In this document: positions 1 through 64,000 of the stretch, piece by piece | Layout: every line of letters begins with the position of its first letter | Numbering within the stretch: position 1 is the first letter of the stretch | Assembly (NCBI GenBank): GCA_902768665.1 | Contig: CACXMA010000009.1 | Coordinates: forward strand, 118,589 to 182,588 | DNA from: an uncultured Bacteroidia bacterium | GTDB lineage: Bacteria > Bacteroidota > Bacteroidia > Bacteroidales > UBA932 | DNA length: 64,000 nucleotides | Direction: 5' to 3' | The notes under the pieces: generated by a model | Told to the model about the DNA's origin: nothing | What the model saw: the letters and a program-made list of their open reading frames with translations, nothing else | Databases searched by the model: none | Position numbers and translations under genes: made by a program

Positions 1-75
1 ACGGTGGAATACATCAAGAGGCACCCTCAGTGGCGCCTCTCTCTGCAGACTCATAAGTATCTCAATATCAGATAG
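1..75 (+). CDS. queE: 7-carboxy-7-deazaguanine synthase, C-terminal end (partial)
   Basis: Only the last 24 codons and the TAG stop (73-75) are in the window; the gene continues upstream. The tail reads TVEYIKRHPQWRL then SLQTHKYLNIR, which is the usual C-terminus of Bacteroidota QueE, the radical-SAM enzyme that makes 7-carboxy-7-deazaguanine in the queuosine pathway. The catalytic part is not visible. It converges with the lipoprotein gene that begins its stop codon at the next base. Recognition rests on a short tail, so confidence is moderate. Confidence 0.65.
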   Translation, partial: TVEYIKRHPQWRLSLQTHKYLNIR

Positions 76-837
76 CTACTTCAGCGTATTGAACAGACGG
101 CGAAGGGACTTGCTCGCATCAAGCTGGTAGGAAGCGTCTGCGCGGTCGAGCCACTTGTAGGCAAGGGCCTTGTCGCCGAGCAGCCAACTGGCGATGGCCG
201 TGTCGTAACAGGCGGCGGCGCGGCGGATATTGTTCCGGGTATCCCCTGCTATCTCCATCCACACTTTCATGGCATCGGCCCAGCGGTCCACCTCGACGTA
301 ATCCATCGCCTTGTCCCAGCGGCTGGCCGCCTCGAAATAAAGCACTTCCAGCGACACCATCACCCAGTCCGGGGCGAATTCATCGCCGATGCGGGACTCG
401 CCGGCGAACTTCTTCACCTCATCCGAGCCGCTCATCGAGTCGAGAACATACACGTTGTAGGCGGCCTGATGCCCCTGCTCGGGCGTATCAACCAGGAAAA
501 CGACGTCATCTCCCGTACCCACGACCATGCGGATCAGCGTATCGCGCTGGGTATAATCGCCGGCAGGGTCCTTGTCGAGCCGGTACAGGGCGACCTTTTC
601 CTCGCCGTCGAAATACTGGTTCTCGAGATTCCGGGCGAGAAATATCGCCTGCCGCGAAGAAGCCGTTTCCGTCAGGGAGTCGGGATCGGAAAGGTAGACG
701 ACGGACATGGTCCGCTTGGTCAGGTCGATTCCGGCACGGGAAGGCTGCCTGACCTGCATATACTTGGTATAGGTCTGGGGGCCGCAGGCCGCCAGAAGGA
801 GCCCGGCAAGGGCTGTGAGGAGAATGATTCTTTTCAT
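76..837 (-). CDS. DUF6340-like lipoprotein
   Basis: A 253-aa protein with a lipoprotein signal peptide (MKRIILLTALAGLLLAAC, lipidated Cys at about residue 18). The body has one domain of mixed strands followed by a helical, TPR-like C-terminal half (about residues 165-245, with WADAMKVWMEIA and ALAYKWLDRADASY). It resembles Bacteroidota lipoproteins annotated DUF6340. It lies 12 bp downstream of rimO on the same strand and is probably the last gene of the nusB-rimO run. A role in the envelope is inferred from the signal only; no function is known. Confidence 0.75.
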   Translation of the reverse strand: MKRIILLTALAGLLLAACGPQTYTKYMQVRQPSRAGIDLTKRTMSVVYLSDPDSLTETASSRQAIFLARNLENQYFDGEEKVALYRLDKDPAGDYTQRDTLIRMVVGTGDDVVFLVDTPEQGHQAAYNVYVLDSMSGSDEVKKFAGESRIGDEFAPDWVMVSLEVLYFEAASRWDKAMDYVEVDRWADAMKVWMEIAGDTRNNIRRAAACYDTAIASWLLGDKALAYKWLDRADASYQLDASKSLRRLFNTLK

Positions 838-849
838 TGCTTCCGTGTT

Positions 850-2175
850 TTATTCATCCAGGCCGATCGGATCGGCCGTCAGGTCGTATGCATCGGCGGC
901 GACGATCCTCACCTTGAGGAACGTACCGACGAGGGAATGCGGCTCAATGCCGCCGAGGGCACCGGCATCGTAGCGGACGAGAATCTCCCCGTCCACTTCC
1001 GGGCTCTCGAACTCGCTCCGGCAGACGAGCACGCCGTCCGTGAAGCTGTCCACGAGGACGCGGACCTCCGTACCGACACGGGCTTCGTTGCACGAGCGGG
1101 AAATCTCCTGCTGGAGCAGCATCAGCTTGTCCAGGCGGTTGCGCTTGGTCCGGGGCGAAATCCTGTCCTCGAGGTGCTCAGCGCCCCAGGTCCCTTCCTC
1201 CTCGGAGTAGGTGAAGGCGCCCATGCGCTCGAAGCGGGCCTCGCGGACAAAGTCCATCAGCTCGAGGAAATCCTTGGGATTCTCGCCGGGATGGCCGACG
1301 ATAAGGGTCGTCCGAAGCGCCACGCCGGTCACTTTTTCCCGCATCCGGCGGATCAGGTCGCGGGTCCATGCACCGTCGGCGCCGCGGCGCATCTTCGACA
1401 GTACATTGTCGGCGATATGCTGCAGCGGAATGTCCATGTAGCGGCAGACCTTGGGATTGGCCGCCATTTCCTCGAGGACATCCTCCGGGAAGTCCGCGGG
1501 ATAGGAATAGTGGATCCGCAGCCACTCGATGCCCTCCACGGCGGAAAGGCGCCGCAGCAGCTCCGCCAGGGCGCGCCTCTTATAGAGGTCCAGCCCGTAA
1601 AAGGTCGTATCCTGGGCGATGATGACGAGCTCGCGAACGCCCGCTGCGGCGAGGGCTTCCGCCTCCTCTACGAGCGTTTCCATGGGCACGGAACGGTGCC
1701 GGCCGCGGATCAGCGGGATGGCGCAGTAGGAGCAGTGCCGGTCGCAGCCTTCCGAAATCTTGAGGAAGGCATAGGGCAGCCCCGGACGGGTCAGCACGCG
1801 GCGCGGATCCGGCGTCGGCTCGCTGCCGAGCGCGCGGATAACGGGCGCAAGGTCCCGGGCGCCGAACCAGCCGTCCACTTCCGGAATCAGGTCCGGCAGC
1901 TCCCGGCCGTAGCGCTCGGACAGGCAGCCGAACACGAGCAGCTTCCCGTACCGTCCCTCCTTTTTGGCCGCCACGGCCGCGAGGATGGCGTTCACCGACT
2001 CTTCCTTGGCGTCGCCGATAAAGCCGCAGGTATTGATGAGAAGGACATCCACCACCCTGTCACGCTCCTCCCCTTCCGGAACGATTTCATACGCGTTCCG
2101 GACCTGGTAGAGAAGGTGCTCGGTGTCGACGGTGTTCTTCGAGCAGCCGAGGGTGATGACCTGCAGGGTTTTCAT
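850..2175 (-). CDS. rimO: ribosomal protein S12 methylthiotransferase RimO
   Basis: A 441-aa radical-SAM methylthiotransferase that modifies an aspartate of ribosomal protein S12. The N-terminal UPF0004 domain (residues 1-110) has the expected Cys in TLGCSKNTVD and further conserved Cys in NTCGFI and VFGCLSERY. The radical-SAM cluster motif CDRHCSYC sits near residues 142-149, followed by IRGRHRS. The C-terminal 65 residues form a TRAM domain. TLGCSKN and the S12-type TRAM separate it from MiaB and MtaB. It is the usual length for the family. It lies 4 bp after the DUF5606 gene and is presumably cotranscribed with it. Confidence 0.93.
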   Translation of the reverse strand: MKTLQVITLGCSKNTVDTEHLLYQVRNAYEIVPEGEERDRVVDVLLINTCGFIGDAKEESVNAILAAVAAKKEGRYGKLLVFGCLSERYGRELPDLIPEVDGWFGARDLAPVIRALGSEPTPDPRRVLTRPGLPYAFLKISEGCDRHCSYCAIPLIRGRHRSVPMETLVEEAEALAAAGVRELVIIAQDTTFYGLDLYKRRALAELLRRLSAVEGIEWLRIHYSYPADFPEDVLEEMAANPKVCRYMDIPLQHIADNVLSKMRRGADGAWTRDLIRRMREKVTGVALRTTLIVGHPGENPKDFLELMDFVREARFERMGAFTYSEEEGTWGAEHLEDRISPRTKRNRLDKLMLLQQEISRSCNEARVGTEVRVLVDSFTDGVLVCRSEFESPEVDGEILVRYDAGALGGIEPHSLVGTFLKVRIVAADAYDLTADPIGLDE

Positions 2176-2179
2176 GACG

Positions 2180-2620
2180 TTATTCGGCTTCGGGGGCGTT
2201 TGCTTCGGCCTCGCGGTCCTCGTCGGTCATGAAGTCAAAGGAAGCGAAAGCGGCGATGCAGCCGTACCACTCGACGACTTTCTTCATGTGCGAGACATAG
2301 AAGCGGTCGCGGTCGTAGTCCGGAAGGGCCTTCTCGAAAAGGGTCTTCAGCTCGTCGGCGGAGGCTTTCTTCGGATCCGGGGCGGGCTTGTCGCCGAGGG
2401 TCTCCTTCAGCTTGAGGAGGACTTCGCGGAGCTTCACCTCACCCTCGGAGGTATAGATGGAGATGTCCTCAAGGGTCGTGATGCGGCTGTGGGCGTCGAA
2501 GAAGGTGCGCTTGTGGTCCTCGAGGGACTCGGCGATGACACCGCCGCGGGCCTGGGCGATATAGTTGAAAAGGCCGTGATGGCCGGCTACGGAAAGGGTT
2601 CTTGCAAGATCGGTTTTCAT
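2180..2620 (-). CDS. DUF5606 family protein
   Basis: A 146-aa cytoplasmic protein with no signal peptide. It begins MKTDLARTLSVAGHHGLF and continues with YIAQARGGVIAESL, the hallmark of the small Bacteroidota-specific DUF5606 family. The N-terminal half resembles a small beta-barrel domain and the C-terminal half is helical and acidic. No biochemical function is established. It sits between coaE-punA and rimO, 1 bp from the former, in an order often seen in Bacteroidales, which suggests a housekeeping role. Confidence 0.85.
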   Translation of the reverse strand: MKTDLARTLSVAGHHGLFNYIAQARGGVIAESLEDHKRTFFDAHSRITTLEDISIYTSEGEVKLREVLLKLKETLGDKPAPDPKKASADELKTLFEKALPDYDRDRFYVSHMKKVVEWYGCIAAFASFDFMTDEDREAEANAPEAE

Positions 2621-2621
2621 A

Positions 2622-3452
2622 TTACAGGGATTCTATGAGTTCGGAGAAAATGGCGGACATCTTGTCGGCGGCGGCATTGGCTGCGGCGACGATGGCTTCT
2701 CCGTCGGTTACATAATCATCGGAATAATCGTCGTGGGCGACGTCCGTGATGACGGACATGCCGAAGACGGGGAGGTCGCTGTGACGGGCGACGATGACTT
2801 CCGGGACGGTGCTCATGCCGACGGCGTCGGCACCGACGGCACGGAAGAAACGGTATTCGGCCGGGGTCTCGTAGGTCGGTCCGGTCAGGGCCAGATAGGT
2901 GCCCTCGAGCACAGGGATGCCCTTGCGGGCGGCGATGGCCTTGGCCCTGGCGATGAGTTTCGGGTCGTACGGGCGGGTCATATCCGGGAAGCGGGGGCCG
3001 AACTCGTCGTGGTTCGGGCCGATGAGGGGATTCGGGATCATGTTGATGTGGTCCCGGATGATCATCAGGTCACCGGGGTGGAAATTGTGGCTCGTGCAGG
3101 CGCCGGCGGCATTGGAGACGAAAAGGTACTTGATGCCGATTTTCTGCATGACGCGGATCGGAAGGACCACCTTGTCGATGCCGTAGCCCTCATAGAAGTG
3201 GATGCGGCCCTGCATGGCGATGACCGTCTTGCCGGCGAGAGTACCGATGATGTAGTTGCCTTTGTGGCCGATGGCCGTCGACACCGGGAAACCGGGAATG
3301 TCGCGGTAGGAGATGACGAGGGGGTTCTCGATCTGGTCGGCGAGCTTGCCGAGACCGCTGCCGAGGACAATGCCGACAACCGGCTTGCGTCCCTCGAGAC
3401 GGGCTTCCACGAAGGCGGCCGCCTCATGGATGGTTTGGAGTCTTTCGTCCAT
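2622..3452 (-). other. internal start: stand-alone purine nucleoside phosphorylase reading
   Basis: The ATG at 3452-3450 begins MDERLQTIHEAA, which aligns with the start of the second PNP in this window (beginning [12 protein letters not shown] at 6891). Translation from here would give a normal 276-aa enzyme. The bases just before it are AT-rich (AACTAATAATAACACT), typical of Bacteroidota translation starts. This suggests the PNP was, or still is, a separate gene downstream of coaE. Confidence 0.6.
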
Positions 3453-4070
3453 AGTGTTATTATTAGTTTTCCATATTTCAAACAACAAATCCAGCGCACG
3501 CTGCAGCAGGGTCGCAGGGTCCGCGTCGTTGACCAGCAGCGCATCCGCTTTCGCGGCGCTGTGGCGCTGGGCGGCTGCCCGGCGGCGGATGTCCTCTTCC
3601 GGGACGCCGTCGCGAAGGGCGCTGCGGCGGATCCGGTCGCGCTCCGGCGCATCGATCCACACGACTTTGTCGATGTACGGCGCGAAAAGCGGCTTCTCCA
3701 GCACGATCGCGGACTCGAACACGACGAACGGGACCTGTCCGGGACCCTTCCAGGGCGCTTTCCCGCAGGCATCGCGCCAGGCGAGGAAATCCTCGAGCAC
3801 CTTTGGATGGACGATCGCCTCGACCGTCTTCCGGACCCGGGAATCTGCAAAAAGCATTCCTGCAAGGCGCCGCCGGTCCAGTTTTCCGTCTTCCCCCCGG
3901 AGCGGAGTCCCAAGCGCCGCCTCGAGAGCGGGCACGAGGGACGGATCGCTGTCATAGAGGGCCTTGGTGCGCGCATCGGCCTCATAGACCGGCGCACCCG
4001 CCGCTTCCAGCATCCGGCAAAGCGTCGTCTTGCCGCTGCCGATACCGCCCGTTATCCCGATCGTCTTCAT
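2622..4070 (-). CDS. coaE: dephospho-CoA kinase / purine nucleoside phosphorylase in-frame fusion
   Basis: One 482-aa open frame holds two complete enzymes. Residues 1-206 are CoaE, the last step of CoA synthesis: P-loop GGIGSGKTTL at residues 8-17, the EAD and VVFESAIVLEKPLF substrate segments, and a CoaE-type lid. Residues 207-482 are a family-2 (trimeric) purine nucleoside phosphorylase with GIVLGSGLG, the phosphate/purine segment TGPTYETPAE and the AVGMSTVPEV motif. No stop separates them. The join reads WKTNNNTMDERL, and one frame over the same bases give three successive TAA codons, as if a 1-base indel had removed a normal stop. It may be a true fusion, two separately initiated genes, or a sequencing error. 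The gene overlaps ybbR by 4 bp (ATGA). Confidence 0.85.
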   Translation of the reverse strand: MKTIGITGGIGSGKTTLCRMLEAAGAPVYEADARTKALYDSDPSLVPALEAALGTPLRGEDGKLDRRRLAGMLFADSRVRKTVEAIVHPKVLEDFLAWRDACGKAPWKGPGQVPFVVFESAIVLEKPLFAPYIDKVVWIDAPERDRIRRSALRDGVPEEDIRRRAAAQRHSAAKADALLVNDADPATLLQRALDLLFEIWKTNNNTMDERLQTIHEAAAFVEARLEGRKPVVGIVLGSGLGKLADQIENPLVISYRDIPGFPVSTAIGHKGNYIIGTLAGKTVIAMQGRIHFYEGYGIDKVVLPIRVMQKIGIKYLFVSNAAGACTSHNFHPGDLMIIRDHINMIPNPLIGPNHDEFGPRFPDMTRPYDPKLIARAKAIAARKGIPVLEGTYLALTGPTYETPAEYRFFRAVGADAVGMSTVPEVIVARHSDLPVFGMSVITDVAHDDYSDDYVTDGEAIVAAANAAADKMSAIFSELIESL

Positions 4071-5044
4071 CGGACCACCTCCACGACATGCACCACCTCC
4101 GGTTCGATCCGGATGGAGATGATGCCCCGCAGCGGGACCTTGACCTGCGGCACGCAGTCCCCGGTGACGGAATCGACAAAATCCTCATACGGCACCTCCA
4201 GCGTCAGGTCTTTCAGCGGGTCCGACAGGATCGGGAAGACCGACAGGAGCTTCACTCGGGCCCGGTCCGGAAAGCAGGAGAGCTTCATTCCCTGCGGCGC
4301 GCCGCTCACGCGGACCGGAACGTCGCCGCTCATTTCCACGAAACGGGTCACGGGCAGCGAATACTTGACCGTAGAAGGAACGAAACGCACCCCCTGGATC
4401 GGATAGAGGGAGATCTCGTCCTGGATGCTCGACGCGACGTCATCGAGCCGGATCGGCTGCGTCCGCGCCTGCGTAACCCGCTCGAGGAGCATGGGCTCGC
4501 CATAGACCGTCACCGAATCGGGATAGACGGACAGGGGCGACTGCTCCATGTACTGCTCCCGGAAGCGGATGTCCTTGACCGGCACGACGGGGACTTTCCT
4601 GTGCGCCTCGGTCGGGAAATGGAACACCGCCTCTTCCGTGATGAAATTCACCAGCGTAACGTTGTCGCCGTAGAGCTGCTGGACATAGTGCTCCAGCTGG
4701 GCGGAGGAGATGGCGTACGCATCGTCGCTGCCCGCAACGGGCCGGATGTCCGACGGCTGAAAATAAAGGGTCGTCGCCTCCCGCCGCGCCTGCCGGCGCA
4801 GTTTGCGGATGCGGAATCCGCTCGCCCGGCAGCGTGCCTGGATGACGGCGCGGTCGGCGGAAACCGCCGCACGGCCTTCCAGGGTGCTTTCCGCGATGAC
4901 ATTGACCGACAGGACCGCGACATAGGTCCTCGACAGATTGGTCAGCAGCCAGATGCCCGCAGCCAGCAGCAGGGCCAGGGTGATGGTCACCCAGCTCCCG
5001 CTCCGTTTGCGGATGGAGGCGAAGATCCTGTAGAGGAATTCCAT
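4067..5044 (-). CDS. YbbR-like domain protein
   Basis: A 325-aa protein with one N-terminal membrane segment (about residues 17-35, WVTITLALLLAAGIWLL) and an extracytoplasmic region of repeated beta-rich YbbR-like domains, seen as periodic VPV, VTVYGEP and VPLRG segments. In Firmicutes the YbbR protein (CdaR) regulates the diadenylate cyclase; that link is not shown for this gene. It lies between yajC and coaE in one minus-strand run, with a 4-bp overlap with coaE that implies translational coupling. Confidence 0.8.
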   Translation of the reverse strand: MEFLYRIFASIRKRSGSWVTITLALLLAAGIWLLTNLSRTYVAVLSVNVIAESTLEGRAAVSADRAVIQARCRASGFRIRKLRRQARREATTLYFQPSDIRPVAGSDDAYAISSAQLEHYVQQLYGDNVTLVNFITEEAVFHFPTEAHRKVPVVPVKDIRFREQYMEQSPLSVYPDSVTVYGEPMLLERVTQARTQPIRLDDVASSIQDEISLYPIQGVRFVPSTVKYSLPVTRFVEMSGDVPVRVSGAPQGMKLSCFPDRARVKLLSVFPILSDPLKDLTLEVPYEDFVDSVTGDCVPQVKVPLRGIISIRIEPEVVHVVEVVR

Positions 5045-5068
5045 GGCGGCCCGGCCGGAGCTCAGCGA

Positions 5069-5488
5069 CTACTGCTGGGGCGTGAAGTCCTTCTGGAGGG
5101 CGTTCTTGGAGACGCGGAGTTTCGTGTCGCCGTCGACGCGGATGAGGGCCGTCGTCTCGTTGACCTCGACGATTTCGCCGAAGATGCCGCCGATGGTGAC
5201 GACCTTGTCACCCTTGCGGAGGGAGTTGCGGAAGTTCTCCGCTTCCTTCTGCTGCTTGCGCTGCGGGCGGATCATGAAAAGCCACATCACGCCGAAAATC
5301 AGCAGCAGCATGATCCACATGCTGTTGCGGGCGAACCAACTGGGCTGCGGCTGGGCGATTTCCTCAGCGGCCGCTGCGGGATCAGCTCCGGCTTCGACGA
5401 GACCCTGCTGGGCGGTAACGAGACCTTCCTGAACCTGGTCTGCGACCTCGTTGGCCTGAAGGATAAGCGTTGCAATAAACGGATGCAT
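5069..5488 (-). CDS. yajC: preprotein translocase subunit YajC
   Basis: A 139-aa inner-membrane accessory subunit of the Sec/SecDF complex. After an Ala-rich N-terminal extension (about 50 residues, longer than in E. coli) comes a single membrane helix (WIMLLLIFGVMWLFMI) directly followed by RPQRKQQKEAENFRNSLRKGD, the diagnostic YajC signature. The tail is a small beta-domain (KVVTIGGIFGEIVEVNE). It is downstream of nusB with a 21-bp spacer, as in other Bacteroidales. Confidence 0.92.
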   Translation of the reverse strand: MHPFIATLILQANEVADQVQEGLVTAQQGLVEAGADPAAAAEEIAQPQPSWFARNSMWIMLLLIFGVMWLFMIRPQRKQQKEAENFRNSLRKGDKVVTIGGIFGEIVEVNETTALIRVDGDTKLRVSKNALQKDFTPQQ

Positions 5489-5509
5489 AATTTTTTAATT
5501 TTTAATTGT

Positions 5510-6463
5510 TTACAATTGTTTTGCGAGTCCCTTTTCTTCGATCAGCTTCGGGACCAGCGAATCGAGCAGGCCGTTGACGAAGGCGGCGCTTCGCGGCGTG
5601 CTGAAGTACTTGGCGAGCTCGACAAACTCGTTGACGGAAACGCGGGCGGGAACGGCCGGGACGTGCTCCACCTCGGCGAGACCGAGGATGATCAGGACGC
5701 GGTCGGCCTGGCAGATCCGGTCGCGGTCCCACCCCTTCGTGGCGCCGGTGATGCGGGCCTCGTAGTCCTCATAGCTCGCAAAGGCGCCGCCGAGGAGCTT
5801 CTCGGCGAAGGCCTTGTCGCTGTCCACTTCCTTTCCTTCGGCGGCGAGAACGTCGCTGCGGTAGAGCGGCGGAAGGTCCCAGCGGCCCTTGCGGGCGATA
5901 TCCCGAAGGCTCTGGATGGCGCACATGAGCGCATAGTCAAGGTCGTCGACCCAGTAGATGCACTTTTCTTCGAGGATGGACTCCAGGGCGTCGTTGTCCT
6001 GCAGCAGCTCCTCGAAAAAGCGGGCGAACAGCTCCGTATCGGCGGCGAGGGTGCGCTCCGGGGCGGCCATGTAGGCAGCGAACCACTCCTGCTCCTTCAG
6101 CGCGTCGTAAAGGCTGCGCACCAGGGCGTCGTAAGGCTCCCAGCCGAGCTGCTTTTTCTCGACGAGCTTCCGGTAGTCCGGGTCCTCCTCCAGCAGGCGG
6201 GCCAGGTCGTTCTGGACAAACTTAAGGTTGGGGTTGCGCTCCTCGGGGGTCGGGTTGAACTTCCCGCGGGCGGCTTCTATCTGCCGGGCGGCCTCGGCCG
6301 TGACGGCCGGTACGCTGCCCAGGACGAAGAGATAAAGATCCCGGACGGCCTCGCAGGAGCGTTCGAACTCCGACAGCACCTCCTTCCGGCTCATGGAGCG
6401 GTTCTCGCTGTAAGAAAACAGTTCCTTGAAGACCTTTATCCGAAGAATTCTTCTGTTAAGCAT
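5510..6463 (-). CDS. nusB: transcription antitermination factor NusB
   Basis: A 317-aa protein from the ATG at 6463 (a TTG three codons upstream is less likely). NusB binds boxA RNA with S10 (NusE) in rRNA antitermination. The start MLNRRILRIKVFKELFSYSE and the C-terminal helical domain (DYALMCAIQSL to AKYFSTPRSAAFVNGLLDSL) match the long Bacteroidota NusB form, which is about twice the length of the E. coli protein. It is the first gene of the minus-strand run through yajC, ybbR, coaE, DUF5606 and rimO. Confidence 0.88.
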   Translation of the reverse strand: MLNRRILRIKVFKELFSYSENRSMSRKEVLSEFERSCEAVRDLYLFVLGSVPAVTAEAARQIEAARGKFNPTPEERNPNLKFVQNDLARLLEEDPDYRKLVEKKQLGWEPYDALVRSLYDALKEQEWFAAYMAAPERTLAADTELFARFFEELLQDNDALESILEEKCIYWVDDLDYALMCAIQSLRDIARKGRWDLPPLYRSDVLAAEGKEVDSDKAFAEKLLGGAFASYEDYEARITGATKGWDRDRICQADRVLIILGLAEVEHVPAVPARVSVNEFVELAKYFSTPRSAAFVNGLLDSLVPKLIEEKGLAKQL

Positions 6464-6513
6464 GATTTTCAAAAAAATTTATGCAAATATACGGCAAATG
6501 AAAGAATTTTCCT

Positions 6514-6521
6514 TACATTTG
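6514..6521 (+). promoter_or_regulatory. candidate promoter -7 element for the DUF3276 gene
   Basis: TACATTTG fits the Bacteroidota -7 consensus TAnnTTTG and ends 27 bp before the ATG at 6549. No clear -33 TTG is visible. Confidence 0.45.
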
Positions 6522-6548
6522 TAGAGATTTCATTTAAAAAATTAGGGT

Positions 6549-6878
6549 ATGTACAACGAAGATTATGACAATGGCCGCTCCTTCGACCGGAATTCCGAGG
6601 ACGTTTATTCCAAGCCCGTCCGCGCCGGCAAGCGGACCTATTTCTTCGACGTGAAGACGACAAGGGGCAACAATGACTTCTATCTGACGATCACCGAAAG
6701 CAAGCGCCGCACCGAAAGGGACGGTTCCTTTACCTTTGACAAGCACAAAATTTTCCTCTACAAGGAGGACTTCGACAAATTCGCGGAAGGCCTCGCCGAA
6801 GTCGTGGATTATATCCGCAACACCTGCCTCAAGGGCGTTGAAAAGGGCGAGCAGCAGCCCCAGAAAGAGGATTTCTAA
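6549..6878 (+). CDS. DUF3276 (PUR-alpha-like) family protein
   Basis: A 109-aa cytoplasmic protein. RAGKRTYFFDVKTTRGNNDFYLTITESKRR followed by DKHKIFLYKEDFDKFAEGL is characteristic of the Bacteroidota DUF3276/PUR family, which shares the PUR-alpha nucleic-acid-binding fold. Binding of RNA or single-stranded DNA is inferred from the fold. A short linker (12 bp) separates it from the PNP gene. It is divergent from nusB and has its own candidate promoter. Confidence 0.85.
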   Translation: MYNEDYDNGRSFDRNSEDVYSKPVRAGKRTYFFDVKTTRGNNDFYLTITESKRRTERDGSFTFDKHKIFLYKEDFDKFAEGLAEVVDYIRNTCLKGVEKGEQQPQKEDF

Positions 6879-6890
6879 TCTTTCCCGCAT

Positions 6891-7718
6891 ATGACTGACA
6901 GTACGACGCTCGTTTACGAAGCCGCCGAATTTCTTCGGCAGCGCATAGCCGGTTTCAAACCCCTCGCCGGCATCGTTCTGGGCAGCGGTCTCGGCCAGCT
7001 CGCAGACGACATCCAGGACGCGGTAGCGATCCCCTACTCCGCCATTCCCGGCTTCCCGGTCTCCACGGCCGTGGGCCACAAGGGCAACTTCATTTTCGGG
7101 CGGCTCGGCGGGAAGGAAATCGTCGCCATGCAGGGCCGGATCCACTACTATGAAGGCTACGGCATGCAGATGGTGGTCCTTCCGATCCGCGTGATGATCG
7201 CCCTCGGCATCCGGTACCTGTTCGTCTCCAATGCGGCCGGCGGCGTGAATTACCACTTCCACGTCGGCGACCTGATGATCATCCGGGACCATATCAACAT
7301 GCTCCCGAACCCCCTGATCGGCCCGAACGACGACCGCGAAGGTCCCCGCTTCCCCGACATGACCCGCCCCTATGAGCCGAAACTCATCGCCAAGGCGAAA
7401 CGAATCGCCCGCAAGAACGGGATTTTCGTGCAGGAGGGCGTCTATCTCGGCGACACGGGTCCTTCCTATGAGACCCCGGCCGAATACCGCTTCTACCGGA
7501 CCATCGGCGCGGACGCCGTCGGTATGAGCACCATCCCCGAAGTCATCGTCGCCCGCCACGCCGGCATCCCCGTCTTCGGCATGTCCGTCATCACCAACGA
7601 AGCCCACGACGACTACGCAGAGGACTACGAAAACGACGGCGATGACGTCGTAAAAGCCGCCGCTGCCGCCGCCGAGAAGATGACCACCCTCTTCCGGGAG
7701 ATAATCAGTTCGCTCTAG
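6891..7718 (+). CDS. purine nucleoside phosphorylase (second copy)
   Basis: A 275-aa family-2 PNP that phosphorolyses guanosine/inosine-type nucleosides in purine salvage. It has [51 protein letters not shown] and [15 protein letters not shown]. It is a close paralogue of the PNP half of the coaE fusion; most motifs are identical. Two such genes 3.5 kb apart suggest a local duplication. The stop overlaps the nadE stop of the opposite strand inside a CTAG palindrome. Confidence 0.9.
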
Positions 7719-8482
7719 TATTCAAAGTGCGGAATAGGAAGCAGCTTGAACAGGTTCGTCCGGTGCTTCCAGTCGATGCGTGCCTTGACCTCCGGGTCAG
7801 GGCATTCTCCTGTCCGGATGTAATGGTCGAGGACGGCATAGGTAAAGCCGAGATTGTCCTCGTCCGTCTTGCCCGTGAGGCCGTCCGAGGGCGCTTTTTC
7901 CACCAGATCGACGGGCAGGCCGAGGACTTTTCCGACCGCCACGACCTCCGCGACCGTCAAGCCGCCGAGCGGAGCGAAATCGCCCGCGGCGTCGCCGTAG
8001 CGGGTCGAATACCCGACCCAGTCCTCGGAGAGGTTGCAGGTGTTGGCCACGCGGCCGTTCAGCGACTGCGAGACGGCATAGACCGCCGCCATCCTCAGGC
8101 GCGGGGCGAGGTTGATGCGCGTCTGGGCGGAAATTTCGGTATTGATGGCCCCGAGGGCGCCGCCGACTTCTGTCATCATGGCCTCGAACGAGGAACCGAT
8201 GTTGACCTGGAGGTGGCGGATGCCAAGATGTTCAATCAGACGGAGGCTGTCCGGGAGATCGGGCTGGAAGCCGTTGGGCATCGTCACGCCGACGACGCGG
8301 TCCTTGCCGAGGGCCTCCGCGCAGAGGGCGGCGACCACGCTGCTGTCCTTGCCGCCGGAGATGCCGAGGACGGCGTTGCAACCGGGTCCGTTCTCTTCAA
8401 ACCAGTCGCGGATCCACTGAACGGCGAGGTCTTTGACCTCCATGGGATTGAATGCTTTCATGCTGTTTGAAAATTTTTTCAA
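7715..8482 (-). CDS. nadE: ammonia-dependent NAD(+) synthetase
   Basis: A 255-aa NAD synthetase that amidates nicotinic acid adenine dinucleotide. The PP-loop ATP-binding motif [11 protein letters not shown] lies near residues 42-52; [22 protein letters not shown] and [18 protein letters not shown] are the deamido-NAD-binding segments. There is no N-terminal glutaminase domain, so it should use free ammonia. It converges on the second PNP with a 4-bp overlap. It has a long poly-A/T upstream stretch and is divergent from the zapA unit. Confidence 0.92.
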
Positions 8483-8511
8483 AGATAAGGAAAAATTTCG
8501 GAGAAAATTCG

Positions 8512-8519
8512 TATTTTTG
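8512..8519 (+). promoter_or_regulatory. candidate promoter -7 element for the zapA unit
   Basis: TATTTTTG matches TAnnTTTG and lies 23 bp upstream of the ATG at 8543. No -33 motif at standard spacing is evident. Confidence 0.4.
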
Positions 8520-8542
8520 CAGAGTATGGATTATTGTGCGCC

Positions 8543-8815
8543 ATGCTAGAAGGAATCAAGACACAAATCGACAGGCTGATTGCCCTGTACGAAGCGGAAA
8601 AGGCGGAGAACGAAAAGCTCCGCTCCCGTCTTGCGGCCCTCGGTGGCGAGAACGATACCTACAGGAAGAAACTTACCGATTTGGAAGAACAGATAGACAA
8701 TCTCAAACTCCAGCAGGCCTTCACCGCCCCTGCGGACGGCAACGCCCAGGCAAAGGCCAAGCTGGGCCGGATGATCCGGGAGATTGACAAATGCATTACG
8801 CTGCTGGAAAGCTAA
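8543..8815 (+). CDS. small coiled-coil protein upstream of zapA
   Basis: A 90-aa protein starting at the ATG of MLEGIKTQIDRLIALYEA (a TTG three codons upstream is possible but unlikely). Most of the chain is heptad coiled coil (residues 1-55), ending in a helical segment RMIREIDKCITLLES. Small coiled-coil genes directly before zapA are common in Bacteroidota and suggest a division-related role, but no function is shown. The stop overlaps the zapA start (TAATG), so the two are translationally coupled. Confidence 0.75.
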   Translation: MLEGIKTQIDRLIALYEAEKAENEKLRSRLAALGGENDTYRKKLTDLEEQIDNLKLQQAFTAPADGNAQAKAKLGRMIREIDKCITLLES

Positions 8816-9099
8816 TGGAACAGAAGATCACCATCCGCATCGCGGGCAAGGATTTTGTCCTGAAGGCCTCCAGCCCGGAAGAAGAAGAGCTGATCAGGCT
8901 CGCGGCCATCGACATCAACAAACGTCTCGCCGCCTATCAGTCCGCCTTCCCGGGCAAGGCCCTGCCGGACATCCTTTCCTTTGTCGCGCTGAGCGAGGGT
9001 GTCGCGGCCTTGACTGCCCAGCGCAAGCTCGATGCGGCACAACGGGAAGGCAAGGACCTTGCCGACTCGCTGGAAGGCTATCTGTCAGAATTGAAATAA
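8815..9099 (+). CDS. zapA: cell division protein ZapA
   Basis: A 94-aa protein from the ATG overlapping the previous stop. ZapA crosslinks FtsZ filaments at the division ring. EQKITIRIAGKDFVLKASSPEEEELIRLAA is the N-terminal globular part; the C-terminal half (ILSFVALSEGVAALTAQRKL) is the dimerising coiled coil. Length and motifs fit the family. The 6S RNA gene follows directly, the same zapA/6S association seen in many bacteria. Confidence 0.85.
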   Translation: MEQKITIRIAGKDFVLKASSPEEEELIRLAAIDINKRLAAYQSAFPGKALPDILSFVALSEGVAALTAQRKLDAAQREGKDLADSLEGYLSELK

Positions 9100-9102
9100 T
9101 TT

Positions 9103-9287
9103 AGCCGTCAGGACCTCTGGCTGAAAACAACAGTACTCCCAAGTACCGGGCAAGCTCGAACCAGGGATGACAGGCCCCTTGTTACCTTCGGGAATTCCGC
9201 CGCAGGCGGGACATGGGATTTCAGAAACTGGTCGGAACCCAAATCTTATTTTTTAAGATTTTCTGACACAGATGCTGACGGCTTTTT
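9103..9287 (+). ncRNA. ssrS: 6S RNA (SsrS) candidate
   Basis: A non-coding 185-nt segment between zapA and rny. Its ends form a perfect 9-bp closing helix (AGCCGTCAG at 9103-9111 with CTGACGGCT at 9275-9283) followed by a T run. Length, the long bulged-rod architecture and the position next to zapA all fit 6S RNA, which binds the housekeeping RNA polymerase holoenzyme in stationary phase. A second AT-rich hairpin (AAATCTTA/TAAGATTT, 9241-9260) lies in the 3' half. Identification rests on synteny and the end helix; no covariance search could be run. Confidence 0.7.
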
Positions 9288-9294
9288 CACCAAT

Positions 9295-9328
9295 CGGACG
9301 GCTTCCTGTACGGGCAGGAGGCCGTCCG
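9295..9328 (+). terminator. Rho-independent terminator
   Basis: A 14-bp stem (CGGACGGCTTCCTG with CAGGAGGCCGTCCG, one G-T pair) and 6-nt loop, followed by TATTTTATTG. It closes the zapA/6S unit before rny. Confidence 0.75.
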
Positions 9329-9369
9329 TATTTTATTGTATGACAAACGACTAAAACACTATATAAACC

Positions 9370-10914
9370 ATGGATACGACAACCAGTTTACTGATTGGCT
9401 TCGCTGCGGGCGCCCTCGTCGCCCTCACAGCCTATATTCTCATCCGTAAACAGATACTCAAGGGCCGCCGGGACGAAATTCTCGAGAAGGCCGAGCTGGA
9501 GGGTGAGAAGATCAAAAGCGAACGCATTCTCCAGGCCAAGGAGAAGTACCTCCAGCTCAAGAGCGAGCATGACCGCATGGTCAGCGAGCGCAACGCCCAG
9601 CTCAAGGACGCGGAAAACCGCATCCGCCAGAAGGAAAGCGCCCTCGGGCAGAAGAGCAACGAGCTCGAGCAGAAGATACGCGAAAACGATTCCGCACGCC
9701 AGAGCCTCAAGGCCCGCGAGGAGAATCTCGCCCGCAAGGTCTCCGAATGCGAGGCCCTGCAGGCGCAGGTCAACAAGCAGCTTGAGGAAGTCGCCGGCAT
9801 GTCCGCGCAGGACGCCAAGAACCTCCTCATGGAGAACTTGAAGGCCGAAGCGCGCACCGAGGCCCAGGCCTACATCAACGACACCGTCGACGAGGCCCGC
9901 CTGAGCGCCGCCAAGGAAGCCAAGCGCATCATCATCAACACGATCCAGCGCACGGCGACGGAGACCGCCATCGAGAACGCCGTGACGACCTTCCCGATCG
10001 ATAACGACGAAATCAAGGGCCGCATCATCGGCCGCGAGGGTCGCAACATCCGCGCCCTGGAGGCCGCTACGGGCGTTGAAATCGTCGTGGACGACACCCC
10101 GGACGCCATCCTGCTGAGCGCCTTCGACCCGGTCCGCCGCGAAGTGGCGCGCCTGGCTCTGCATCAGCTCGTCATCGACGGCCGCATCCACCCCGCCCGC
10201 ATCGAGGAGGTGGTCGCCAAGGTCCAGAAGCAGCTCGATGAAGAGATGCTCGAGACCGGCAAGCGCACCTGCATCGACCTCGGCATCCACGGCATGAACA
10301 TCGAGCTCGTCAAGCTCATCGGCCGCATGAAATACCGTTCCTCCTACGGCCAGAACCTTCTCCAGCACGCCCGTGAGGTCGCCAACATCAGCGCCATCCT
10401 CGCCTCCGAGCTGGGACTGAACCCGAAAATCGCCAAGCGCGCTGGCCTCCTGCACGATATCGGAAAGGTATCCGACGAGGATCCGGACCTGCCGCACGCC
10501 CTCCTGGGCATGAAGCTCGCCGAGCAGTACAAGGAACGCCCCGAGATCTGCAACGCCATCGGCGCCCACCACGAGGAAATCGAAATGACCAACCTGATCT
10601 CCCCGCTCGTTCTCGTCGGCGACGCCATCTCCGGCGCCCGTCCGGGTGCCCGCCGCGAGGTGATCGAGTCCTATATCCGCCGCCTCAAGGGCATGGAGGA
10701 CCTCGCCCAGGCTTATGACGGCGTGACGAAGGCCTACGCCATCCAGGCCGGCCGCGAGCTCCGCGTCATCGTCGGCGCCGAGCAGGTCACCGACCAGCAG
10801 GCCGGCACCCTCTCGACCGATATCGCCAAGAAGATCCAGGACGAGATGACTTATCCCGGCCAGGTCAAGATCACTGTCATCCGCGAAACCCGCTCCGTAG
10901 CCTATGCAAAGTAA
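9370..10914 (+). CDS. rny: ribonuclease Y
   Basis: A 514-aa membrane-anchored endoribonuclease involved in mRNA turnover. In order: an N-terminal membrane helix (residues 6-26), a long charged coiled coil (about 30-180), a KH RNA-binding domain with [13 protein letters not shown] near residue 217, and an HD phosphodiesterase domain with LLHDIGK near residue 360 and GAHHEEIE after it. Length and domain order are standard. The last 11 bp overlap the start of the DsbD-like gene, which suggests coupling of the two. Confidence 0.95.
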
Positions 10915-12853
10915 ACTCCTTTCCCTGCTGGCCGCGCTGGCCTTCGCTCTGCCGCTTTCCGGCCAAGGCGCCGGCATGATGGCGGAGCAGACGGTGGACT
11001 GGACGGTCGGCAGCGAAGAAATCAGTCCGGATGTCTACCGCGTAACCCTGACCGGCACCATCCTCCCCGGTTATCATATTTACGACACCCACGACAAGTA
11101 CTCCGGCACCGAGCTGACCCTCTCCGGCAGCGGTTTCATCGCCGGCGAGCTGCAGGAAGCGGAACCGGCGACGGAGGAAGGCGAGTTTTACGGACGCGCC
11201 GTCTTCTACTTCGACGTCACGATGGACAGCGCCGATCCGGTCACGCTGGAAGGCTCCGTCATCTGGACGGCCTGCCGGGACCAGGTCTGCGGATTCCCGG
11301 AAGAGTTTGCCTTCACGCTGGATTTCACCCCGTCCGGAGCGGCACCCGCCCGGGCTGCCTTCACCCTGCCGGAGCAGGACAGTTCCGCAGGCGGTGACGG
11401 CTCGCTGTGGAGCCTCCTGATCGAGGCGATTCTCTGCGGCCTCCTGATGCTCCTGACCCCGTGTGTGTTCCCGATGGTACCGATGACGGTGTCCTACTTC
11501 CTGAAGGGCTCCGCCTCCCCTGCCGCGGCGCGGTTCAAGGCGCTGATGTACGGCGTTTTCATCGTCGTTCTCTATACGCTGCCGATCGCCATCCTTATCC
11601 TGGTGACCTGGCTGGCGGGCGGTGACGACACGACGGCCGACATCTTCAACTGGTTCTCGACGCACTGGATTCCGAACATCCTCTTCTTCATCGTATTCAT
11701 CGTTTTCGCCATCTCTTTCTTCGGCGCATTCGAGATTATGGCTCCCTCGTCGCTGGTCAACAAGAGCGACCGGAAGTCGGACCAGGGCGGCCTCGGCGGC
11801 ATCTTCTTCATGGCCCTGACGCTCGTGCTGGTGTCCTTCTCCTGCACGGTCCCGATCGTGGGTACGGTGCTGATCCAGTCCGTCCGCGGCGCCTTCTGGA
11901 CGCCGATCCTGACGATGCTGGTGTTCTCGCTGGCCTTCGCCCTGCCGTTTACGCTCCTCGCCCTCTTCCCGAGCTTCCTCAAGAAAATGAAAAGCGGAGC
12001 CTGGCTGAACAGCGTCAAGGTCGTCTTCGGTTTCATCGAACTCGCCCTCGCCTTCAAGTTCCTCTCGATGGCGGACCAGAGCTACCACTGGGGCCTGCTG
12101 GACCGCGAGGTCTATCTCGCCATCTGGATCGTCATCTTCTCGCTGATGGGGCTCTACCTCCTCGGGAAGATCCGCTTCGCCCATGACGACGAACCGGTGG
12201 AGAAGCTTTCCATCGTCCGGCTGGGGCTGGTCATCACGGTCTTCTCTTTTGTCGTGTATATGATTCCGGGCATGTGGGGCGCCCCGCTCAAGGCCCTGTC
12301 TGGCTATCTGCCGCCGCTCGAGAGCCAGGACTTCAACCTCTATAATCCGGGCGGTTACTCCCTGGCTCCGATGCAGGAGTCGGATTCGGAGATGGGCCGC
12401 AAATACGGGCTCAAGATGCCCCTGGGGCTGCAGGGATACTATTCCATCGAGGAAGGACTCGAAGCCGCCAAACGGGAAGGCAAGCCCGTTTTCGTGGACA
12501 TCAGCGGCCACAGCTGCGCCAACTGCCGTGAGATGGAGAACCGCGTCTGGAGCGACCGCGAGGTCTTCACCATGCTCCGGGACGAGTTCATCCTCGTCGC
12601 GCTGTTCACCGACGACAAGTCCGCCCTCAAGGAGGAGGACTGGGTCACCACCGACACCGGCAAGGTGCTCAAGGAACTGGGCGCCGCCAACGCCTACACC
12701 GCCCTGCAGCGCTTCGGCGTCAACGGCAAGCCGAACTACGTCATTCTTGACGAGGAAGGCACGCCGCTCTCTCCCGTCCGCGGCTACGACCTGAGCGTCA
12801 GCGGATTCGTCGCTTTCCTCCGGCAAGGTCTGGATGCATACGCAAAACGGTAG
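10904..12853 (+). CDS. DsbD-like thiol:disulfide interchange protein
   Basis: A 649-aa membrane protein that should pass electrons from the cytoplasm to periplasmic thiol pathways. It has a signal peptide (1-22), an N-terminal periplasmic DsbD-alpha-like domain (about 25-145), a polytopic DsbD membrane domain (about 165-470, with [12 protein letters not shown] and FSCTVPIVG carrying the paired Cys), and a C-terminal thioredoxin-like domain with CANC at about residues 538-541. All key cysteines of the membrane and C-terminal domains are present. It overlaps rny by 11 bp and is followed after 6 bp by the UshA-like gene. Confidence 0.9.
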
Positions 12854-12859
12854 TATTCT

Positions 12860-14647
12860 ATGAAACGATTCATGTCCCTTCCCATTGTCGCGGCCCTGGT
12901 CGCGGCAATGGCTGTCGGCTGCTCGGACAGGCCCGTCCGCAGCGTCACTTTCGAGATTCTCGCCACCAACGACGTCCACGGACGCTGGTTCGACGAGAGT
13001 TATGTGGACGACGGCGTGCGGAATTCGCTGATGGCCGTGAACTGGTATGTAGACAGTGTGCGGACGGCCGTCGGGAAGGAGCATGTCCTGCTCATTGACT
13101 CGGGCGACTGCCTCCAGGGCGACAACGCTCCGTATTATTATAATTATGTAGATACGCTCAGCCCGCACCTTTTCCCGCGCCTGATGGCCTATATGGGCTA
13201 TGACGCCGTGGCGGTGGGGAACCATGACATCGAGACGGGACATGCCGTTTACGACCGCGTCGCCCGCGAAATGGAGGCCGCCGGGGTGCCTTTCCTGGCC
13301 GGCAACGCCATCCGCCTTTCCGACGGGAAACCTTACTTCCCGCTCTATACCATCAAGGAAAGGGACGGCATCCGCTTCGCCATCCTCGGCTACACCAACG
13401 CCAACATGAAGGCCTGGCTGGACGAGAGCGTCTGGAGCGGCATGGATTTCAAGAGCCTGATTCCGCTCGTTCAGGAAGATGTAGACCGGGTCAGGGCCGA
13501 AGAGAAGCCCGATGTCGTCATCGTGACGGTCCATTCCGGCACCGGCGAGGGCGACGGCTCCATTCTCGAGTCCCAGGGCCTCGACCTCTTCCAGTCCCTC
13601 CGCGGGGTGGATTTCCTTCTGTGCTCTCATGACCACCGCTTCCATATCGAGGACGGCGACGGGATCTGCCTTCTCAATTCCGGCAGCCACGCCCGCAGCA
13701 TCGCCCACGGGACCATCACCCTCGACCTCGACAAAAATGGGAAGATAATCGGACGCCATCTCAGCTCCGGGGATATTCCCGTCAAGGCCGAGAAGGCCGA
13801 TTCCGTGATGCGGGAAACGTTCCGGAGTGAATATGAGGCCGTCAAGGCCTTCACGGTCCGCACCGTCGGCCGCCTGAGCGAAACCCTCCGCACCCGCGAC
13901 GCCTACGCCGGCCGCAGTCTCTACACCGACTTCGTCCACCTTGTGACGCTGCTTTCGGCCATGCCCTACGGTGCGGACCTTTCCTTCGCCGCCCCGCTGA
14001 CCTTCAACGGAACCATTCAGGCCGGAACGCTGCTCTACAACGATCTCTTTACCATCTATCCCTTTGAGAATCAGCTCTTCGTGCTGGAGATGACCGGGCA
14101 GGAGATCCTCGACTATCTGGAATTTGACTATGACCGGTGGATCCAGGCCCCCGATGAAGGCACGGCCATCCCCGGGACCGGCGAGGTGCCGCTGCTTCGC
14201 ATCCGTCCCCGTGACGACGACCGCACCGGCGCGAAAGGCTGGTCCTTCGTCAACCGCTCCTACAACTTCGACTCCGCTGCGGGTATCAACTACACCGTGG
14301 ATGTGACAAAGCCCCGCGGCTCGCGCATCTCGATCGCCGGCTTTTCAGACGGAAGGGCGTTTGACCTGTCGGCGACCTACCGCGTCGCCATGACCTCCTA
14401 CCGCGCGAACGGCGGCGGCGACCTCCTCACGCTCGGCGCCGGCATCCCTGCGGATCAGCTCGACGGCCGCACGGTCGCCCGCCTTCCCGAGCTTCGCGAA
14501 CTGATTTACCAGTTCCTCCTGAAGGAAAGCGAAATCTCCCCGGCCCTCATCCGCCGCTACGCGCGCCTGCTCGGCAACTGGTCCTTCATCCCCGCGTCCA
14601 TCGCCGAGCCCGCCCTCGCCCGCGACCTGTCTTTATTGTTTCCATAA
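12860..14647 (+). CDS. 5'-nucleotidase/UshA-like metallophosphatase lipoprotein
   Basis: A 595-aa bipartite phosphohydrolase. Lipoprotein signal with Cys at about residue 21 (AVGCSDRP). The N-terminal calcineurin-like metallophosphatase domain has ATNDVHG, DSGDCLQG, GNHDIETG and SHDH metal-binding motifs; the C-terminal 5'-nucleotidase domain (about 330-560) has the substrate segment SYRANGGGD and YNDLFTIYPFENQL. Likely hydrolyses nucleotides or nucleotide sugars at the cell surface or in the periplasm. Substrate cannot be fixed from sequence. It is the last gene before a 1.26-kb repeat field. Confidence 0.88.
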   Translation: MKRFMSLPIVAALVAAMAVGCSDRPVRSVTFEILATNDVHGRWFDESYVDDGVRNSLMAVNWYVDSVRTAVGKEHVLLIDSGDCLQGDNAPYYYNYVDTLSPHLFPRLMAYMGYDAVAVGNHDIETGHAVYDRVAREMEAAGVPFLAGNAIRLSDGKPYFPLYTIKERDGIRFAILGYTNANMKAWLDESVWSGMDFKSLIPLVQEDVDRVRAEEKPDVVIVTVHSGTGEGDGSILESQGLDLFQSLRGVDFLLCSHDHRFHIEDGDGICLLNSGSHARSIAHGTITLDLDKNGKIIGRHLSSGDIPVKAEKADSVMRETFRSEYEAVKAFTVRTVGRLSETLRTRDAYAGRSLYTDFVHLVTLLSAMPYGADLSFAAPLTFNGTIQAGTLLYNDLFTIYPFENQLFVLEMTGQEILDYLEFDYDRWIQAPDEGTAIPGTGEVPLLRIRPRDDDRTGAKGWSFVNRSYNFDSAAGINYTVDVTKPRGSRISIAGFSDGRAFDLSATYRVAMTSYRANGGGDLLTLGAGIPADQLDGRTVARLPELRELIYQFLLKESEISPALIRRYARLLGNWSFIPASIAEPALARDLSLLFP

Positions 14648-14683
14648 CGCCCCTCCCGCCGCGTTTACTGTCCTCCGGTTTCC

Positions 14684-14871
14684 GGACAGTGGTCGTCAAA
14701 AGCCCGATCTCAGGAGGCTGCTTCGCATCCCCTTCGTCATGCCCAGCGAATGCAGGGCATCTGTCCTCCGGTTTCCGGACAGTAGCCGTCAAAAGCCCGA
14801 TCTCAGGAGGCTGCTTCGCATCCCCTCCTTCGGTCCTCAGCGGACGGCAGGGCTTTTGACGGCCACTGTCC
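14684..14871. repeat. palindromic element, one partial and one full copy
   Basis: The full copy (14777-14871, 95 bp) has arms GGACAGTAGCCGTCAAAAGCCC-type and its inverse GGGCTTTTGACGGC, around a core beginning GATCTCAGGAGGCTGC. The 5' half is repeated at 14684-14735, joined to a different repeat (14736-14760) that matches 15790-15812 in inverse orientation. A third full copy lies inside citC-citG at 24283-24375. Confidence 0.85.
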
Positions 14872-14891
14872 TTCAACCTGCGGCAATACCC

Positions 14892-15001
14892 CCGTCATTC
14901 CACGGCCCTGTCCGGCGCCTGCGGCAATTGAACCGTCATTCCACGGCTTGTCCGGCGCCTGCGGCAATTGAACCGTCATTCCACGGCTTGTCCGTGGAAT
15001 C
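14892..15001. repeat. tandem REP-like repeats, about 40-bp period
   Basis: Three copies of a unit starting CCGTCATTCCACGGC at 14892, 14933 and 14973 with spacers CGCCTGCGGCAATTGAA. The last unit ends in the palindrome CCACGGCTTGTCCGTGG. The same palindrome in the opposite orientation follows icd (28493-28519), and a variant lies at about 15757-15776. Confidence 0.85.
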
Positions 15002-15414
15002 TGTTCCCCGAGGGGCTAACAATCGGTCGATTTGAAATAACTAATAATCAACCGTTTATCTCGACCCTATTGCCAACCCCTAATAAAAAAGCAGGGGGTT
15101 AGCAGTAATAGAAAGCGGCCGCATTGATTATCAGCCAGTTACAACAACACAATTGCTACCCCCCCCCGCCCTGCAGGCCAGGGCACCTCAGTCTGGCCGG
15201 ATAAGAATAGTGTTTACAACTATTGTACGGACGACACATGCCACCTTCCAGCTGAGGATTTATAAGTAACTGACTATCTGATATTTGCGAAAACGGGTCA
15301 GGAAAGAGGCCCGTTATTTCGGGGGACTTTCCAACTATACTTTTGGAAATGACTGATTATGAACAGGTTACGTTTGAAAGGCTGGAAGGTGCAGGGCGTG
15401 AAAGTGCGGGCCCG
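15002..15414. other. gene-free stretch with small hairpins
   Basis: No credible coding sequence. It is AT-richer than its surroundings and holds small inverted repeats: AACCCC/GGGGTT (about 15075-15103), AATAGT/ACTATT (about 15206-15225) and a run of nine or ten C (about 15160). No promoter or terminator can be assigned. It may be a remnant of a lost gene or element. Confidence 0.5.
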
Positions 15415-15872
15415 ATGCCCGATCAGGTCGGGCATGACGAAGTGCAGATTCCTCGCTTCGCTCGGAATGACAGGAGAATGGATGCCGGGAAAGACGGAAA
15501 GCCGCTGGACGCAGGGGCGGAGGAGGCCCGTTGCTACTGCGGTGCGGGCTCGTGTGCGGAAACGGAAATGCGCGGGGGCCAGTGCAGGGGGCGGTGACGC
15601 GAAGCGGCATGACGAGCATTGTCCGCCGACGTTACGAGCCGCACGGCTCGTAAAAGGAGAAGTTGGCTCGTCAAGCCCCCGGTGCCGCTCCGTTTCCGCA
15701 CTTTCGAGCCTGCACCGCAGTAGCAATAGCAGGCTGCCGGAGCCCAGAGGACAGATCCCACGGACAAGCCGTGGGATGACAAAAAGGGATGCCCTGCATG
15801 CGCTGGGCATGACGGGGAGGAGCACCAGAGGACATGACGAAGCAGATTTCTCGGCAAGCTCGAAATGACAAT
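15415..15872. repeat. cluster of REP-like elements ending in ATGAC
   Basis: Several short palindromes, each ending in ATGAC: the GATCAGGTCGGGCATGACG element (about 15420-15440), CTCGCTTCGCTCGGAATGACA (about 15451-15471), CCACGGACAAGCCGTGGGATGAC (about 15757-15779), CATGCGCTGGGCATGACG (about 15795-15812) and CTCGGCAAGCTCGAAATGACA (about 15850-15870). A shared 3' end with different palindromic heads is typical of REP families mobilised by a RAYT transposase, but none is encoded here. Open frames across this stretch are by-products of the repeats. Confidence 0.75.
15531..15726. repeat. large inverted repeat (cruciform/hairpin) element
   Basis: Arms of about 36-38 bp, 15531-15566 and 15689-15726, are complementary except for one mismatch and a small bulge (arm core TTGCTACTGCGGTGC with GCACCGCAGTAGCAA). 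Inside lies a further perfect hairpin ACGAGCCG/CGGCTCGT (about 15634-15651). No protein is encoded. Looks like a non-autonomous mobile or structural element. Confidence 0.8.
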
Positions 15873-15904
15873 GGCGGGTAGGATGGTGAGACAGCGGGGG
15901 GGAA

Positions 15905-17275
15905 CTACTGCAGCGGGAATTTCACGGCCAGGGGTTCCTGCTGGAGGCCGGCGGGGAGGCGGAGGGTGACGCGGCCGTCGGCGGAGATGGAGGCGCGGAC
16001 CTTCTTGCCTGTGTTAAGGATGGTTACTTTCCCGGCGGGCTGATTGCCTTTCCAGCTCAGCTCGGCAGGGAGGTTCTCGCCGTCCGGGAGCGCGTAAATG
16101 GCATAGCAGGTCCTGCCGGCCTTGGAGGCGGCCTCCGTAAACCAGAGGCGGCCGTCGTTGTAGATGGGCGTGTTGCGGGTCCCATAGATGGCCTCGCCGC
16201 AGCGGCGCAGCCAGGCGCCGATTTCCCGGAGGACGGCGACGGCTTCCGGATTGATGAGGCCTGCCGCCGTCGGGCCTACGCCAAGGGCCAGGGAGCCGCC
16301 TTTTGCGGAGATTTCGGCCAGGGCGCCGATAATGCGGCGGGCGCTCTTGTAACGGGCGTTCGGGGTCCAGCCCCAGTCGTCGGTAAGGGTAATGCAGGAT
16401 TCCCAGGGATGGTCCAGCTGGCGTGGCGGAATGGCCTGCTCGGGTGTCTGGTAGTTTTCGTTGGGGCCACCGATGGTGCGGTCGACGCAGAGCATGCCGG
16501 GAGAAACCTTCCGCATGCCGGGAAGAAGCTCGTTCAGCCCCACCTCGTCACCGGTGATCCAGCCGCCGTCGAGCCAGAGGATGTCCAGCGCGCCATAGCG
16601 GCCGCCGGTGATCTCCCGCAGCTGCGCCATCGTATAGTCGACATAGCTCTGCCACCAGTCCGGATGCATCTCCTTTTTGTAATTGATGCGGCGGTCAGGT
16701 GTCGCATAGTAGGGATTCCAGAAGCCCGGGTGGTGCCAGTCGGGCTTGGAGAAGTAGGCGCCGACCATGAAACCGCGGGATCGGAAGGCATCGAAAACGT
16801 GCCGGGCGGCGTCGCGGCGCGGATCGGCGGCGAACGGTCCGGCCTTGGCGATGGAAAAGTCGGTGTACTGCGAGTCGAAAAGGCAGAAGCCGTCGTGGTG
16901 CTTCGTGGTGAAAATCATATACTTCATGCCGGCATCGGCAAAGACGGACGCCCACTGCGCCGGGTCGAAATCCACCGGATTGAAAACCTCGGAAAGCCCC
17001 CAATACCACTTCTTATAGTCTTCATACACAGAACCTTCCGGCCGGACGATCCAGTCCTCGTTGCAGAGGTTCCATGACTCGACGATGCCCGGAACGCTGT
17101 AGAGCCCCCAGTGGATCAGGACGCCGAACTTGAGGCTGCGCCAGGCATCGAGTTTTTCCAGCACGGCCGGATCGTCGGGCCAGACATAGCCGTCGGCGGT
17201 ATTGTCCTGGGCCTGCAGGGGCGCCGCGGCAAAAAGGGCGGCTGTGAGAACGGAGAGGATTCCTGATTTTTTCAT
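15905..17275 (-). CDS. alpha-L-fucosidase, GH29
   Basis: A 456-aa secreted glycosidase that releases alpha-linked L-fucose. A signal peptide (1-22, ends LQAQ) precedes the GH29 barrel: RSLKFGVLIHWGLYSVPG, NPVDFDPAQWASVFADAGMKYMIFTTKHHDGF and the nucleophile region ILWLDGGWI (Asp near residue 234). A C-terminal beta-sandwich follows from about residue 365. There is no SusC/D partner next to it, so it is not in a classical polysaccharide utilisation locus here. It is divergent from the OB-fold gene with back-to-back promoters. Confidence 0.92.
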   Translation of the reverse strand: MKKSGILSVLTAALFAAAPLQAQDNTADGYVWPDDPAVLEKLDAWRSLKFGVLIHWGLYSVPGIVESWNLCNEDWIVRPEGSVYEDYKKWYWGLSEVFNPVDFDPAQWASVFADAGMKYMIFTTKHHDGFCLFDSQYTDFSIAKAGPFAADPRRDAARHVFDAFRSRGFMVGAYFSKPDWHHPGFWNPYYATPDRRINYKKEMHPDWWQSYVDYTMAQLREITGGRYGALDILWLDGGWITGDEVGLNELLPGMRKVSPGMLCVDRTIGGPNENYQTPEQAIPPRQLDHPWESCITLTDDWGWTPNARYKSARRIIGALAEISAKGGSLALGVGPTAAGLINPEAVAVLREIGAWLRRCGEAIYGTRNTPIYNDGRLWFTEAASKAGRTCYAIYALPDGENLPAELSWKGNQPAGKVTILNTGKKVRASISADGRVTLRLPAGLQQEPLAVKFPLQ

Positions 17276-17294
17276 GGCATGATTTTCTTATCTG

Positions 17295-17302
17295 CAAAGA
17301 TA
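17295..17302 (-). promoter_or_regulatory. promoter -7 element of the GH29 gene
   Basis: On the minus strand this reads TATCTTTG, a perfect TAnnTTTG, about 20 bp upstream of the GH29 ATG. It is back to back with the plus-strand element at 17307-17314. Confidence 0.55.
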
Positions 17303-17306
17303 CATT

Positions 17307-17314
17307 TATCTTTG
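17307..17314 (+). promoter_or_regulatory. promoter -7 element of the OB-fold/TonB-C gene
   Basis: TATCTTTG, 22 bp before the ATG at 17336; divergent partner of the GH29 promoter, separated by 4 bp. Confidence 0.55.
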
Positions 17315-17335
17315 CGAAAGTAAAACAGTCTATCC

Positions 17336-18040
17336 ATGCGCCGATTCCTCCTTCTTTCCCTGCTTCTTACCGTACTCATGCCCCTTGGCGTAGCCGCGCA
17401 GGGCTACAACCGGACCATGACCGTCAAGGATTTCCGCCGGATGTCCGCCAAGGATACGACGACCTGCGTCCTTCGCGGCGTGGTGACCCGCGTCCGCGAT
17501 GCCGACCGCGGCAACCTCTTCATCGACGACGGCACAGGGGAAGTATACATCTATGTCATCCGCAACGACTGGCAGTACCGGGGCAGTTTCCGCAAGTGCG
17601 ACGTCCGCGAGGGCGACACGCTGACCCTCCGCGGCCGCCGGAGCGTCTACAACGGCGTCATCGAGATGAAATACGCCTTCCTCTGCGCCAAGAGCGACGG
17701 TCTCGACCACGACAGCATGCCCGTTCGTGAGCGCATGGACCGCGAACCCTCCTTCCGCGGCGGCAACCTGGAGACCTTCCGGCAATGGGCCCAGAATGAG
17801 GTCCCCGTCGTCATCGCCGACGCACCCTATCCCGGCGAAGGAACGGTCACCGTCCAGTTCGTCGTCGGCAAGAACGGCAAGGTGATGGAAGTACAGATCG
17901 TCAAAGGCGTCAACGCCGCCGTGAATGCCATCGCCATGGACATCGTCAAGCGCTCCCCGAAATGGAAACCCGGCAAGAACGACGGCAAAGGCGTCCGCGT
18001 CACCTACCAGATTCCCTTGGAATTTACAGCTCAGCAGTAG
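17336..18040 (+). CDS. secreted OB-fold plus TonB-C-terminal-like domain protein
   Basis: A 234-aa protein with a signal peptide (1-22). Residues about 35-110 look like an OB-fold (TCVLRGVVTRVRDADRGNLFIDDGTGEVYIYV). Residues about 160-230 form a TonB C-terminal-like domain (GTVTVQFVVGKNGKVMEVQIVKGV then AIAMDIVKRSPKWKPGK). Unlike true TonB it lacks a membrane anchor and a Pro-rich linker. The energy-transducer label is therefore doubtful; a stand-alone periplasmic binding role is more likely. Its last 17 bp overlap the end of the MATE gene on the other strand. Confidence 0.75.
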   Translation: MRRFLLLSLLLTVLMPLGVAAQGYNRTMTVKDFRRMSAKDTTTCVLRGVVTRVRDADRGNLFIDDGTGEVYIYVIRNDWQYRGSFRKCDVREGDTLTLRGRRSVYNGVIEMKYAFLCAKSDGLDHDSMPVRERMDREPSFRGGNLETFRQWAQNEVPVVIADAPYPGEGTVTVQFVVGKNGKVMEVQIVKGVNAAVNAIAMDIVKRSPKWKPGKNDGKGVRVTYQIPLEFTAQQ

Positions 18041-19409
18041 ATTTCAGGCGAAGCCAGCGGCCGCGGGCTAGGTAGAAGAGGAAGAGGGCGCCGCGCATAT
18101 TGAGTTCGAAGCACATCGCGATCCAGTAGCCGACGAGACCGTAGTGGGGACAGAGCCAGATGGCGGGGACGATGCGGAACACCCAGATGGAACTGAAATT
18201 GAGGATGCTCGGGAGGAGCGTGTCGCCGGCACCGACGCAGGCGCCGTAGGACACGATGGAGGCGGCATACATCGTCTCGGCGAAGGCCTCTATGCGGAGG
18301 ACGGTGGCGCCGAGGGACACGACCTCAGGGTCGCTGCTGATCAGCCCCATAACCTCCGGCGCGAAGATAAACAGCAGGATGCCGGTCAGGGTCTGCAGGA
18401 TCATGGCGCCGCCGGTGGTCAGCCACCCGAAGCGCCGGGCCATATCGCGGCGGCCGGCCCCGATGCTCTGGCCGACGAGTGAAGTCGCTGCATCGGCGAT
18501 GCCGTAACCGGGCATATAGCAGAAACTCTCCGCCGTTACGGCGAAATTGTTCGCGGCGACGGCAACGGCCCCGAGCGGCGCCACGATGACCGTCCCGGCG
18601 ACATAGGCTCCGCGCATGACGATATTCTCGAGACAGAGCGGCAGACCGATGCGGAGCGCATTGTTCACCACGGGGCGGGTCGGCGCGAAACTCCCCTTCT
18701 CCCCTCTCAGTTTGAGATCTTTACACCGGCAGGTCAGGAACCAGACCATGCTGGTCGCGATCATCAGCTCCGCCAGTCCGGTGCCAAGGGCCGCACCGAC
18801 CACACCGAGGTCGAGCACCCAGATAAAGAGGTAATTCAGCGCCACGTCCAGCACGCACATCAGCACGTTCAGCAGGCTCGGCACCCGCATCTCGCCGCTG
18901 GCCTGGAGGATTGTCGCGGCCAGGAAATCGAACTGCAGGAACGGTAGGAAGAGGGCCGTGACGAGGAAATAACGGGACGCCTGGGCGGCCACTTCCCCGC
19001 TGCCGCCGAGCCACAGGGGCAGCGGCCGGGCGATGGCGAGGGCCAGGAGCGTGAAGCCCAGGCACCAGATCAGTGCGCTCGACAAAGCCTGCCGCACCAC
19101 GCTGCGGGCGCCTTTGAAGTCCCCGGCCCCGACCAGATGCGCCACCTGCACGGAAAAGCCGTTGCAACAGGCGAAACAGAAGCCGCCGAGGAGCCACATA
19201 CAGGTCGCCACAAGGCCGATGGCCGCGCCGGCGTCCGTGCTGAGGTGGCCGACCATGGCCGTGTCGATCAGCTGCATGGCGACCGTCGAGAACTGGGCGA
19301 TGATGGCGGGGTAGCTCAGGGTCGCCGTCAGGCGGACCTGATGGCCGAAACGAAGCGGAGCGCCCCCGCGGAGGCGCTCAAGCAGCGTATCTTTCGTCAG
19401 GCCAGCCAC
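18024..19409 (-). CDS. MATE family efflux transporter
   Basis: A 461-aa multidrug/toxin extrusion antiporter with about 12 hydrophobic helices in two homologous halves. Family segments include MQLIDTAMVGHLSTDAGAAIGL near the N-terminus, and PGYGIADAATSLVGQSIGAGR in the second half. It starts at GTG (19409). Substrate unknown; drugs, bile-type compounds or metabolites are possible. It is 4 bp downstream of the GH53 gene on the same strand, possibly by chance. Confidence 0.9.
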   Translation of the reverse strand: MAGLTKDTLLERLRGGAPLRFGHQVRLTATLSYPAIIAQFSTVAMQLIDTAMVGHLSTDAGAAIGLVATCMWLLGGFCFACCNGFSVQVAHLVGAGDFKGARSVVRQALSSALIWCLGFTLLALAIARPLPLWLGGSGEVAAQASRYFLVTALFLPFLQFDFLAATILQASGEMRVPSLLNVLMCVLDVALNYLFIWVLDLGVVGAALGTGLAELMIATSMVWFLTCRCKDLKLRGEKGSFAPTRPVVNNALRIGLPLCLENIVMRGAYVAGTVIVAPLGAVAVAANNFAVTAESFCYMPGYGIADAATSLVGQSIGAGRRDMARRFGWLTTGGAMILQTLTGILLFIFAPEVMGLISSDPEVVSLGATVLRIEAFAETMYAASIVSYGACVGAGDTLLPSILNFSSIWVFRIVPAIWLCPHYGLVGYWIAMCFELNMRGALFLFYLARGRWLRLKSTAEL

Positions 19410-19413
19410 TTAT

Positions 19414-20496
19414 CTACTTGCTGAGGAACGGTTCCAGGATGGCGGAAGGACGGCCGTCGGAGGTGAAAGCACCCATATCATAGGCGTTCCAGCCCTTCTT
19501 CGTATAGACGGCGGGCTTCCACCAGCCGTACACCTCGGGTTCCCAATAGAAAAGACCCGCGCAGCGGCTGCGGTTGACCTTTGTGATAAAATCGGCGATA
19601 ATCTCCTTGCCGAGGGAAGGGGTCTCGGACTTCACGCCGATTTCGGACACCACCACGGGCACGCCGAACTTGGCGCCGAGGGCGTTGATCTGCTTGACCG
19701 CCTCGGCGTTCAGGTCGCTCCAGCTCATGGATCCGTTATCGCTCTGGGGATAATGCGAGAGGGCGATCATGTCGAAGCGGGCGCCGCAGGATTTGAGCTT
19801 TTCGAACCACCAGGCGTTGTCCCTGTAGCCCTGGTTGATGTGCGGCATCACCTTCGCATCGGGGAACACTTCCTTGGCGGCGGCATATCCGGTCCGGTAG
19901 AGGCGTGCGAACGCTTCCCATTCGGCGTCGCTGTAGTTTTTGAGCTGTCCCGTCGGCCAGAGCATGCCGGTGCGGGTTTCATTGCCGATCTGGATCCATG
20001 CCGGGGAGACGCCCGCTTTCCGGAGGGCGTTGAGCACATCGGCGGTATGTTCCTGGACATGGGCGCTCATCTTGGCAATGTCGCCGGTATCGCCCTTCCA
20101 TGCGGCCGGGACGGTCTGGTTGCCCGGGTCTGCGAAAAAGTCGCTATAGTGGAAATCCACCATCAGCGGCAGGCCCGCGGCCGTGGCCCTTCTGGCCATG
20201 GCGACGACATCGTCCTTGCCGCTCCAGCCGCCGTCGGGATCCACCCAGACGCGAAGCCGGATGGCGTCCACGCCGGTATCCTTGAGGACGGTCAGGAGGT
20301 CGGCCTTCTCCCCGGCCCGGGTCTTGAAAGTCTTTCCGTTTTTCTCCATCTCCGAAGCCCAGCTGATGTCGGCGCCGGTCGCAAAGGCGGGAATATCGAC
20401 CTTGGCGGGGGTCTCGTTGTCATCCTTGTCGCCGCAGGCGCAGGAAAGGCCGGCGGTCAGGGCCAGCAGGGGAAGCAGGAGAAAATGTTTTTTCAT
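19414..20496 (-). CDS. arabinogalactan endo-beta-1,4-galactanase, GH53
   Basis: A 360-aa lipoprotein glycosidase. The signal ends in LSCACGDK, with Cys at residues 19 and 21. The GH53 barrel starts FATGADISWASEMEKNG and carries DAIRLRVWVDPDGG, MVDFHYSDFFADPGNQTVPAAW, the acid/base Glu in IQIGNETRTGML, and the nucleophile Glu in VVVSEIGVKSE. It cuts type I galactan side chains of pectin. No regulator or SusC/D pair is adjacent. Confidence 0.93.
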   Translation of the reverse strand: MKKHFLLLPLLALTAGLSCACGDKDDNETPAKVDIPAFATGADISWASEMEKNGKTFKTRAGEKADLLTVLKDTGVDAIRLRVWVDPDGGWSGKDDVVAMARRATAAGLPLMVDFHYSDFFADPGNQTVPAAWKGDTGDIAKMSAHVQEHTADVLNALRKAGVSPAWIQIGNETRTGMLWPTGQLKNYSDAEWEAFARLYRTGYAAAKEVFPDAKVMPHINQGYRDNAWWFEKLKSCGARFDMIALSHYPQSDNGSMSWSDLNAEAVKQINALGAKFGVPVVVSEIGVKSETPSLGKEIIADFITKVNRSRCAGLFYWEPEVYGWWKPAVYTKKGWNAYDMGAFTSDGRPSAILEPFLSK

Positions 20497-20560
20497 AGCT
20501 TTGGCATATTATGTGTTAGATAAGACAAAAGTACGAAAAAAATTTGTACCTTAGCGCATT

Positions 20561-21049
20561 ATGAAAAGAATTCTGATTCTCCTCATCGTGCTTGCCGCGG
20601 GAGCGCTTTCCGCCGCCGCACAGGAGTTCGAAGGCCTCAAGATGGAGTCCTACGAATTCTCCCGGATCCACCCTTACGGGCTCCGTGGCGTCACGGGCAC
20701 GATCCGTTTCGTGATGAACAACACCGGCGACCGCAGGGAGATCTCTCAGGTCAAGGTAACCATCTTCAAGGCCGGAAAAGCCTTCCTGCAGGCCACCAGC
20801 AAGGGTCTCGTCTTCGAACGGGGCCGTGCCGAATACGAGGTCAGCGGCAAGGTCAAACTCGCCCGCACAGTCAATGTCTTCGAAGCCGTCGCGGCGCTGA
20901 CAAACTTCGACCCTGCCCTTTACACCGCCAACCTTAGCGCAAGGATGGTGCGGGAGGACGGTACGGAAGAGATGATCTCCCGCGAAAATGTCCCCGTAAC
21001 GCATTTCATGCCGGCGAAAGCGGCAGCCAGCGAGACGGATGGGAAATAA
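20561..21049 (+). CDS. secreted protein of unknown function
   Basis: A 162-aa protein with a signal peptide (1-21, ends SAAAQ). The mature part is beta-rich, with alternating hydrophobic strands (GVTGTIRFVMNNTGDRREISQVKVTIFK), reminiscent of LEA type-2/WHy-like immunoglobulin folds. No catalytic motif is visible. A candidate promoter element TACCTTAG (20547-20554) lies just upstream. I do not recognise a named family. Confidence 0.7.
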   Translation: MKRILILLIVLAAGALSAAAQEFEGLKMESYEFSRIHPYGLRGVTGTIRFVMNNTGDRREISQVKVTIFKAGKAFLQATSKGLVFERGRAEYEVSGKVKLARTVNVFEAVAALTNFDPALYTANLSARMVREDGTEEMISRENVPVTHFMPAKAAASETDGK

Positions 21050-21085
21050 TTTCATGGAAACGCTTGCAGATTCCCGGAAAATGTG

Positions 21086-21093
21086 TATCTTTG
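21086..21093 (+). promoter_or_regulatory. promoter -7 element of rpmE2
   Basis: TATCTTTG with a TTG about 20 bp upstream (21064-21066), in the Bacteroidota promoter layout. The leader before the ATG is about 40 nt. Confidence 0.6.
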
Positions 21094-21138
21094 CGGTCCC
21101 AAATTTGGAATTATTGTTAACAATCAATCCGTAAAGTA

Positions 21139-21390
21139 ATGAAAAAAGGAATCCATCCCGAAACCTACCGTCTTGTAGCTTTCAAGGATATGTCCAACGA
21201 AACCGTCTTCGTGACGCGTTCCTGCGCCAACACGAAGGACACCCTCGAGGTGGACGGCGTCGAGTACCCGTGCGTGAAGATTGAAATCTCCAACACGTCT
21301 CACCCGTTCTACACCGGCAAGGTCAAGCTCGTTGACACCGCCGGTCGCGTGGACAAGTTCTATCAGAGATACAAGAACCGTCAGAAATAA
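21139..21390 (+). CDS. rpmE: 50S ribosomal protein L31 type B
   Basis: An 83-aa ribosomal protein: MKKGIHPETYRLVAFKDMSNE at the N-terminus and SHPFYTGKVKLVDTAGRVDKFYQRY at the C-terminus. It lacks the four zinc-binding cysteines of type A L31, so it is the zinc-independent type B form, usual in Bacteroidota. It has its own promoter and a strong terminator, so it is a single-gene unit. Confidence 0.95.
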   Translation: MKKGIHPETYRLVAFKDMSNETVFVTRSCANTKDTLEVDGVEYPCVKIEISNTSHPFYTGKVKLVDTAGRVDKFYQRYKNRQK

Positions 21391-21406
21391 TTCTGGCAGT
21401 CGGCAG

Positions 21407-21440
21407 AAACCGGCCTCCCATCATGCGGGGCCGGTTTTTT
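21407..21440 (+). terminator. Rho-independent terminator after rpmE
   Basis: AAACCGGCC/GGCCGGTTT stem with a 13-nt loop, followed by a T run. Confidence 0.85.
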
Positions 21441-21448
21441 TAATTTAT

Positions 21449-21673
21449 ATGGATATGGCCAAACGCAGCATTCTTTCCCTCCTTGCCGCCGCAGCGCTCC
21501 TGTGTGCCTGCCATTCCGGCTCCGACAAGGCAGCCGGGACCGCCGCAACCCCCGCCAAGCCCGGTCTGAGCAACGAACAGGTCCTCGCCGGATTCGAGGC
21601 CGCCGGGGCCGATCTCGACGCGGATGCGGAACCCGTCGCCGTTCCCGAAACCGAACCGCTCGACGAAGAATAA
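21449..21673 (+). CDS. small lipoprotein
   Basis: A 74-aa lipoprotein starting at ATG 21449 (or the second ATG, 21455). The signal MAKRSILSLLAAAALLCAC gives a lipidated Cys near residue 21; the mature part is short, acidic and Ala/Pro-rich (PVAVPETEPLDEE). No domain is recognisable. It lies 61 bp before the histidine phosphatase gene on the same strand and may be cotranscribed with it. Confidence 0.6.
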   Translation: MDMAKRSILSLLAAAALLCACHSGSDKAAGTAATPAKPGLSNEQVLAGFEAAGADLDADAEPVAVPETEPLDEE

Positions 21674-21734
21674 TCTTTTGGAAATACGGGCAATTATTCC
21701 GATATTTGGAAATCGGAACCATCCCCGTACGACC

Positions 21735-23009
21735 ATGAAAAAAATTATCCTTCTCCTTGCCGCTCTCCTGCCGCTGTTTGCCTACGCGCAGGTTGACAAC
21801 GTACTTGACATCGTCTCTGCAGACCGGGACAAGTTATCCGGCTGTGAGGGACCCTATCGCTTCGACGCACCGGCCCTGACGCCTGCGCCGAAGGGCTACA
21901 TTCCCTTCTATATCAGCCACTACGGCCGCCATGGCTCCCGTTATGCCTGGGACAAGAAGACCTATTCCGACATCAAGCAGGTCCTGGATCTCGCCGCGAA
22001 GGCCGATGCCCTGACGGAGCTCGGCAAGCAGATCCATGAAGACTTTCTCGACTTCTGGTTCATCCCCTGGGTCAATGCCGGCGACCTTGTCGAGCTCGGC
22101 TGGGATCAGCTCACGGAGATAGCGCGGATTATGGTCGCCGACTTCCCGGAGGTCTTCTCCGCAGGCGGTACGGTCCTCGCCCGCGCTTCGACCTCTCCCC
22201 GCGCCATCGTCAGCATGAACGCTTTTACGGTCAGCCTCCAGAAGGCCGCCCCGAAAGTCTCCATCGCCGCATCTTCTTTCCATACAGAATTGAGTTCGAC
22301 CATCCCGGTCTCCGCTCCGAAGGCCATCCGTCCGGTTTATTCCGGCGACGTCAGCCTGCCGGAAAAGTCCCAGGACTTCTTCGCCCGGACCGTGGATGCC
22401 GACACCATCATCGACCGCCTTATCAGCGACCGGACCCTCTTTGAGGAGGATGGCGGCAAGACCAATTTCGTCCAGCAGCTCTACCGCCTCTGGGGCGGCT
22501 ACCACAACTATTGTGACAGCGATTTCCTCGAGGATGTGTTTACCCCTGAGGCAGCCCTGGCACTCTGGGAAGCGGAGAATTACGATCTCTACTGCCAGCA
22601 CAGCGGAGACCGCTACCAGAATCTTTCCCTCCTCGAGGACATCCTCAACCGCGCAAACGGCGCCATTGAAGGCAGCGGTACCGTCGCCGATCTCCGCTTC
22701 GGCCACGACACCTGCTTCAGTGCCCTGCGCCCCCTGCTGAATGTCAACGGCTGCGGCTTCGAGCCTGAAACCGCCGAGGACGTCAAGTACTGGTTCCAGG
22801 ATTACGATACGCCGATGGCCGCGAACCTGCAGATCGTCCTCTACCGTCCGAAAAAGGGCGACGGAGCCGTGCTCTTCAAGATCCTGCTGAACGGCGCCGA
22901 AGCAACGCTCCCGCAGCTGGAGCCGATCGACGGTCCCTACTACCTGTGGGACGATTTCACCGCCTGGGCCGACATGCTTCTGGCAAACCACCCTGTGGTC
23001 GCAGAATAA
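21735..23009 (+). CDS. secreted histidine-type (acid) phosphatase
   Basis: A 424-aa enzyme from the ATG at 21735, which gives a clean signal peptide (MKKIILLLAALLPLFAYAQ). The catalytic motif HYGRHGSRY (RHGxR) lies near residue 62, and the proton-donor motif FGHDTCF near residue 320, both features of the histidine acid phosphatase/MINPP clade. It probably removes phosphate from inositol phosphates or other phosphomonoesters outside the cytoplasm. Substrate is inferred only at family level. Confidence 0.85.
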   Translation: MKKIILLLAALLPLFAYAQVDNVLDIVSADRDKLSGCEGPYRFDAPALTPAPKGYIPFYISHYGRHGSRYAWDKKTYSDIKQVLDLAAKADALTELGKQIHEDFLDFWFIPWVNAGDLVELGWDQLTEIARIMVADFPEVFSAGGTVLARASTSPRAIVSMNAFTVSLQKAAPKVSIAASSFHTELSSTIPVSAPKAIRPVYSGDVSLPEKSQDFFARTVDADTIIDRLISDRTLFEEDGGKTNFVQQLYRLWGGYHNYCDSDFLEDVFTPEAALALWEAENYDLYCQHSGDRYQNLSLLEDILNRANGAIEGSGTVADLRFGHDTCFSALRPLLNVNGCGFEPETAEDVKYWFQDYDTPMAANLQIVLYRPKKGDGAVLFKILLNGAEATLPQLEPIDGPYYLWDDFTAWADMLLANHPVVAE

Positions 23010-23029
23010 TTACAATTTATAAGTATTTC

Positions 23030-23060
23030 TTGGGAAATTGCTTTTTAATTCGTAGCTTTG
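23030..23060 (+). promoter_or_regulatory. promoter of the citC-citG gene
   Basis: -33 TTG (23030-23032), 20-bp spacer, -7 TAGCTTTG (23053-23060). The predicted start of transcription is only about 13 nt before the ATG at 23080, so the ATGATG at 23110 could be the true start. Confidence 0.55.
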
Positions 23061-23079
23061 CAGCATCAATTTCCAGCGG

Positions 23080-25020
23080 ATGGAACCGGGAGTATTGGAA
23101 AGTCCGCAAATGATGGCAACATACGGTAATTGGGACATACAGGAGATACCGATGCGGTCTCCTATCCTCCGCGAGAAGGTGGAACGCTTCCTCGGGGCCA
23201 ACGGCCTCAGGCTGGAAGCAGTGGATACGTATTGCGTCATCGAGAGCCCTGACGGCGAGATTCTGGCCGGCGGGGGCATTCAGAAAGATACCATCAAATG
23301 CCTGGCGGTCGCAGAAAGCGTCCGCAGCGAGGGTCTGCTCGCCCCGATTGTCTCCCGTCTGATGGAAATCGGCGCCGACTATCCACAGCGGAAGGTCTTT
23401 ACCAAACCCGCGAACCGGGCCATTTTCGAGAGCCTGGGGTTCCATCTGATCGCAGCGGCTCCGGAAGCGATCCTGATGACGGACGGCAAGGAGCTGGACC
23501 GCTACTGCCAGACCCTCTGCCAGCTGTCCGTCCATGGCCGCGCCGGTGTCATCGTCATGAACGCCAACCCCTTCACCCGCGGACACGCCTACCTCGTCGA
23601 AAAGGCGTTGGAGCAGGTAGACCGGCTCTTTATCATTCCGGTCCGGGAAGACGTCTCCCGTTTCCCCTACGCCGAGCGCAAGGCCATGATGGAGGCCGCC
23701 ACCGCCGATGATCCGCGCGTACGCGTGCTGGAAGGTTCCCAGTGGCAGATTTCCGCCCTGACCTTCCCGACCTATTTCCTAAAGGACCTGTCCACTGCCG
23801 CCGAGACCCAGATGCGGCTGGACATCGACCTGTTTGCCCGCCATATCGCCCCGGCCCTTGGCGTAGACGTCCGCTTTGTCGGCTCGGAGCCCACCGACGC
23901 GCTTACCGCCCGCTACAACGCACTGATGCAGCAGATCCTGCCGGAACGCGGCATTGAGCTGATTGAGATTCCGCGCCTTACCGAGACCCCCGATCAGGTC
24001 GGGGGTGACGCCATGGTGGTATCCGCCTCCCGCGTCCGGGAAGCGCTGGACGCCGGCAGCTTCGCAAAGGCCGCGGCGCTGACGCCGGCATCGACCCACC
24101 CTTACCTGCTGGCCGATCTCGCCGCCTGCGCCCTGCAGCGCGAGCTCGACGCTCCGCTGAAACCGGGCCTCGTCGGTCCCGACGGCCCCGGCGCCCACGC
24201 CGACATGGACTACGCCCTGATGCAGCGCAGCATCGCCGCCCTTCGCCCCTGGTTCGGCCGCATGGCAGCCTCCGGCCTTCGTGGCAGTGGCACCCAAAAG
24301 CCCGATCTCAGGAGGCTGCTTCGCATCCCCTCCTTCGGTCCTCGGCGGACGGCAGGGCTTTTGGGTACCACTGCCACTCCGACCTACAGCCACCAGCTGC
24401 GGCGGCTGGGCATCGAAGCCGAAAAGGCCATGCTCGAAGCGACCGGCGGCGTCAACACGCACCGAGGCGCCATTTTCGCCCTCGGCCTCGCCCTTGCCGC
24501 GGCGGTTTCCCGCCTTTGTGCGCCGGAATCCCCGTCAGACCGTTCTGAGCAAGTAGTTGATACCCAGCAGATTATGCAAAGTACTATGGGAAAATTTGCC
24601 CATAGTATTTTCGATAATGCATTGATTGACAGCGACTCCCTTAGAACGCCCGAGGATTCCCACGGCCGCATGGCAGTGAGCCGTTACAAGATTCGCGGGG
24701 CACGGGAAATGGCCCTGGACGGCTACCGGGAGCTGTTTGCCGACTGGCTCCCCTGCTACCGCGCCTGCAAAGACCGGCCCCTCCCGCTCCAGCGTACACT
24801 TCTGTGCATCATGGCCTCGCTGGACGACACCTGCGTCCTGCACCGGAAAGGCCCCGAAACGGCGGAGGCCGTCAAACGCGAGGCAAAAGCGCTGCTGGAG
24901 CATTTTTCCGAAGACGAACTCAAAGACCTGTGTGCCCGCTATGCCGCCGAAGGGATTTCTCCCGGCGGCGCGGCAGACATGCTTGCCCTGACAATATTTA
25001 TCGATACAATAACCTCTTAA
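23080..25020 (+). CDS. citC: CitC-CitG fusion: citrate lyase ligase / triphosphoribosyl-dephospho-CoA synthase
   Basis: A 646-aa two-domain maturation enzyme for citrate lyase. Residues 1-340 are CitC, the acetate:SH-citrate lyase ligase that acetylates the prosthetic group: a GNAT-like N-terminal part and a nucleotidyltransferase domain with NPFTRGHAYLVEKAL near residue 165 and SASRVREAL near residue 320. Residues 345-646 are CitG-like, which makes the prosthetic-group precursor: KPGLVGPDGPGAHADMDYALM, SHGRMAVSRYKIRGARE and DDTCVLHRKGPE. No CitX-type transferase domain is obvious. A palindromic element sits in frame in the CitG part (residues about 402-432). It is followed 14 bp later by the hydratase gene; its substrate protein CitD is 8 kb downstream. 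Confidence 0.88.
   Translation: MEPGVLESPQMMATYGNWDIQEIPMRSPILREKVERFLGANGLRLEAVDTYCVIESPDGEILAGGGIQKDTIKCLAVAESVRSEGLLAPIVSRLMEIGADYPQRKVFTKPANRAIFESLGFHLIAAAPEAILMTDGKELDRYCQTLCQLSVHGRAGVIVMNANPFTRGHAYLVEKALEQVDRLFIIPVREDVSRFPYAERKAMMEAATADDPRVRVLEGSQWQISALTFPTYFLKDLSTAAETQMRLDIDLFARHIAPALGVDVRFVGSEPTDALTARYNALMQQILPERGIELIEIPRLTETPDQVGGDAMVVSASRVREALDAGSFAKAAALTPASTHPYLLADLAACALQRELDAPLKPGLVGPDGPGAHADMDYALMQRSIAALRPWFGRMAASGLRGSGTQKPDLRRLLRIPSFGPRRTAGLLGTTATPTYSHQLRRLGIEAEKAMLEATGGVNTHRGAIFALGLALAAAVSRLCAPESPSDRSEQVVDTQQIMQSTMGKFAHSIFDNALIDSDSLRTPEDSHGRMAVSRYKIRGAREMALDGYRELFADWLPCYRACKDRPLPLQRTLLCIMASLDDTCVLHRKGPETAEAVKREAKALLEHFSEDELKDLCARYAAEGISPGGAADMLALTIFIDTITS
23986..24010. repeat. 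REP-like palindrome inside citC-citG
   Basis: ACCCCC-GATCAGGTC-GGGGGT followed by GACG. The core and TGACG tail match the intergenic element at about 15420-15440, whose arms differ. It encodes TPDQVGGDA in the CitC part. Confidence 0.7.
24283..24375. repeat. in-frame palindromic element inside citC-citG
   Basis: A 93-bp (31-codon) copy of the 14777-14871 element. Core bases are nearly identical, while the arms (GCACCCAAAAGCCC and GGGCTTTTGGGTACC) have changed together relative to the intergenic copy. It adds a basic segment (KPDLRRLLRIPSF) to the CitG domain without breaking the frame. Confidence 0.85.
24583..24606. repeat. second palindrome inside citC-citG
   Basis: ACTATGGG-AAAATTTG-CCCATAGT, a perfect 8-bp inverted repeat in an AT-rich patch that is unlike the surrounding GC-rich coding sequence. 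It encodes STMGKFAHS between conserved CitG segments. Confidence 0.65.
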
Positions 25021-25034
25021 ACCACTCACACACT

Positions 25035-27275
25035 ATGGTAGAACTGATTCCTCACGGTGTATACCTGCTCGACGGCAAGACCGTCGTCGACGGCGGCGCC
25101 AACCTTCCCGACAAGGACGCCGCCCGTGAGAATACCATTACCTACGGAATCCTCCGCTCCCACGACGTAGACGGCAGCAAGGGCAACAAGCTCCGCATCC
25201 GTTTCGACGCCATGGTTTCGCACGACATCACCTATGTCGGCATCATCCAGACGGCCCGCGCCAGCGGCCTGACAACCTTCCCGCTGCCGTACGCGATGAC
25301 CAACTGCCACAACTCCCTCTGCGCCGTCGGCGGCACCATCAACGAGGACGACCATGTCTTCGGCCTTTCCGCGGCGAAGAAGTACGGCGGCATCTATGTT
25401 CCTGCGAACCAGGCCGTTATCCACCAGTATGCCCGCGAAGCCCTGACCGCCTGCGGCAACATGATCCTCGGCTCCGACAGCCACACCCGCTACGGCTCCC
25501 TCGGCAACATGGGTGTCGGCGAAGGCGGCGGCGAGCTCGTCAAGCAGCTGCTCAGGAACACCTGGGACATCAACGCGCCCGAGGTGGTCCTCGTCTGGCT
25601 CGAAGGCAAGCCCAAACACGGCATCGGCCCGCATGACGTCGCCATCAGCCTCGTCAAGGCCGTCTTCGAGAGCGGCTTCGTCAAGAACAAGGTGCTCGAA
25701 TTCGCCGGCCCCGGCGTAAGCGAGCTCCCCATCGACTTCCGCAACGGCATCGACGTCATGACGACCGAAACGACCTGCCTCAGCTCCATCTGGATCACCG
25801 ACGAGACCGTCAAGGCCTATTTCGAAGAGCATGGACGTCCCGAGGCCTTCAAGGTCCTCCAGCCCGGAAAGGTCGCCTACTACGACGCCATGGTCCGCAT
25901 CGACCTCAGCACGCAGGAGTCCATGATCGCTCTCCCCTACCACCCGTCCAACGCCGTTTCCATCCACGAGCTCCAGGCCAACCCCGAGAAGGTGCTGAAA
26001 GCCATCGAGGAAGACACGAAGAAACGCTTTGGCGACAAGGTCCACCCCGACCTCCTCTCCAAGATCCGCGGCGGCAAGGTCTGGGCCGACCAGGGCATCA
26101 TCGCCGGCTGCTCCGGCGGTACCTACGACAACCTCTCCGAGGCCGCGACCATCCTCAAAGGAAAGTCCATCGGCAACGATTACTTCACCATGAGCGCCTA
26201 TCCGCAGTCGACGCCCGTCTACCTCGCCACGACCCGCGGCCACATCGCCGAGGAGCTCCTCGAGGCCGGTGTCGTCATCAAGCCCGCCTTCTGCGGTCCG
26301 TGCTTCGGCGCCGGTGACGTCCCGTCCAACAACGGCCTGTCGATCCGCCATACGACCCGCAACTTCCCGAACCGCGAAGGCTCCAAGCCCGGCCAGGGCC
26401 AGATCTCCATGGTCGCCCTCATGGATGCCCGTTCCATCGCCGCAACGGCCGCGAACGGCGGCTGCATCACCGCCGCGACGGACATCGAGTACGAAGACCG
26501 TCACGCCCCTTACAAGTTCGACGGCCGCATCTACAGCAGCCGCATCTACAACGGCTACGGCCACCCGCAGCCGGAGACCGAACTCCGCTACGGCCCCAAC
26601 ATCAAGGACTGGCCCACGATGTACCCGATGGAGGAAAACATGCTCCTCGAACTCGCCGCGGTCATCCACGACCCCGTGACGACCACCGACGAACTCATCC
26701 CTTCCGGCGAGACCTCCAGCTACCGCTCGAATCCGCTGAAGCTCAGCGAATTCGCCCTTAGCCGCCGCGTGCCGGAGTATGTCGGCCGCTCCAAGAAAAT
26801 CCAGGCCGAAGACCTCGAGCGCCGCGCCGGCAAGGTCAGCGCCAAGATCGCGGACGCCCTCAAGACCGTCGGCGCCAAACCCGAGAACACCTCCTTCGGC
26901 TCCTGCGTCTTCGCCAACAAGCCCGGCGACGGTTCCGCCCGCGAGCAGGCCGCTTCCTGCCAGAAGGTGCTCGGCGGCGACGCCAACATCTGCTATGAGT
27001 ACGCCACCAAGCGCTACCGCAGCAACTGCATCAACTGGGGTATCGTGCCCTTCACCATCGCTCCGGAGACCCCGTTCGACTACAACGACGGCGATCTCGT
27101 CTTCGTTCCCGGCATCCGCAAGGCCATCCTCGCCGGCGCCGAAGAGATCGACGGCATCGTCCTGAGCGGCAAGAAGGCCACCCCGATCCACCTCTTCTTC
27201 CAGAACCTCACCGCCGCCGAGCGCCAGATTCTCGCCGACGGCTGCCTGATGAATTACTACAAAAACCAGCAATAA
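25035..27275 (+). CDS. aconitase-family hydratase (aconitate hydratase, YbhJ-like)
   Basis: A 746-aa [4Fe-4S] hydro-lyase starting at ATG 25035. The aconitase fold is evident from [22 protein letters not shown] and [13 protein letters not shown] (Cys near residue 418-421). The third cluster Cys is in GCSGGTYDN near residue 358, where classical aconitases have GSCTNS; this variant is typical of the YbhJ-type branch. The C-terminal swivel domain carries the conserved SNCINWG/VPFTI-type segment. Isocitrate dehydrogenase follows after 2 bp, so conversion of citrate to isocitrate is the likely role. Confidence 0.87.
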
Positions 27276-27277
27276 CC

Positions 27278-28492
27278 ATGAAAAAAATCCAAATGACCAC
27301 ACCGCTCGTCGAGATGGACGGCGATGAAATGACCCGAATCCTGTGGAAGATGATCAAGGATGAGCTGATCCTCCCCTTTGTCGACCTCAAGACCGAATAC
27401 TATGACCTGGGCCTCGAGTACCGCGACAAGACCTCCGACCAGGTGACCATCGACTCCGCCAACGCCACCAAGCGCCTCGGCGTCGCCGTCAAGTGCGCGA
27501 CCATCACCCCGAACGTCCAGCGCATGAGCGAGTACAACCTCCACCAGATGTGGAAATCCCCGAACGGCACCATCCGCGCCATGCTCGACGGCACCGTGTT
27601 CCGCACACCGATCACCATCCCGAGCATCCACCCGGCCGTCAAGTTCTGGAAGAAACCTATCACCATCGCCCGCCACGCTTACGGCGACGTCTACCGTGAT
27701 GTCGAGATCCAGACCACCGAGCCCGGTATCGCCAAGCTCGTCTTCGAAGGAGCCTCCGGTGAGCGCATCGAGGAAGTGATCCACGAATTCGCCGGTCCCG
27801 GCGTCATCGAAGGCATGCACAATACCGACGCTTCCATCAAGAGCTTCGCCCACGCCTGCTTCAAATACGCCCTCGACGTCAAGGAGAACCTCTGGTTCGC
27901 TACCAAGGACACCATCTCCAAGAAATACGACGGCCGTTTCAAGGCCATCTTCGAGGAGATCTACGAAAAAGAATACAAAGAGAAGTTCGAGGCTGCCGGC
28001 ATCGAGTACTTCTATACCCTCATCGACGACGCCGTCGCCCGTGTGATGCGTTCTGAAGGCGGTTTCATCTGGGCCTGCAAGAACTACGACGGCGACGTCA
28101 TGTCCGACATGGTGTCCACCGCTTTCGGTTCCCTCGCCATGATGACCTCCGTCCTCGTCAGCCCGGACGGCAAGTACGAGTATGAGGCCGCCCACGGCAC
28201 CGTGACCCGTCACTACTACAAGTGGCTCAAGGGCGAGGAGACATCCACCAACCCGATGGCGACCATCTTCGCCTGGAGCGGCGCTTTCCGCAAGAGAGGC
28301 GAACTCGACAACCTCCCCGAGCTCGTGAACTACGCCAACCAGCTCGAGGCCGCCTGCTTCGACACGCTGAACGAAGGTCTCGAGACCAAGGACCTTGTGA
28401 ACCTCTCCGAGGGTATCACCCCGAAGGGCCTCACCTCCCTGCAGTTCCTCCAGGCCATCCGCGAGCGTCTCGCCGCGCGCCTGGGCGCATAG
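27278..28492 (+). CDS. icd: NADP-dependent isocitrate dehydrogenase (eukaryote-like type)
   Basis: A 404-aa homodimeric-type IDH converting isocitrate to 2-oxoglutarate. [40 protein letters not shown] (isocitrate binding), DIxxQ-like [18 protein letters not shown], and [12 protein letters not shown] with [12 protein letters not shown] are those of the short, eukaryote-like NADP-IDH family. It is cotranscribed with the hydratase. Together they form an oxidative arm from citrate to 2-oxoglutarate, as in Bacteroides. No citrate synthase is in the window. Confidence 0.95.
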
Positions 28493-28585
28493 ATTCCACG
28501 GACAAGCCGTGGAATGACGGCACAGGCCGTGGAATGACGACCCAAGCCGTGGAATGACGACCCAGGCCGTGGAATGACGGCACAG
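28493..28585. repeat. REP palindrome plus four 20-bp tandem repeats after icd
   Basis: ATTCCACGGACAAGCCGTGGAAT (28494-28516) is a palindrome. The half-site GCCGTGGAATGACG then recurs with an exact 20-bp period at 28506, 28526, 28546 and 28566 with linkers GCACAG or ACCCAR. The first repeat overlaps the stop-codon region of icd. Confidence 0.85.
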
Positions 28586-28587
28586 AA

Positions 28588-28621
28588 AAAAAAGCTGCTT
28601 CGAACTCGAAGCAGCTTTTTT
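28588..28621. terminator. bidirectional terminator between icd and tRNA-Val
   Basis: AAGCTGCTTCGA/TCGAAGCAGCTT stem flanked by A and T runs on both sides, so it can end icd (plus) and tRNA-Val (minus). Confidence 0.85.
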
Positions 28622-28625
28622 CGTG

Positions 28626-28700
28626 TGAGGACTAGCAGACTTGAACTGCTGACCTCCTGCCTGTCAAGCAGGCGCTCTAAACCAACTGAGCTAAGCCCTC
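28626..28700 (-). tRNA. tRNA-Val (GAC anticodon)
   Basis: On the minus strand the acceptor GAGGGCT pairs with AGTCCTC, the D arm contains AGCTCAGTTGG, the anticodon arm is CCTGC-TTGACAG-GCAGG (anticodon GAC) and the T arm contains GTTCAAGTC. 75 nt with discriminator A; CCA is not encoded. Confidence 0.93.
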
Positions 28701-28769
28701 AAATGGGACGACAAAGGTAGTAAGTTTTTTCGACTCTGCAAAAAAATCTTTACAAAATCGAAAGAAATC

Positions 28770-29699
28770 CTACCAACCCAGCTTGATATTGTCCGCCATG
28801 GCCTCGGCAAGGCGCTGGCGCGCCTCCCGGCTGGACCAGGCGATATGCGGGCTGAAGCGGATCTTGTTCATGTCCTTAAGGTGCATCAGCGGGCTGTCGA
28901 CGGGGAGCGGTTCCTTGACATAGACGTCCAGGGCGGCGCCGGCGATGAGGCCCTCGTCGAGGGCCCGGGCGAGATCCGCCTCCACGGCGATGCCGCCGCG
29001 TCCGGTGTTGACGAGAAACGCCGTCCGTTTCATCTTCCGGAAGCCCTCATAGCCGATCAGGTTCGCCGTGCGCTCGTTATAGGGAGCGTGGATGCTGATG
29101 ACGTCCGACTCGGAAAGGAGCGTATCGATATCCACGGAAGGATACTCCTTGCAATGGGACGTCCCGGAGGTGGAGAAATAGATCACCTTCATGCCGAATT
29201 CCCGGGCGATGCGGGCGACCTTCTGCCCGATGGCACCCATGCCGACAATGCCGAGGGTCTTGCCGGTCAGCTCGATGAACGGGGTCGTCGGATCGGTATG
29301 GACGGAGCCCTGGGCGTAGGAACCGGATTTTACCTTATTATCATAGTAGAAAGCAAAACCGGCGAGGTTCAGGATATGCATCCAGGTCGTCTGCGCGACG
29401 GAATCCGTCGAATAGGCCGCCACATTGCGGACGATGACCCCCCGCTCGGTGCAAAGCGGGACATTGATGTTGTTGATGCCCGTGCCGGCCTCACAGATAA
29501 GGCGGAGCCTCGGCGCCGCATCGAGGAAGGCAGCATCGACAATGACTTTGTTGAGCAGGGCGACATCGGCGTCACGGACCCGCTCACGGGCCTCCTCGGC
29601 CGTAGAGGAATAATAGGTCGTCAGTTCGCCGAGGGCGGCGATGGAGTCGAGGGGCGTATCGCCCATCGTCCCGGCATCGAGGAAAACGATTTTCAGCAT
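28770..29699 (-). CDS. D-2-hydroxyacid dehydrogenase
   Basis: A 309-aa NAD-dependent dehydrogenase starting at the ATG of MLKIVFLDAGTM; longer upstream readings run into the LytTR gene. The Rossmann motif GIVGMGAIGQKVAR is near residue 150, the substrate Arg in NTGRGG near residue 233, and the catalytic His in SPHIAW near residue 285. It belongs to the lactate/glycerate/phosphoglycerate dehydrogenase superfamily; hydroxypyruvate or a related 2-ketoacid is a guess. It lies 4 bp after the LytTR regulator gene, suggesting a shared transcript. Confidence 0.88.
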   Translation of the reverse strand: MLKIVFLDAGTMGDTPLDSIAALGELTTYYSSTAEEARERVRDADVALLNKVIVDAAFLDAAPRLRLICEAGTGINNINVPLCTERGVIVRNVAAYSTDSVAQTTWMHILNLAGFAFYYDNKVKSGSYAQGSVHTDPTTPFIELTGKTLGIVGMGAIGQKVARIAREFGMKVIYFSTSGTSHCKEYPSVDIDTLLSESDVISIHAPYNERTANLIGYEGFRKMKRTAFLVNTGRGGIAVEADLARALDEGLIAGAALDVYVKEPLPVDSPLMHLKDMNKIRFSPHIAWSSREARQRLAEAMADNIKLGW

Positions 29700-29703
29700 A
29701 GCG

Positions 29704-30510
29704 CTAGAGGAATTTGGAAACGGCGGAATAATAAGTCTTGGAAATGAGGACATTCTCGAGCCCCTGCACATCCAGCTCGGCGATGGCATAGCCGCTGGTG
29801 TCCTTGCGGACAAGACGGATGTGGTCCGGATTGACAAAGAAGGAGCGGTGACAGCGGACAAGGCCATGACGGGAAAGGGTATCCTCGAGGGCACGCATCG
29901 AAGAGCGGAGGTTATAGCTCTTCGGGCGGCCGTTGTCCAGATAATGGATATAGACGTAGTTCTGCTCGGACTTGATATACAGGACGGCCTCCTGCGCGAT
30001 AATCAGGCGCAGTTTCTTGTACTCGTCGTAGAATCGGATCAGCGACCGCTCGTCAGGCAGCTCATCTTCCCTGTGTTTGAGATAATGGATATGTATGACC
30101 AGGGCAAGGACAAGGTAAGGATAGGCCATCGGCATGCTCAGGTACCAGAAGCAGCGCGAAAGCACAAGGAAGAAAGGCAGGCTTCCGTGCAGGGCCAGGG
30201 CCATGTAAAGCGTCTGGAAGAGCGAAACGAAGACCATCTCGCCGAGACACCACATGAAATAGACCATCCAGGTCATGCGGAGGATCCGCCGCAGGATGAA
30301 CAGGAGCATGCGGGTCAGGGACAGCACGGCGATGGCGATCAGCGTGATAAAAGTCAGGTTCAGGGTATAGCTGCTTCCATCATAGGTCAGGAACTCCGAG
30401 ACATGATAAGGATCCACGACCAGGAGATAGACGAAAAGGAAAAGCGGAGCGATGACAAAATGCATGACATTGCTCGGCATCCGGTAGAAATCTTTCGAAA
30501 TGACCTTCAT
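29704..30510 (-). CDS. membrane-anchored LytTR transcription regulator
   Basis: A 268-aa protein with four or five membrane helices in residues 15-150 and a C-terminal LytTR DNA-binding domain (about 165-265): AVLYIKSEQNYVYIHYLDNGRPKSYNLRSSMRALEDTL then RCHRSFFVNPDHIRLV. It has no receiver domain, so it is a one-component membrane regulator. Direct repeats in its own promoter region (30554-30584) are candidate binding sites, implying autoregulation and control of the divergent small gene. Confidence 0.88.
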   Translation of the reverse strand: MKVISKDFYRMPSNVMHFVIAPLFLFVYLLVVDPYHVSEFLTYDGSSYTLNLTFITLIAIAVLSLTRMLLFILRRILRMTWMVYFMWCLGEMVFVSLFQTLYMALALHGSLPFFLVLSRCFWYLSMPMAYPYLVLALVIHIHYLKHREDELPDERSLIRFYDEYKKLRLIIAQEAVLYIKSEQNYVYIHYLDNGRPKSYNLRSSMRALEDTLSRHGLVRCHRSFFVNPDHIRLVRKDTSGYAIAELDVQGLENVLISKTYYSAVSKFL

Positions 30511-30532
30511 TTCATCCTCTTTTTTGTTGGGA

Positions 30533-30540
30533 CAAATATA
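30533..30540 (-). promoter_or_regulatory. promoter -7 element of the LytTR gene
   Basis: Minus-strand TATATTTG, 22 bp upstream of the LytTR ATG. Confidence 0.5.
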
Positions 30541-30553
30541 CGAATTATTTTGA

Positions 30554-30584
30554 TTTTATCCCTATTTCGGCATTTTTATCCCTA
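30554..30584. promoter_or_regulatory. direct-repeat operator candidate
   Basis: TTTTATCCCTA occurs at 30554-30564 and 30574-30584, exactly 20 bp start to start (two helical turns), with a looser third copy near 30604-30619. LytTR proteins commonly bind such tandem sites. It lies between the divergent LytTR gene and the 59-aa gene. Confidence 0.5.
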
Positions 30585-30651
30585 AATAATCGTTTTTGTC
30601 ACTTTTTATTCGTCCCTGTAACTTTTTTTATGCGGCTCTTTCCATATATCC

Positions 30652-30659
30652 TACCTTTG
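30652..30659 (+). promoter_or_regulatory. promoter -7 element of the 59-aa gene
   Basis: TACCTTTG, a perfect TAnnTTTG, 24 bp before the ATG at 30684; T-rich -33 region without a clear TTG. Confidence 0.55.
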
Positions 30660-30683
30660 CATCAGAAAACAACGACCAAGGCT

Positions 30684-30863
30684 ATGAATCAGACAGGAAT
30701 TACTTCGGCTAATGCCCTCTCCGAGCTCGGCGGCCAGGACCGCGGGCTCGACGCACGTGATCTTTCCGCCCGCAGCAGGCGCCTTCTCTCCGACGAGGAG
30801 CATTCCCGTCGGGCTGATTCCCCGCGCTTCCGTTCCATGATGCGCACATCTGAAGCTGTATAA
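30684..30863 (+). CDS. 59-aa protein of unknown function
   Basis: A short frame (MNQTGITSANALSELGGQD... ending MMRTSEAV) with its own promoter (30652-30659) and a strong terminator (30899-30940). It is hydrophilic, rich in Arg, Ser and Asp, and has no signal or membrane segment. The unit could equally encode a small regulatory RNA. I do not recognise the family. The neighbouring LytTR regulator may control it. Confidence 0.5.
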   Translation: MNQTGITSANALSELGGQDRGLDARDLSARSRRLLSDEEHSRRADSPRFRSMMRTSEAV

Positions 30864-30898
30864 AAGATCATTCCATTATTCTCGATACATACAATGGA

Positions 30899-30940
30899 AA
30901 AAGGGGTTGACCGGTTCTCGCGGCCAACCCCTTTCTTTTA
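30899..30940 (+). terminator. Rho-independent terminator
   Basis: AAGGGGTTGACCG paired with CGGCCAACCCCTT, then TCTTTT; it ends the 59-aa gene transcript. Confidence 0.85.
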
Positions 30941-30951
30941 ACCTCCGTCAA

Positions 30952-32163
30952 CTAGGCCAGGGCGCTGTCCATCAGCGCGGCGATGGCCTTTTTGTCGAGA
31001 TGCTGGCCGATGAAGACCAGTTTCTGCATGCGGTCGCCATAGACGGGATCCCAGTCGGCGCGGAGCTTGGCGTCGCGGGCCATCACCTGCTGAAGCTGTT
31101 CCTCGGGCATGGTGGCGAACCAGAGGCCGGCGTCGCGGAGGCTCTTCTGGCGCCCCGCCTGCTCGAACAGCCAGCACTTGTCGATATCGTCCGTGAAATA
31201 GCAGAGACCCTTGGCGCGGATGATGTTTGAGGGCCACTTCTTTGCGATGAGGTTGTCGAACTTATTGAGGTCGAAGGCGCCGCGGCGATAATATACATAG
31301 GTATCGATGCCGTACTCCAGGGCTTCACCCTCCCCTTCGTGATGGTGATGATGGTGGTGGTGCTCCTCGTGATCGTGATCGTCGTCATCATCATCGTCAT
31401 CGTCCTCCTCCGGATTCTCCCCCTCGATCGCCTGGATCCAGGCAGCGGAGGTTGCGACACGCTCGAAATCGAACATGCCCGTGTAGATGATCTCGTCGAG
31501 GTCGATGTCGCCGTAGTTACAGGAAAGCACCTTTGCGCCGGGGTTGATGCCCTTGACGATGCCGGTCAGCTTGCCAAGCTCGTCGGGCGAGATCTCAGCG
31601 GCTTTGTTGAGCAGGACGATATTGCAGAACTCGATCTGCTCGATGACAAGACGCTCGAGGTCCTCGTCGTCGATGTCCTCCCGGCCGAGGGCGTCGCCGC
31701 AGCCGAATTCGTCCTTCATGCGGAGGGCGTCCACGACGGTTACGATGCTGTCGACATAGGGCTCGGTATCCTTGACGAACTGCGGACCGAGCATCGGCAT
31801 GGTGCAGATGGTCTGGGCGATCGGAGCGGGCTCGCAGATGCCGCTGGCCTCGATGACGATATAGTCGAAGCGGCCGGTGTCCATGATCTCGCCGAGCTGC
31901 GCCACCAGGTCCATCTTCAGTGTGCAGCAGATGCAGCCGTTCTGCAGGGCCACCAGCGAATCGTCCGTCTTGCCGACGACACCGCCCTTTTCGATAAGGT
32001 CCGCATCGATATTGACCTCGCCGATATCGTTGACGATCACGGCGAACCGGATGCCCTTGCGATTCGCCAGGATGCGGTTCAGCAGGGTCGTCTTTCCGCT
32101 GCCGAGATAGCCGGTCAGCAGCAGGACCGGGATCTGTTTTTTATTGTAGGTAATCGTAGCCAT
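30952..32163 (-). CDS. CobW/COG0523 family GTPase metallochaperone
   Basis: A 403-aa G3E GTPase starting at the ATG of MATITYNKKQIPVLLLTGYL (longer reading frames upstream lack family similarity). P-loop GYLGSGKTTL is near residue 17, the metal-binding CxCC motif GCICCTLK near residue 82, and LLNKAAE is the guanine motif. A very acidic and His-rich loop (ten Asp, then HDHEEHHHHHHHH) lies before the C-terminal CobW domain (about 310-400). It probably delivers zinc or a similar metal to client proteins. No Zur box was identified. Confidence 0.9.
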   Translation of the reverse strand: MATITYNKKQIPVLLLTGYLGSGKTTLLNRILANRKGIRFAVIVNDIGEVNIDADLIEKGGVVGKTDDSLVALQNGCICCTLKMDLVAQLGEIMDTGRFDYIVIEASGICEPAPIAQTICTMPMLGPQFVKDTEPYVDSIVTVVDALRMKDEFGCGDALGREDIDDEDLERLVIEQIEFCNIVLLNKAAEISPDELGKLTGIVKGINPGAKVLSCNYGDIDLDEIIYTGMFDFERVATSAAWIQAIEGENPEEDDDDDDDDDHDHEEHHHHHHHHEGEGEALEYGIDTYVYYRRGAFDLNKFDNLIAKKWPSNIIRAKGLCYFTDDIDKCWLFEQAGRQKSLRDAGLWFATMPEEQLQQVMARDAKLRADWDPVYGDRMQKLVFIGQHLDKKAIAALMDSALA

Positions 32164-32205
32164 GGTTTTTGGTTTTTTCAGGCGCAAATTTAGGAAAAAA
32201 TATAG

Positions 32206-32213
32206 TATATTTG
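32206..32213 (+). promoter_or_regulatory. promoter -7 element of the coiled-coil gene
   Basis: TATATTTG, 36 bp before the ATG at 32250. Confidence 0.5.
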
Positions 32214-32249
32214 TCTTTTGGATTGAAAACAATTTAAACCGCATACACT

Positions 32250-33032
32250 ATGAAACTCCGTACCATTCTCGCCAGCTTCGCCCTGGCCGCACTGAGCCTT
32301 CCGGTCTTCGCCCAGAACACCCTCGAGCAGCACCAGGACGCCATCCGCCAGAACAAGCAGGCCGTTGAAGACGCAACCCGCCAGCACAAGGACCAGGTCG
32401 CCGTCTCGAATGCGCAGATCGACGCCGCCAAGAGCGTCATCGCCCAGCACCAGAACGAAATCAAGCAGCAGGAGCTCGCCATCAAGACGGTCAAGCTCTC
32501 CATCGAGCAGAAGAAACAGGCCCTGAAGCTCAAACAGCAGGCTCTCGATCTCCAGAAGAAAGCCTACAAGCTCGACAAGAACACTTCCGCGGCCGCCAAG
32601 GCCGACCTCGTCGCCCGCAAGGAGGAAATCCGCCAGGCCCAGGCCGACATCAAGGCCGATCAGAACCTGATCAAGGACGCCCAGGGCAAGATCAAGCTCG
32701 CCAAAGCCGAAATCAAGAAAGCCAACTCCGCCATCAAGGCCAGCAAGAAGGCCGCCAGCGAGACCAAGCAGGCGCTGAAGGACAGCAAGAAGGGCCTCAA
32801 GGAAAGCGAGAAGGCCCTCGAAGCCAAGAAAGAGCAGATTGCCGCCGAGGCCAAGGTCCTCGAGCTCGACAACGCCGCCAAGCAGGCAGACGTCAAGGTA
32901 GAGCAGGTAGCGGAAACGGCCGCCACCGCCGTTGAGAATGCCGCCAACAACACGATCGAGACCGTCGACGTAGCCGTCCAGAAGGCCACCGAACAGGTCC
33001 AGAACGAAATCAAGGAAACCATAACGGAATAA
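32250..33032 (+). CDS. secreted Lys/Ala-rich coiled-coil protein
   Basis: A 260-aa protein with a signal peptide (1-21, ends VFAQ). The mature chain is almost entirely alpha-helical coiled coil, rich in Lys, Ala, Gln and Glu, with repeated KKA, IKKA and LKxK heptads (residues 25-215), then an Ala/Thr/Val-rich tail. No enzymatic motif. A periplasmic spacer or structural role is possible. It is only 10 bp before citD, so citD-citE-citF may be read from its promoter. Confidence 0.75.
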   Translation: MKLRTILASFALAALSLPVFAQNTLEQHQDAIRQNKQAVEDATRQHKDQVAVSNAQIDAAKSVIAQHQNEIKQQELAIKTVKLSIEQKKQALKLKQQALDLQKKAYKLDKNTSAAAKADLVARKEEIRQAQADIKADQNLIKDAQGKIKLAKAEIKKANSAIKASKKAASETKQALKDSKKGLKESEKALEAKKEQIAAEAKVLELDNAAKQADVKVEQVAETAATAVENAANNTIETVDVAVQKATEQVQNEIKETITE

Positions 33033-33042
33033 CCTTTTTACC

Positions 33043-33324
33043 ATGGAAATCAAACCCGCATCCGCCGGAACGCTTGAGTCGGGGGACATCCTCGTGCGCA
33101 TCGCTCCGGCCTCTTCCGACGGGCTCTCCATCGAACTGGAGAGTTCCGTCGCAGCCCAGTTCGGCGGACAGATCCGCCATCTCATTACCGAGACGCTGGA
33201 AGGTCTCGGCGTCGAAAAGGCCGACGTCACGGCCGTTGACAAAGGTGCCCTCGACTGCACCATCCGCGCCCGCGTGACGGCTGCCGCCGTCCGCGCCACC
33301 GGCAAAGACGTCTGGAGGGACTAG
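33043..33324 (+). CDS. citD: citrate lyase acyl carrier protein (gamma subunit)
   Basis: A 93-aa carrier that holds the phosphoribosyl-dephospho-CoA prosthetic group. KPASAGTLESGDILVRI has the modification-site Ser (Ser near residue 13 in TLESGD); SSVAAQFGGQIRHLI and DKGALDCTIRARVTAAAVRA are conserved. Length is standard. It is followed by citE after 2 bp. Its group is built and acetylated by the CitC-CitG fusion encoded 8 kb upstream. Confidence 0.9.
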   Translation: MEIKPASAGTLESGDILVRIAPASSDGLSIELESSVAAQFGGQIRHLITETLEGLGVEKADVTAVDKGALDCTIRARVTAAAVRATGKDVWRD

Positions 33325-33326
33325 CC

Positions 33327-34220
33327 ATGGACAGACTCCGCAGAACCATGATGTTCGTCCCCGGGAACAACCCCGGCATGATGGCCGACGCCCACATCTA
33401 CGGCCCCGACTCCATCATGCTGGACCTCGAGGACTCCGTGACCATGGCCGAGAAGGACGCCGCGCGTCTTCTCGTCTATAACGCCCTGAAAACCATCGAC
33501 TACGGCACGACGGAAATGGTCGTCCGCATCAATCCCCTCTCCACGCCCTACGGCAAAAAGGACGTCGAAGCGGTCGTCAAGGCCGGCGTCGACGTCATCC
33601 GTATGCCGAAGACGGAGACCGCCGAGGAAGTCCGTGAGCTGGAGGCCGAGATCCTCAAAGTAGAAGAGGAGATCGGCGCCGTCGGCCGGACACAGATCAT
33701 GGCCGCCATCGAAAGCGCCCTCGGCATCTGCAACGCCTACGCCATCGCCACCGCCTCCAAGCGCATGATGGGCATCGCCCTCGGCGCCGAGGACTACACC
33801 GCGAACCTCAAGACCCAGCGCACCCCCGGCGGAGACGAGCTCCGGCTGGCCCGCGAGACCATCGTCGTGGCCGCCCGCGCCGCCGGCATCGCCTGTTTCG
33901 ACACCGTTTACTCCAACCTCGACGACATGGACACCTTCCGCGCCGAAGTTGAGTACATCAAAACCCTCGGTTTCGACGGAAAATCCATCATCAATCCCCG
34001 CCAGATCGAGATTGTCAACGAAGTCTTCACCCCGACGCCGAAAGCCATCGAGAAGGCCCTCAAGATTGTCGCCGCCATCAAGGAGGCGCAGGAAAAGGGC
34101 TCCGGCGTCATCGCCGTCAACGGCAAGATGGTGGACCGTCCGGTCGTCATCCGTGCTGAAAGGACCATCGCCCTGGCCATCGCTTCGGGCGTCTTAACGA
34201 AAGAGGAGGCAGCCTTATGA
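33327..34220 (+). CDS. citE: citrate lyase beta subunit (citryl-CoA lyase)
   Basis: A 297-aa HpcH/HpaI-fold lyase that cleaves the citryl thioester to oxaloacetate and acetyl-carrier. RLRRTMMFVPGNNPGM at the start, MLDLEDSV (metal-binding acidic residues), VRINPL and GIALGAEDYTANL are diagnostic. It overlaps citF by 4 bp. The complete citD-citE-citF set supports a functional anaerobic citrate lyase. Confidence 0.93.
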   Translation: MDRLRRTMMFVPGNNPGMMADAHIYGPDSIMLDLEDSVTMAEKDAARLLVYNALKTIDYGTTEMVVRINPLSTPYGKKDVEAVVKAGVDVIRMPKTETAEEVRELEAEILKVEEEIGAVGRTQIMAAIESALGICNAYAIATASKRMMGIALGAEDYTANLKTQRTPGGDELRLARETIVVAARAAGIACFDTVYSNLDDMDTFRAEVEYIKTLGFDGKSIINPRQIEIVNEVFTPTPKAIEKALKIVAAIKEAQEKGSGVIAVNGKMVDRPVVIRAERTIALAIASGVLTKEEAAL

Positions 34221-35641
34221 TGCGCAACAGCAAACTCACCACCCTCGAGGAGGCGATCCGCCGCAGCGGTCTTCGCGACGGCATGACCATTTCCTTCCAC
34301 CACCATTTCCGCGGCGGCGACAAGGTCGTCAACATGGTGGTCGACAAACTCGCCGAGATGGGCTTCAAGGGCCTGCATCTCGCCGCTTCCAGCCTTTCCG
34401 ACGTCCACGCCCCGCTGATTGACCACATCAAGGCCGGCGTCATCACGAGAATCAGCACCTCCGGTCTCCGCGGCGAGCTCGCAAACGCCATTTCACACGG
34501 ACTCATGGAGGAACCGGTCGTGTTCCGCAGCCACGGCGGCCGTGGCAGCGCCATCGCCAGCGGCGAACTCGCCATCGACGTGGCCTTCCTCGGCGCCTCA
34601 TCCTGCGACGAGCTCGGCAACGCCTGCGGCTACTCCCGCAGCGAGAACGCCAAGTCCATCTGCGGCTCCCTCGGCTACGCCCTCCCGGACGCCCAGTACG
34701 CCCAGCACGTGGTGGTCATCACCGACGACCTCGTCCCTTACCCGAACTTCCCGAAGTCCATCTCCGCCGAGCGGGTTGAGTCGGTCGTGGTCGTCGATTC
34801 CGTCGGCGACAGCTCGAAAATTTCCGCCGGAGCGATCCGCGACTCGAAGAACCCCCGCGATATCCTCCTTGCGAAATCCGCTGCCAAGGTCGTCATCAAC
34901 GGCGGCTATTTCGAGGATGGATTCAGCATCCAGACGGGTACCGGCGGCGCTTCCCTCGCCGTCGTCAAATATATCCGCGAGGAAATGATCGCCCGCGGGA
35001 TCAAGGCGTCCTTCGCCCTCGGCGGCATCACCGCCCACATGGTGAAACTCCACGAGGAAGGCCTCATCGGCCGCCTCATCGACGTCCAGTCCTTCGACAA
35101 GGTCGCCGCGGAGTCCATCAAGAACGACCCGTTCCACCAGGAAGTCTCCTCCATCGAATACGCCTCCGGCGAGCACAAGGGCTCGGCCGTGCACGCCCTC
35201 GACATGGTCATCCTCTCCGCCCTGGAGGTGGATACCGACTTCAATGTCAACGTGCTGGTCGGCTCGGACGGCATCATCCGCGGCGCCATCGGCGGCCACC
35301 AGGACACCGCGGCGGACAGCGCCCTCTCGATCATTGTCTGCCCGCTCCTTCGCGGCCGCATCCCCTGCGTCGTGCCGAAGGTCACCACGCTGATTACCCC
35401 CGGTGCCTCCGTGGACGTCGTCGTAACGGAATACGGTATTGCCGTCAATCCCGCACGCCCGGACGTCGCAGAGCGCCTGCGCAAGGCCGGCCTCCATATC
35501 GTGGACATCCACGACCTGGCCGCCAAGGCGACATCCATCATCGGCACCCCCGATCCCCTGCCCTTCGGCGAGAAGATCGTCGGCGTCGTGATGAACCGCG
35601 ACGGCTCCGTACTGGATTACATCCGGAACATCGAGGACTAA
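34217..35641 (+). CDS. citF: citrate lyase alpha subunit (citrate CoA-transferase)
   Basis: A 474-aa transferase that swaps acetyl for citrate on the carrier protein. DGMTISFHHHFRGGDKVVNMVVD, GRGSAIASGELAIDVAFLGASSCDELGNA and GGHQDTAADSALSIIV are family segments. It starts with ATGATG; the first ATG overlaps the citE stop (ATGA). It is slightly shorter than the proteobacterial protein. A bidirectional terminator follows immediately. Confidence 0.93.
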   Translation: MMRNSKLTTLEEAIRRSGLRDGMTISFHHHFRGGDKVVNMVVDKLAEMGFKGLHLAASSLSDVHAPLIDHIKAGVITRISTSGLRGELANAISHGLMEEPVVFRSHGGRGSAIASGELAIDVAFLGASSCDELGNACGYSRSENAKSICGSLGYALPDAQYAQHVVVITDDLVPYPNFPKSISAERVESVVVVDSVGDSSKISAGAIRDSKNPRDILLAKSAAKVVINGGYFEDGFSIQTGTGGASLAVVKYIREEMIARGIKASFALGGITAHMVKLHEEGLIGRLIDVQSFDKVAAESIKNDPFHQEVSSIEYASGEHKGSAVHALDMVILSALEVDTDFNVNVLVGSDGIIRGAIGGHQDTAADSALSIIVCPLLRGRIPCVVPKVTTLITPGASVDVVVTEYGIAVNPARPDVAERLRKAGLHIVDIHDLAAKATSIIGTPDPLPFGEKIVGVVMNRDGSVLDYIRNIED

Positions 35642-35642
35642 G

Positions 35643-35682
35643 AAAAATCCCGCGGTCATCATCCTGGCCGCGGGATTTTTTT
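35643..35682. terminator. bidirectional terminator between citF and the DUF853 gene
   Basis: AAATCCCGCGG/CCGCGGGATTT stem with a 12-nt loop, flanked by A and T runs, placed between two convergent genes. Confidence 0.85.
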
Positions 35683-37264
35683 ATTTGATCAGGCTTCCCA
35701 GCACCGAACGGGAAACCGTCCGGACGACGCTGGATGTGGCATTCTTGACGGCCCTTTCGGTAACGGATTTCGTAGAAGTCGTCTTGGATTTCTTGCCGGA
35801 AATTTTGTTGCCGACAAGGGCGCCGACGGCCGTTGCGATGGTGCCGACGATGGCAGTTATGATGCCGGAAAGCACTTTTCCGATGATGCCCTTCTTGGCC
35901 TTTCCGGCCTTCTTCTCCTCCTTCTGCGGCTTGGCGGCTTCCGCCTCAACCTCGGCCTGCGCAGCCTCCGCAGCCACTTTTTCGCTCTCGGCGAGGAGCA
36001 CTTCGAAAGCCGACTCCCGGTCGATGATCTCATCGTATTTGTGACCGACGGGAGAGGCGTTCTGGATGTCGAGGCGCTGACCGGGCGTAATGGGGCCGAT
36101 CTGGCTCAGCGGGAAGAGAATTTTGGCGCGCTGGACGACGGACGGTGCGCCCTTGGGGTCGAGGAAACTGACAAGGGCCTCGCCCGTTTCGAGCTCCATG
36201 ATGGCGTCCTCCGTCTTGAAGGCAGGGTTCGCGCGGAAGGTTTCCGCGGCGGAGCGGACGGCTTTCTGATCCTTGGGGGTATAGGCACGCAGGGCGTGCT
36301 GGACGCGGTTGCCGAGCTGGCCGAGGATGCTCTCGGGAATGTCGGTCGGGTTCTGCGTGATGAAATAGACGCCGACGCCCTTGCTTCGGATCAGGCGCAC
36401 CACCTGCTCGATCTTGCTAACAAGGGCCGGGGCCGTATCGGTAAAGAGCGTATGGGCCTCGTCGAAGAAGAAGACGAACTTCGGCAGTTCCTGGTCGCCG
36501 ACCTCCGGCAAGGTCGCATAGATGTCGGACAGCAGCCAGAGAAGGAAGGTCGAGTAGAGTTTCGGGTTCAGCATCAGCTTGTCCGCAGCGAGAACGCTCA
36601 TCACGCCGCGGCCGCCCTCGACGGCGAAAAGGTCGTGGATATCGAAGGACGGCTCGCCGAAGAACTGGTTCGCACCCTGGTTCTCCAGCGAAAGCAGCGC
36701 CCGCTGGATGGCGCCCACGGAGGCCGTGGAGACATTGCCATAGGTCTTGCTGAGCTCCGCCGCGCGGTCGGAGACATAGGTGAGCATCGAACGGAGATCC
36801 TTGAGGTCGAGGAGCAGGAGGCCCCGCTCGTCGGCGACGCGGAAGAGGATGTCCATGACGCCGGCCTGCGTCTCATTGAGGCCGAGCAGGCGGCTCAGCA
36901 GCTGCGGTCCCATGTTGGAGATGGTCGTGCGCATGGGATGTCCCTGCTCGCCGAAAACATCGTAGAACCGCGTCGGACAGCCCGCGAACTGCGGCGTCTC
37001 CAGACCGAACTCGGGAAGGCGCTTCTCGATGAAACCGCTCAGCCTGCCGGCCTGACTGATGCCGGAGAGATCGCCCTTCATGTCGGCCATGAAGCAGGGC
37101 ACGCCCGCCTGGGAGAAGCTTTCGGCGATGACCTGGAGGGTCACCGTCTTGCCGGTGCCGGTCGCGCCGGCGATGAGTCCGTGGCGGTTCGCCATCTTTC
37201 CGATAATCGAAATGGGGCCCTCGGGGCCGTGGGCGACATAAAGTCCGTGTGTGCTGTCGTACAT
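35681..37264 (-). CDS. HerA-like / DUF853 ATPase (YjgR family)
   Basis: A 527-aa ATPase from the ATG of MYDSTHGLYVAHG. Walker A GATGTGKTVTLQ is near residues 33-44, Walker B FFFDEAHTLF near residue 265, and FITQNPTDIPESILGQLGNRVQHALRA is the downstream helicase-like segment. The C-terminal 80 residues are Ala/Lys-rich and include a long Gly-rich hydrophobic stretch (IIGKVLSGIITAIVGTIATA) that may associate with membrane. The function of the YjgR family is not established. Confidence 0.88.
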   Translation of the reverse strand: MYDSTHGLYVAHGPEGPISIIGKMANRHGLIAGATGTGKTVTLQVIAESFSQAGVPCFMADMKGDLSGISQAGRLSGFIEKRLPEFGLETPQFAGCPTRFYDVFGEQGHPMRTTISNMGPQLLSRLLGLNETQAGVMDILFRVADERGLLLLDLKDLRSMLTYVSDRAAELSKTYGNVSTASVGAIQRALLSLENQGANQFFGEPSFDIHDLFAVEGGRGVMSVLAADKLMLNPKLYSTFLLWLLSDIYATLPEVGDQELPKFVFFFDEAHTLFTDTAPALVSKIEQVVRLIRSKGVGVYFITQNPTDIPESILGQLGNRVQHALRAYTPKDQKAVRSAAETFRANPAFKTEDAIMELETGEALVSFLDPKGAPSVVQRAKILFPLSQIGPITPGQRLDIQNASPVGHKYDEIIDRESAFEVLLAESEKVAAEAAQAEVEAEAAKPQKEEKKAGKAKKGIIGKVLSGIITAIVGTIATAVGALVGNKISGKKSKTTSTKSVTERAVKNATSSVVRTVSRSVLGSLIK

Positions 37265-37366
37265 GGGTTGCAGATTTGATGGATGTAAAGATACAAAGTT
37301 TTTTCTTATCTTGCGCAAGATTTGCGGCCGCGATGGGTTTTATGACCGCAACGAAAGTTCTAACGT

Positions 37367-37954
37367 ATGAAAAAAGCATTCTTCCTTCTATCGCTGTTTC
37401 TCCTTCTGGCCGGCGCCTTTTTCGCCCAGGCACAGGACAGGAAGCACGATGTCTCCATTACCATCGGCGGGCCCACCGGAGGTTACCGTTATATTTCTGG
37501 TGACTATTATTATTCCGAGCGAGGTTCCGACCTGTACGGCCTTTACAAGACGACCGAATCCTATAACCCCGCCGGCGCGTTCATCGTCGGTTATACCTAT
37601 CGCCTTTCCGACCAGTTCACCGTCGGCGGCGACGCAGCGCTTGGCCTGTATGATCTGGAAATCCGGCAAGGAAGTGCCGCCCGCAACCGAAAAACCGTCA
37701 CCCATGAAGCTACGGTTGTCTCCCTGATGCCCGTCGGAGAATGGTACTACTTCCGGGACGGCGGCGCCGACCTTTATATGCGGGCCGGCTTCGGCGCGGA
37801 ACTCTCATTCGGGGGTCACGACGGCACCCGCCTGCGTCCCTGCTGGCAGATAACGCCGCTCGGCGTCCACGTCGGCAGCAAGACCTATTTTATCGGAGAA
37901 CTGGGCATCGGAACGGAATACCTCCTCCGGCTCGGCTTCGGTTTCCGTTTTTAA
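37367..37954 (+). CDS. outer-membrane beta-barrel-like protein
   Basis: A 195-aa protein with a signal peptide (1-24, ends FAQAQ). The mature part alternates short amphipathic strands ending in aromatic residues (AFIVGYTYRL, FTVGGDAALGLYDLEI, ADLYMRAGFGAELSF) and finishes with LRLGFGFRF, a typical beta-signal for outer-membrane insertion. It probably forms a small 8-strand barrel. The next gene, a lipoprotein, starts 15 bp later. Confidence 0.7.
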   Translation: MKKAFFLLSLFLLLAGAFFAQAQDRKHDVSITIGGPTGGYRYISGDYYYSERGSDLYGLYKTTESYNPAGAFIVGYTYRLSDQFTVGGDAALGLYDLEIRQGSAARNRKTVTHEATVVSLMPVGEWYYFRDGGADLYMRAGFGAELSFGGHDGTRLRPCWQITPLGVHVGSKTYFIGELGIGTEYLLRLGFGFRF

Positions 37955-37969
37955 TCAGGAGGAACGACC

Positions 37970-38629
37970 ATGAAACGATATCACCATCTTCTTCTCACGC
38001 TCGCGGCGGCCGGCCTTTTTGCCGCCTGCGCCAAAGACGACGCTTCCGATGCTTTCGGAGAGATCACCGACCCTTCCGACAACGTCAGGGAATACATGAT
38101 CTCCATTGCCGACAAGCTCGTCACCTACAATCTCCAGGAACTCGAAACAGCCCTGAATTCCGAGGATTCCGGAGGTCTCGCCCGCTACTTCTACAAGACC
38201 AACGGGAAAGCCCTGACCGAAGACGGCGCCGTGTGGACCGTAACCCGCGATGATGAAATGTACGGTCTTGTTATCAGCAAAGTAAGCGGAGAGACGAGCT
38301 GGACATTCTCCTACGAAGGCGATTTCATCCTTCGGGGATACGAATACCCGACCACCTTCTCGATGACGGCGACGGCCGCAGACGCTTCCATCGCTCCCCA
38401 CCGGAGCTGGAATGTCACCTTCACCGGCGAACGCCACGAAAAGAAGGATTTCTGGTGCGAATTCCACAGCGACGGCGATATCCAGTACAAGGCCCTCAAC
38501 GAAAGCAAGCTCTGGAACGCCTACGGCTTCATGCTGATGACCGTCTATGAGAAGACCCGACGCGTCGACAGGATCGTCATGCAGCTCAAGGGCGGCAAGT
38601 CCGACTCCGCCATCGCACACATCGAATAA
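37970..38629 (+). CDS. lipoprotein of unknown function
   Basis: A 219-aa lipoprotein: signal MKRYHHLLLTLAAAGLFAAC with the lipidated Cys near residue 20. The mature domain is beta-rich with repeated WTFSYEGDFILRGYEYPTTF-type strands, suggesting a calycin- or lipocalin-like sandwich. It is probably cotranscribed with the preceding barrel protein. It converges with the cytidylyltransferase gene and the two stops abut. No family is recognised. Confidence 0.65.
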   Translation: MKRYHHLLLTLAAAGLFAACAKDDASDAFGEITDPSDNVREYMISIADKLVTYNLQELETALNSEDSGGLARYFYKTNGKALTEDGAVWTVTRDDEMYGLVISKVSGETSWTFSYEGDFILRGYEYPTTFSMTATAADASIAPHRSWNVTFTGERHEKKDFWCEFHSDGDIQYKALNESKLWNAYGFMLMTVYEKTRRVDRIVMQLKGGKSDSAIAHIE

Positions 38630-39802
38630 TCACATCCCCGGGCGACGGATCGTCAGGGAGATGGCCCCTTCCGGGAACGCTTCCGGTCCGGTGCAGACGA
38701 GGGCGAGATAACCGCCACCGCCGGCGCCGGGCATTTTCCATGCGAGAACCCCGTCCACCTTGCTGTAACGGTCGATATATTCCTGTACGCCCGGCTGGAT
38801 CATGGCCGGGAACATCGCCACCTGCGCATCGAACGAGGCCTTGTACGCCGCGGCGAAAGCATCTATATCCCGCGCCATGATGGCCTTCCAGCAGGCATCG
38901 GCCGCAGCAGCCAGCGCCCGGACCTTGGGCTCCGTGATATCCTTCCCCTCCACGACGCTGCATCCCGGCCGGCGCGGGAACATCGGGATCATGCAGAGAT
39001 GGTCCTCGAGCCAGCGCAGAATCCCCTCGTCGCAGCAGGTCTCGATCTTCTCCGGCCAGAAACGCTTGTCGTACCAGTGCCGGCAGAGGCCGGGCACGCA
39101 GATGCCGATGGCGTCCTGGGCGCCGGAAATGATGCCGTCGGAGCGCTCCGGATCGTTCTCGAAGCAGAAGACGAGCTTTGCCAGCATCTCCGGGTCCATA
39201 TTCGGGAGGGAGTAGGGCCAGATCTTGCGGATCATGTTGCGGGTGCTGGTGCTCAGGCCGCAGCGGTCGCGTATCTCGAAAGTGGGCTCGAGCGAGATGG
39301 TCAGGGCCCAGCCGGGCGCGAACTGGCTCACATAGGGCTGGTCGATCCAGGTGCCGGCAAGGTCAAGCCGGGTCGGAATCTGGCTTTCCGTCTTCTTGAG
39401 GTCGGTGCTGGAACGGGCTGCCAGGCCTTTCTGCGGGGTCCGCTGCAGGACGACGTATTCGATTCCATGTTCGGCGCAGAAGCGGCGCTTCTCCTCGTTG
39501 CCGCCGTCCTCGTTGACCACGAGAATGTCCGGGCGGAGACGCTCCACCGTCGGGATGAAATCCATCACGCCCGAGCCGGCGTTGATGAAGGCATCCTTGA
39601 CATAGCGGATGCTCTTGACCATGAAGAGGCGCTCCTGCTCGCTGTAGATGGTTTTGTGGTGCTTGTAGCCGAGGATGGTGGCGTCGGAACCGATGCCGAC
39701 ATAGAGGTCGCCATATTCCGCCGCCTGGCGGAAAAATTCCACATGGCCGCTGTGCAGAAGGTCGTAGCAGCCGCTGACGAAGACTTTTTTCTTTGTGCTC
39801 AT
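38630..39802 (-). CDS. cytidylyltransferase-like / GHMP kinase-like fusion protein
   Basis: A 390-aa two-domain protein. Residues 1-140 are a nucleotidyltransferase of the glycerol-3-phosphate cytidylyltransferase type: VSGCYDLLHSGHVEFF (HSGH motif) and KHHKTIYSEQERLFMV. Residues 150-390 look like a divergent GHMP kinase: TRLDLAGTWIDQPYV at the start and MPGAGGGGYLALV near the end, with GIISGAQDAIGI in the place of the ATP loop. An activation pathway for a sugar or polyol (kinase plus nucleotidyl transfer) is inferred; the substrate is unknown. Confidence 0.7.
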   Translation of the reverse strand: MSTKKKVFVSGCYDLLHSGHVEFFRQAAEYGDLYVGIGSDATILGYKHHKTIYSEQERLFMVKSIRYVKDAFINAGSGVMDFIPTVERLRPDILVVNEDGGNEEKRRFCAEHGIEYVVLQRTPQKGLAARSSTDLKKTESQIPTRLDLAGTWIDQPYVSQFAPGWALTISLEPTFEIRDRCGLSTSTRNMIRKIWPYSLPNMDPEMLAKLVFCFENDPERSDGIISGAQDAIGICVPGLCRHWYDKRFWPEKIETCCDEGILRWLEDHLCMIPMFPRRPGCSVVEGKDITEPKVRALAAAADACWKAIMARDIDAFAAAYKASFDAQVAMFPAMIQPGVQEYIDRYSKVDGVLAWKMPGAGGGGYLALVCTGPEAFPEGAISLTIRRPGM

Positions 39803-39847
39803 ACCGCAAATTTACACATTTGGAGAGAGTTTCACAAGATGGAAGTT

Positions 39848-39877
39848 TTGCGATTATCAAAAAGATGGTTACCTTTG
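39848..39877 (+). promoter_or_regulatory. promoter of the 136-aa lipoprotein gene
   Basis: -33 TTG (39848-39850), 19-bp spacer, -7 TACCTTTG (39870-39877); ATG at 39921. Confidence 0.65.
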
Positions 39878-39920
39878 CATCCGTGTTCTAAGACTGAGCC
39901 TGGTTTGTGTAGAAGAAACT

Positions 39921-40331
39921 ATGGCTATGCGCATTATTAAATATATCGGAATAGCAGCCGCCCTCCTGGCAGCGGCCGCATCATGCTCCATCAAGGACGA
40001 GGAGGCCGCCATGGAAGGCCCCGCCCGGGTCATCATCTCCGGGCACATACTGAACAGCATCGACGGCGAGCCGATCAGCGGCGCACAGGTCGAGCTGCAG
40101 AAAAAGTCCGTCGGCAGAGGAGACGGTCATCAGGCCATGTCCAAGCCGCAAATAGCCCAGACCGGTCTCGAAGGCTATTATTCCTTTGAAAGCTACATGG
40201 ACGGCGAGACGGAAAGCTTTGAAGTGAAATGCTCCCACGCGAGCCGCAGCATCACGGTCTCCCGCGGCGACCAGTCCTTCGACAGCAAACGCAACTGCTA
40301 CATCGTCGACATGGTGGATCTGTTCCTCTGA
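39921..40331 (+). CDS. lipoprotein with carboxypeptidase-regulatory-like domain
   Basis: A 136-aa lipoprotein from ATG 39921. Signal and Cys near residue 22 (AAAASCSIKDE). Residues about 40-130 resemble a carboxypeptidase D regulatory-like/CNA-B fold (VIISGHILNSIDGEPISGAQVELQ, then GYYSFESYMDGE), as found at the front of many Bacteroidota surface proteins. It is the last chromosomal protein gene before tRNA-Phe and the integrated element. Confidence 0.7.
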   Translation: MAMRIIKYIGIAAALLAAAASCSIKDEEAAMEGPARVIISGHILNSIDGEPISGAQVELQKKSVGRGDGHQAMSKPQIAQTGLEGYYSFESYMDGETESFEVKCSHASRSITVSRGDQSFDSKRNCYIVDMVDLFL

Positions 40332-40362
40332 TCCCCCGATTATTACGATTATTAAAAAAATT

Positions 40363-40392
40363 TTGCAGAGTCCGGAAAAGTTTCTACCTTTG
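40363..40392 (+). promoter_or_regulatory. promoter of tRNA-Phe
   Basis: -33 TTG (40363-40365), 19-bp spacer, -7 TACCTTTG (40385-40392), 15 bp before the mature tRNA 5' end. Confidence 0.7.
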
Positions 40393-40407
40393 CATTCCCA
40401 AACTCCT

Positions 40408-40480
40408 GGTGCTGTAGCTCAGATGGTAGAGCAATGGACTGAAAATCCATGTGTCGGCAGTTCGATTCTTCCCAGCACCA
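40408..40480 (+). tRNA. tRNA-Phe (GAA anticodon)
   Basis: 73 nt. Acceptor GGTGCTG pairs with CAGCACC, D arm AGCTCAGATGG, anticodon arm ATGGA-CTGAAAA-TCCAT (GAA), T arm GTTCGATTC. Discriminator A, no encoded CCA. Its 3' end is the left attachment site of the element that follows. Confidence 0.95.
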
Positions 40481-40481
40481 C
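40469..40481 (+). other. attL core
   Basis: TTCCCAGCACCAC, overlapping the T-arm/acceptor 3' end of tRNA-Phe; identical to 63666-63678. Confidence 0.85.
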
Positions 40482-40484
40482 AGT

Positions 40485-40515
40485 AACCCGCTGATTATCA
40501 GCGGGTTTTCTTTTT
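40485..40515 (+). terminator. element-borne terminator after tRNA-Phe
   Basis: AACCCGCTGA/TCAGCGGGTT stem with a TTA loop, followed by TTCTTTTT. It lies just inside the element and replaces the original tRNA terminator, now at 63683-63718. Confidence 0.8.
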
Positions 40516-40540
40516 CCGTCCCACTTTCCGTCCCACTTTT
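40516..40540 (+). repeat. left arm-type repeats, pair 1
   Basis: Two direct copies of CCGTCCCACTTT. A pair in inverse orientation lies at 40676-40698 and two more pairs at the right end (63487-63540). Likely integrase arm-binding sites. Confidence 0.65.
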
Positions 40541-40675
40541 GAGCAAAAACCCCTTTCTATTCAAGTAGCTCAAAATAAACCCCACAAGGCCCTGTAAGGC
40601 CATTTTTGTGGGAACTCAACTATACTATATGGGCAAAAAAGTGGTCTTGCTTCATCTGACATCAATCGAACAGAG

Positions 40676-40698
40676 ACTGGGACGGAAACTGGGACGGA
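40676..40698 (-). repeat. left arm-type repeats, pair 2 (inverted)
   Basis: ACTGGGACGGAAACTGGGACGG, the inverse complement of the CCGTCCCAgT pair; 135 bp from pair 1. Confidence 0.65.
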
Positions 40699-40699
40699 A

Positions 40700-40730
40700 T
40701 TGGGCATCTCAAGGTTTTTTAGTAATTTTG
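40700..40730 (+). promoter_or_regulatory. promoter of the first element gene
   Basis: TTG (40700-40702), 20-bp spacer, TAATTTTG (40723-40730), 21 bp before the ATG at 40752. It abuts the inverted arm-type repeats, so integrase binding could affect it. Confidence 0.55.
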
Positions 40731-40751
40731 TGAAACCTAAAGACTTAAACT

Positions 40752-41462
40752 ATGCCGCGCTTCACGCCATCCATACTTATCTCTGATTGTTGGGGCTCCG
40801 TTGGAGACCTCACCTTCTATCATATGGGCGGGCGCTGCTACTACAAGAAGAAGAGCCGGTGTGAATTCCCCGGGACCGACGCACAGAACAGCCAGCTCGA
40901 TGTTCATCGCCGGGCACTGGCTGCCTGGAGGACGCTGGAGCATTCGGTTCAACTGACCTGGAATGACCTCGCAAAGCCCGTTATTAGCCACAAGCCGCCC
41001 TTTGACAATACGGCGCACATCTCCGGCCAGAATCTCTTTGTAAGCGCTTATCACGGCTTCCATACGCTGGGCCACGAACACATCCCCTCCCCGCAAGCCT
41101 GGCAGGATTTCCCGATCTATTCTCTCGAGTTCCAGGACGCTGCCGTTGATGGCACCGACCTTCGCCTTTGTTTCCACTCTTATTTCCCCGAGACGGAGCC
41201 TGCAGGCCGCTACCAGGTGCTTGCCAAGATTCAACTTACAAAGCCCGGCTATGGACGGAAACCCGGCCTTATGAGGAATTTTCTTGCCTCCGCTCCATGT
41301 GCTACCGGCGATGGCTGCGTTTTCATCACAGTGGACAATTTCCGTGAGCGCTGGGACCTGGATCTGGACGAGTATCAGGTCCACTGCCGCTATGTCCTTC
41401 TTGACCGGCAAACTGGGTATCGAAACATTCATCGAGAACTCTCTTTCTTGGTGAAGTTGTAA
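40752..41462 (+). CDS. unknown protein, DUF6266-like architecture
   Basis: A 236-aa protein without signal peptide. The N-terminal part (SDCWGSVGDLTFYHMGGRCYYKKKS) and the helical segment with AAWRTLEHSVQLTWNDLAKP, then ISGQNLFVSAY, follow the same plan as the two paralogues downstream (SG..G motif; Q; W..L...W; SG.NLF). The C-terminal half is beta-rich. The plan resembles Bacteroidota proteins annotated DUF6266, often found in mobile DNA. Function unknown; a particle- or surface-structure role is only a guess. It has its own promoter. Confidence 0.65.
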   Translation: MPRFTPSILISDCWGSVGDLTFYHMGGRCYYKKKSRCEFPGTDAQNSQLDVHRRALAAWRTLEHSVQLTWNDLAKPVISHKPPFDNTAHISGQNLFVSAYHGFHTLGHEHIPSPQAWQDFPIYSLEFQDAAVDGTDLRLCFHSYFPETEPAGRYQVLAKIQLTKPGYGRKPGLMRNFLASAPCATGDGCVFITVDNFRERWDLDLDEYQVHCRYVLLDRQTGYRNIHRELSFLVKL

Positions 41463-41598
41463 GATTTTTCGTCAAAACATATGGCGTGGGTCGTTCCGGC
41501 CTGCAAATTTCTTTGTTCGTTGGTACACCCTGCGAAACGCTATTATATCCCGTTATACCTAAAGCAATTCTTTCGTTAAAATATCGTAAATAATTGTT

Positions 41599-41628
41599 TT
41601 GCAAATAAATAAAAATGTAGTATATTTG
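41599..41628 (+). promoter_or_regulatory. promoter of the 41676-44209 cluster
   Basis: -33 TTG (41599-41601), 19-bp spacer, -7 TATATTTG (41621-41628). ATG follows at 41676. A textbook Bacteroidota promoter. Confidence 0.7.
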
Positions 41629-41675
41629 AATCGCACAAGGGGTTGTGTAGCTAACTTGAACCTAAACTTAAACCT

Positions 41676-42722
41676 ATGCAAGCGCTTCCTTCCATCGCTT
41701 TCGGGGGCTTCTCCGGTTCTGCCAAGGGTGTTACGGCTCGCCAAGTTGCGGGCCGTACCATCCTTTCGGTAAGGGCATGGCCCACCGGAGCCACCACCAA
41801 CGCACAGGTTGCCCGCCGTGCTTCCATGTCCAAAATCTCCAAGTCCTGGAAACTTCTCACAAACGAACAGATGCAAGAGTGGGACCGCCTGGCCGAGCAC
41901 ACCTCCGGCCAGTCCGCTTTTGGCCAGAAGGCAGAACTTTCCGGCATGAACCTTTATATCCGTCTCAATGTCAACCGTGCAATGGCTGGAGAATCCCTCC
42001 TCGCCACTGCCCCAGAGTCCACGGTAGCCTGTCCTAATGTAATATACGAGCAGATAGCCCTCACGCCTGAGATGGTTGTAATCGCCGGCATCACGCACGA
42101 ACCCAGCCCGTACAAACTTGTCCTGAAGATGTCCGCCTCCCAGAGCGCAGGCATTTCAAACGGCTGGGGCAAGACCGTCATCATCACTCCAGGTATGGAA
42201 GATGACTGGGGCGAGGCCGATGTCACGCACCTCTACTTCAAGACCATTGGCGTGGAGCCGGTTGTCGGAGAGAAGGTTTTCATCGAGGCTTACTGGCTTG
42301 ACACTTCCACCGGATTTGCTGGCCAACCCATTCAGGAATATGCCATTGTTACTGGCAGTTCTCCTTACCAGCGTCGTATAAAGGCAACTATGGATGACCT
42401 TGACCCCACGGAGGAAAGCCACGTGTCTTCCTTGGACGTGGACTTCTCTACCGGTGCTCCGGTGGCGCAGTTCAATGCCCAGTGTCTGGGTCACAGCAAT
42501 GTGGCTTCCTCCGAGGTCTACCTGGACGAACTTCTTCCCTCCGAGGTTATCGGCACGGGAATGTGCATCGGGCGCTCCAATGATGCGGATGGCCACATCA
42601 ACGCTCAGTCCTATCTGGTGTACATGTATAATTGGAGGGGCAAGACTCAGTTGACCTTTGCTCACCGTGGAGGTACCTACTACACTCACACCGAGGTTTT
42701 CGGAACCGGAATCATCTATTAA
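41676..42722 (+). CDS. unknown protein, DUF6266-like paralogue
   Basis: A 348-aa protein. PSIAFGGFSGSAKGVTARQVAGR, then TNAQVARRASMSKISKSWKLLTNEQMQEWDRLAE and LSGMNLYIRLN define a conserved N-terminal module of about 100 residues shared with the 43517 gene. The C-terminal 240 residues are beta-rich and Ig-like (ITHEPSPYKLVLKMS). No signal peptide or catalytic motif. First gene of a three-gene run ending at the 44243 terminator. Confidence 0.7.
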   Translation: MQALPSIAFGGFSGSAKGVTARQVAGRTILSVRAWPTGATTNAQVARRASMSKISKSWKLLTNEQMQEWDRLAEHTSGQSAFGQKAELSGMNLYIRLNVNRAMAGESLLATAPESTVACPNVIYEQIALTPEMVVIAGITHEPSPYKLVLKMSASQSAGISNGWGKTVIITPGMEDDWGEADVTHLYFKTIGVEPVVGEKVFIEAYWLDTSTGFAGQPIQEYAIVTGSSPYQRRIKATMDDLDPTEESHVSSLDVDFSTGAPVAQFNAQCLGHSNVASSEVYLDELLPSEVIGTGMCIGRSNDADGHINAQSYLVYMYNWRGKTQLTFAHRGGTYYTHTEVFGTGIIY

Positions 42723-42740
42723 CCTTCAATCAGCTTAGCC

Positions 42741-43481
42741 ATGTTCAATAGCATATCCAATAACTTCGGAGCCGGCCAGATAACCTTCAAGGACTATCAG
42801 GCTCCGAATTACGTGGTCCTGAATGCGAAGGTAACTTTTGACCCAACGAATCCGGACTACCAGGCCTGCGAGCAACTGGAGATAACCGTTCCAGATCTCA
42901 CCATTGACCGAAGCACTGTCGGTGGCGTATTCATCCGTTTTGAAGAGACGCAACACTATTCATGGGGCGATTCCATCTATGATGGCGGAACCGTACTCAA
43001 ATCCTGGATTAAGGACAAAAATACAATTGTCGTGGAAAAGCAGCCGTGGTTCGACCAGAATGGTCCGCTCATCCTCTATTTCGTTACAATGTATGCGCAG
43101 CTGAACCAAGGGGCGAATACCATCAAGGGAACGAGGCAACGTCTAACTGTAACGACCGAGGGTGACTATCTTCGATTCTCTTACGACTCATTTCTTGTTG
43201 TTTTCGACCACTGGGTGTTTATGCACCTGCAGTTCTCCAGTTGCGCCTATGCTTACCGGGATTCGCCCTGGGAGGCGACCTTCGAGGAACTCCCTGCTGA
43301 CGTTACAGCAGAAGTGCCGGTCCCGGGCGGTGGCAACCAATTCCATCAGAATTGTTTCGGTATGGGCGAATGTCACCTCGAGAACAAAATCTTCACGATG
43401 GACCGCCGAGTGGCTGGATTCTGGGACACCGGCCGAGAACCTTTCGCCTTCGCGTTCCTTGTAAGAGACACAAATGAATAA
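42741..43481 (+). CDS. unknown element protein, beta-rich
   Basis: A 246-aa protein 18 bp after the previous gene. It lacks the SGSAKGVTA module and has no signal peptide or membrane helix. The sequence is rich in aromatic residues and beta strands (QLEITVPDLTIDRSTVGGVFIRFEE, DHWVFMHLQFSSCAYAY). No family recognised. The position between two paralogous DUF6266-like genes suggests one assembly or pathway. Confidence 0.65.
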   Translation: MFNSISNNFGAGQITFKDYQAPNYVVLNAKVTFDPTNPDYQACEQLEITVPDLTIDRSTVGGVFIRFEETQHYSWGDSIYDGGTVLKSWIKDKNTIVVEKQPWFDQNGPLILYFVTMYAQLNQGANTIKGTRQRLTVTTEGDYLRFSYDSFLVVFDHWVFMHLQFSSCAYAYRDSPWEATFEELPADVTAEVPVPGGGNQFHQNCFGMGECHLENKIFTMDRRVAGFWDTGREPFAFAFLVRDTNE

Positions 43482-43516
43482 TAGTAAACCATTTATAAAC
43501 CTAAATTTTCATCGCT

Positions 43517-44209
43517 ATGAAGTACATTCCTTCCATCGCCTTTGAGGAGATGAGCGGCAGCGCCAAGGGCGTGACCGCTGCAAAGATGAAGAACCGGAAG
43601 TACATCCGTAACCGTGGTTACGGTGGAAGCATCCGGACTTCTGACCAGGCCAAGGTGAAGAGCGTCTTCAAGATGCTCACCACCAAGTGGAAAACCCTCA
43701 CCAACGAGCAGATTCTCGCGTGGAATAAGCTCGCTCTCTCGCAGGCCGGACGTTCCGTGCTGGGCACCAGCGCCAAGATTTCCGGCTCCAACCTGTTCAC
43801 CCGCCTGAACTACTGGGTCGTGACCCTCGGTGGCCAGGTCATGGTGACTCCTCCGGAGCTGAATTCCGTGGAGGCCCCTTCCACCGCCACCATCGTGTGC
43901 CAGGGTGACACCTTCACCTTCAAGCTGGATGAGGCACCTGCCGACAACGGCGGTCTGTTCCTCATCATCGAGGCCACCGAAGGCCAGTCCAACGGTGTGT
44001 CCCGCGCCCATGCGAAGGCTGCGGCCATCCATCAGGAAGAAGAGCCCACTGCCACCGCAATCGACATCCGTGCCGAGTACGTGGCCAAGAACGGTGCCCC
44101 TGGTGCCGCTGCTCCCAAGATCTTCTTCCGCTACTACCTGGTTGACTCCAGCACTGGCGTCAAGTCCCAGGTCATGCTGGCGGAGACCAAGTGGGTCGCT
44201 GGGGCCTAA
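43517..44209 (+). CDS. unknown protein, DUF6266-like paralogue
   Basis: A 230-aa protein whose N-terminal 100 residues match the 41676 product: PSIAFEEMSGSAKGVTAAKMK, then VFKMLTTKWKTLTNEQILAWNKLAL and ISGSNLFTRLNYW. The C-terminal half is a single beta-rich domain ending in QVMLAETKWVAGA. It is last in the cluster and followed by a terminator at 44243-44277. The structured non-coding region starts just downstream. Confidence 0.7.
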   Translation: MKYIPSIAFEEMSGSAKGVTAAKMKNRKYIRNRGYGGSIRTSDQAKVKSVFKMLTTKWKTLTNEQILAWNKLALSQAGRSVLGTSAKISGSNLFTRLNYWVVTLGGQVMVTPPELNSVEAPSTATIVCQGDTFTFKLDEAPADNGGLFLIIEATEGQSNGVSRAHAKAAAIHQEEEPTATAIDIRAEYVAKNGAPGAAAPKIFFRYYLVDSSTGVKSQVMLAETKWVAGA

Positions 44210-44242
44210 TCCCGAGGGCAGAACCACTGCCAACCTAAACCG

Positions 44243-44277
44243 AACCCTTCGTAGTCGAGAGATTGCGAAGGGTTTTT
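44243..44277 (+). terminator. Rho-independent terminator
   Basis: AACCCTTCG/CGAAGGGTT stem with a 14-nt loop and TTTC tail, ending the DUF6266-like cluster. Confidence 0.8.
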
Positions 44278-44377
44278 CATATCTATCTGACAGGGCCTAC
44301 CCCGGGCCGGGCCACACAACGGAAGTCTTGGGCATGTTAATAGCAAATAAGTAACTCCTAAATACAACAGACCTCAA

Positions 44378-45520
44378 GCGAAGCGGTGCGGCGTGAGCCG
44401 CACTGCCTTTTTGTATATGTATTTACCCCTTTTCTGGCCCTCCGGGCGGGTGATGCCGGTCGATTACGCACTGAGGCTGAAGCGGGAGTTGAAAGAAGGC
44501 CTATGGTGCTGGAAGTCTCAAAGGCGGGACGGTCCGGGCGGGAGATGTCGCCGGCTTACATACTCTCTTTGATGCGGGAACCCGGCTTTGAGTCTTCCAG
44601 TGCCATAGGGCGCGGAACGAGCGAAGCGAGTGGAGCGTGGCCCTGGAGGCGGTCTGGCAGGTGTGGGGGCGGCGGGCTCTGGAGCGCCGTGGAAGGGAGA
44701 CCTTGGGCTCCCTGGAACAGCGGAAGAGACCGACGCGAAGGGAGGACAGACGGCCTCCGGGGTCTGAGCCGGAACGGCTCACCGTGTGAGCGACGCACAG
44801 ACCTTGATGCGGGGTACGACGGTATTCGCGAACTGGCACTGACCTTCGAATAGAAGCAAGAAGCCAACACCTTTGATGCGGGCGGGACCGCGCAGTCTGT
44901 GGCAGATTCATTCTGACACTGTCTGCGCCAGCAGCCGGGACGGCTGCCTCCTGGCTGCCCGGAAGGCTTCTGACGGGATTCTTCCCGGCAGAGGCCTGGA
45001 GGAATAGCGGCCAGGTTAAACTCTACCTTGGAGGAACGGTGCCGGAAGTGGTGTGGCAGGCTTGCCCTGACACACGACTGGAGGTACCGGGCCGACCCCG
45101 AGCGAAGCGATTAAGGCGGCGGACTTGCTCGCATAGCACTACGGCTCCCAGCGGGCTCCCTACCCTCGCACAGCACTGACGTTCTGCGGGGCTGCACTTT
45201 GCGCCCCCGAATTCTGGCACTGACGGTTCTTTGATGCTCGCGCAAAGTGCGGCGCTCCCGGGTTGAGGGAGGGGTGGTCCCTCCCTCCCGGGAGTGCCTT
45301 GTCCGCCGCCGCCTCACCCGGGAATTCGGAGGTAGGACCTTCGCACCTTGACGACGGAGCGTCCTTAACATAATCCGAATTGTGTAATCAGCCGCCCTGT
45401 AGGCCGTTTTTGCGGGCTTCTGGCCCATCAATAATTGATGCCCTGCGAGCGGGAGATTCCGGTGCCGGCGGCTGTTACACAATTCCGATGGGATTATGTT
45501 ATGGAAAGCGGGATAGATGC
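44378..45520 (+). ncRNA. giant structured RNA candidate
   Basis: No convincing protein gene lies between 44278 and 45827. The interval holds many strong helices: 44380-44406 (GCGGTGCGGC/GCCGCACTGC); 44500-44528 with 44581-44609 (about 29 bp); 44641-44656 with 44747-44762; 44765-44781; 44890-44928; 44965-44996; 45194-45204 with 45240-45250; 45251-45262 with 45287-45298; 45366-45387 with 45475-45501. Wobble pairs in the helices read G-U on the plus strand and would be A-C on the minus strand, which fixes the strand. The motif CTTTGATGC recurs at about 44570, 44870 and 45229. Ends are approximate. It resembles the large ornate RNAs of phages and mobile elements in size and setting, but no class could be matched. 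Confidence 0.65.
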
Positions 45521-45779
45521 ACTGCCGTTCGCGCTGGCACTGCGGCTCCCGGGTGATTATCTTCCCCTCCGGGGACTGAGGGGCATAAACCAGCACGGTG
45601 AGCTGGCGGTTGTGGAGCAAGCGCAGCGAGCGGATGGTCTGGCTGTTTGGGCGGAGGCTTTGACGGAGACCAAACTGACAGACGAGCAAGTACCTTTTTC
45701 CTTATGGACGGTGACATCGGCACTGCCGTTGGAAAATGGCACCATCGGCCTATATCATCGACATCGACCTAAAAGAGTC
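45521..45779. other. non-coding stretch, 3' flank of the structured region
   Basis: A hairpin CCCCTCCGGGGACTGAGGGG-type (about 45564-45583) is visible; a 120-aa open frame across 45435-45797 overlaps the helix at 45366-45501 and has no family signature, so it is not called as a gene. Confidence 0.4.
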
Positions 45780-45827
45780 GTTCCGTTCCACTTATAAAAC
45801 GGAACTGATGGAACGGGTGGAACGGCT
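45780..45827. repeat. iteron-like cluster 1
   Basis: GTTCCGTTCCAC, a 9-bp AT-rich gap, then three direct 9-mers GGAACTGAT, GGAACGGGT, GGAACGGCT (45801-45827). The same arrangement recurs at 56599-56645 and, inverted, at 57652-57700. Confidence 0.7.
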
Positions 45828-46619
45828 TTAATAGTAGCTTCTTTCCTTGACCTTTGCCTTTATCATTGCTGGCGAGATGGTGAAGGTTACCTTTTCTGAG
45901 GTGCTCCTGCTCCAGTAGATATACTTAATGCCCATTCCGCTTTTGCGGAGATAATTTGCGAAAAGGATTTCGGCCGCATCAGTGGAAGCATTAAACTCTT
46001 CAATAATACTATCTTCCATGTCTGTTCCGTCAGCTTTAGCCATTTTGAGAAGAGGGATAGTGATTACGCTTTCATCAGTCTTTACTTTGTAGCAGATATA
46101 ATTCCCTTCAATATACACCGAGGTTAAGCTAAGCCCATCACCCCAATCCTCTGGCAAGCCTTCCTGCATTTGCTTGACCGTCTCGACCATAAAGTCTTTC
46201 GCATTGTATTCGTTCTCGGCAGGACTCTTAATCTCATTGGCTGTTAACGCTATCTCTCCTTTCTTTCTTGATTGTTTGCCCGTAACGAGGAATTTAAGAT
46301 TAAGACCAGACTTGGCAAATAGGTCAGCAAAGTCTTTGTTGTTACCTGCTGCTAATGTGAAAAGATTAGACTTGTTCTGATTCATGTTGGACATATACTG
46401 ATCCATATCCATCAAGTCTTCATCTATTGTAGCATATATTATATAGTCGTTCCCTTTTATCTCCATTCTTTCTAAAGTGATGAATGAAGCTGTTATTGGT
46501 AATTGCTTATTTGTCTGAACGAGCCCCTGCTTAAGAGCCATTACAGCTTCGTTGCGCGTTTGTCCACATGACAATAGACAAATCGAGAGAGAAATAAGGA
46601 GGATAAAAAACTTCTTCAT
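45828..46619 (-). CDS. lipoprotein of unknown function (AT-rich operon)
   Basis: A 263-aa lipoprotein: signal MKKFFILLISLSICLLSC with Cys at residue 18. The mature part is mixed alpha/beta with no named domain (ITLERMEIKGNDYIIYATID, DGLSLTSVYIEGNYICYKVK). The sequence is visibly more AT-rich than the rest of the window, as are the three genes upstream of it. It is the last gene of the four-gene minus-strand run 50298-45828. Export to the envelope is supported by the signal; function is unknown. Confidence 0.7.
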   Translation of the reverse strand: MKKFFILLISLSICLLSCGQTRNEAVMALKQGLVQTNKQLPITASFITLERMEIKGNDYIIYATIDEDLMDMDQYMSNMNQNKSNLFTLAAGNNKDFADLFAKSGLNLKFLVTGKQSRKKGEIALTANEIKSPAENEYNAKDFMVETVKQMQEGLPEDWGDGLSLTSVYIEGNYICYKVKTDESVITIPLLKMAKADGTDMEDSIIEEFNASTDAAEILFANYLRKSGMGIKYIYWSRSTSEKVTFTISPAMIKAKVKERSYY

Positions 46620-46635
46620 ATGCCAAGATGCTTAT

Positions 46636-47220
46636 TTACTTTATACTGAATCCGTTAAACAACTGAACAGCTAAACGATCAAAAATATCTATCTCTTCTT
46701 CAAGAACTGAAAGGGCTGTAACTGTGATTGTGTACATCCGAGCATTGTTCAGTAGTTGATACATAATCTCTATTGAGTGAACAGTTTGATCATATTCAGG
46801 GTAGTATTTTTTCATGTCGGTACGTGTCTTTATGGCATGAATGCCACAGAGCTGACTTTTGACCGCCTTTGTACCTATAAATGTCATACCGTTCTGCTGA
46901 GCTTGTAGTTTCTTTAGTTGAATCATCTGGGCAGATTCATATTGGGAGATATAGTCCCAAGGATCACCCTCTTCAACTTCATCTTGGCCGACACCCAGAG
47001 TAACCAAAATATGCGTATCATCATTACGGACTTTCAGCAAAGTATTATCAGTCAAAATAGGACGCCCCACCCAGGTAAACTCGTCTAATAGTTGCCAGGT
47101 AATCTTATGTGCTGAATTCGTATATGTGGCCGTATTGCTATTCCAGACTCCTGATGAAGTCTGGGCGAAAAGCGAAATGGACGATACAACCAAAACAATG
47201 ATAATGAAGATTCTTTTCAT
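46636..47220 (-). CDS. secreted protein related to the C-terminal domain of the adjacent protease
   Basis: A 194-aa protein with a signal peptide (1-20, ends LFAQ). Its C-terminal part (LCGIHAIKTRTDMKKYYP, then IEIMYQLLNNARMYTITVTA and FNGFSIK) parallels the C-terminal domain of the retropepsin-like protein encoded just upstream (LIGQHAIKTTFKEYF, YYVIMNGYIMTIAL, FQGFRFSIK). The two share this domain by duplication. No catalytic residues. It lies 3 bp after that gene. Confidence 0.7.
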   Translation of the reverse strand: MKRIFIIIVLVVSSISLFAQTSSGVWNSNTATYTNSAHKITWQLLDEFTWVGRPILTDNTLLKVRNDDTHILVTLGVGQDEVEEGDPWDYISQYESAQMIQLKKLQAQQNGMTFIGTKAVKSQLCGIHAIKTRTDMKKYYPEYDQTVHSIEIMYQLLNNARMYTITVTALSVLEEEIDIFDRLAVQLFNGFSIK

Positions 47221-47223
47221 ACG

Positions 47224-48213
47224 TCAGTGCTTAATAGAAAAACGAAAACCCTGAAACACTTCTGCTATGGCGTCACTACAATCAACTGCGTCATATACCG
47301 CTTTCGGCATTTTTAAGGCGATGGTCATAATATAGCCATTCATAATTACGTAATACTCCTCCGCATAACTCTCCATCGGCTCATTATAACGGCTATCTTT
47401 GAAGTATTCTTTGAAAGTAGTCTTGATGGCGTGCTGACCAATAAGATTACATTTTTCAAATGTTCTCTCATAAACTAACAACCCGGTACGTTTTTCTGCA
47501 GCCACATCAAGTTGCTCGACTAAGGCCGTGTATTGTTCATAAATTGCCCATAAATCCTTACTGCTATCGGCGACCTGAGCGTTTACAAATACAGTAAAGG
47601 GAGTTCCTTGAGCACGGAAAACCGTATGTTTCTCCATCCCTTCAATTCTTTTCCATTCATAATCAGTTGGGAGATTCCAGCCAAAACCATATGTATAATT
47701 CGAATATGTATAATTCTGAGCATCCCATTTCTCAAAGTGAGTGTTGGTTGATGAACCTATAGAGGTGATGCCTCCACTCTTGATATAAAGCTTATCTCCT
47801 TTGATGGAAACTTCTCCAAGCATCTGGATAGCGGACTGGCCAAATAATAGCGGTGTATCCTGGCTATTGATAATGACAGCCCGGACATTATTAAGAGTAA
47901 TATCACCGATTTTAACGGTGTGCAGGGTTATTTCCGTGTGATCAATTATACGTCCATCAGCAGTAAGAGACTTAGCTTGACCGACAAAGTCCGACTTGGA
48001 TATATAATCGTTATCAAGCATCATTTCGGCAAGAGACTGAGACAGACTAACTGCTGCGGCTCCGGTGTCAAAGACCATTTTGACCTTCAGACCATTGACT
48101 TCGCATGGTACTTTATACACGCCTTTATCCTCAACCATTTGGATAACAGTCTGAGCCTGTATAGGCACAAACACAAAGCAAGCGATCAGAAATGAAAACA
48201 ATCTCTTACTCAT
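47224..48213 (-). CDS. secreted retropepsin-like aspartyl protease
   Basis: A 329-aa protein with a signal peptide (1-21). Residues about 30-140 form a retropepsin-like domain: KMVFDTGAAAVSLSQSLAE holds the catalytic DTG (Asp near residue 48), followed by flap-like strands and PLLFGQSAIQMLG, the usual hydrophobic-Gly element. One catalytic Asp per chain implies a dimer. The C-terminal half (about 185-329) is a domain shared with the downstream 194-aa protein. Possible substrates include the neighbouring exported proteins. Confidence 0.78.
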   Translation of the reverse strand: MSKRLFSFLIACFVFVPIQAQTVIQMVEDKGVYKVPCEVNGLKVKMVFDTGAAAVSLSQSLAEMMLDNDYISKSDFVGQAKSLTADGRIIDHTEITLHTVKIGDITLNNVRAVIINSQDTPLLFGQSAIQMLGEVSIKGDKLYIKSGGITSIGSSTNTHFEKWDAQNYTYSNYTYGFGWNLPTDYEWKRIEGMEKHTVFRAQGTPFTVFVNAQVADSSKDLWAIYEQYTALVEQLDVAAEKRTGLLVYERTFEKCNLIGQHAIKTTFKEYFKDSRYNEPMESYAEEYYVIMNGYIMTIALKMPKAVYDAVDCSDAIAEVFQGFRFSIKH

Positions 48214-48219
48214 ACAAAC

Positions 48220-50298
48220 CTAATAAATCTGGAATGAATCCTCAGCAATTTTCTCACCCTTATACCATAATTCAATCCGGTGCTGCCCTGCTGACCATGC
48301 ACCGCCTGAATTATTTCCCCATCCATCCAACCTGATGGTTGTCTTGCCTGGGTCATACCATCCGATATTCGCGAAGTATGTAAAACCATCCCGAGAAGGA
48401 GTGCCTGTCTTAAGCTTATTGTTGCAATAAATCTTTACCCCAATTGTTGCATTATCGTAACGCAGAAAGTTAACATCAATTTGAAAACCAATGTAGTAGC
48501 ACTTGCTGCTCACAAGTTTTTCATCTAATGGAATTATGATATTTGTTTTGGACTGAGTCGATTTGAAAGATGTATAGTGAAACTTTAAGACCTCGAAGGG
48601 ACAACCAGCATACTCTGAAAACTTCTCTCTACGAGGATTATTACGATACAATTCATAAGCCTTATTATAATACTCATGTGCGGCCTTTATCTCTCCTTGT
48701 TTATAGAGAGCCTCGCAATATGCATAATAGACATTGGAATTTTCCGATCCGTAATCTATTGCCTTTTTTGCCCACTTTTTAACCTCACCCCAATTATAGT
48801 TCTCCGCCTCAATCAAGGTGAGGGCGGTTAACGCGGTAAGTTCTTTCGGGTCTTTATTCAACGCCTCTTCGGCAAGAAGCCTCGCATCCTCAAAATCACC
48901 ACCACGAGTAAGTGATAAAGCAAGACGGCCTTTTATCGCAGGATTATTGGGATGTTTATTAAGTAAGCTTCTATAATAATCGGCTGCCTTTGAATAGTTC
49001 TCCTCACCATAAAAGTATCCTCCGACTTCATCCATAACGTCGATACTTTTAACCGGGATAGTAGCGGCAATATCAGCTATCGACATTTCTTTCTTAAGGC
49101 TTGCTTCATAATCATACGGCTCCACCTCAAATACTTTTGCCTCAAGAGAATCCGTAGGTTCTTTTAACTCTTCAATCCACGCATCCTTTAATTCGTCAGC
49201 ATCTTCTTTAGGGATAATTTCCCAATCTTCGTATTCGGAATCGGTACATGCGTAAATCTTGCCAATCTTTATGTCCTGTGGAGAAGCAATCTCTTTGGTA
49301 GTTGTGTGAATTTGAATAGGTCGCCACTCTCGATGGATGTCAATTCGATTGTTATAGTAATAATTCTTAGAATACCCGACAACATCACCATCAGAAAACT
49401 CCACTATAATGTATCCGTTAAGATTGTCTCCATGAATGCCATCCATTAGTTTGTGGACAATACCGTCATTAGGAAGATTAAACGTATACCTCCACTTCTC
49501 TCCAAAAGAAGACACATAGTCAGGATAGGATTTTGTGGCAACAATAGTGGCGATGATGGCAAATACAGCAATTATTCCTGCACAGGAAGCAATAGCTATT
49601 TTTGCCCATTTAGGAAGACTTGTGAAAGGAGATTTCCTTGGCCTATTATCTTTCTGCTTATTATTCTCTGTTACTTTATGCTCCGCTACAATGGGATTAT
49701 CTATAACTGGAGAAGGAGCCACCTCTTCTTCCTGCTGTATAGGGGCGGCATCAGAAAAAAGAGACAATCCGTTGTTGACTGCAGGCATATCTGAATCATC
49801 TTCTGGCTTGAGATGATCGGTGTCATTGACAACTGGCTCGGCGATTGATTCACTCGTGGTTTCGCTTTCCCTGGTATGAGCAATTACATACTCTTCCGAA
49901 GCAAGCATAGATTTCCAGCCAGAGATTCCGTTTTTCTTGAAACACATTGCTATGGCGAAAAGGCCGAAATCTCGTATTAATAAGGCTGTTTTCCCTCCAA
50001 GTTGGCCGGCTATGGATAAAGAACTCGCATAGTTAACTGTTGCGAACATACGTATGATAAAGAGAAGCGTGAGGGCTATCAATCCATACGGTTTCTTCAT
50101 GAATGTCAGAATCCCGGCAACCACAATCAACACATCCATGACGATTTCTATGATAAGAGTATCGGTATTGCCAAAGCCAAAGAACTTGTAATTACTAATG
50201 TTCATAGCATTGGTGATGATTGCCATTATTACGGCAAACATCGACAACCCAAGGAAGAAATGGGCGGCTCCGTTAAAATCTCGTTTGACAGTATCCAT
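48220..50298 (-). CDS. membrane protein with TPR repeats and C-terminal beta domain
   Basis: A 692-aa protein. Residues 10-125 hold four membrane helices; a Glu/Pro-rich loop follows; a fifth helix (about 232-255, WAKIAIASCAGIIAVFAIIATIVA) leads to a middle domain, then TPR repeats (about 430-560: AADYYRSLLNKHPNNPAIKGRLALSL, AIDYGSENSNVYYAYCEALYKQGEIKAAHEYYNKAYELY) and a C-terminal beta-sandwich (KTTIRLDGWGNNSGGAWSAGQHRIELWY). First gene of the AT-rich run, 6 bp before the protease gene. A scaffold or sensor role is inferred from the TPRs; family unknown. Confidence 0.72.
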   Translation of the reverse strand: MDTVKRDFNGAAHFFLGLSMFAVIMAIITNAMNISNYKFFGFGNTDTLIIEIVMDVLIVVAGILTFMKKPYGLIALTLLFIIRMFATVNYASSLSIAGQLGGKTALLIRDFGLFAIAMCFKKNGISGWKSMLASEEYVIAHTRESETTSESIAEPVVNDTDHLKPEDDSDMPAVNNGLSLFSDAAPIQQEEEVAPSPVIDNPIVAEHKVTENNKQKDNRPRKSPFTSLPKWAKIAIASCAGIIAVFAIIATIVATKSYPDYVSSFGEKWRYTFNLPNDGIVHKLMDGIHGDNLNGYIIVEFSDGDVVGYSKNYYYNNRIDIHREWRPIQIHTTTKEIASPQDIKIGKIYACTDSEYEDWEIIPKEDADELKDAWIEELKEPTDSLEAKVFEVEPYDYEASLKKEMSIADIAATIPVKSIDVMDEVGGYFYGEENYSKAADYYRSLLNKHPNNPAIKGRLALSLTRGGDFEDARLLAEEALNKDPKELTALTALTLIEAENYNWGEVKKWAKKAIDYGSENSNVYYAYCEALYKQGEIKAAHEYYNKAYELYRNNPRREKFSEYAGCPFEVLKFHYTSFKSTQSKTNIIIPLDEKLVSSKCYYIGFQIDVNFLRYDNATIGVKIYCNNKLKTGTPSRDGFTYFANIGWYDPGKTTIRLDGWGNNSGGAWSAGQHRIELWYKGEKIAEDSFQIY

Positions 50299-50324
50299 TT
50301 GCGTATTCTTGATTATCTAATAAC

Positions 50325-50975
50325 TTATTTCCCTAACCTATCCCGCAGGTCGTTGAGGATTTCGCCGTTGTACTTGAACCAGAGGGTACCCTGGACTGGA
50401 TGGTTGAAGCCTTTGAGTTGCTGGGCAAGACGGGAAAGAGAGGTGGTTTCGCCCTGGTACTCGATATGACGGTCATCGAGGACCTTCACCTTCACGTTCG
50501 GGTCATCGACATAGACCAGTTCGGCACCAACCGGGATTTCGCAGGCGCTGAAGTTGAATGGACCACGGCGGGCGGCTTCCTTGATTTCAGCAGCGATTTG
50601 CTCATCCAGAATCTCGTGGCCTTCCGGCTTTACCTTCTTGAGACGATCCATCGTGCCGGAAATCTTTGCGATGCACTCAAGCAGTTCGTAGGCTGCTTCC
50701 TTTGACATCTCATAGAATTCCTTCACACGAGGTTTTCCGTCAAACTCATCGATGGCTCGCAATTCCGGATTGAGTTTGTCAATCAGCTTGTGCAGTTCCT
50801 TGTCGGTGAGGGGCTGGTCCACTTCGTAAATGGCGTAGGCACGAAATGCGAACGGGATGGTCTCACTCCGGTTCAACTGTTTGATTCGGGCCTCCAGGTT
50901 GGTGGCATAACCAATCTTTACGTACTCTGGGAAGGAAGGATTGGTGAGGATGTATATGCAGCCGTGTTCTTTCAT
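50325..50975 (-). CDS. GIY-YIG (T5orf172-like) protein with RAMA-like C-terminus
   Basis: A 216-aa protein from ATG 50975 (a GTG at 50984 overlaps the upstream stop, GTGA). Residues 1-90 resemble the T5orf172 branch of GIY-YIG nucleases: GCIYILTNPSFPEYVKIGYATNLEARIKQLN. Residues about 140-216 resemble the RAMA (restriction enzyme adenine methylase associated) module: AELVYVDDPNVKVKVLDDRHIEYQG, then SLSRLAQQLKG and GTLWFKYNGEILNDLRDR. Directly downstream of the 1441-aa protein, which has the same two modules at its ends, so it is likely part of the same restriction or defence system. Confidence 0.75.
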   Translation of the reverse strand: MKEHGCIYILTNPSFPEYVKIGYATNLEARIKQLNRSETIPFAFRAYAIYEVDQPLTDKELHKLIDKLNPELRAIDEFDGKPRVKEFYEMSKEAAYELLECIAKISGTMDRLKKVKPEGHEILDEQIAAEIKEAARRGPFNFSACEIPVGAELVYVDDPNVKVKVLDDRHIEYQGETTSLSRLAQQLKGFNHPVQGTLWFKYNGEILNDLRDRLGK

Positions 50976-50980
50976 AGCAA

Positions 50981-53900
50981 TCACTTTTGACCCCCAAGGA
51001 AGGATTCTTTAAGTTTATATAGACTCATTCCATTATAGGAAAAATAACGAGGCCCTTGACATACTCCAGATATACTGCGTTTGTTCCTGGGCATATACTT
51101 AGCAGTGAACTCGGCTATTGAATACAATTGACCGTCACACTCAAGCATATTGCCTTCTGCAACAATAGCATCGGTACCAGATGGAGTATATGTGATAGTT
51201 GCACCAACGGGAACACCGTATTCCTCCAAGTTGAAATAGCCAAATTCCGGGTCGATCAAATCGTTATCTTCGAACAATGCCTCTGGAGATACTGAACTGA
51301 ACATGGATTCAATATATGCTATTTCATTCTTATCCAGGCCGTATTTTTTGTATAGTTCAGCGTCTGTCCAAGACTTAGACCAATCCTGCAGTGGTATGAA
51401 ATCAAATACACTTTGATTCACCTGCATTGTACCGTGACCGTAGAACAAGAGGAATCTAAAGAAATTGGTATGGATATAGTCAAAGCAGCTATCCCGCTGG
51501 GCCTTAGTGTTAAACGGACCTATTACGAGGAATGTTTCCGTGCAGATTTCATAAGGCTCGGCTTTAATTGGCTCCGGAGGAACAACAGCATTCGTTGAAT
51601 ACGTCGTTGTAAAGAACAATTTATACTTCACCATCGCAGAATACTTATCAGATGCCGCATTCATTGCGATAAAACCTTCCTGTCGTTTGGCACCGCCTTT
51701 AATACCCTTGACGCCATAAATCTTAACTGCTCCTTTGAAAGTATTCTCGCTAAGATTGTAACTTGAGTATTTTTCTGGGTTATTAAAGACATCTTTCCTT
51801 ATGCCAAAAGGTTTTGTCTTTGACACAATAGATGAGAACTTCTCTCCCACGCAGACCTTTCTCAAAATAGGAAGCGCTCTGGTATCACGCACCACGTACG
51901 AAGAGAAGTCATTCTTCAACGTGTCGCCATGCATTACAACTCCGTCAGAAGAGGTAAAGCGGTAGTCTAATCCATCTTTGTTCTTATCATCCCAGAGGAA
52001 ATAGCATATTCCGCCATCAATATGAACACCAGTAAAACATACTGTTGCATCTTCATAATCAATCAGTAGTTTCAATTTAGTGTCTTCCTGCATCTGCTCA
52101 CGGAATTTGCCTAACTCCTGTCGCCCACCAACCATCCATTTGGACGGCATAATCATGCTTATATAATTAGGACGCACCTTTCTTGCAATATTGACAAATT
52201 CCTGATAAATGGGCGCAGCAGCATCTGTTGATGCACCGCTACCATCATTTGCCTGGTACGGCGGATTTCCTACTATAGCATTAAACTTCATATTTTTTCC
52301 AAAAGCGATATTGTTCCAATAATTATTGTCGTTTCTAACTTTCGTTAGGAAGAGGTCTGGCTGATTGGTAATCTTGTTGATAAGGTCTTCAAAATACCGG
52401 GCGTTAACCTTGGCTTCTCGGAAACCACGAAGCGTCCTCTTGGTAATTGATTTCGCCATCTCTGTTTTACAGATGACAAAAATATTGTTTACGAGTACCT
52501 CATCCCATATTTGGTTCTGGATTTCAACGGGTACTTCCGTTGCCAGCATATGGGTATCCCTGTACGCCTGAAGTTTCTCCGCAAAGACACTGTATGCCAT
52601 ATACAAAGGATAGAGGCCGGTCTTTGAGTTTATTTCCAGGATTCTCGTGTTAGGGTCTTTGAACACCGTTTCGGTAACCTCCCCTCTGTCGACGAAACGC
52701 GGGGTAAGACATTCCGTCTGCATATCTTCTTCATAGAAGACCTGTCCACCGATACAATCACCGATGTGCATATTGACGACCTTCCATGGAGTAAGAACAG
52801 TCTCCTTGTCAGGATTACGGAAATATGAGAAGATACGTGCTATCTCACGAGTCCTTTCCATCGGTGCAAGACGATCTGCAGCACGAACCAAATCGCGATA
52901 GTTACGACCAACAGCACGGAACATGTCCGGGTCATAATATGGTGCAAACTCGGCAAAGAGTTCCTTAGTCACGCCACGAGGCATAAACTCATCCCAAGAC
53001 TGGTCGTCAATAAGAGATGCGAAATTCTCCAGAGTAATATCTTTATTCTCACTATCCAGTTTTGCTCCATACATCAACAAAGGAAGACGAATTGAAATAC
53101 CCCGCAATATTGAGATAGCCGCATCTGCATTCTTCTTTTTCTCTTTCGCCTCTTCCAGGGCGCGTTTCTCCTCCTCTGTCAGTTCTTTTTTCTTCTTCTT
53201 TTGAATTCTTTCCAGTTCCTCGTACTGCTCGTTAGTAAGACCAGACTTGGCCATATCTACATCAGTGGATGCATGATTTGCTTTTGTCGCACCTATTATA
53301 GCATGAAGGTCTTTAAATTTCGCCAATGCCTCAGCATCAAGCTTTCGAAGCATTTCTTGGTTATATAGACGAGGGTCATCACAACCATTACGAGTCACGC
53401 GAGAAATATAAGCACGCTTGAGCCGCTCCAACATGGAATCGACATTGAATTCTGCCATTCGAGTTCCGTTGTAGCCAATCACGGGGCAGAAGTTGAGGAA
53501 CTTACCCAACTTGACACGGTCGGACTCGTTGGTGGTCTTCTTGGTCTGAACGCGTGCCGTGTCTGCCAGCACCTTCAATGTGCGGTCCGGAGCAAAGTCG
53601 AAAACGTAGCAGTTCTCCTTCCGACGGCCATCAAGCGTGGTATAAGGACTCTGAACACGGAAGATGGTCTGCATATAGGCCTTTGCGTCGGTGTTGTGGG
53701 AACCGGCAAGCATCATGACTGCCGTCCATGGTCTGACGGTAACACCGGTTGTCAGTTTGCCGCAAGACAGCGTGATGGTACGGGTGTCTTCCGGATTCTC
53801 GCCCATAGCCTTGTTTACCAGTTTCAGTGCGTCATCGTTCTCTACCTCTTCGTCGCCGTCACCGGCCACGTTCACAATATCGAACTGGCTGAATATCGGA

Positions 53901-55306
53901 TGAACCTTCAGCAGCGCGGACAATGCCCTGGCTTCCTTCACGCCTGGCACCATCCACAGCGTGTGACGGAAACTGTTCCGGAATTCCAGCGTAGAGAAAG
54001 GATAGTTGCTCTCAGGATCGTATTTGACAATGAGGTCCAGGAATGATTTGACATGCTCCTCGTGGATGAACTTACCCTCTGCACCCTCCGGCATCTGGCG
54101 GTGGTCACGCTCAGGGTCACCGGTCCATGTGCGGAAGAATTCCTTAAAGTTGAAGGCGGAGTCCTCAATGTCCTCGAAGCCGGACAGGGCTTTCCCCAGG
54201 TCAAAGGTAAAGATGTTCAAACGAGGCAAACCGGCGTATGGATTAGGGTCACCGAAGTGGTTGATGTCCCAGTCCCTCTTTGCCTGCTGCTCCATCGTGT
54301 AATCCCAGGTGTAAATTTCGTCCTCGCTGTAGTTGTCCAGCAGATTGAACGGTGTGCCGGAGAGGTTGAGTACGTGAGTCTTCTCTTTCGTAAGCAGCTT
54401 GATTACGTTCTGTCCCAGTTCGGTCTGGGTACCCTCGTGAGCCTCGTCCACTATCAAGAGGTCGTAATCGGCCTTGAGAATTGCCTGATTCTTATCGAAC
54501 TTGCCACCGGCCAACTCAGCACCTCGCATATCCTGCATGGATGCGAAGTAGACATAGTGTGCAGCCGGATTCTTTTTGGCGAATTTCTCCAGAAGTTCGA
54601 AAGGTTCACCCTTCAAGCGGGAACCGTAGGTGTAGCCGTCAAAGAGTTTGAAAATCTTGTGGAAGTCCTCGAACCAGCCTTCATCCACAACCGGGCGGTG
54701 CGTAAGGATGAGGGTTCTATGGAATTGCATTTCCTTCACCACCTGCAGGGCGGAGAGGGTCTTACCAAAACGCATCTTGGCGTTCCAGAGCATATTCTTG
54801 CCCCCGCTTTGGAATTTGCGGATAGTCTTCTCAATCGCTTCCTTTTGCTCAGGACGGAACTCGATTTCTTCGTCGATGGGAACCATTTCGTCAGCCCGGA
54901 TGGAGAAGCGTCCTTCCTTAGCGGCGTTGATGGCAGCAATGGCGGTATCTACACTGCACTCAAACCACTCACGGCCCTGATTCTTCTTACTGAAGTCGTG
55001 GCGCTTGATGCCGGAGCGGAGCAGGATTTCGTGAACCTGCTTGTCGTTGAAGGTTGTAATCAGGCCTCCACGGATAGACAGCGTCAGTTCCGTGTGCCGG
55101 AGCGTGTAATCGATGCCGGCGGTCTTGGTGTACTGGTCAATACGTTTTCTGGCGGCTTGATTCAACGCCTTACAGTTAGGTGGCAATGACGAATCCGTCG
55201 CCTCATCCAACGTGGCCTCGCCAATCTTAACACAGCCACGATGTGCTTCATCTCCAATGGTGAAGATGTAAATTAGCTTGGCCTTCAGTGTAGAGTAGTA
55301 TTGCAT
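50981..55306 (-). CDS. GIY-YIG / SF2 helicase / N6-adenine methyltransferase / RAMA multidomain protein
   Basis: A 1441-aa restriction-modification-like enzyme. In order: a T5orf172 GIY-YIG-like N-terminus (AKLIYIFTIGDEAHRGCVKIGEAT, residues 8-125); an SF2 helicase with Walker A AKMRFGKTLSA (about 175), DEAH (about 284), SGTPFNLL (about 315) and QTIFRVQSPY; a coiled coil rich in Lys/Glu (about 700-725); an Eco57I-type MTase with LEINSKTGLYPLYMA and NPPYQAN (about 1012); and a RAMA-like end (VGATITYTPSGTDAIVAEG, YFSYNGMSLYKLKESF). The plan resembles type ISP single-chain enzymes with GIY-YIG in place of the Mrr nuclease. It lies 4 bp after the M-like gene. Confidence 0.85.
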   Translation of the reverse strand: MQYYSTLKAKLIYIFTIGDEAHRGCVKIGEATLDEATDSSLPPNCKALNQAARKRIDQYTKTAGIDYTLRHTELTLSIRGGLITTFNDKQVHEILLRSGIKRHDFSKKNQGREWFECSVDTAIAAINAAKEGRFSIRADEMVPIDEEIEFRPEQKEAIEKTIRKFQSGGKNMLWNAKMRFGKTLSALQVVKEMQFHRTLILTHRPVVDEGWFEDFHKIFKLFDGYTYGSRLKGEPFELLEKFAKKNPAAHYVYFASMQDMRGAELAGGKFDKNQAILKADYDLLIVDEAHEGTQTELGQNVIKLLTKEKTHVLNLSGTPFNLLDNYSEDEIYTWDYTMEQQAKRDWDINHFGDPNPYAGLPRLNIFTFDLGKALSGFEDIEDSAFNFKEFFRTWTGDPERDHRQMPEGAEGKFIHEEHVKSFLDLIVKYDPESNYPFSTLEFRNSFRHTLWMVPGVKEARALSALLKVHPIFSQFDIVNVAGDGDEEVENDDALKLVNKAMGENPEDTRTITLSCGKLTTGVTVRPWTAVMMLAGSHNTDAKAYMQTIFRVQSPYTTLDGRRKENCYVFDFAPDRTLKVLADTARVQTKKTTNESDRVKLGKFLNFCPVIGYNGTRMAEFNVDSMLERLKRAYISRVTRNGCDDPRLYNQEMLRKLDAEALAKFKDLHAIIGATKANHASTDVDMAKSGLTNEQYEELERIQKKKKKELTEEEKRALEEAKEKKKNADAAISILRGISIRLPLLMYGAKLDSENKDITLENFASLIDDQSWDEFMPRGVTKELFAEFAPYYDPDMFRAVGRNYRDLVRAADRLAPMERTREIARIFSYFRNPDKETVLTPWKVVNMHIGDCIGGQVFYEEDMQTECLTPRFVDRGEVTETVFKDPNTRILEINSKTGLYPLYMAYSVFAEKLQAYRDTHMLATEVPVEIQNQIWDEVLVNNIFVICKTEMAKSITKRTLRGFREAKVNARYFEDLINKITNQPDLFLTKVRNDNNYWNNIAFGKNMKFNAIVGNPPYQANDGSGASTDAAAPIYQEFVNIARKVRPNYISMIMPSKWMVGGRQELGKFREQMQEDTKLKLLIDYEDATVCFTGVHIDGGICYFLWDDKNKDGLDYRFTSSDGVVMHGDTLKNDFSSYVVRDTRALPILRKVCVGEKFSSIVSKTKPFGIRKDVFNNPEKYSSYNLSENTFKGAVKIYGVKGIKGGAKRQEGFIAMNAASDKYSAMVKYKLFFTTTYSTNAVVPPEPIKAEPYEICTETFLVIGPFNTKAQRDSCFDYIHTNFFRFLLFYGHGTMQVNQSVFDFIPLQDWSKSWTDAELYKKYGLDKNEIAYIESMFSSVSPEALFEDNDLIDPEFGYFNLEEYGVPVGATITYTPSGTDAIVAEGNMLECDGQLYSIAEFTAKYMPRNKRSISGVCQGPRYFSYNGMSLYKLKESFLGGQK

Positions 55307-55310
55307 ACGC

Positions 55311-56306
55311 CTACGGTTTGATTAGGTCTATATAGCGGACGGGCTTTCCAGTTTCCCAGTCCATTATCTTGCAGTAAACGCCGTTGTGGCGACGAATATC
55401 GTCAGTTTCGCAGCCTTTACAAGGAATGCGGACTTCTTCTCCGTCACCAAACAATGATGGCTCTACGTGGACATCTTCGTGGCAGGAGTTGGGAATCACG
55501 CCTTTGAGGCCGTCCATCTGCCAGAAGTTCCAGGATATAATTTCGGCAATTTCACGGGCCTGCTCTTTCGTTGGCTGGCCATCGAATTTGTCCTGATAGT
55601 AGTCAAAGAAGGTGTATAGGGCGTTCTCACGTGCGAGGAGAAGGTTGTCGCCCTGCCATTCGTATCCGTAGGTGGCCTGATAGGCCTTGACGGTCCATTG
55701 GAACCATTCTTCCGGCGTGGAGGTGTTCTCTGCTACGACGCGGAGTTTGCGACCCAGAAGGCCAATGCGGTCCTTGACGGGGATGATGTCGCCGGTAATG
55801 GTATCGTACCGGCTGGTGAGATACGGGGCCTCTCCGCAAGTGATTTCCATGCGGATGTCGGTCACGTAGTCCTGCCAGGTTTTTCCGTCCTTCGTAAGGA
55901 ACGGAATCGGCTTGGGGTTGGTCTTCCAACCTTTGTCAGTTTCCGTGTTGAAGGGGCTGGTTCCACCGAACCACTGGGCGTCAACAAGGTTGTTCTGGGA
56001 GTTGCAGATCCAGGCAGGTGTGAAGACTTCGCCTTTGTCCCTTGCGCGGGCCTGCTGCTCTTCCTTGGTTTTCTTTACACGGGGCTGTACGATGTTGCCA
56101 TGGGTGCCGGTGATGGATTCTATGGAGATTTGCTCGTTTTCACCGTATTCTGGGCCGATGGCCTGGTAGTTGTCGGTCGCCCAGATAATGTGTTGAGGCT
56201 TCTTGCTGCCGTTTTTGGGGCGGCTGCGGTCTATGAGAATGGTTTCAAGCAGGACGGGGTCTTGCTTAAGTATATCGTTTTCACGTATGTCAACGTCTAT
56301 GCTCAT
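55311..56306 (-). CDS. restriction endonuclease subunit M-like protein
   Basis: A 331-aa protein of the family annotated as restriction endonuclease subunit M. IIWATDNYQAIGPEY, RARDKGEVFTPAWICNSQNNLVD and RMEITCGEAPYLTSRYDTITGD recall motif-X/motif-I segments of N6-adenine methylases, but there is no NPPY motif, so it cannot be a complete methylase. A C-terminal Cys pair (IPCKGCETDD) may bind metal. It precedes the helicase-MTase gene by 4 bp and likely forms a complex with its product. Confidence 0.8.
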   Translation of the reverse strand: MSIDVDIRENDILKQDPVLLETILIDRSRPKNGSKKPQHIIWATDNYQAIGPEYGENEQISIESITGTHGNIVQPRVKKTKEEQQARARDKGEVFTPAWICNSQNNLVDAQWFGGTSPFNTETDKGWKTNPKPIPFLTKDGKTWQDYVTDIRMEITCGEAPYLTSRYDTITGDIIPVKDRIGLLGRKLRVVAENTSTPEEWFQWTVKAYQATYGYEWQGDNLLLARENALYTFFDYYQDKFDGQPTKEQAREIAEIISWNFWQMDGLKGVIPNSCHEDVHVEPSLFGDGEEVRIPCKGCETDDIRRHNGVYCKIMDWETGKPVRYIDLIKP

Positions 56307-56461
56307 GCACTGGAAGGGGTTATGGGTATAGTTGTGCTATATCGTACAAATTTAACGAAAAATCTTTATAAATAAGGTAAGAAAGTGTGATAGAGTTTAA
56401 AAAGGGATACGAAAACGCCCCCGTCGTGGTGGCAGGGGCGCGTAACGGTAACTACTTTAAA
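56307..56461. other. intergenic spacer upstream of the RM-like genes
   Basis: 155 bp without a gene. On the minus strand an AT-rich run (about 56320-56395) precedes the M-like ATG and could hold its promoter, but no clear TAnnTTTG is seen. Confidence 0.3.
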
Positions 56462-57619
56462 TCACTCTTGAGGCGGAATTATAGACACCGGCACAAGGTC
56501 CAGGTCTTCGATGAGCGCAGCCACCTCCGGCATCACTTCCGGCGAGAAGTATTTTGCAATCTCCTGCGCTACAGGGTTGTCATACCGTTGCGTTGGGCGT
56601 TCCGTTCCACCCCCAGAAGGAACGGGTGGAACGTATGGAACGCCGGAGGTCTTCTGGCTATAGAAGCGGATAAGGAGGTCTGCGATGTCAATCTGAGCCT
56701 CCCTGTCTTCTTCTGTGGCATTCTCTTCGAGCATTGTTGACACCTGCACATTGAGGTCGGCACGTCCGTTGAAATACTCCGTCCAGGCTTCGGTAGCGTC
56801 AATATCAGGGAAGACTATGACTTCCCGGCCACGGAGCACATCAAGGCGCTCGTTGAGCTGATTCTTACCGCCTACGGCAACCCAGATAAACTCGGGCATG
56901 TAACCGGCGCAGATGACGGCGGTCTTCTCTGCTTCCACGAGGCACACAACACGGTCCGGATATTGGGCCAGCAAGTCTTCACCGAAGAGGCATTGCGTCA
57001 TCTTCCAGTCCTGAGGAATAAGTCCCTTTCGCTGAAAGTCGCTGGTTATCCAGTACACAGGATAATCACCTTCTTTGATGCGGTGGCCGGTCTCCGGATT
57101 AAACATGATAACCTTTCCTCCACGGTAACGTCCCTTGCCGTCCATCTGGTAGAACACAGTTTCGCCTGACTTCTTTGCGCCGATATGGTACATAAAGACG
57201 AGGCCTTCAACGATGAGCGGGTCGAGGATGGTGTCCAGGAAGCGGACGAAATTACTGGGCCGATCCATGCGGATAGTTGAATCTACAACGTCCTTAGGGA
57301 GTTCACAGATGGGACCTGCCGGCGTTGGTTTCGCGAGGGCGGGTTTTGGAGCCTGCTGCCGCTTTTTCAGCCACTCGGGAGGTTGCCTCCAGGCATCGCC
57401 CTGGGGACGAGCCCCAGGGTTCTGCTGGAAGTACTGACTCGGGGTGAGATGGTAACCGCACTTAGATTCACGGTTGCATCGACCACAAGTCTCGTCAAGG
57501 ATTTCACCCGTCTCCGTGTCAACGTAGGGAACGAATTCACGTTGGCCGCAGTTCGGGCAGACAAGGCGGGAAGCCTTACCGGCATACGGAGCAAGTTGAT
57601 AACGGTACTCCATACTCAA
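56462..57619 (-). CDS. Toprim/zinc-ribbon primase-like protein (DUF6371-like)
   Basis: A 385-aa replication protein. The N-terminus has a zinc ribbon with two CxxC pairs (CPNC near residue 20 and CGRC near residue 40, with ESKCGYH after). A DUF6371/Toprim-like domain follows: YPVYWITSD, VVCLVEAEKTAVICAGY and REVIVFPDIDATEAW (acidic metal site). This is typical of primase-like genes in Bacteroides integrative elements. The C-terminal linker (VPPVPSGGGTERPTQRY) is encoded by iteron-like repeats. It overlaps the ATPase gene by 4 bp. Confidence 0.78.
   Translation of the reverse strand: MSMEYRYQLAPYAGKASRLVCPNCGQREFVPYVDTETGEILDETCGRCNRESKCGYHLTPSQYFQQNPGARPQGDAWRQPPEWLKKRQQAPKPALAKPTPAGPICELPKDVVDSTIRMDRPSNFVRFLDTILDPLIVEGLVFMYHIGAKKSGETVFYQMDGKGRYRGGKVIMFNPETGHRIKEGDYPVYWITSDFQRKGLIPQDWKMTQCLFGEDLLAQYPDRVVCLVEAEKTAVICAGYMPEFIWVAVGGKNQLNERLDVLRGREVIVFPDIDATEAWTEYFNGRADLNVQVSTMLEENATEEDREAQIDIADLLIRFYSQKTSGVPYVPPVPSGGGTERPTQRYDNPVAQEIAKYFSPEVMPEVAALIEDLDLVPVSIIPPQE
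56599..56645. repeat. iteron-like cluster 2, inside the primase-like gene
   Basis: GTTCCGTTCCACC, then three 9-mers GGAACGGGT, GGAACGTAT, GGAACGCCG (56619-56645); same order as cluster 1. Confidence 0.7.
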
Positions 57620-58755
57620 TCCTCCTCATCTTTGAAGGGAAGACGGTTGGGCCGTTCCAACTGTTCCACTTGGTCCGTTCCTTGGGTGGAACGGAACGGC
57701 TCGTCCGTGCTCTCTGTAGCCGGTGCCTCGGTTGGTACCACTCCCATTTCCGCAGCCTTCTTGAGTTTGCGGTGGATGGTGGTCTTTGCGAAGCCTGTCT
57801 CCTCGGAAATCTCCTTCAGGGACATTCCCTTAGCCTTGAGATTGACAAATTCCTGCATATCCTCCATCTCCGTGAGAGCATTCTTCTCGCGCAAGTGGTC
57901 CTTCTCATCGCCGTAGTCCAGGAACACCAACTGGGTGTAGTTATCCACCTTCTCCAGCCGGTACAGGGCTACGTGGTCTGCCGGGCACGGATATTCGCCG
58001 GAGCGGAATTTCACATGCTTGGCATAGCGGATGTGAGGGTCTTGGGAGGAGACTCCGATTGCGATGGCGGCGTCAATCAGGGCCATCAGCTTAGAACTGC
58101 CGGATAGGTCAGTCTGAAGCAGCGGCCTGGAAGGGTCACGTTTCGGCGTGTGGGCAACGATGATGATGGTAAGACCAAACTTCTTTTTGAGTTTAATCAT
58201 CTTACGCATGAATTCGACGGAAGTCTGGCTCTTCTCTGTATCAATGCAGACGAACGAGATATTGTCGATAATCACATCCTTGATGCCTTCCTTTGCCGCT
58301 TGCGAGACGCTGTCCAATATGGCCTGGTCCTGGTCCACGGTGTCAAGGAGTTCGGAATCTACTTCTGCGCGAAGCAGATTCTCAGGAAAGAGATGGGTGG
58401 AGCCGGTGTCATCGTTGGTGTAGCGCTTTTGAAATTGCTTGCTGGACTGCTCGCAATCTACTATCACTACCTTGCGTGTGCGTGCGATGGACTCGGCCAC
58501 CTGAATGCAGAAGAGGGACTTGCCGGAGTTGGGGGCGGAGAATACTACCGTAATCTCGCCCTCAACGAACATCCCGTGATAGAAGTGCTCGGGGTCGGGC
58601 TGCGCTTTGGCATCCTCAATCCATTTGTTGGCGGTCTGGAGTTTGAGTCGGCCCAGGCGGCGGGGCGCGCTGCGGGCTTTCTTCACGGCTCCTCTGATGG
58701 CCTCAACGGGATTGACTGCCGTTTCTTGAACCTTCTTATCCTCTGACATATACAA
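57616..58755 (-). CDS. RepA-like AAA ATPase with C-terminal HTH
   Basis: A 379-aa RecA/KaiC-like ATPase of the AAA_25 type seen in plasmid and element replication modules. Walker A APNSGKSLFCIQ near residue 75, VVIVDCEQS near 98, Walker B VIIDNISFVCID near 160, and IIVAHTPKRDP near 207. The C-terminus has a helix-turn-helix (GMSLKEISEETGFAKTTIHRKLKKA, about 305-335). It probably acts as a helicase loader or initiator with the primase-like protein. Its last coding bases carry iteron-like cluster 3. Confidence 0.8.
   Translation of the reverse strand: MYMSEDKKVQETAVNPVEAIRGAVKKARSAPRRLGRLKLQTANKWIEDAKAQPDPEHFYHGMFVEGEITVVFSAPNSGKSLFCIQVAESIARTRKVVIVDCEQSSKQFQKRYTNDDTGSTHLFPENLLRAEVDSELLDTVDQDQAILDSVSQAAKEGIKDVIIDNISFVCIDTEKSQTSVEFMRKMIKLKKKFGLTIIIVAHTPKRDPSRPLLQTDLSGSSKLMALIDAAIAIGVSSQDPHIRYAKHVKFRSGEYPCPADHVALYRLEKVDNYTQLVFLDYGDEKDHLREKNALTEMEDMQEFVNLKAKGMSLKEISEETGFAKTTIHRKLKKAAEMGVVPTEAPATESTDEPFRSTQGTDQVEQLERPNRLPFKDEED
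57652..57700. repeat. iteron-like cluster 3, inside the ATPase gene
   Basis: GTTCCAACT, GTTCCACTT and a third GTTCC, then GTGGAACGGAACGGC; the inverse layout of clusters 1 and 2. Confidence 0.65.
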
Positions 58756-58884
58756 TCCTCCTAATGTGACGGTTTGCCTTCAACCATAGGGGTGAAGACT
58801 TCCCCTTGGATGTGCGCCACATCACCACATCCGATATTGGCTTTGCTTCCTTCAGGTTGGGTTGCTCCCAGAGACTTCTCCTTC

Positions 58885-59181
58885 TCATTTGGCCCCCCTT
58901 TGCTCAAAAAGTTCCAGTGCCAAGTCGGCGTCAACCACTATCTTTCGGCCGTTCTGTTTAACAGCCTCCATGATAATGTGGTCCTTGTAATGCTGGGCGG
59001 TCTTGTGGGAACAGTTGAATAGATCCTGTATCCCGCGAAGGCCGTAGACCAGGCGACCCGTAGGCCGCTGCGTTTCGTCCTGAGAAGGAAGCGGCTGCTT
59101 CCCGTAGCGCTGCTCGAACAGCTCCCAGAACTCTCCAATCGTCACCTGGGCGATGGGAGTCGAGTCAGAAATTTTTGACAT
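58885..59181 (-). CDS. DUF3853 family DNA-binding protein
   Basis: A 98-aa protein with a MerR/excisionase-like helix-turn-helix: GRLVYGLRGIQDLFNCSHKTAQHYKDHIIMEAVKQNGRKIVVDADLALELF. DUF3853 proteins are small HTH proteins placed before replication genes in Bacteroides mobile elements; they may act as excisionase or as transcription regulator. It is first in the minus-strand run through the ATPase and primase-like genes. A 129-bp gap separates it from the ATPase gene. Confidence 0.8.
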   Translation of the reverse strand: MSKISDSTPIAQVTIGEFWELFEQRYGKQPLPSQDETQRPTGRLVYGLRGIQDLFNCSHKTAQHYKDHIIMEAVKQNGRKIVVDADLALELFEQRGAK

Positions 59182-59357
59182 ACTTTAGTGAATTTTAGTT
59201 CACTTCAGTGGCCACTGTCGTGAGATTTCTGACCGCGAACATAATGGAAATTAATCAAGAAAAAACCGCCATAGATGACTATGACGGTACTAAAGTATTC
59301 GTTTGTGTTTTGTGGCGTTATTTGTGGAGATATTGTGGCATGGGAGGCCACCGAACA

Positions 59358-61820
59358 CTATTTATTCAACAAATCTTCGAACGTTTTTCGTAGCCCATTG
59401 TCCAAGGTTTCATCGTATCCTTTCATAGCTCCCTTAAGTTGGTCTATCGTCAAAAGTGTGCCGTCTTTCAACGGAGAAATCGGCAGTTTTGACCAACGGA
59501 CGTTGTTCTTCCAATCCTTGAAAAACACTTTGCAGTAAAGGGCCTTCAAGAAGACGGCATATTCCTTCCGCTCATCGTTATGCCAACGGCCATTATGGAA
59601 ATATCCGGCAGCCTTGTCCAGGTATTCTTGCATCCGCGTGGAGAGAGGGACTTCCGCTGTGGTCGCATCGGTGTTGTCCTCTTCTTCATCTTCAACCTCG
59701 TCAACTGGTTCCTCCGGGAGACTGGTACCGAAACTATAGTCTACATCGCCAAAGTAGTGCTTGAGACCGAAACGATATTTACAGCCCTCGGTTAAGCAAT
59801 CCCTGCACATACGACGTTCGTGAAAGACCAGCATAGTAGTTAGTTCCTCAAACAAGAAGTCCTCCTCCCAAGGGCGCTCATCCAGTCCCATCTCTATACG
59901 GTTTTTCTCTCCCTCTTCGTTTTTTTCCTGAGGCGGCTCATCAAATATCAGCATTGTATCGCCTTCCTGAGCGATACGCCTTACGCACACTTCACCGAGA
60001 GCCTTCATAAAGACGGCATCCAGGACGGCGGTTAGTCCTATTACATATTTGACTTTGTCTTTCTTCTCGGGGACATCGAAATTGCAGAAGCACTCCTGCA
60101 AAACATTGAGGACACGAGCAATCCATTGTTCCTTCTTGGCTACAGGAATGTCGCTATCCGCCAACGCTTTACATTTGTGACGGAATGAAGCACTATCGAG
60201 ATAGAAGTCCTCGTCAGTATATTTCGGATTATCTTCAATATCAAGTACAAGAAGGCGATCAATCTCCTTGACTCCGCAGAACTCCACGTAATTCAGGGAA
60301 TCTAACTCCTCTTCTTCGCCATCAATGGTGACTGTTAACGTCTCGTATTCTTTCTCGCCTTTGGCTGCACGGGGTAGCCTTTTGGGATCGAGGGGATAAG
60401 AAATGCCATCGGAAGCATCTAATCCGGCGGCTTCCAGGCTTTTGGCAAAGTCAACCTGGCCAAACCTATATCGGCAAGCTAATTTATCACACTTGCTGCA
60501 TCTCTGTTTCTCGTGGTATTTCAATGTGCTTCCCACTTCATCACGAAGCAAGTGTTCGCCCCAGGTAGTATGTGGGTGAAACGGGTCTGGCTCGGGGACT
60601 ACAACAGCATCAGGATCGGACGTGTAAGGGAAATCAATGATTTCATACATGCCGAGTTCCATATATAGGTCTTTCACACAAATCTTATCAGCACAACGAA
60701 GGAACGCAGCCTCCATCACAATCATGAAACGTCTGGCCGCATAGGAATACTGAGCATATTCCGTATGAACGTTGTAATAATAGACCTCCGTCAGAATGGT
60801 TAGGATTTCAACAATCCAAGCTGTCTTCGCTTCCCGGCTTTCTGTACTTTTGGCTTTCTCTATGCAGAGAGCGCGGAAGGTTTTCAAGTCACGCTCTACC
60901 TTGTCCTCGTCGTATTCTGCAACTTTCTTGCGGCCAGCCTCAAGGAACTCATCTATCTCACGGACGCCACACTTGACTGCTCCGTTCAGCGGTTCTACTC
61001 CGTCCCGGGAAGGTTTAGAATGGAGTTTAGCTTTTATTGAATCCGGATAATAAAACATTGGCTCCGGCAGATAAGATTCAGCAAACTGTTCTGTCCAGTC
61101 CATCGTGCGGCACAAATAAAAAGGATAGATTGCATCCGTAAGGAGAACGCCGCACATCCTTTGGTAATCGAAAATGTTGCTCTTTTCACCCGATTCAAGC
61201 AGACATGCGGTAATATGTACGGCCAACTCTTCCATCATACCATGCAGGAGACGGCTGACACCGTAGATATTCAATTTCAATCGCTCCTTATACTGCGCTA
61301 ATGCTTTGTTAATCAATGGAAGAAATCTCTTATTCTTTTCTTCCTCAGGTAATGATGCAAACGTTGGGTCACTTTTAAGTGTGGCGGCAACAGGTGCGGC
61401 TACCTCATTCAACTCCTTTGTACGAGGTAAGTTGTCATACGCCAGTGCCTCAAGATAATGTGCTATCGCCTTTTCATTGTCAGTTGCATCTTCCCCTGGG
61501 TAATAATATGCGGAAACCTCTTTGAACGCCTGTATCATTGAGCAGATGTAGCGCTTCAGGAATGGCTTGTCACCCACATGAGTGCTAATGTTATCCCATA
61601 TCTCATCGTGCAATTCGATCCAGTGCTTGAAATAGAAATCTTCAACCTTGCCACCATCACGAATCATTGTTTCCACGAATCCCGGGTCATCTGGAGCATA
61701 TTCCATACGGTCGCTATAACCGGCATCAACAAGAGCCGCAAGGATGAACTGCTCTGCACTGCCATCGCAATACAGGTCGCGGAATTCATCGAAGTATTTC
61801 ATTTTGGGGTTAACCGCCAT
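59358..61820 (-). CDS. 820-aa protein with internal duplication and Cys-rich motifs
   Basis: No known family recognised. Two related units of about 170 residues are visible. Unit 1 (about 283-452) starts CGVREIDEFL and ends CSKCDKLACRYRFGQVDF; unit 2 (about 513-685) starts CGVKEIDRLL and ends CRDCLTEGCKYRFGLKHY. In both, the Cys cluster is about 155 residues after the CGV motif and is preceded by LxFHE/KYHE. CxxC plus a third Cys and a nearby His suggest a zinc site. The rest is helical and acidic. No signal peptide. It sits alone between DUF3853 and the integrase on the same strand. Confidence 0.72.
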   Translation of the reverse strand: MAVNPKMKYFDEFRDLYCDGSAEQFILAALVDAGYSDRMEYAPDDPGFVETMIRDGGKVEDFYFKHWIELHDEIWDNISTHVGDKPFLKRYICSMIQAFKEVSAYYYPGEDATDNEKAIAHYLEALAYDNLPRTKELNEVAAPVAATLKSDPTFASLPEEEKNKRFLPLINKALAQYKERLKLNIYGVSRLLHGMMEELAVHITACLLESGEKSNIFDYQRMCGVLLTDAIYPFYLCRTMDWTEQFAESYLPEPMFYYPDSIKAKLHSKPSRDGVEPLNGAVKCGVREIDEFLEAGRKKVAEYDEDKVERDLKTFRALCIEKAKSTESREAKTAWIVEILTILTEVYYYNVHTEYAQYSYAARRFMIVMEAAFLRCADKICVKDLYMELGMYEIIDFPYTSDPDAVVVPEPDPFHPHTTWGEHLLRDEVGSTLKYHEKQRCSKCDKLACRYRFGQVDFAKSLEAAGLDASDGISYPLDPKRLPRAAKGEKEYETLTVTIDGEEEELDSLNYVEFCGVKEIDRLLVLDIEDNPKYTDEDFYLDSASFRHKCKALADSDIPVAKKEQWIARVLNVLQECFCNFDVPEKKDKVKYVIGLTAVLDAVFMKALGEVCVRRIAQEGDTMLIFDEPPQEKNEEGEKNRIEMGLDERPWEEDFLFEELTTMLVFHERRMCRDCLTEGCKYRFGLKHYFGDVDYSFGTSLPEEPVDEVEDEEEDNTDATTAEVPLSTRMQEYLDKAAGYFHNGRWHNDERKEYAVFLKALYCKVFFKDWKNNVRWSKLPISPLKDGTLLTIDQLKGAMKGYDETLDNGLRKTFEDLLNK

Positions 61821-61957
61821 AATAGTGTCGCTTCTTATGTGTATCTCATCTGTCCTCCTGCCGTCAATCGCAATTACAAATTTAACGATTTCTGCGCGAA
61901 ATCTCTACTATAAAGCATTTTAATACACTATACCGATTGCCCATTATTAAAATCAAA

Positions 61958-61983
61958 CGGCCTCCCAGTGCATTGGAAGGCCG
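61958..61983 (-). terminator. terminator downstream of the integrase gene
   Basis: CGGCCTTCCA/TGGGAGGCCG stem read on the minus strand, followed by TTTGATTTT. Confidence 0.65.
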
Positions 61984-62022
61984 AATTAAGGTGGTGCCAG
62001 GAGGAAGTGATGAATTGTCACT

Positions 62023-63417
62023 TTATTTCTTTTTGAATGCTTTTTCCATCTTCTTGATGGCATCCTTCTTCGCATCCTCGGTGATGTCGATATATGGCTT
62101 CATGGACTTGTAGTCGCAGTGGCCGGTGAACTTCATCACAACGTCCGGCGGGACACCATTGGAAAGAGCGAAGCAGATGAAGGTCTTGCGGCCGGTATGG
62201 GTGCCAATGAGTTCGTACTTGGGATAGACTTCGTCATAGCGGGTTCCATTGCGGTAACCGGTGATCGTGTAAGGTGTGGTGAAGCCACATATTTCTCCAA
62301 GGTCTTTCAGGCAACGGTTCATTTGCTGGTTGGTCATGTAAGGAAGCGCCTTGCCCTGGGGGAAACTTTCCTTTTCATATTTCTTAAGGATGGCTTTGGC
62401 GTTTTTGTGTAAGACAATCGGCAGGCGGTCATGGGTCTTCTGTGTGGTGATGGTCATCACGCCATTCTGGATGTCGGTGCGGCGGACCTCCACAACATCG
62501 GAATACCGGAGGCTTGTGAAAGCGCAGAAGCAGAAGAGGTCGCGGGCCTTTCCTAACGCAACGGACTCCATGACGGTCTTTTTATAATCCTTCCCGTCCA
62601 TGTCTTTCAGATCCAGGACAGTGCCGTTCTTTGGAATCTCAAGGTTATACAGGGTGTCCAGTTCATCCTTAGTGAGGAAGATAACCGGTTTCTTCACAGT
62701 CTTGAATACAGGCTCGTAGGTTTCAACGTCACGCACCTGAGTGTAGCCTTTACGGATGGCCCAGCGGAGGAACCAGGTGAGGTTCTTGTATTGCTTCTGG
62801 ACGGAATTCTCCTCCAGGCCGCAGTCGGAGCGAAGGTAGGTAATAAATTTGTCCAGGCCGTTTTTGTCATAGAAGTCCAGACCGGCGGTCTTCTTGAATT
62901 TGAGGAGGTGATTCTTGAAGGATTTGACCATTTTCAGGGTCTCCATGCTCCATTCTTTAATGCGGCTTTCCTCACGGATGAATTCGTCCATGTATTCTGT
63001 GGCCGGCTTAACCTTCGGCTTCTTTTCGATCGGTTTGGCTGCCTCTACTTTCTCCTCGACAACCTCGGGGGCATCCTTGTTTGCGATTGACGCAATGCGG
63101 ACCTCATTCTTTCGCAACACCTTCTCAAACTCTTTCGCTAATGCCTCTGCAGTAGGCTTATCATCAAGGGAAAGGTCGTAAGTGGAGAAATGAGAACGAA
63201 TCTCCCTGATGCGAGAATTGATGACACGGTAGTCTTTTCCAGCAGCATTCACACAGCCTTTGCTGACCTCTTCTGCTTCTCCGTCCCACTTCTTCTCTGA
63301 AATTGTGTATCCGATAAGGCGTTGAAGGCGGACGCCACGAATGTTTATGTCCGCACGGATGGGCTGCTCTCCCGCCTTATTGAGGTCGCCCTTTTTGAGA
63401 TAAAACCTTATTTTCAT
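62023..63417 (-). CDS. tyrosine-type site-specific integrase
   Basis: A 464-aa recombinase of the phage-integrase family. N-terminal arm-binding domain (MKIRFYLKKGDLNKAGEQPIRADINIRGVR), a SAM-like core-binding domain (about 155-245), then the catalytic domain: Arg in TSLRYSDV near residue 304, HTGRK near 404, and TGHCDYKSMKPYIDI with the Tyr nucleophile near residue 440. All catalytic residues are present, so it should be active. Its gene lies at the right end of the element, reading inward from attR, as expected for the enzyme that uses the tRNA-Phe site. Confidence 0.92.
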   Translation of the reverse strand: MKIRFYLKKGDLNKAGEQPIRADINIRGVRLQRLIGYTISEKKWDGEAEEVSKGCVNAAGKDYRVINSRIREIRSHFSTYDLSLDDKPTAEALAKEFEKVLRKNEVRIASIANKDAPEVVEEKVEAAKPIEKKPKVKPATEYMDEFIREESRIKEWSMETLKMVKSFKNHLLKFKKTAGLDFYDKNGLDKFITYLRSDCGLEENSVQKQYKNLTWFLRWAIRKGYTQVRDVETYEPVFKTVKKPVIFLTKDELDTLYNLEIPKNGTVLDLKDMDGKDYKKTVMESVALGKARDLFCFCAFTSLRYSDVVEVRRTDIQNGVMTITTQKTHDRLPIVLHKNAKAILKKYEKESFPQGKALPYMTNQQMNRCLKDLGEICGFTTPYTITGYRNGTRYDEVYPKYELIGTHTGRKTFICFALSNGVPPDVVMKFTGHCDYKSMKPYIDITEDAKKDAIKKMEKAFKKK

Positions 63418-63486
63418 ACGCTTCCTTATTTGTTTTCAGTTTCTTCCTTCATGCCAGGTATTACGTAGTAATACCCGAAGATGGCC

Positions 63487-63540
63487 CCGTCCCACTTCCG
63501 TCCCAGTCTCAAATTTTCCGTCCCACTTCCGTCCCACTTT
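63487..63540 (+). repeat. right arm-type repeats (two pairs)
   Basis: CCGTCCCACTTCCGTCCCAGT (63487-63507) and CCGTCCCACTTCCGTCCCACTTT (63518-63540). Same half-sites as the left end; both pairs in the same direction. They lie between the integrase start and attR. Confidence 0.65.
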
Positions 63541-63665
63541 TCTTCTAAACGCAAAGTTACTACAAGAAACTCTAATAAACAAATATTTCTGCAAATTGTT
63601 GTTATTACGATAGTTACGAGCCAAAAATGAAACCATAGAAAACCGTAGAAAACTCGTTTCTATAG

Positions 63666-63678
63666 TTCCCAGCACCAC
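63666..63678 (+). other. attR core
   Basis: TTCCCAGCACCAC, identical to attL (40469-40481). Confidence 0.85.
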
Positions 63679-63682
63679 CAAG

Positions 63683-63718
63683 AATACCCCTACAGATACC
63701 TGTGGGGGTATTTCTTTT
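63683..63718 (+). terminator. displaced original terminator of tRNA-Phe
   Basis: AATACCCCTACAG/CTGTGGGGGTATT stem with tail TTTCTTTT, 4 bp after attR. Before integration it would have followed tRNA-Phe directly. Confidence 0.75.
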
Positions 63719-63719
63719 C

Positions 63720-63938
63720 CAAAATGTGCCTACATTGTGCCGTCAGCTGGGCAAAGACAACGTCCTCCTCATCTCCATCCACTGTAACACCGCCGGCCGT
63801 GGCAACTGCTGGCTCACCGCCCGCGGCTGGTGCGCCTACACCACCCGTGGAAACACCCGGGCCGATGCCCTCGCCACCTCCCTATACACCGCCGCCCGGG
63901 CGTTTTTCAGACCGACTTTATTCAGATTGTACACATGA
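63720..63938 (+). pseudogene. N-acetylmuramoyl-L-alanine amidase remnant (Amidase_3)
   Basis: The frame PTLCRQLGKDNVLLISIHCNTAG, then WLTARGWCAYTTRGNTRADALATSLYTAA, is the core of an Amidase_3-type amidase with the zinc-ligand His in SIHCN. The N-terminal half is missing: similarity begins right after the terminator. The frame also ends soon after, without the final catalytic Glu region. It is a fragment left beside the insertion site, perhaps from an earlier element or prophage at this tRNA. Confidence 0.6.
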
Positions 63939-64000
63939 GCGAGTTCTATGCTAGAAAACACAATCCACTCTTAGAAAATAGACTCTTCCGTTTCGGTGGT
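63935..64000 (+). other. open frame running off the window end
   Basis: ATG at 63935 opens a frame (MSEFYARKHNPLLENR...) that stays open to the last base. It could be the start of a gene or a frameshifted rest of the amidase. Too short to judge. Confidence 0.25.

Follow-up and report, generated by a model that had tools for sequence, protein, structure and literature searches.

A probable giant structured RNA, new to Rfam, on integrative elements of Bacteroidales

The question raised by this locus was what a gene-poor interval of more than a kilobase might specify within a mobile element. The window, by which is meant the whole 64,000-nucleotide stretch of DNA that was analysed, contains at 44378..45520 an interval that a preliminary description had read as a giant structured, probably non-coding RNA. 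Covariation among relatives and the lack of codon bias both favour an RNA, and the probability that the stretch is a giant structured RNA is put at roughly 0.93. The RNA represents a family new to Rfam, non-coding and on the plus strand, which is carried on integrative elements of Bacteroidales and usually adjoins a four-gene module, a-b-d-c. The sequence is conserved, structured and non-coding, has a plus-strand bias and recurring motifs, and is linked to integration ends and to the module; it is presumably transcribed. The limits first proposed call for adjustment, as conservation begins at 44388 and extends to about 45773. On the basis of blastn matches, a 45-copy alignment and the structure, the window copy was assigned to 44388..45773 of the plus strand, from the 5' head to the last conserved 3' hairpin region. 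It measures 1386 nt from the head to the equivalent of 45773, and the copies at loci L036, L037, L051, L057 and L061 measure 1493-1606 nt.

The setting agrees with the integrated element that had been proposed. A tRNA-Phe gene (40408..40481, plus strand), the probable integration site, lies at one end, and a tyrosine integrase (62023..63417, minus strand) lies at the other, together with a weak 13-bp copy of the 3' end of the tRNA (63666..63678, plus strand; E 0.011) that is probably an att site. Positions 40408-63678 thus probably form a 23-kb integrative element at tRNA-Phe, arranged as tRNA-Phe, a, b, d, c, RNA, cargo, integrase and 13-bp repeat. The cargo comprises a type IIG restriction-modification protein, a type II methyltransferase, a candidate defence protein, a DUF6371 protein and an AAA_25 ATPase; a T5orf172 protein, which we take to be of the GIY-YIG type, is located in the restriction cluster 5 kb from the RNA. 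Among relatives, a co-directional integrase ends at most 4 kb upstream of the RNA in 15 of 54 rows, corresponding to 13 distinct contigs (L113 and L132 are identical, as are L082 and L155), and tRNAs were found on 10 of the 47 relative loci scanned.

The companion module occupies the plus strand upstream of the RNA and consists of gene a (40752..41462, 236 aa), gene b (41676..42722, 348 aa), gene d (42741..43481, 246 aa) and gene c (43517..44209, 230 aa). The products of a and c are homologous (hhalign probability 97.7%, E 2.3e-12). Searches of Pfam, PHROGs and NCBIfam with the window's four proteins returned no family at E values up to 1, profiles of a and c gave chance matches only against PDB sequences, and protein a had no match in phages. 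DUF6266, which the style of the motifs had suggested, was unsupported by Pfam. Of 45 copies of the RNA in all, 40 have at least 800 nt of upstream sequence, and in 39 of these a module gene lies within 1.5 kb on the 5' side, directed away from the RNA in 34 and towards it in 5; the remaining copy (L106) has an integrase-like frame there (57 bits). The a-b-d-c operon can thus lie either way round with respect to the RNA, as though the module flipped or were swapped as a cassette. Some copies (L036 8354-8632, L052, L062, L067 and others) have a small protein of 92 aa, with many acidic residues, encoded in the gap that separates gene a from the RNA. The gene a profile matched in 57 of 200 genomes of the genus, some of the matches being fragments or paralogues. 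Twenty gene a loci were chosen at which blastn had found no RNA or a fragment only; a nucleotide profile found RNA sequence, some of it short, in 13 of them and none in the other 7, in one of which gene a lies at a contig edge. L161, a further gene a locus, likewise gave no RNA with the nucleotide profile. Among 198 genomes of the order, 4 had relatives of c, and two of these 4 belong to other families. At L171 (1259-3270), a c relative adjoins a phage-type replication (Rep) gene and matches Inoviridae sequence MW202486 weakly (31% identity, E 2e-5); an inovirus link of protein c is a lead only.

The distribution of the RNA was surveyed by sequence, pattern and covariance-model searches. Of 200 genomes from the window's genus, 48 gave blastn matches to positions 44300-45800, many matches being partial and some covering the 3' tail alone; the same query had no match in the phage and plasmid collections. 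An exact 24-base pattern was found in 39 stretches of a species-genome collection, whose titles name Bacteroidales or Bacteroidia (37), Paludibacteraceae (1) and Desulfovibrio (1). Rumen, omasum or abomasum is named in 13 of the 39 titles, and the RUG prefix borne by many of them presumably denotes rumen genomes. Two IMG/VR contigs carry the exact pattern, and a second pattern returned the same two. A covariance model of one domain (R1), built on the branched core at 44639..44781 of the plus strand, was searched against genomes with stricter filters that lose weak matches. Within the genus it matched 30 of 200 genomes, and within the family 15 of 299, these coming from three genera and including one weak match. 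The 393 genomes sampled from the order and the 296 sampled from the phylum gave a single match each, in both cases the window's own genome, and R1 matched no other genome outside the window's family in either sample.

Several copies are incomplete or unusually placed. A second copy in the window's own genome (L070 8591-9140, G000:C14:48590-49139) is about 550 nt long and internally shortened: blastn matches skip the middle (equivalent to 44551-45296), both ends are kept, and gene a adjoins. Copies of the 3' tail alone occur at L045 (2001-2162), L046 (9647-9712), L047 (9834-9887), L054 (10010-10055) and L034 (5238-5341), and in all five the blastn match stops at the same base, equivalent to 45634. 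The first four loci have no other RNA match, and L034 carries a full copy 9 kb from its tail. The RNA also occurs at L096 (1-1040), a contig titled Desulfovibrio, where the aligned 3' domain looks the same as that of L109, a Bacteroidales contig; L096 is either a misbinned contig or a case of transfer. Copies often run to a contig end (for example L050, L052, L062, L067, L073 and L109), as is expected of a multi-copy sequence that breaks assemblies.

For structure analysis, all 45 copies were aligned; folding used the 44 that reach 1000 bases or more, without the shorter L070 copy. In a held-out test, greedy clusters at 85% identity were kept within one half, giving 22 copies against 22. The structure derived from one half formed 88.3% standard pairs in the other, and 161 of its 322 pairs had changes on both sides, compared with a mean of 96.7 and a maximum of 107 in 100 shuffles. 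The reverse split gave 91.5% pairing and 148 of 329 such pairs (shuffles: mean 89.8, maximum 103), and pairing fell to 37-46% when partners were slid by 1-3 columns. For positions 44498-44785, 97.6% of cells were paired over 35 copies and 72 pairs, 38 pairs had changed on both sides, and none of 500 shuffles was as high on any of five measures. The shuffle controls ignore kinship and the copies are close kin, so the significance in both sets of tests is overstated. The fold of all 44 copies has 315 pairs. Of the 32 consensus helices that reach 4 bp or more, 30 have one or more pairs in which both sides changed; the original count of at least nine strong helices was therefore an understatement. 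Covariation is weaker in the domain 45300-45560 (7 of 28 pairs), since most of its long helix does not vary in sequence.

Both of the long-range helices described at the outset were recovered. The one at 44500-44528/44581-44609 (44500..44609, plus strand) is 29 nt long and 86% complementary in the window; in the 44-copy consensus it has 27 bp with 97% of cells paired, and over 35 copies its 27 pairs, 17 of them changed on both sides, are paired in 97.8% of cells. It contains an internal AGUCU/AGUCU stem with a central U.U pair. The other was found as two parts, 45362-45387 with 45475-45505, which are kept in relatives as helices of 12 and 17 bp (99% and 91% of cells paired). The switch suggested for the overlapping helices 44765-44781 and 44777-44791 found no support: the former is kept (96% paired in the consensus), and the right arm of its rival, 44786-44791, has letters in only 8-9 of 27 aligned copies.

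The strand and the coding potential were assessed on the same copies. The plus-strand G-T bias of non-Watson-Crick pairs noted in the window holds across all 44, which have 699 G-U against 207 A-C pairs when folded as the plus strand and 443 against 257 when folded as the minus strand. The fold z-scores of 44388-45370, each from 20 shuffles, were -5.25 for the plus and -4.08 for the minus strand. Stop-free runs on the minus strand have a median of 205 and a maximum of 344 codons, exceeding the 201 that shuffles reach at the 95th percentile, which would suit a protein-coding gene with structure as its by-product. However, the mismatch rate by position modulo 3 varied by a max/min ratio of only 1.06-1.28 in ten windows along the RNA, none with a period of three, compared with 1.79-, 2.64- and 2.30-fold in genes a, b and c. 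The earlier finding of no credible gene was borne out, and a minus-strand gene is ruled out by the absent codon periodicity despite the long stop-free runs. Helix and gap lengths also vary among copies, and a coding gene on either strand is given almost no weight.

From 5' to 3' on the plus strand, the RNA begins with a conserved head at 44383..44428, formed by a hairpin (10 bp in the window) and then a TATA-rich box. A GC-rich hairpin is present in 36 of 38 copies compared, all but L074 and L083, and a TATATATTTATACC-like box is part of the head. Promoter (sigma-70-type) and terminator scans found the head hairpin (44383-44406) terminator-like in the window and were uninformative on L036; the head is possibly a promoter, an operator or part of the RNA. 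Downstream of the core, the consensus has hairpins at 44889-44929 and 44931-44947 and a stem, 44950-44958/45007-45015, with an inner hairpin at 44964-44997; GGAGGAATAGC is present in 35 of 44 copies within this region (44889..45024). A covarying hairpin follows at 45038..45088 (19 bp, 17 pairs changed on both sides, 83% paired), and then a consensus domain at 45115..45310 closed by 45115-45124/45301-45310, with inner helices at 45194-45250 and 45251-45298. The 3' domain (45314..45556), drawn from alignment and consensus, is closed by 45314-45323/45547-45556 and includes the helix 45364-45396/45467-45504, in part of invariant sequence. Relatives carry a terminal hairpin and additional hairpins at the 3' end. 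Comparison with these relatives places the 5' half of the terminal hairpin at 45594..45634 in the window copy, where the 3' half is missing and the conserved 3' hairpin region (45635..45773), located further downstream in relatives, is joined directly to 45634. About 140 bases are lacking between 45634 and 45635 relative to L036; the window copy appears to miss part of its 3' end and may not be intact.

Short motifs recur within this fold. The motif CTTTGATGC does recur as first described, at 44567, 44871 and 45229, and its core TTGATGC occurs 5 times in the RNA, against 0.2 expected from the remainder of the window; the proposed equivalence of the loops failed, as TTGATGCG starts at 13 alignment columns. 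TTGATGCG has 37 occurrences at those columns in 22 of 44 copies, and GCACTGAC has 66 at 12 columns in 34 of 44, both at non-homologous places and mostly outside the consensus helices. Their consensus pairing was 0.08 and 0.19, against 0.43 for all bases, with columns left out of folding scored as unpaired; in single-copy folds the values were 0.57 and 0.58, compared with 0.67 for 8-mers of similar GC content. A first reading of the UUGAUGCG and GCACUGAC motifs as unpaired was weakened by those single-copy values. AGUCU/AGUCU stems with a central U.U occur in the long helix and in other hairpins. Across the 45 copies their mean number is 1.87 per copy and in shuffles 0.0, a tally that includes some alternative pairings. 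At least one such hairpin is found in 42 of the 45 copies and just one in the window copy, and AGTCT itself occurs 4.9 times per copy and its complement 0.69 times. When six genomes bearing the RNA were scanned for the AGUCU hairpin pattern, 12 of the 15 matches fell at RNA loci; a less strict version, applied to the window's own genome, gave four matches elsewhere and none at the RNA. CACTGAC has three plus-strand occurrences in the window, all inside the RNA. GCGAAGC, which as DNA forms an exceptionally stable mini-hairpin, is present on the plus strand at 44621 and 45102 and in relatives (1.53 per copy, complement 0.09).

A resemblance to GOLLD and ROOL had been proposed from size and setting, and it stands as a likeness of size class and setting, not as membership. 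At gathering scores, Rfam 15 returned two tRNAs only from the whole window. With E values up to 10, positions 44200-45850 gave ten matches (nine miRNA families and one lncRNA family; best E 0.25), none of them to the GOLLD, ROOL, OLE, HEARO or group I/II intron models. A literature search of titles and abstract openings found no description of this RNA. It is the same kind of thing as GOLLD and ROOL without being a member of those families: it is long with many covarying helices, and it lies on mobile elements, often near tRNAs. Beyond the missing Rfam match, GOLLD, described as having "many members exceeding 800 nucleotides" against about 1.4-1.6 kb here, differs in that the present RNA lies on Bacteroidales integrative elements beside a-b-d-c, and such scans as covered the window element showed no phage structural gene. 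ROOL is less than half the size of the present RNA and differs in lacking an Rfam match here and in the recurring AGUCU/AGUCU stems, which belong to the present RNA. OLE is similarly a large ornate bacterial RNA (577 nt) with proposed protein partners, but it too has no Rfam match here and its gene context is another. Ornate RNAs with solved structures are RNA-only cages or dimers with poorly understood functions (PMC12286853), and ROOL is the subject of a commentary (PMC12515178).

The function most likely to apply, held tentatively and at less than even odds, is that of a multivalent protein scaffold. The folded RNA would display repeated short sites, namely the AGUCU/AGUCU stems with their U.U pair and the recurring UUGAUGCG and GCACUGAC segments; these would gather element-encoded proteins, for which a, b and c are the best candidates, into a ribonucleoprotein particle that would serve the upkeep or transfer of the element. 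The held-out covariation, the helix controls, the plus-strand fold, the lack of codon periodicity, the module gene beside 39 of 40 testable copies, the frequency of AGUCU hairpins and their concentration at RNA loci, and the recurrence of TTGATGCG and GCACTGAC at non-homologous places are all consistent with such a scaffold. Against it, proteins a-d have no known domain and the a and c profiles find nothing in the PDB, so that they are candidate RNA binders only; gene a also occurs without the RNA (7 of 20 loci and L161), and the module takes both orientations. The motifs are paired in single-copy folds nearly as often as like sequence, TTGATGCG is absent from half of the copies, and the window copy has a single AGUCU hairpin, with the looser pattern hitting its genome only elsewhere. 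The weakened unpaired-motif reading lowered the rating of the scaffold and slightly raised those of an RNA-only assembly and a regulatory RNA. As GOLLD and ROOL do, the RNA might instead form homo-oligomers or a hollow cage by itself, its motifs making tertiary or intermolecular contacts. Such an assembly, which is possible though rather unlikely, fits the size class, the ornate covarying fold and the mobile-element and tRNA setting, which agree with what PMC12286853 says of GOLLD and ROOL; it sits less well with the lack of any Rfam relation to either family and with the close protein-module linkage, which is absent from the ROOL description in the consulted portion of that paper.

The recurring motifs, and the conserved head beside a divergent gene a in most copies, could also belong to a regulatory or decoy RNA that titrates a host or helper-phage factor, or to a very long regulatory leader. 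Such RNAs are usually far smaller than this one, and no downstream gene cluster recurs beyond a few compared loci except frames overlapping the 3' end of the RNA (cluster 2, 9 loci), which makes this account improbable. More doubtful still is that the structured strand acts as single-stranded DNA, as a packaging signal, origin or recombination substrate of an element of inovirus-like ancestry: G-T tolerance alone does not separate the two nucleic acids, and the GCGAAGC hairpins and the c relative beside a Rep gene would suit DNA, but wobble is the commonest state at some positions (U-G 26/35, G-U 30/35), which fits RNA better, and the window-element proteins scanned included no rolling-circle Rep. 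A self-splicing or other ribozyme, or a decayed intron, would be in keeping with a large ornate RNA on a mobile element. It is judged very unlikely, as Rfam gave no match to an intron or ribozyme at E values up to 10 and scans of window-element proteins turned up no reverse transcriptase; the T5orf172 protein lies 5 kb away in the restriction cluster. A long shot is that the RNA forms the structural core of a virus-like or satellite particle, in which a, b and c, as distant kin of an inovirus-like protein, would coat or fill a framework of ~1.5 kb.

To our knowledge, few structured bacterial RNAs other than ribosomal RNA exceed 800 nt, and this is a separate family, up to about twice the size of GOLLD. 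It offers enough diverged copies for structure work, linked candidate protein partners and recurring short motifs, so that binding hypotheses can be tested. The virus-like particle, if real, would be an RNA-scaffolded vehicle for the transfer of integrative elements, and the family as a whole could reveal the purpose of giant mobile-element RNAs.
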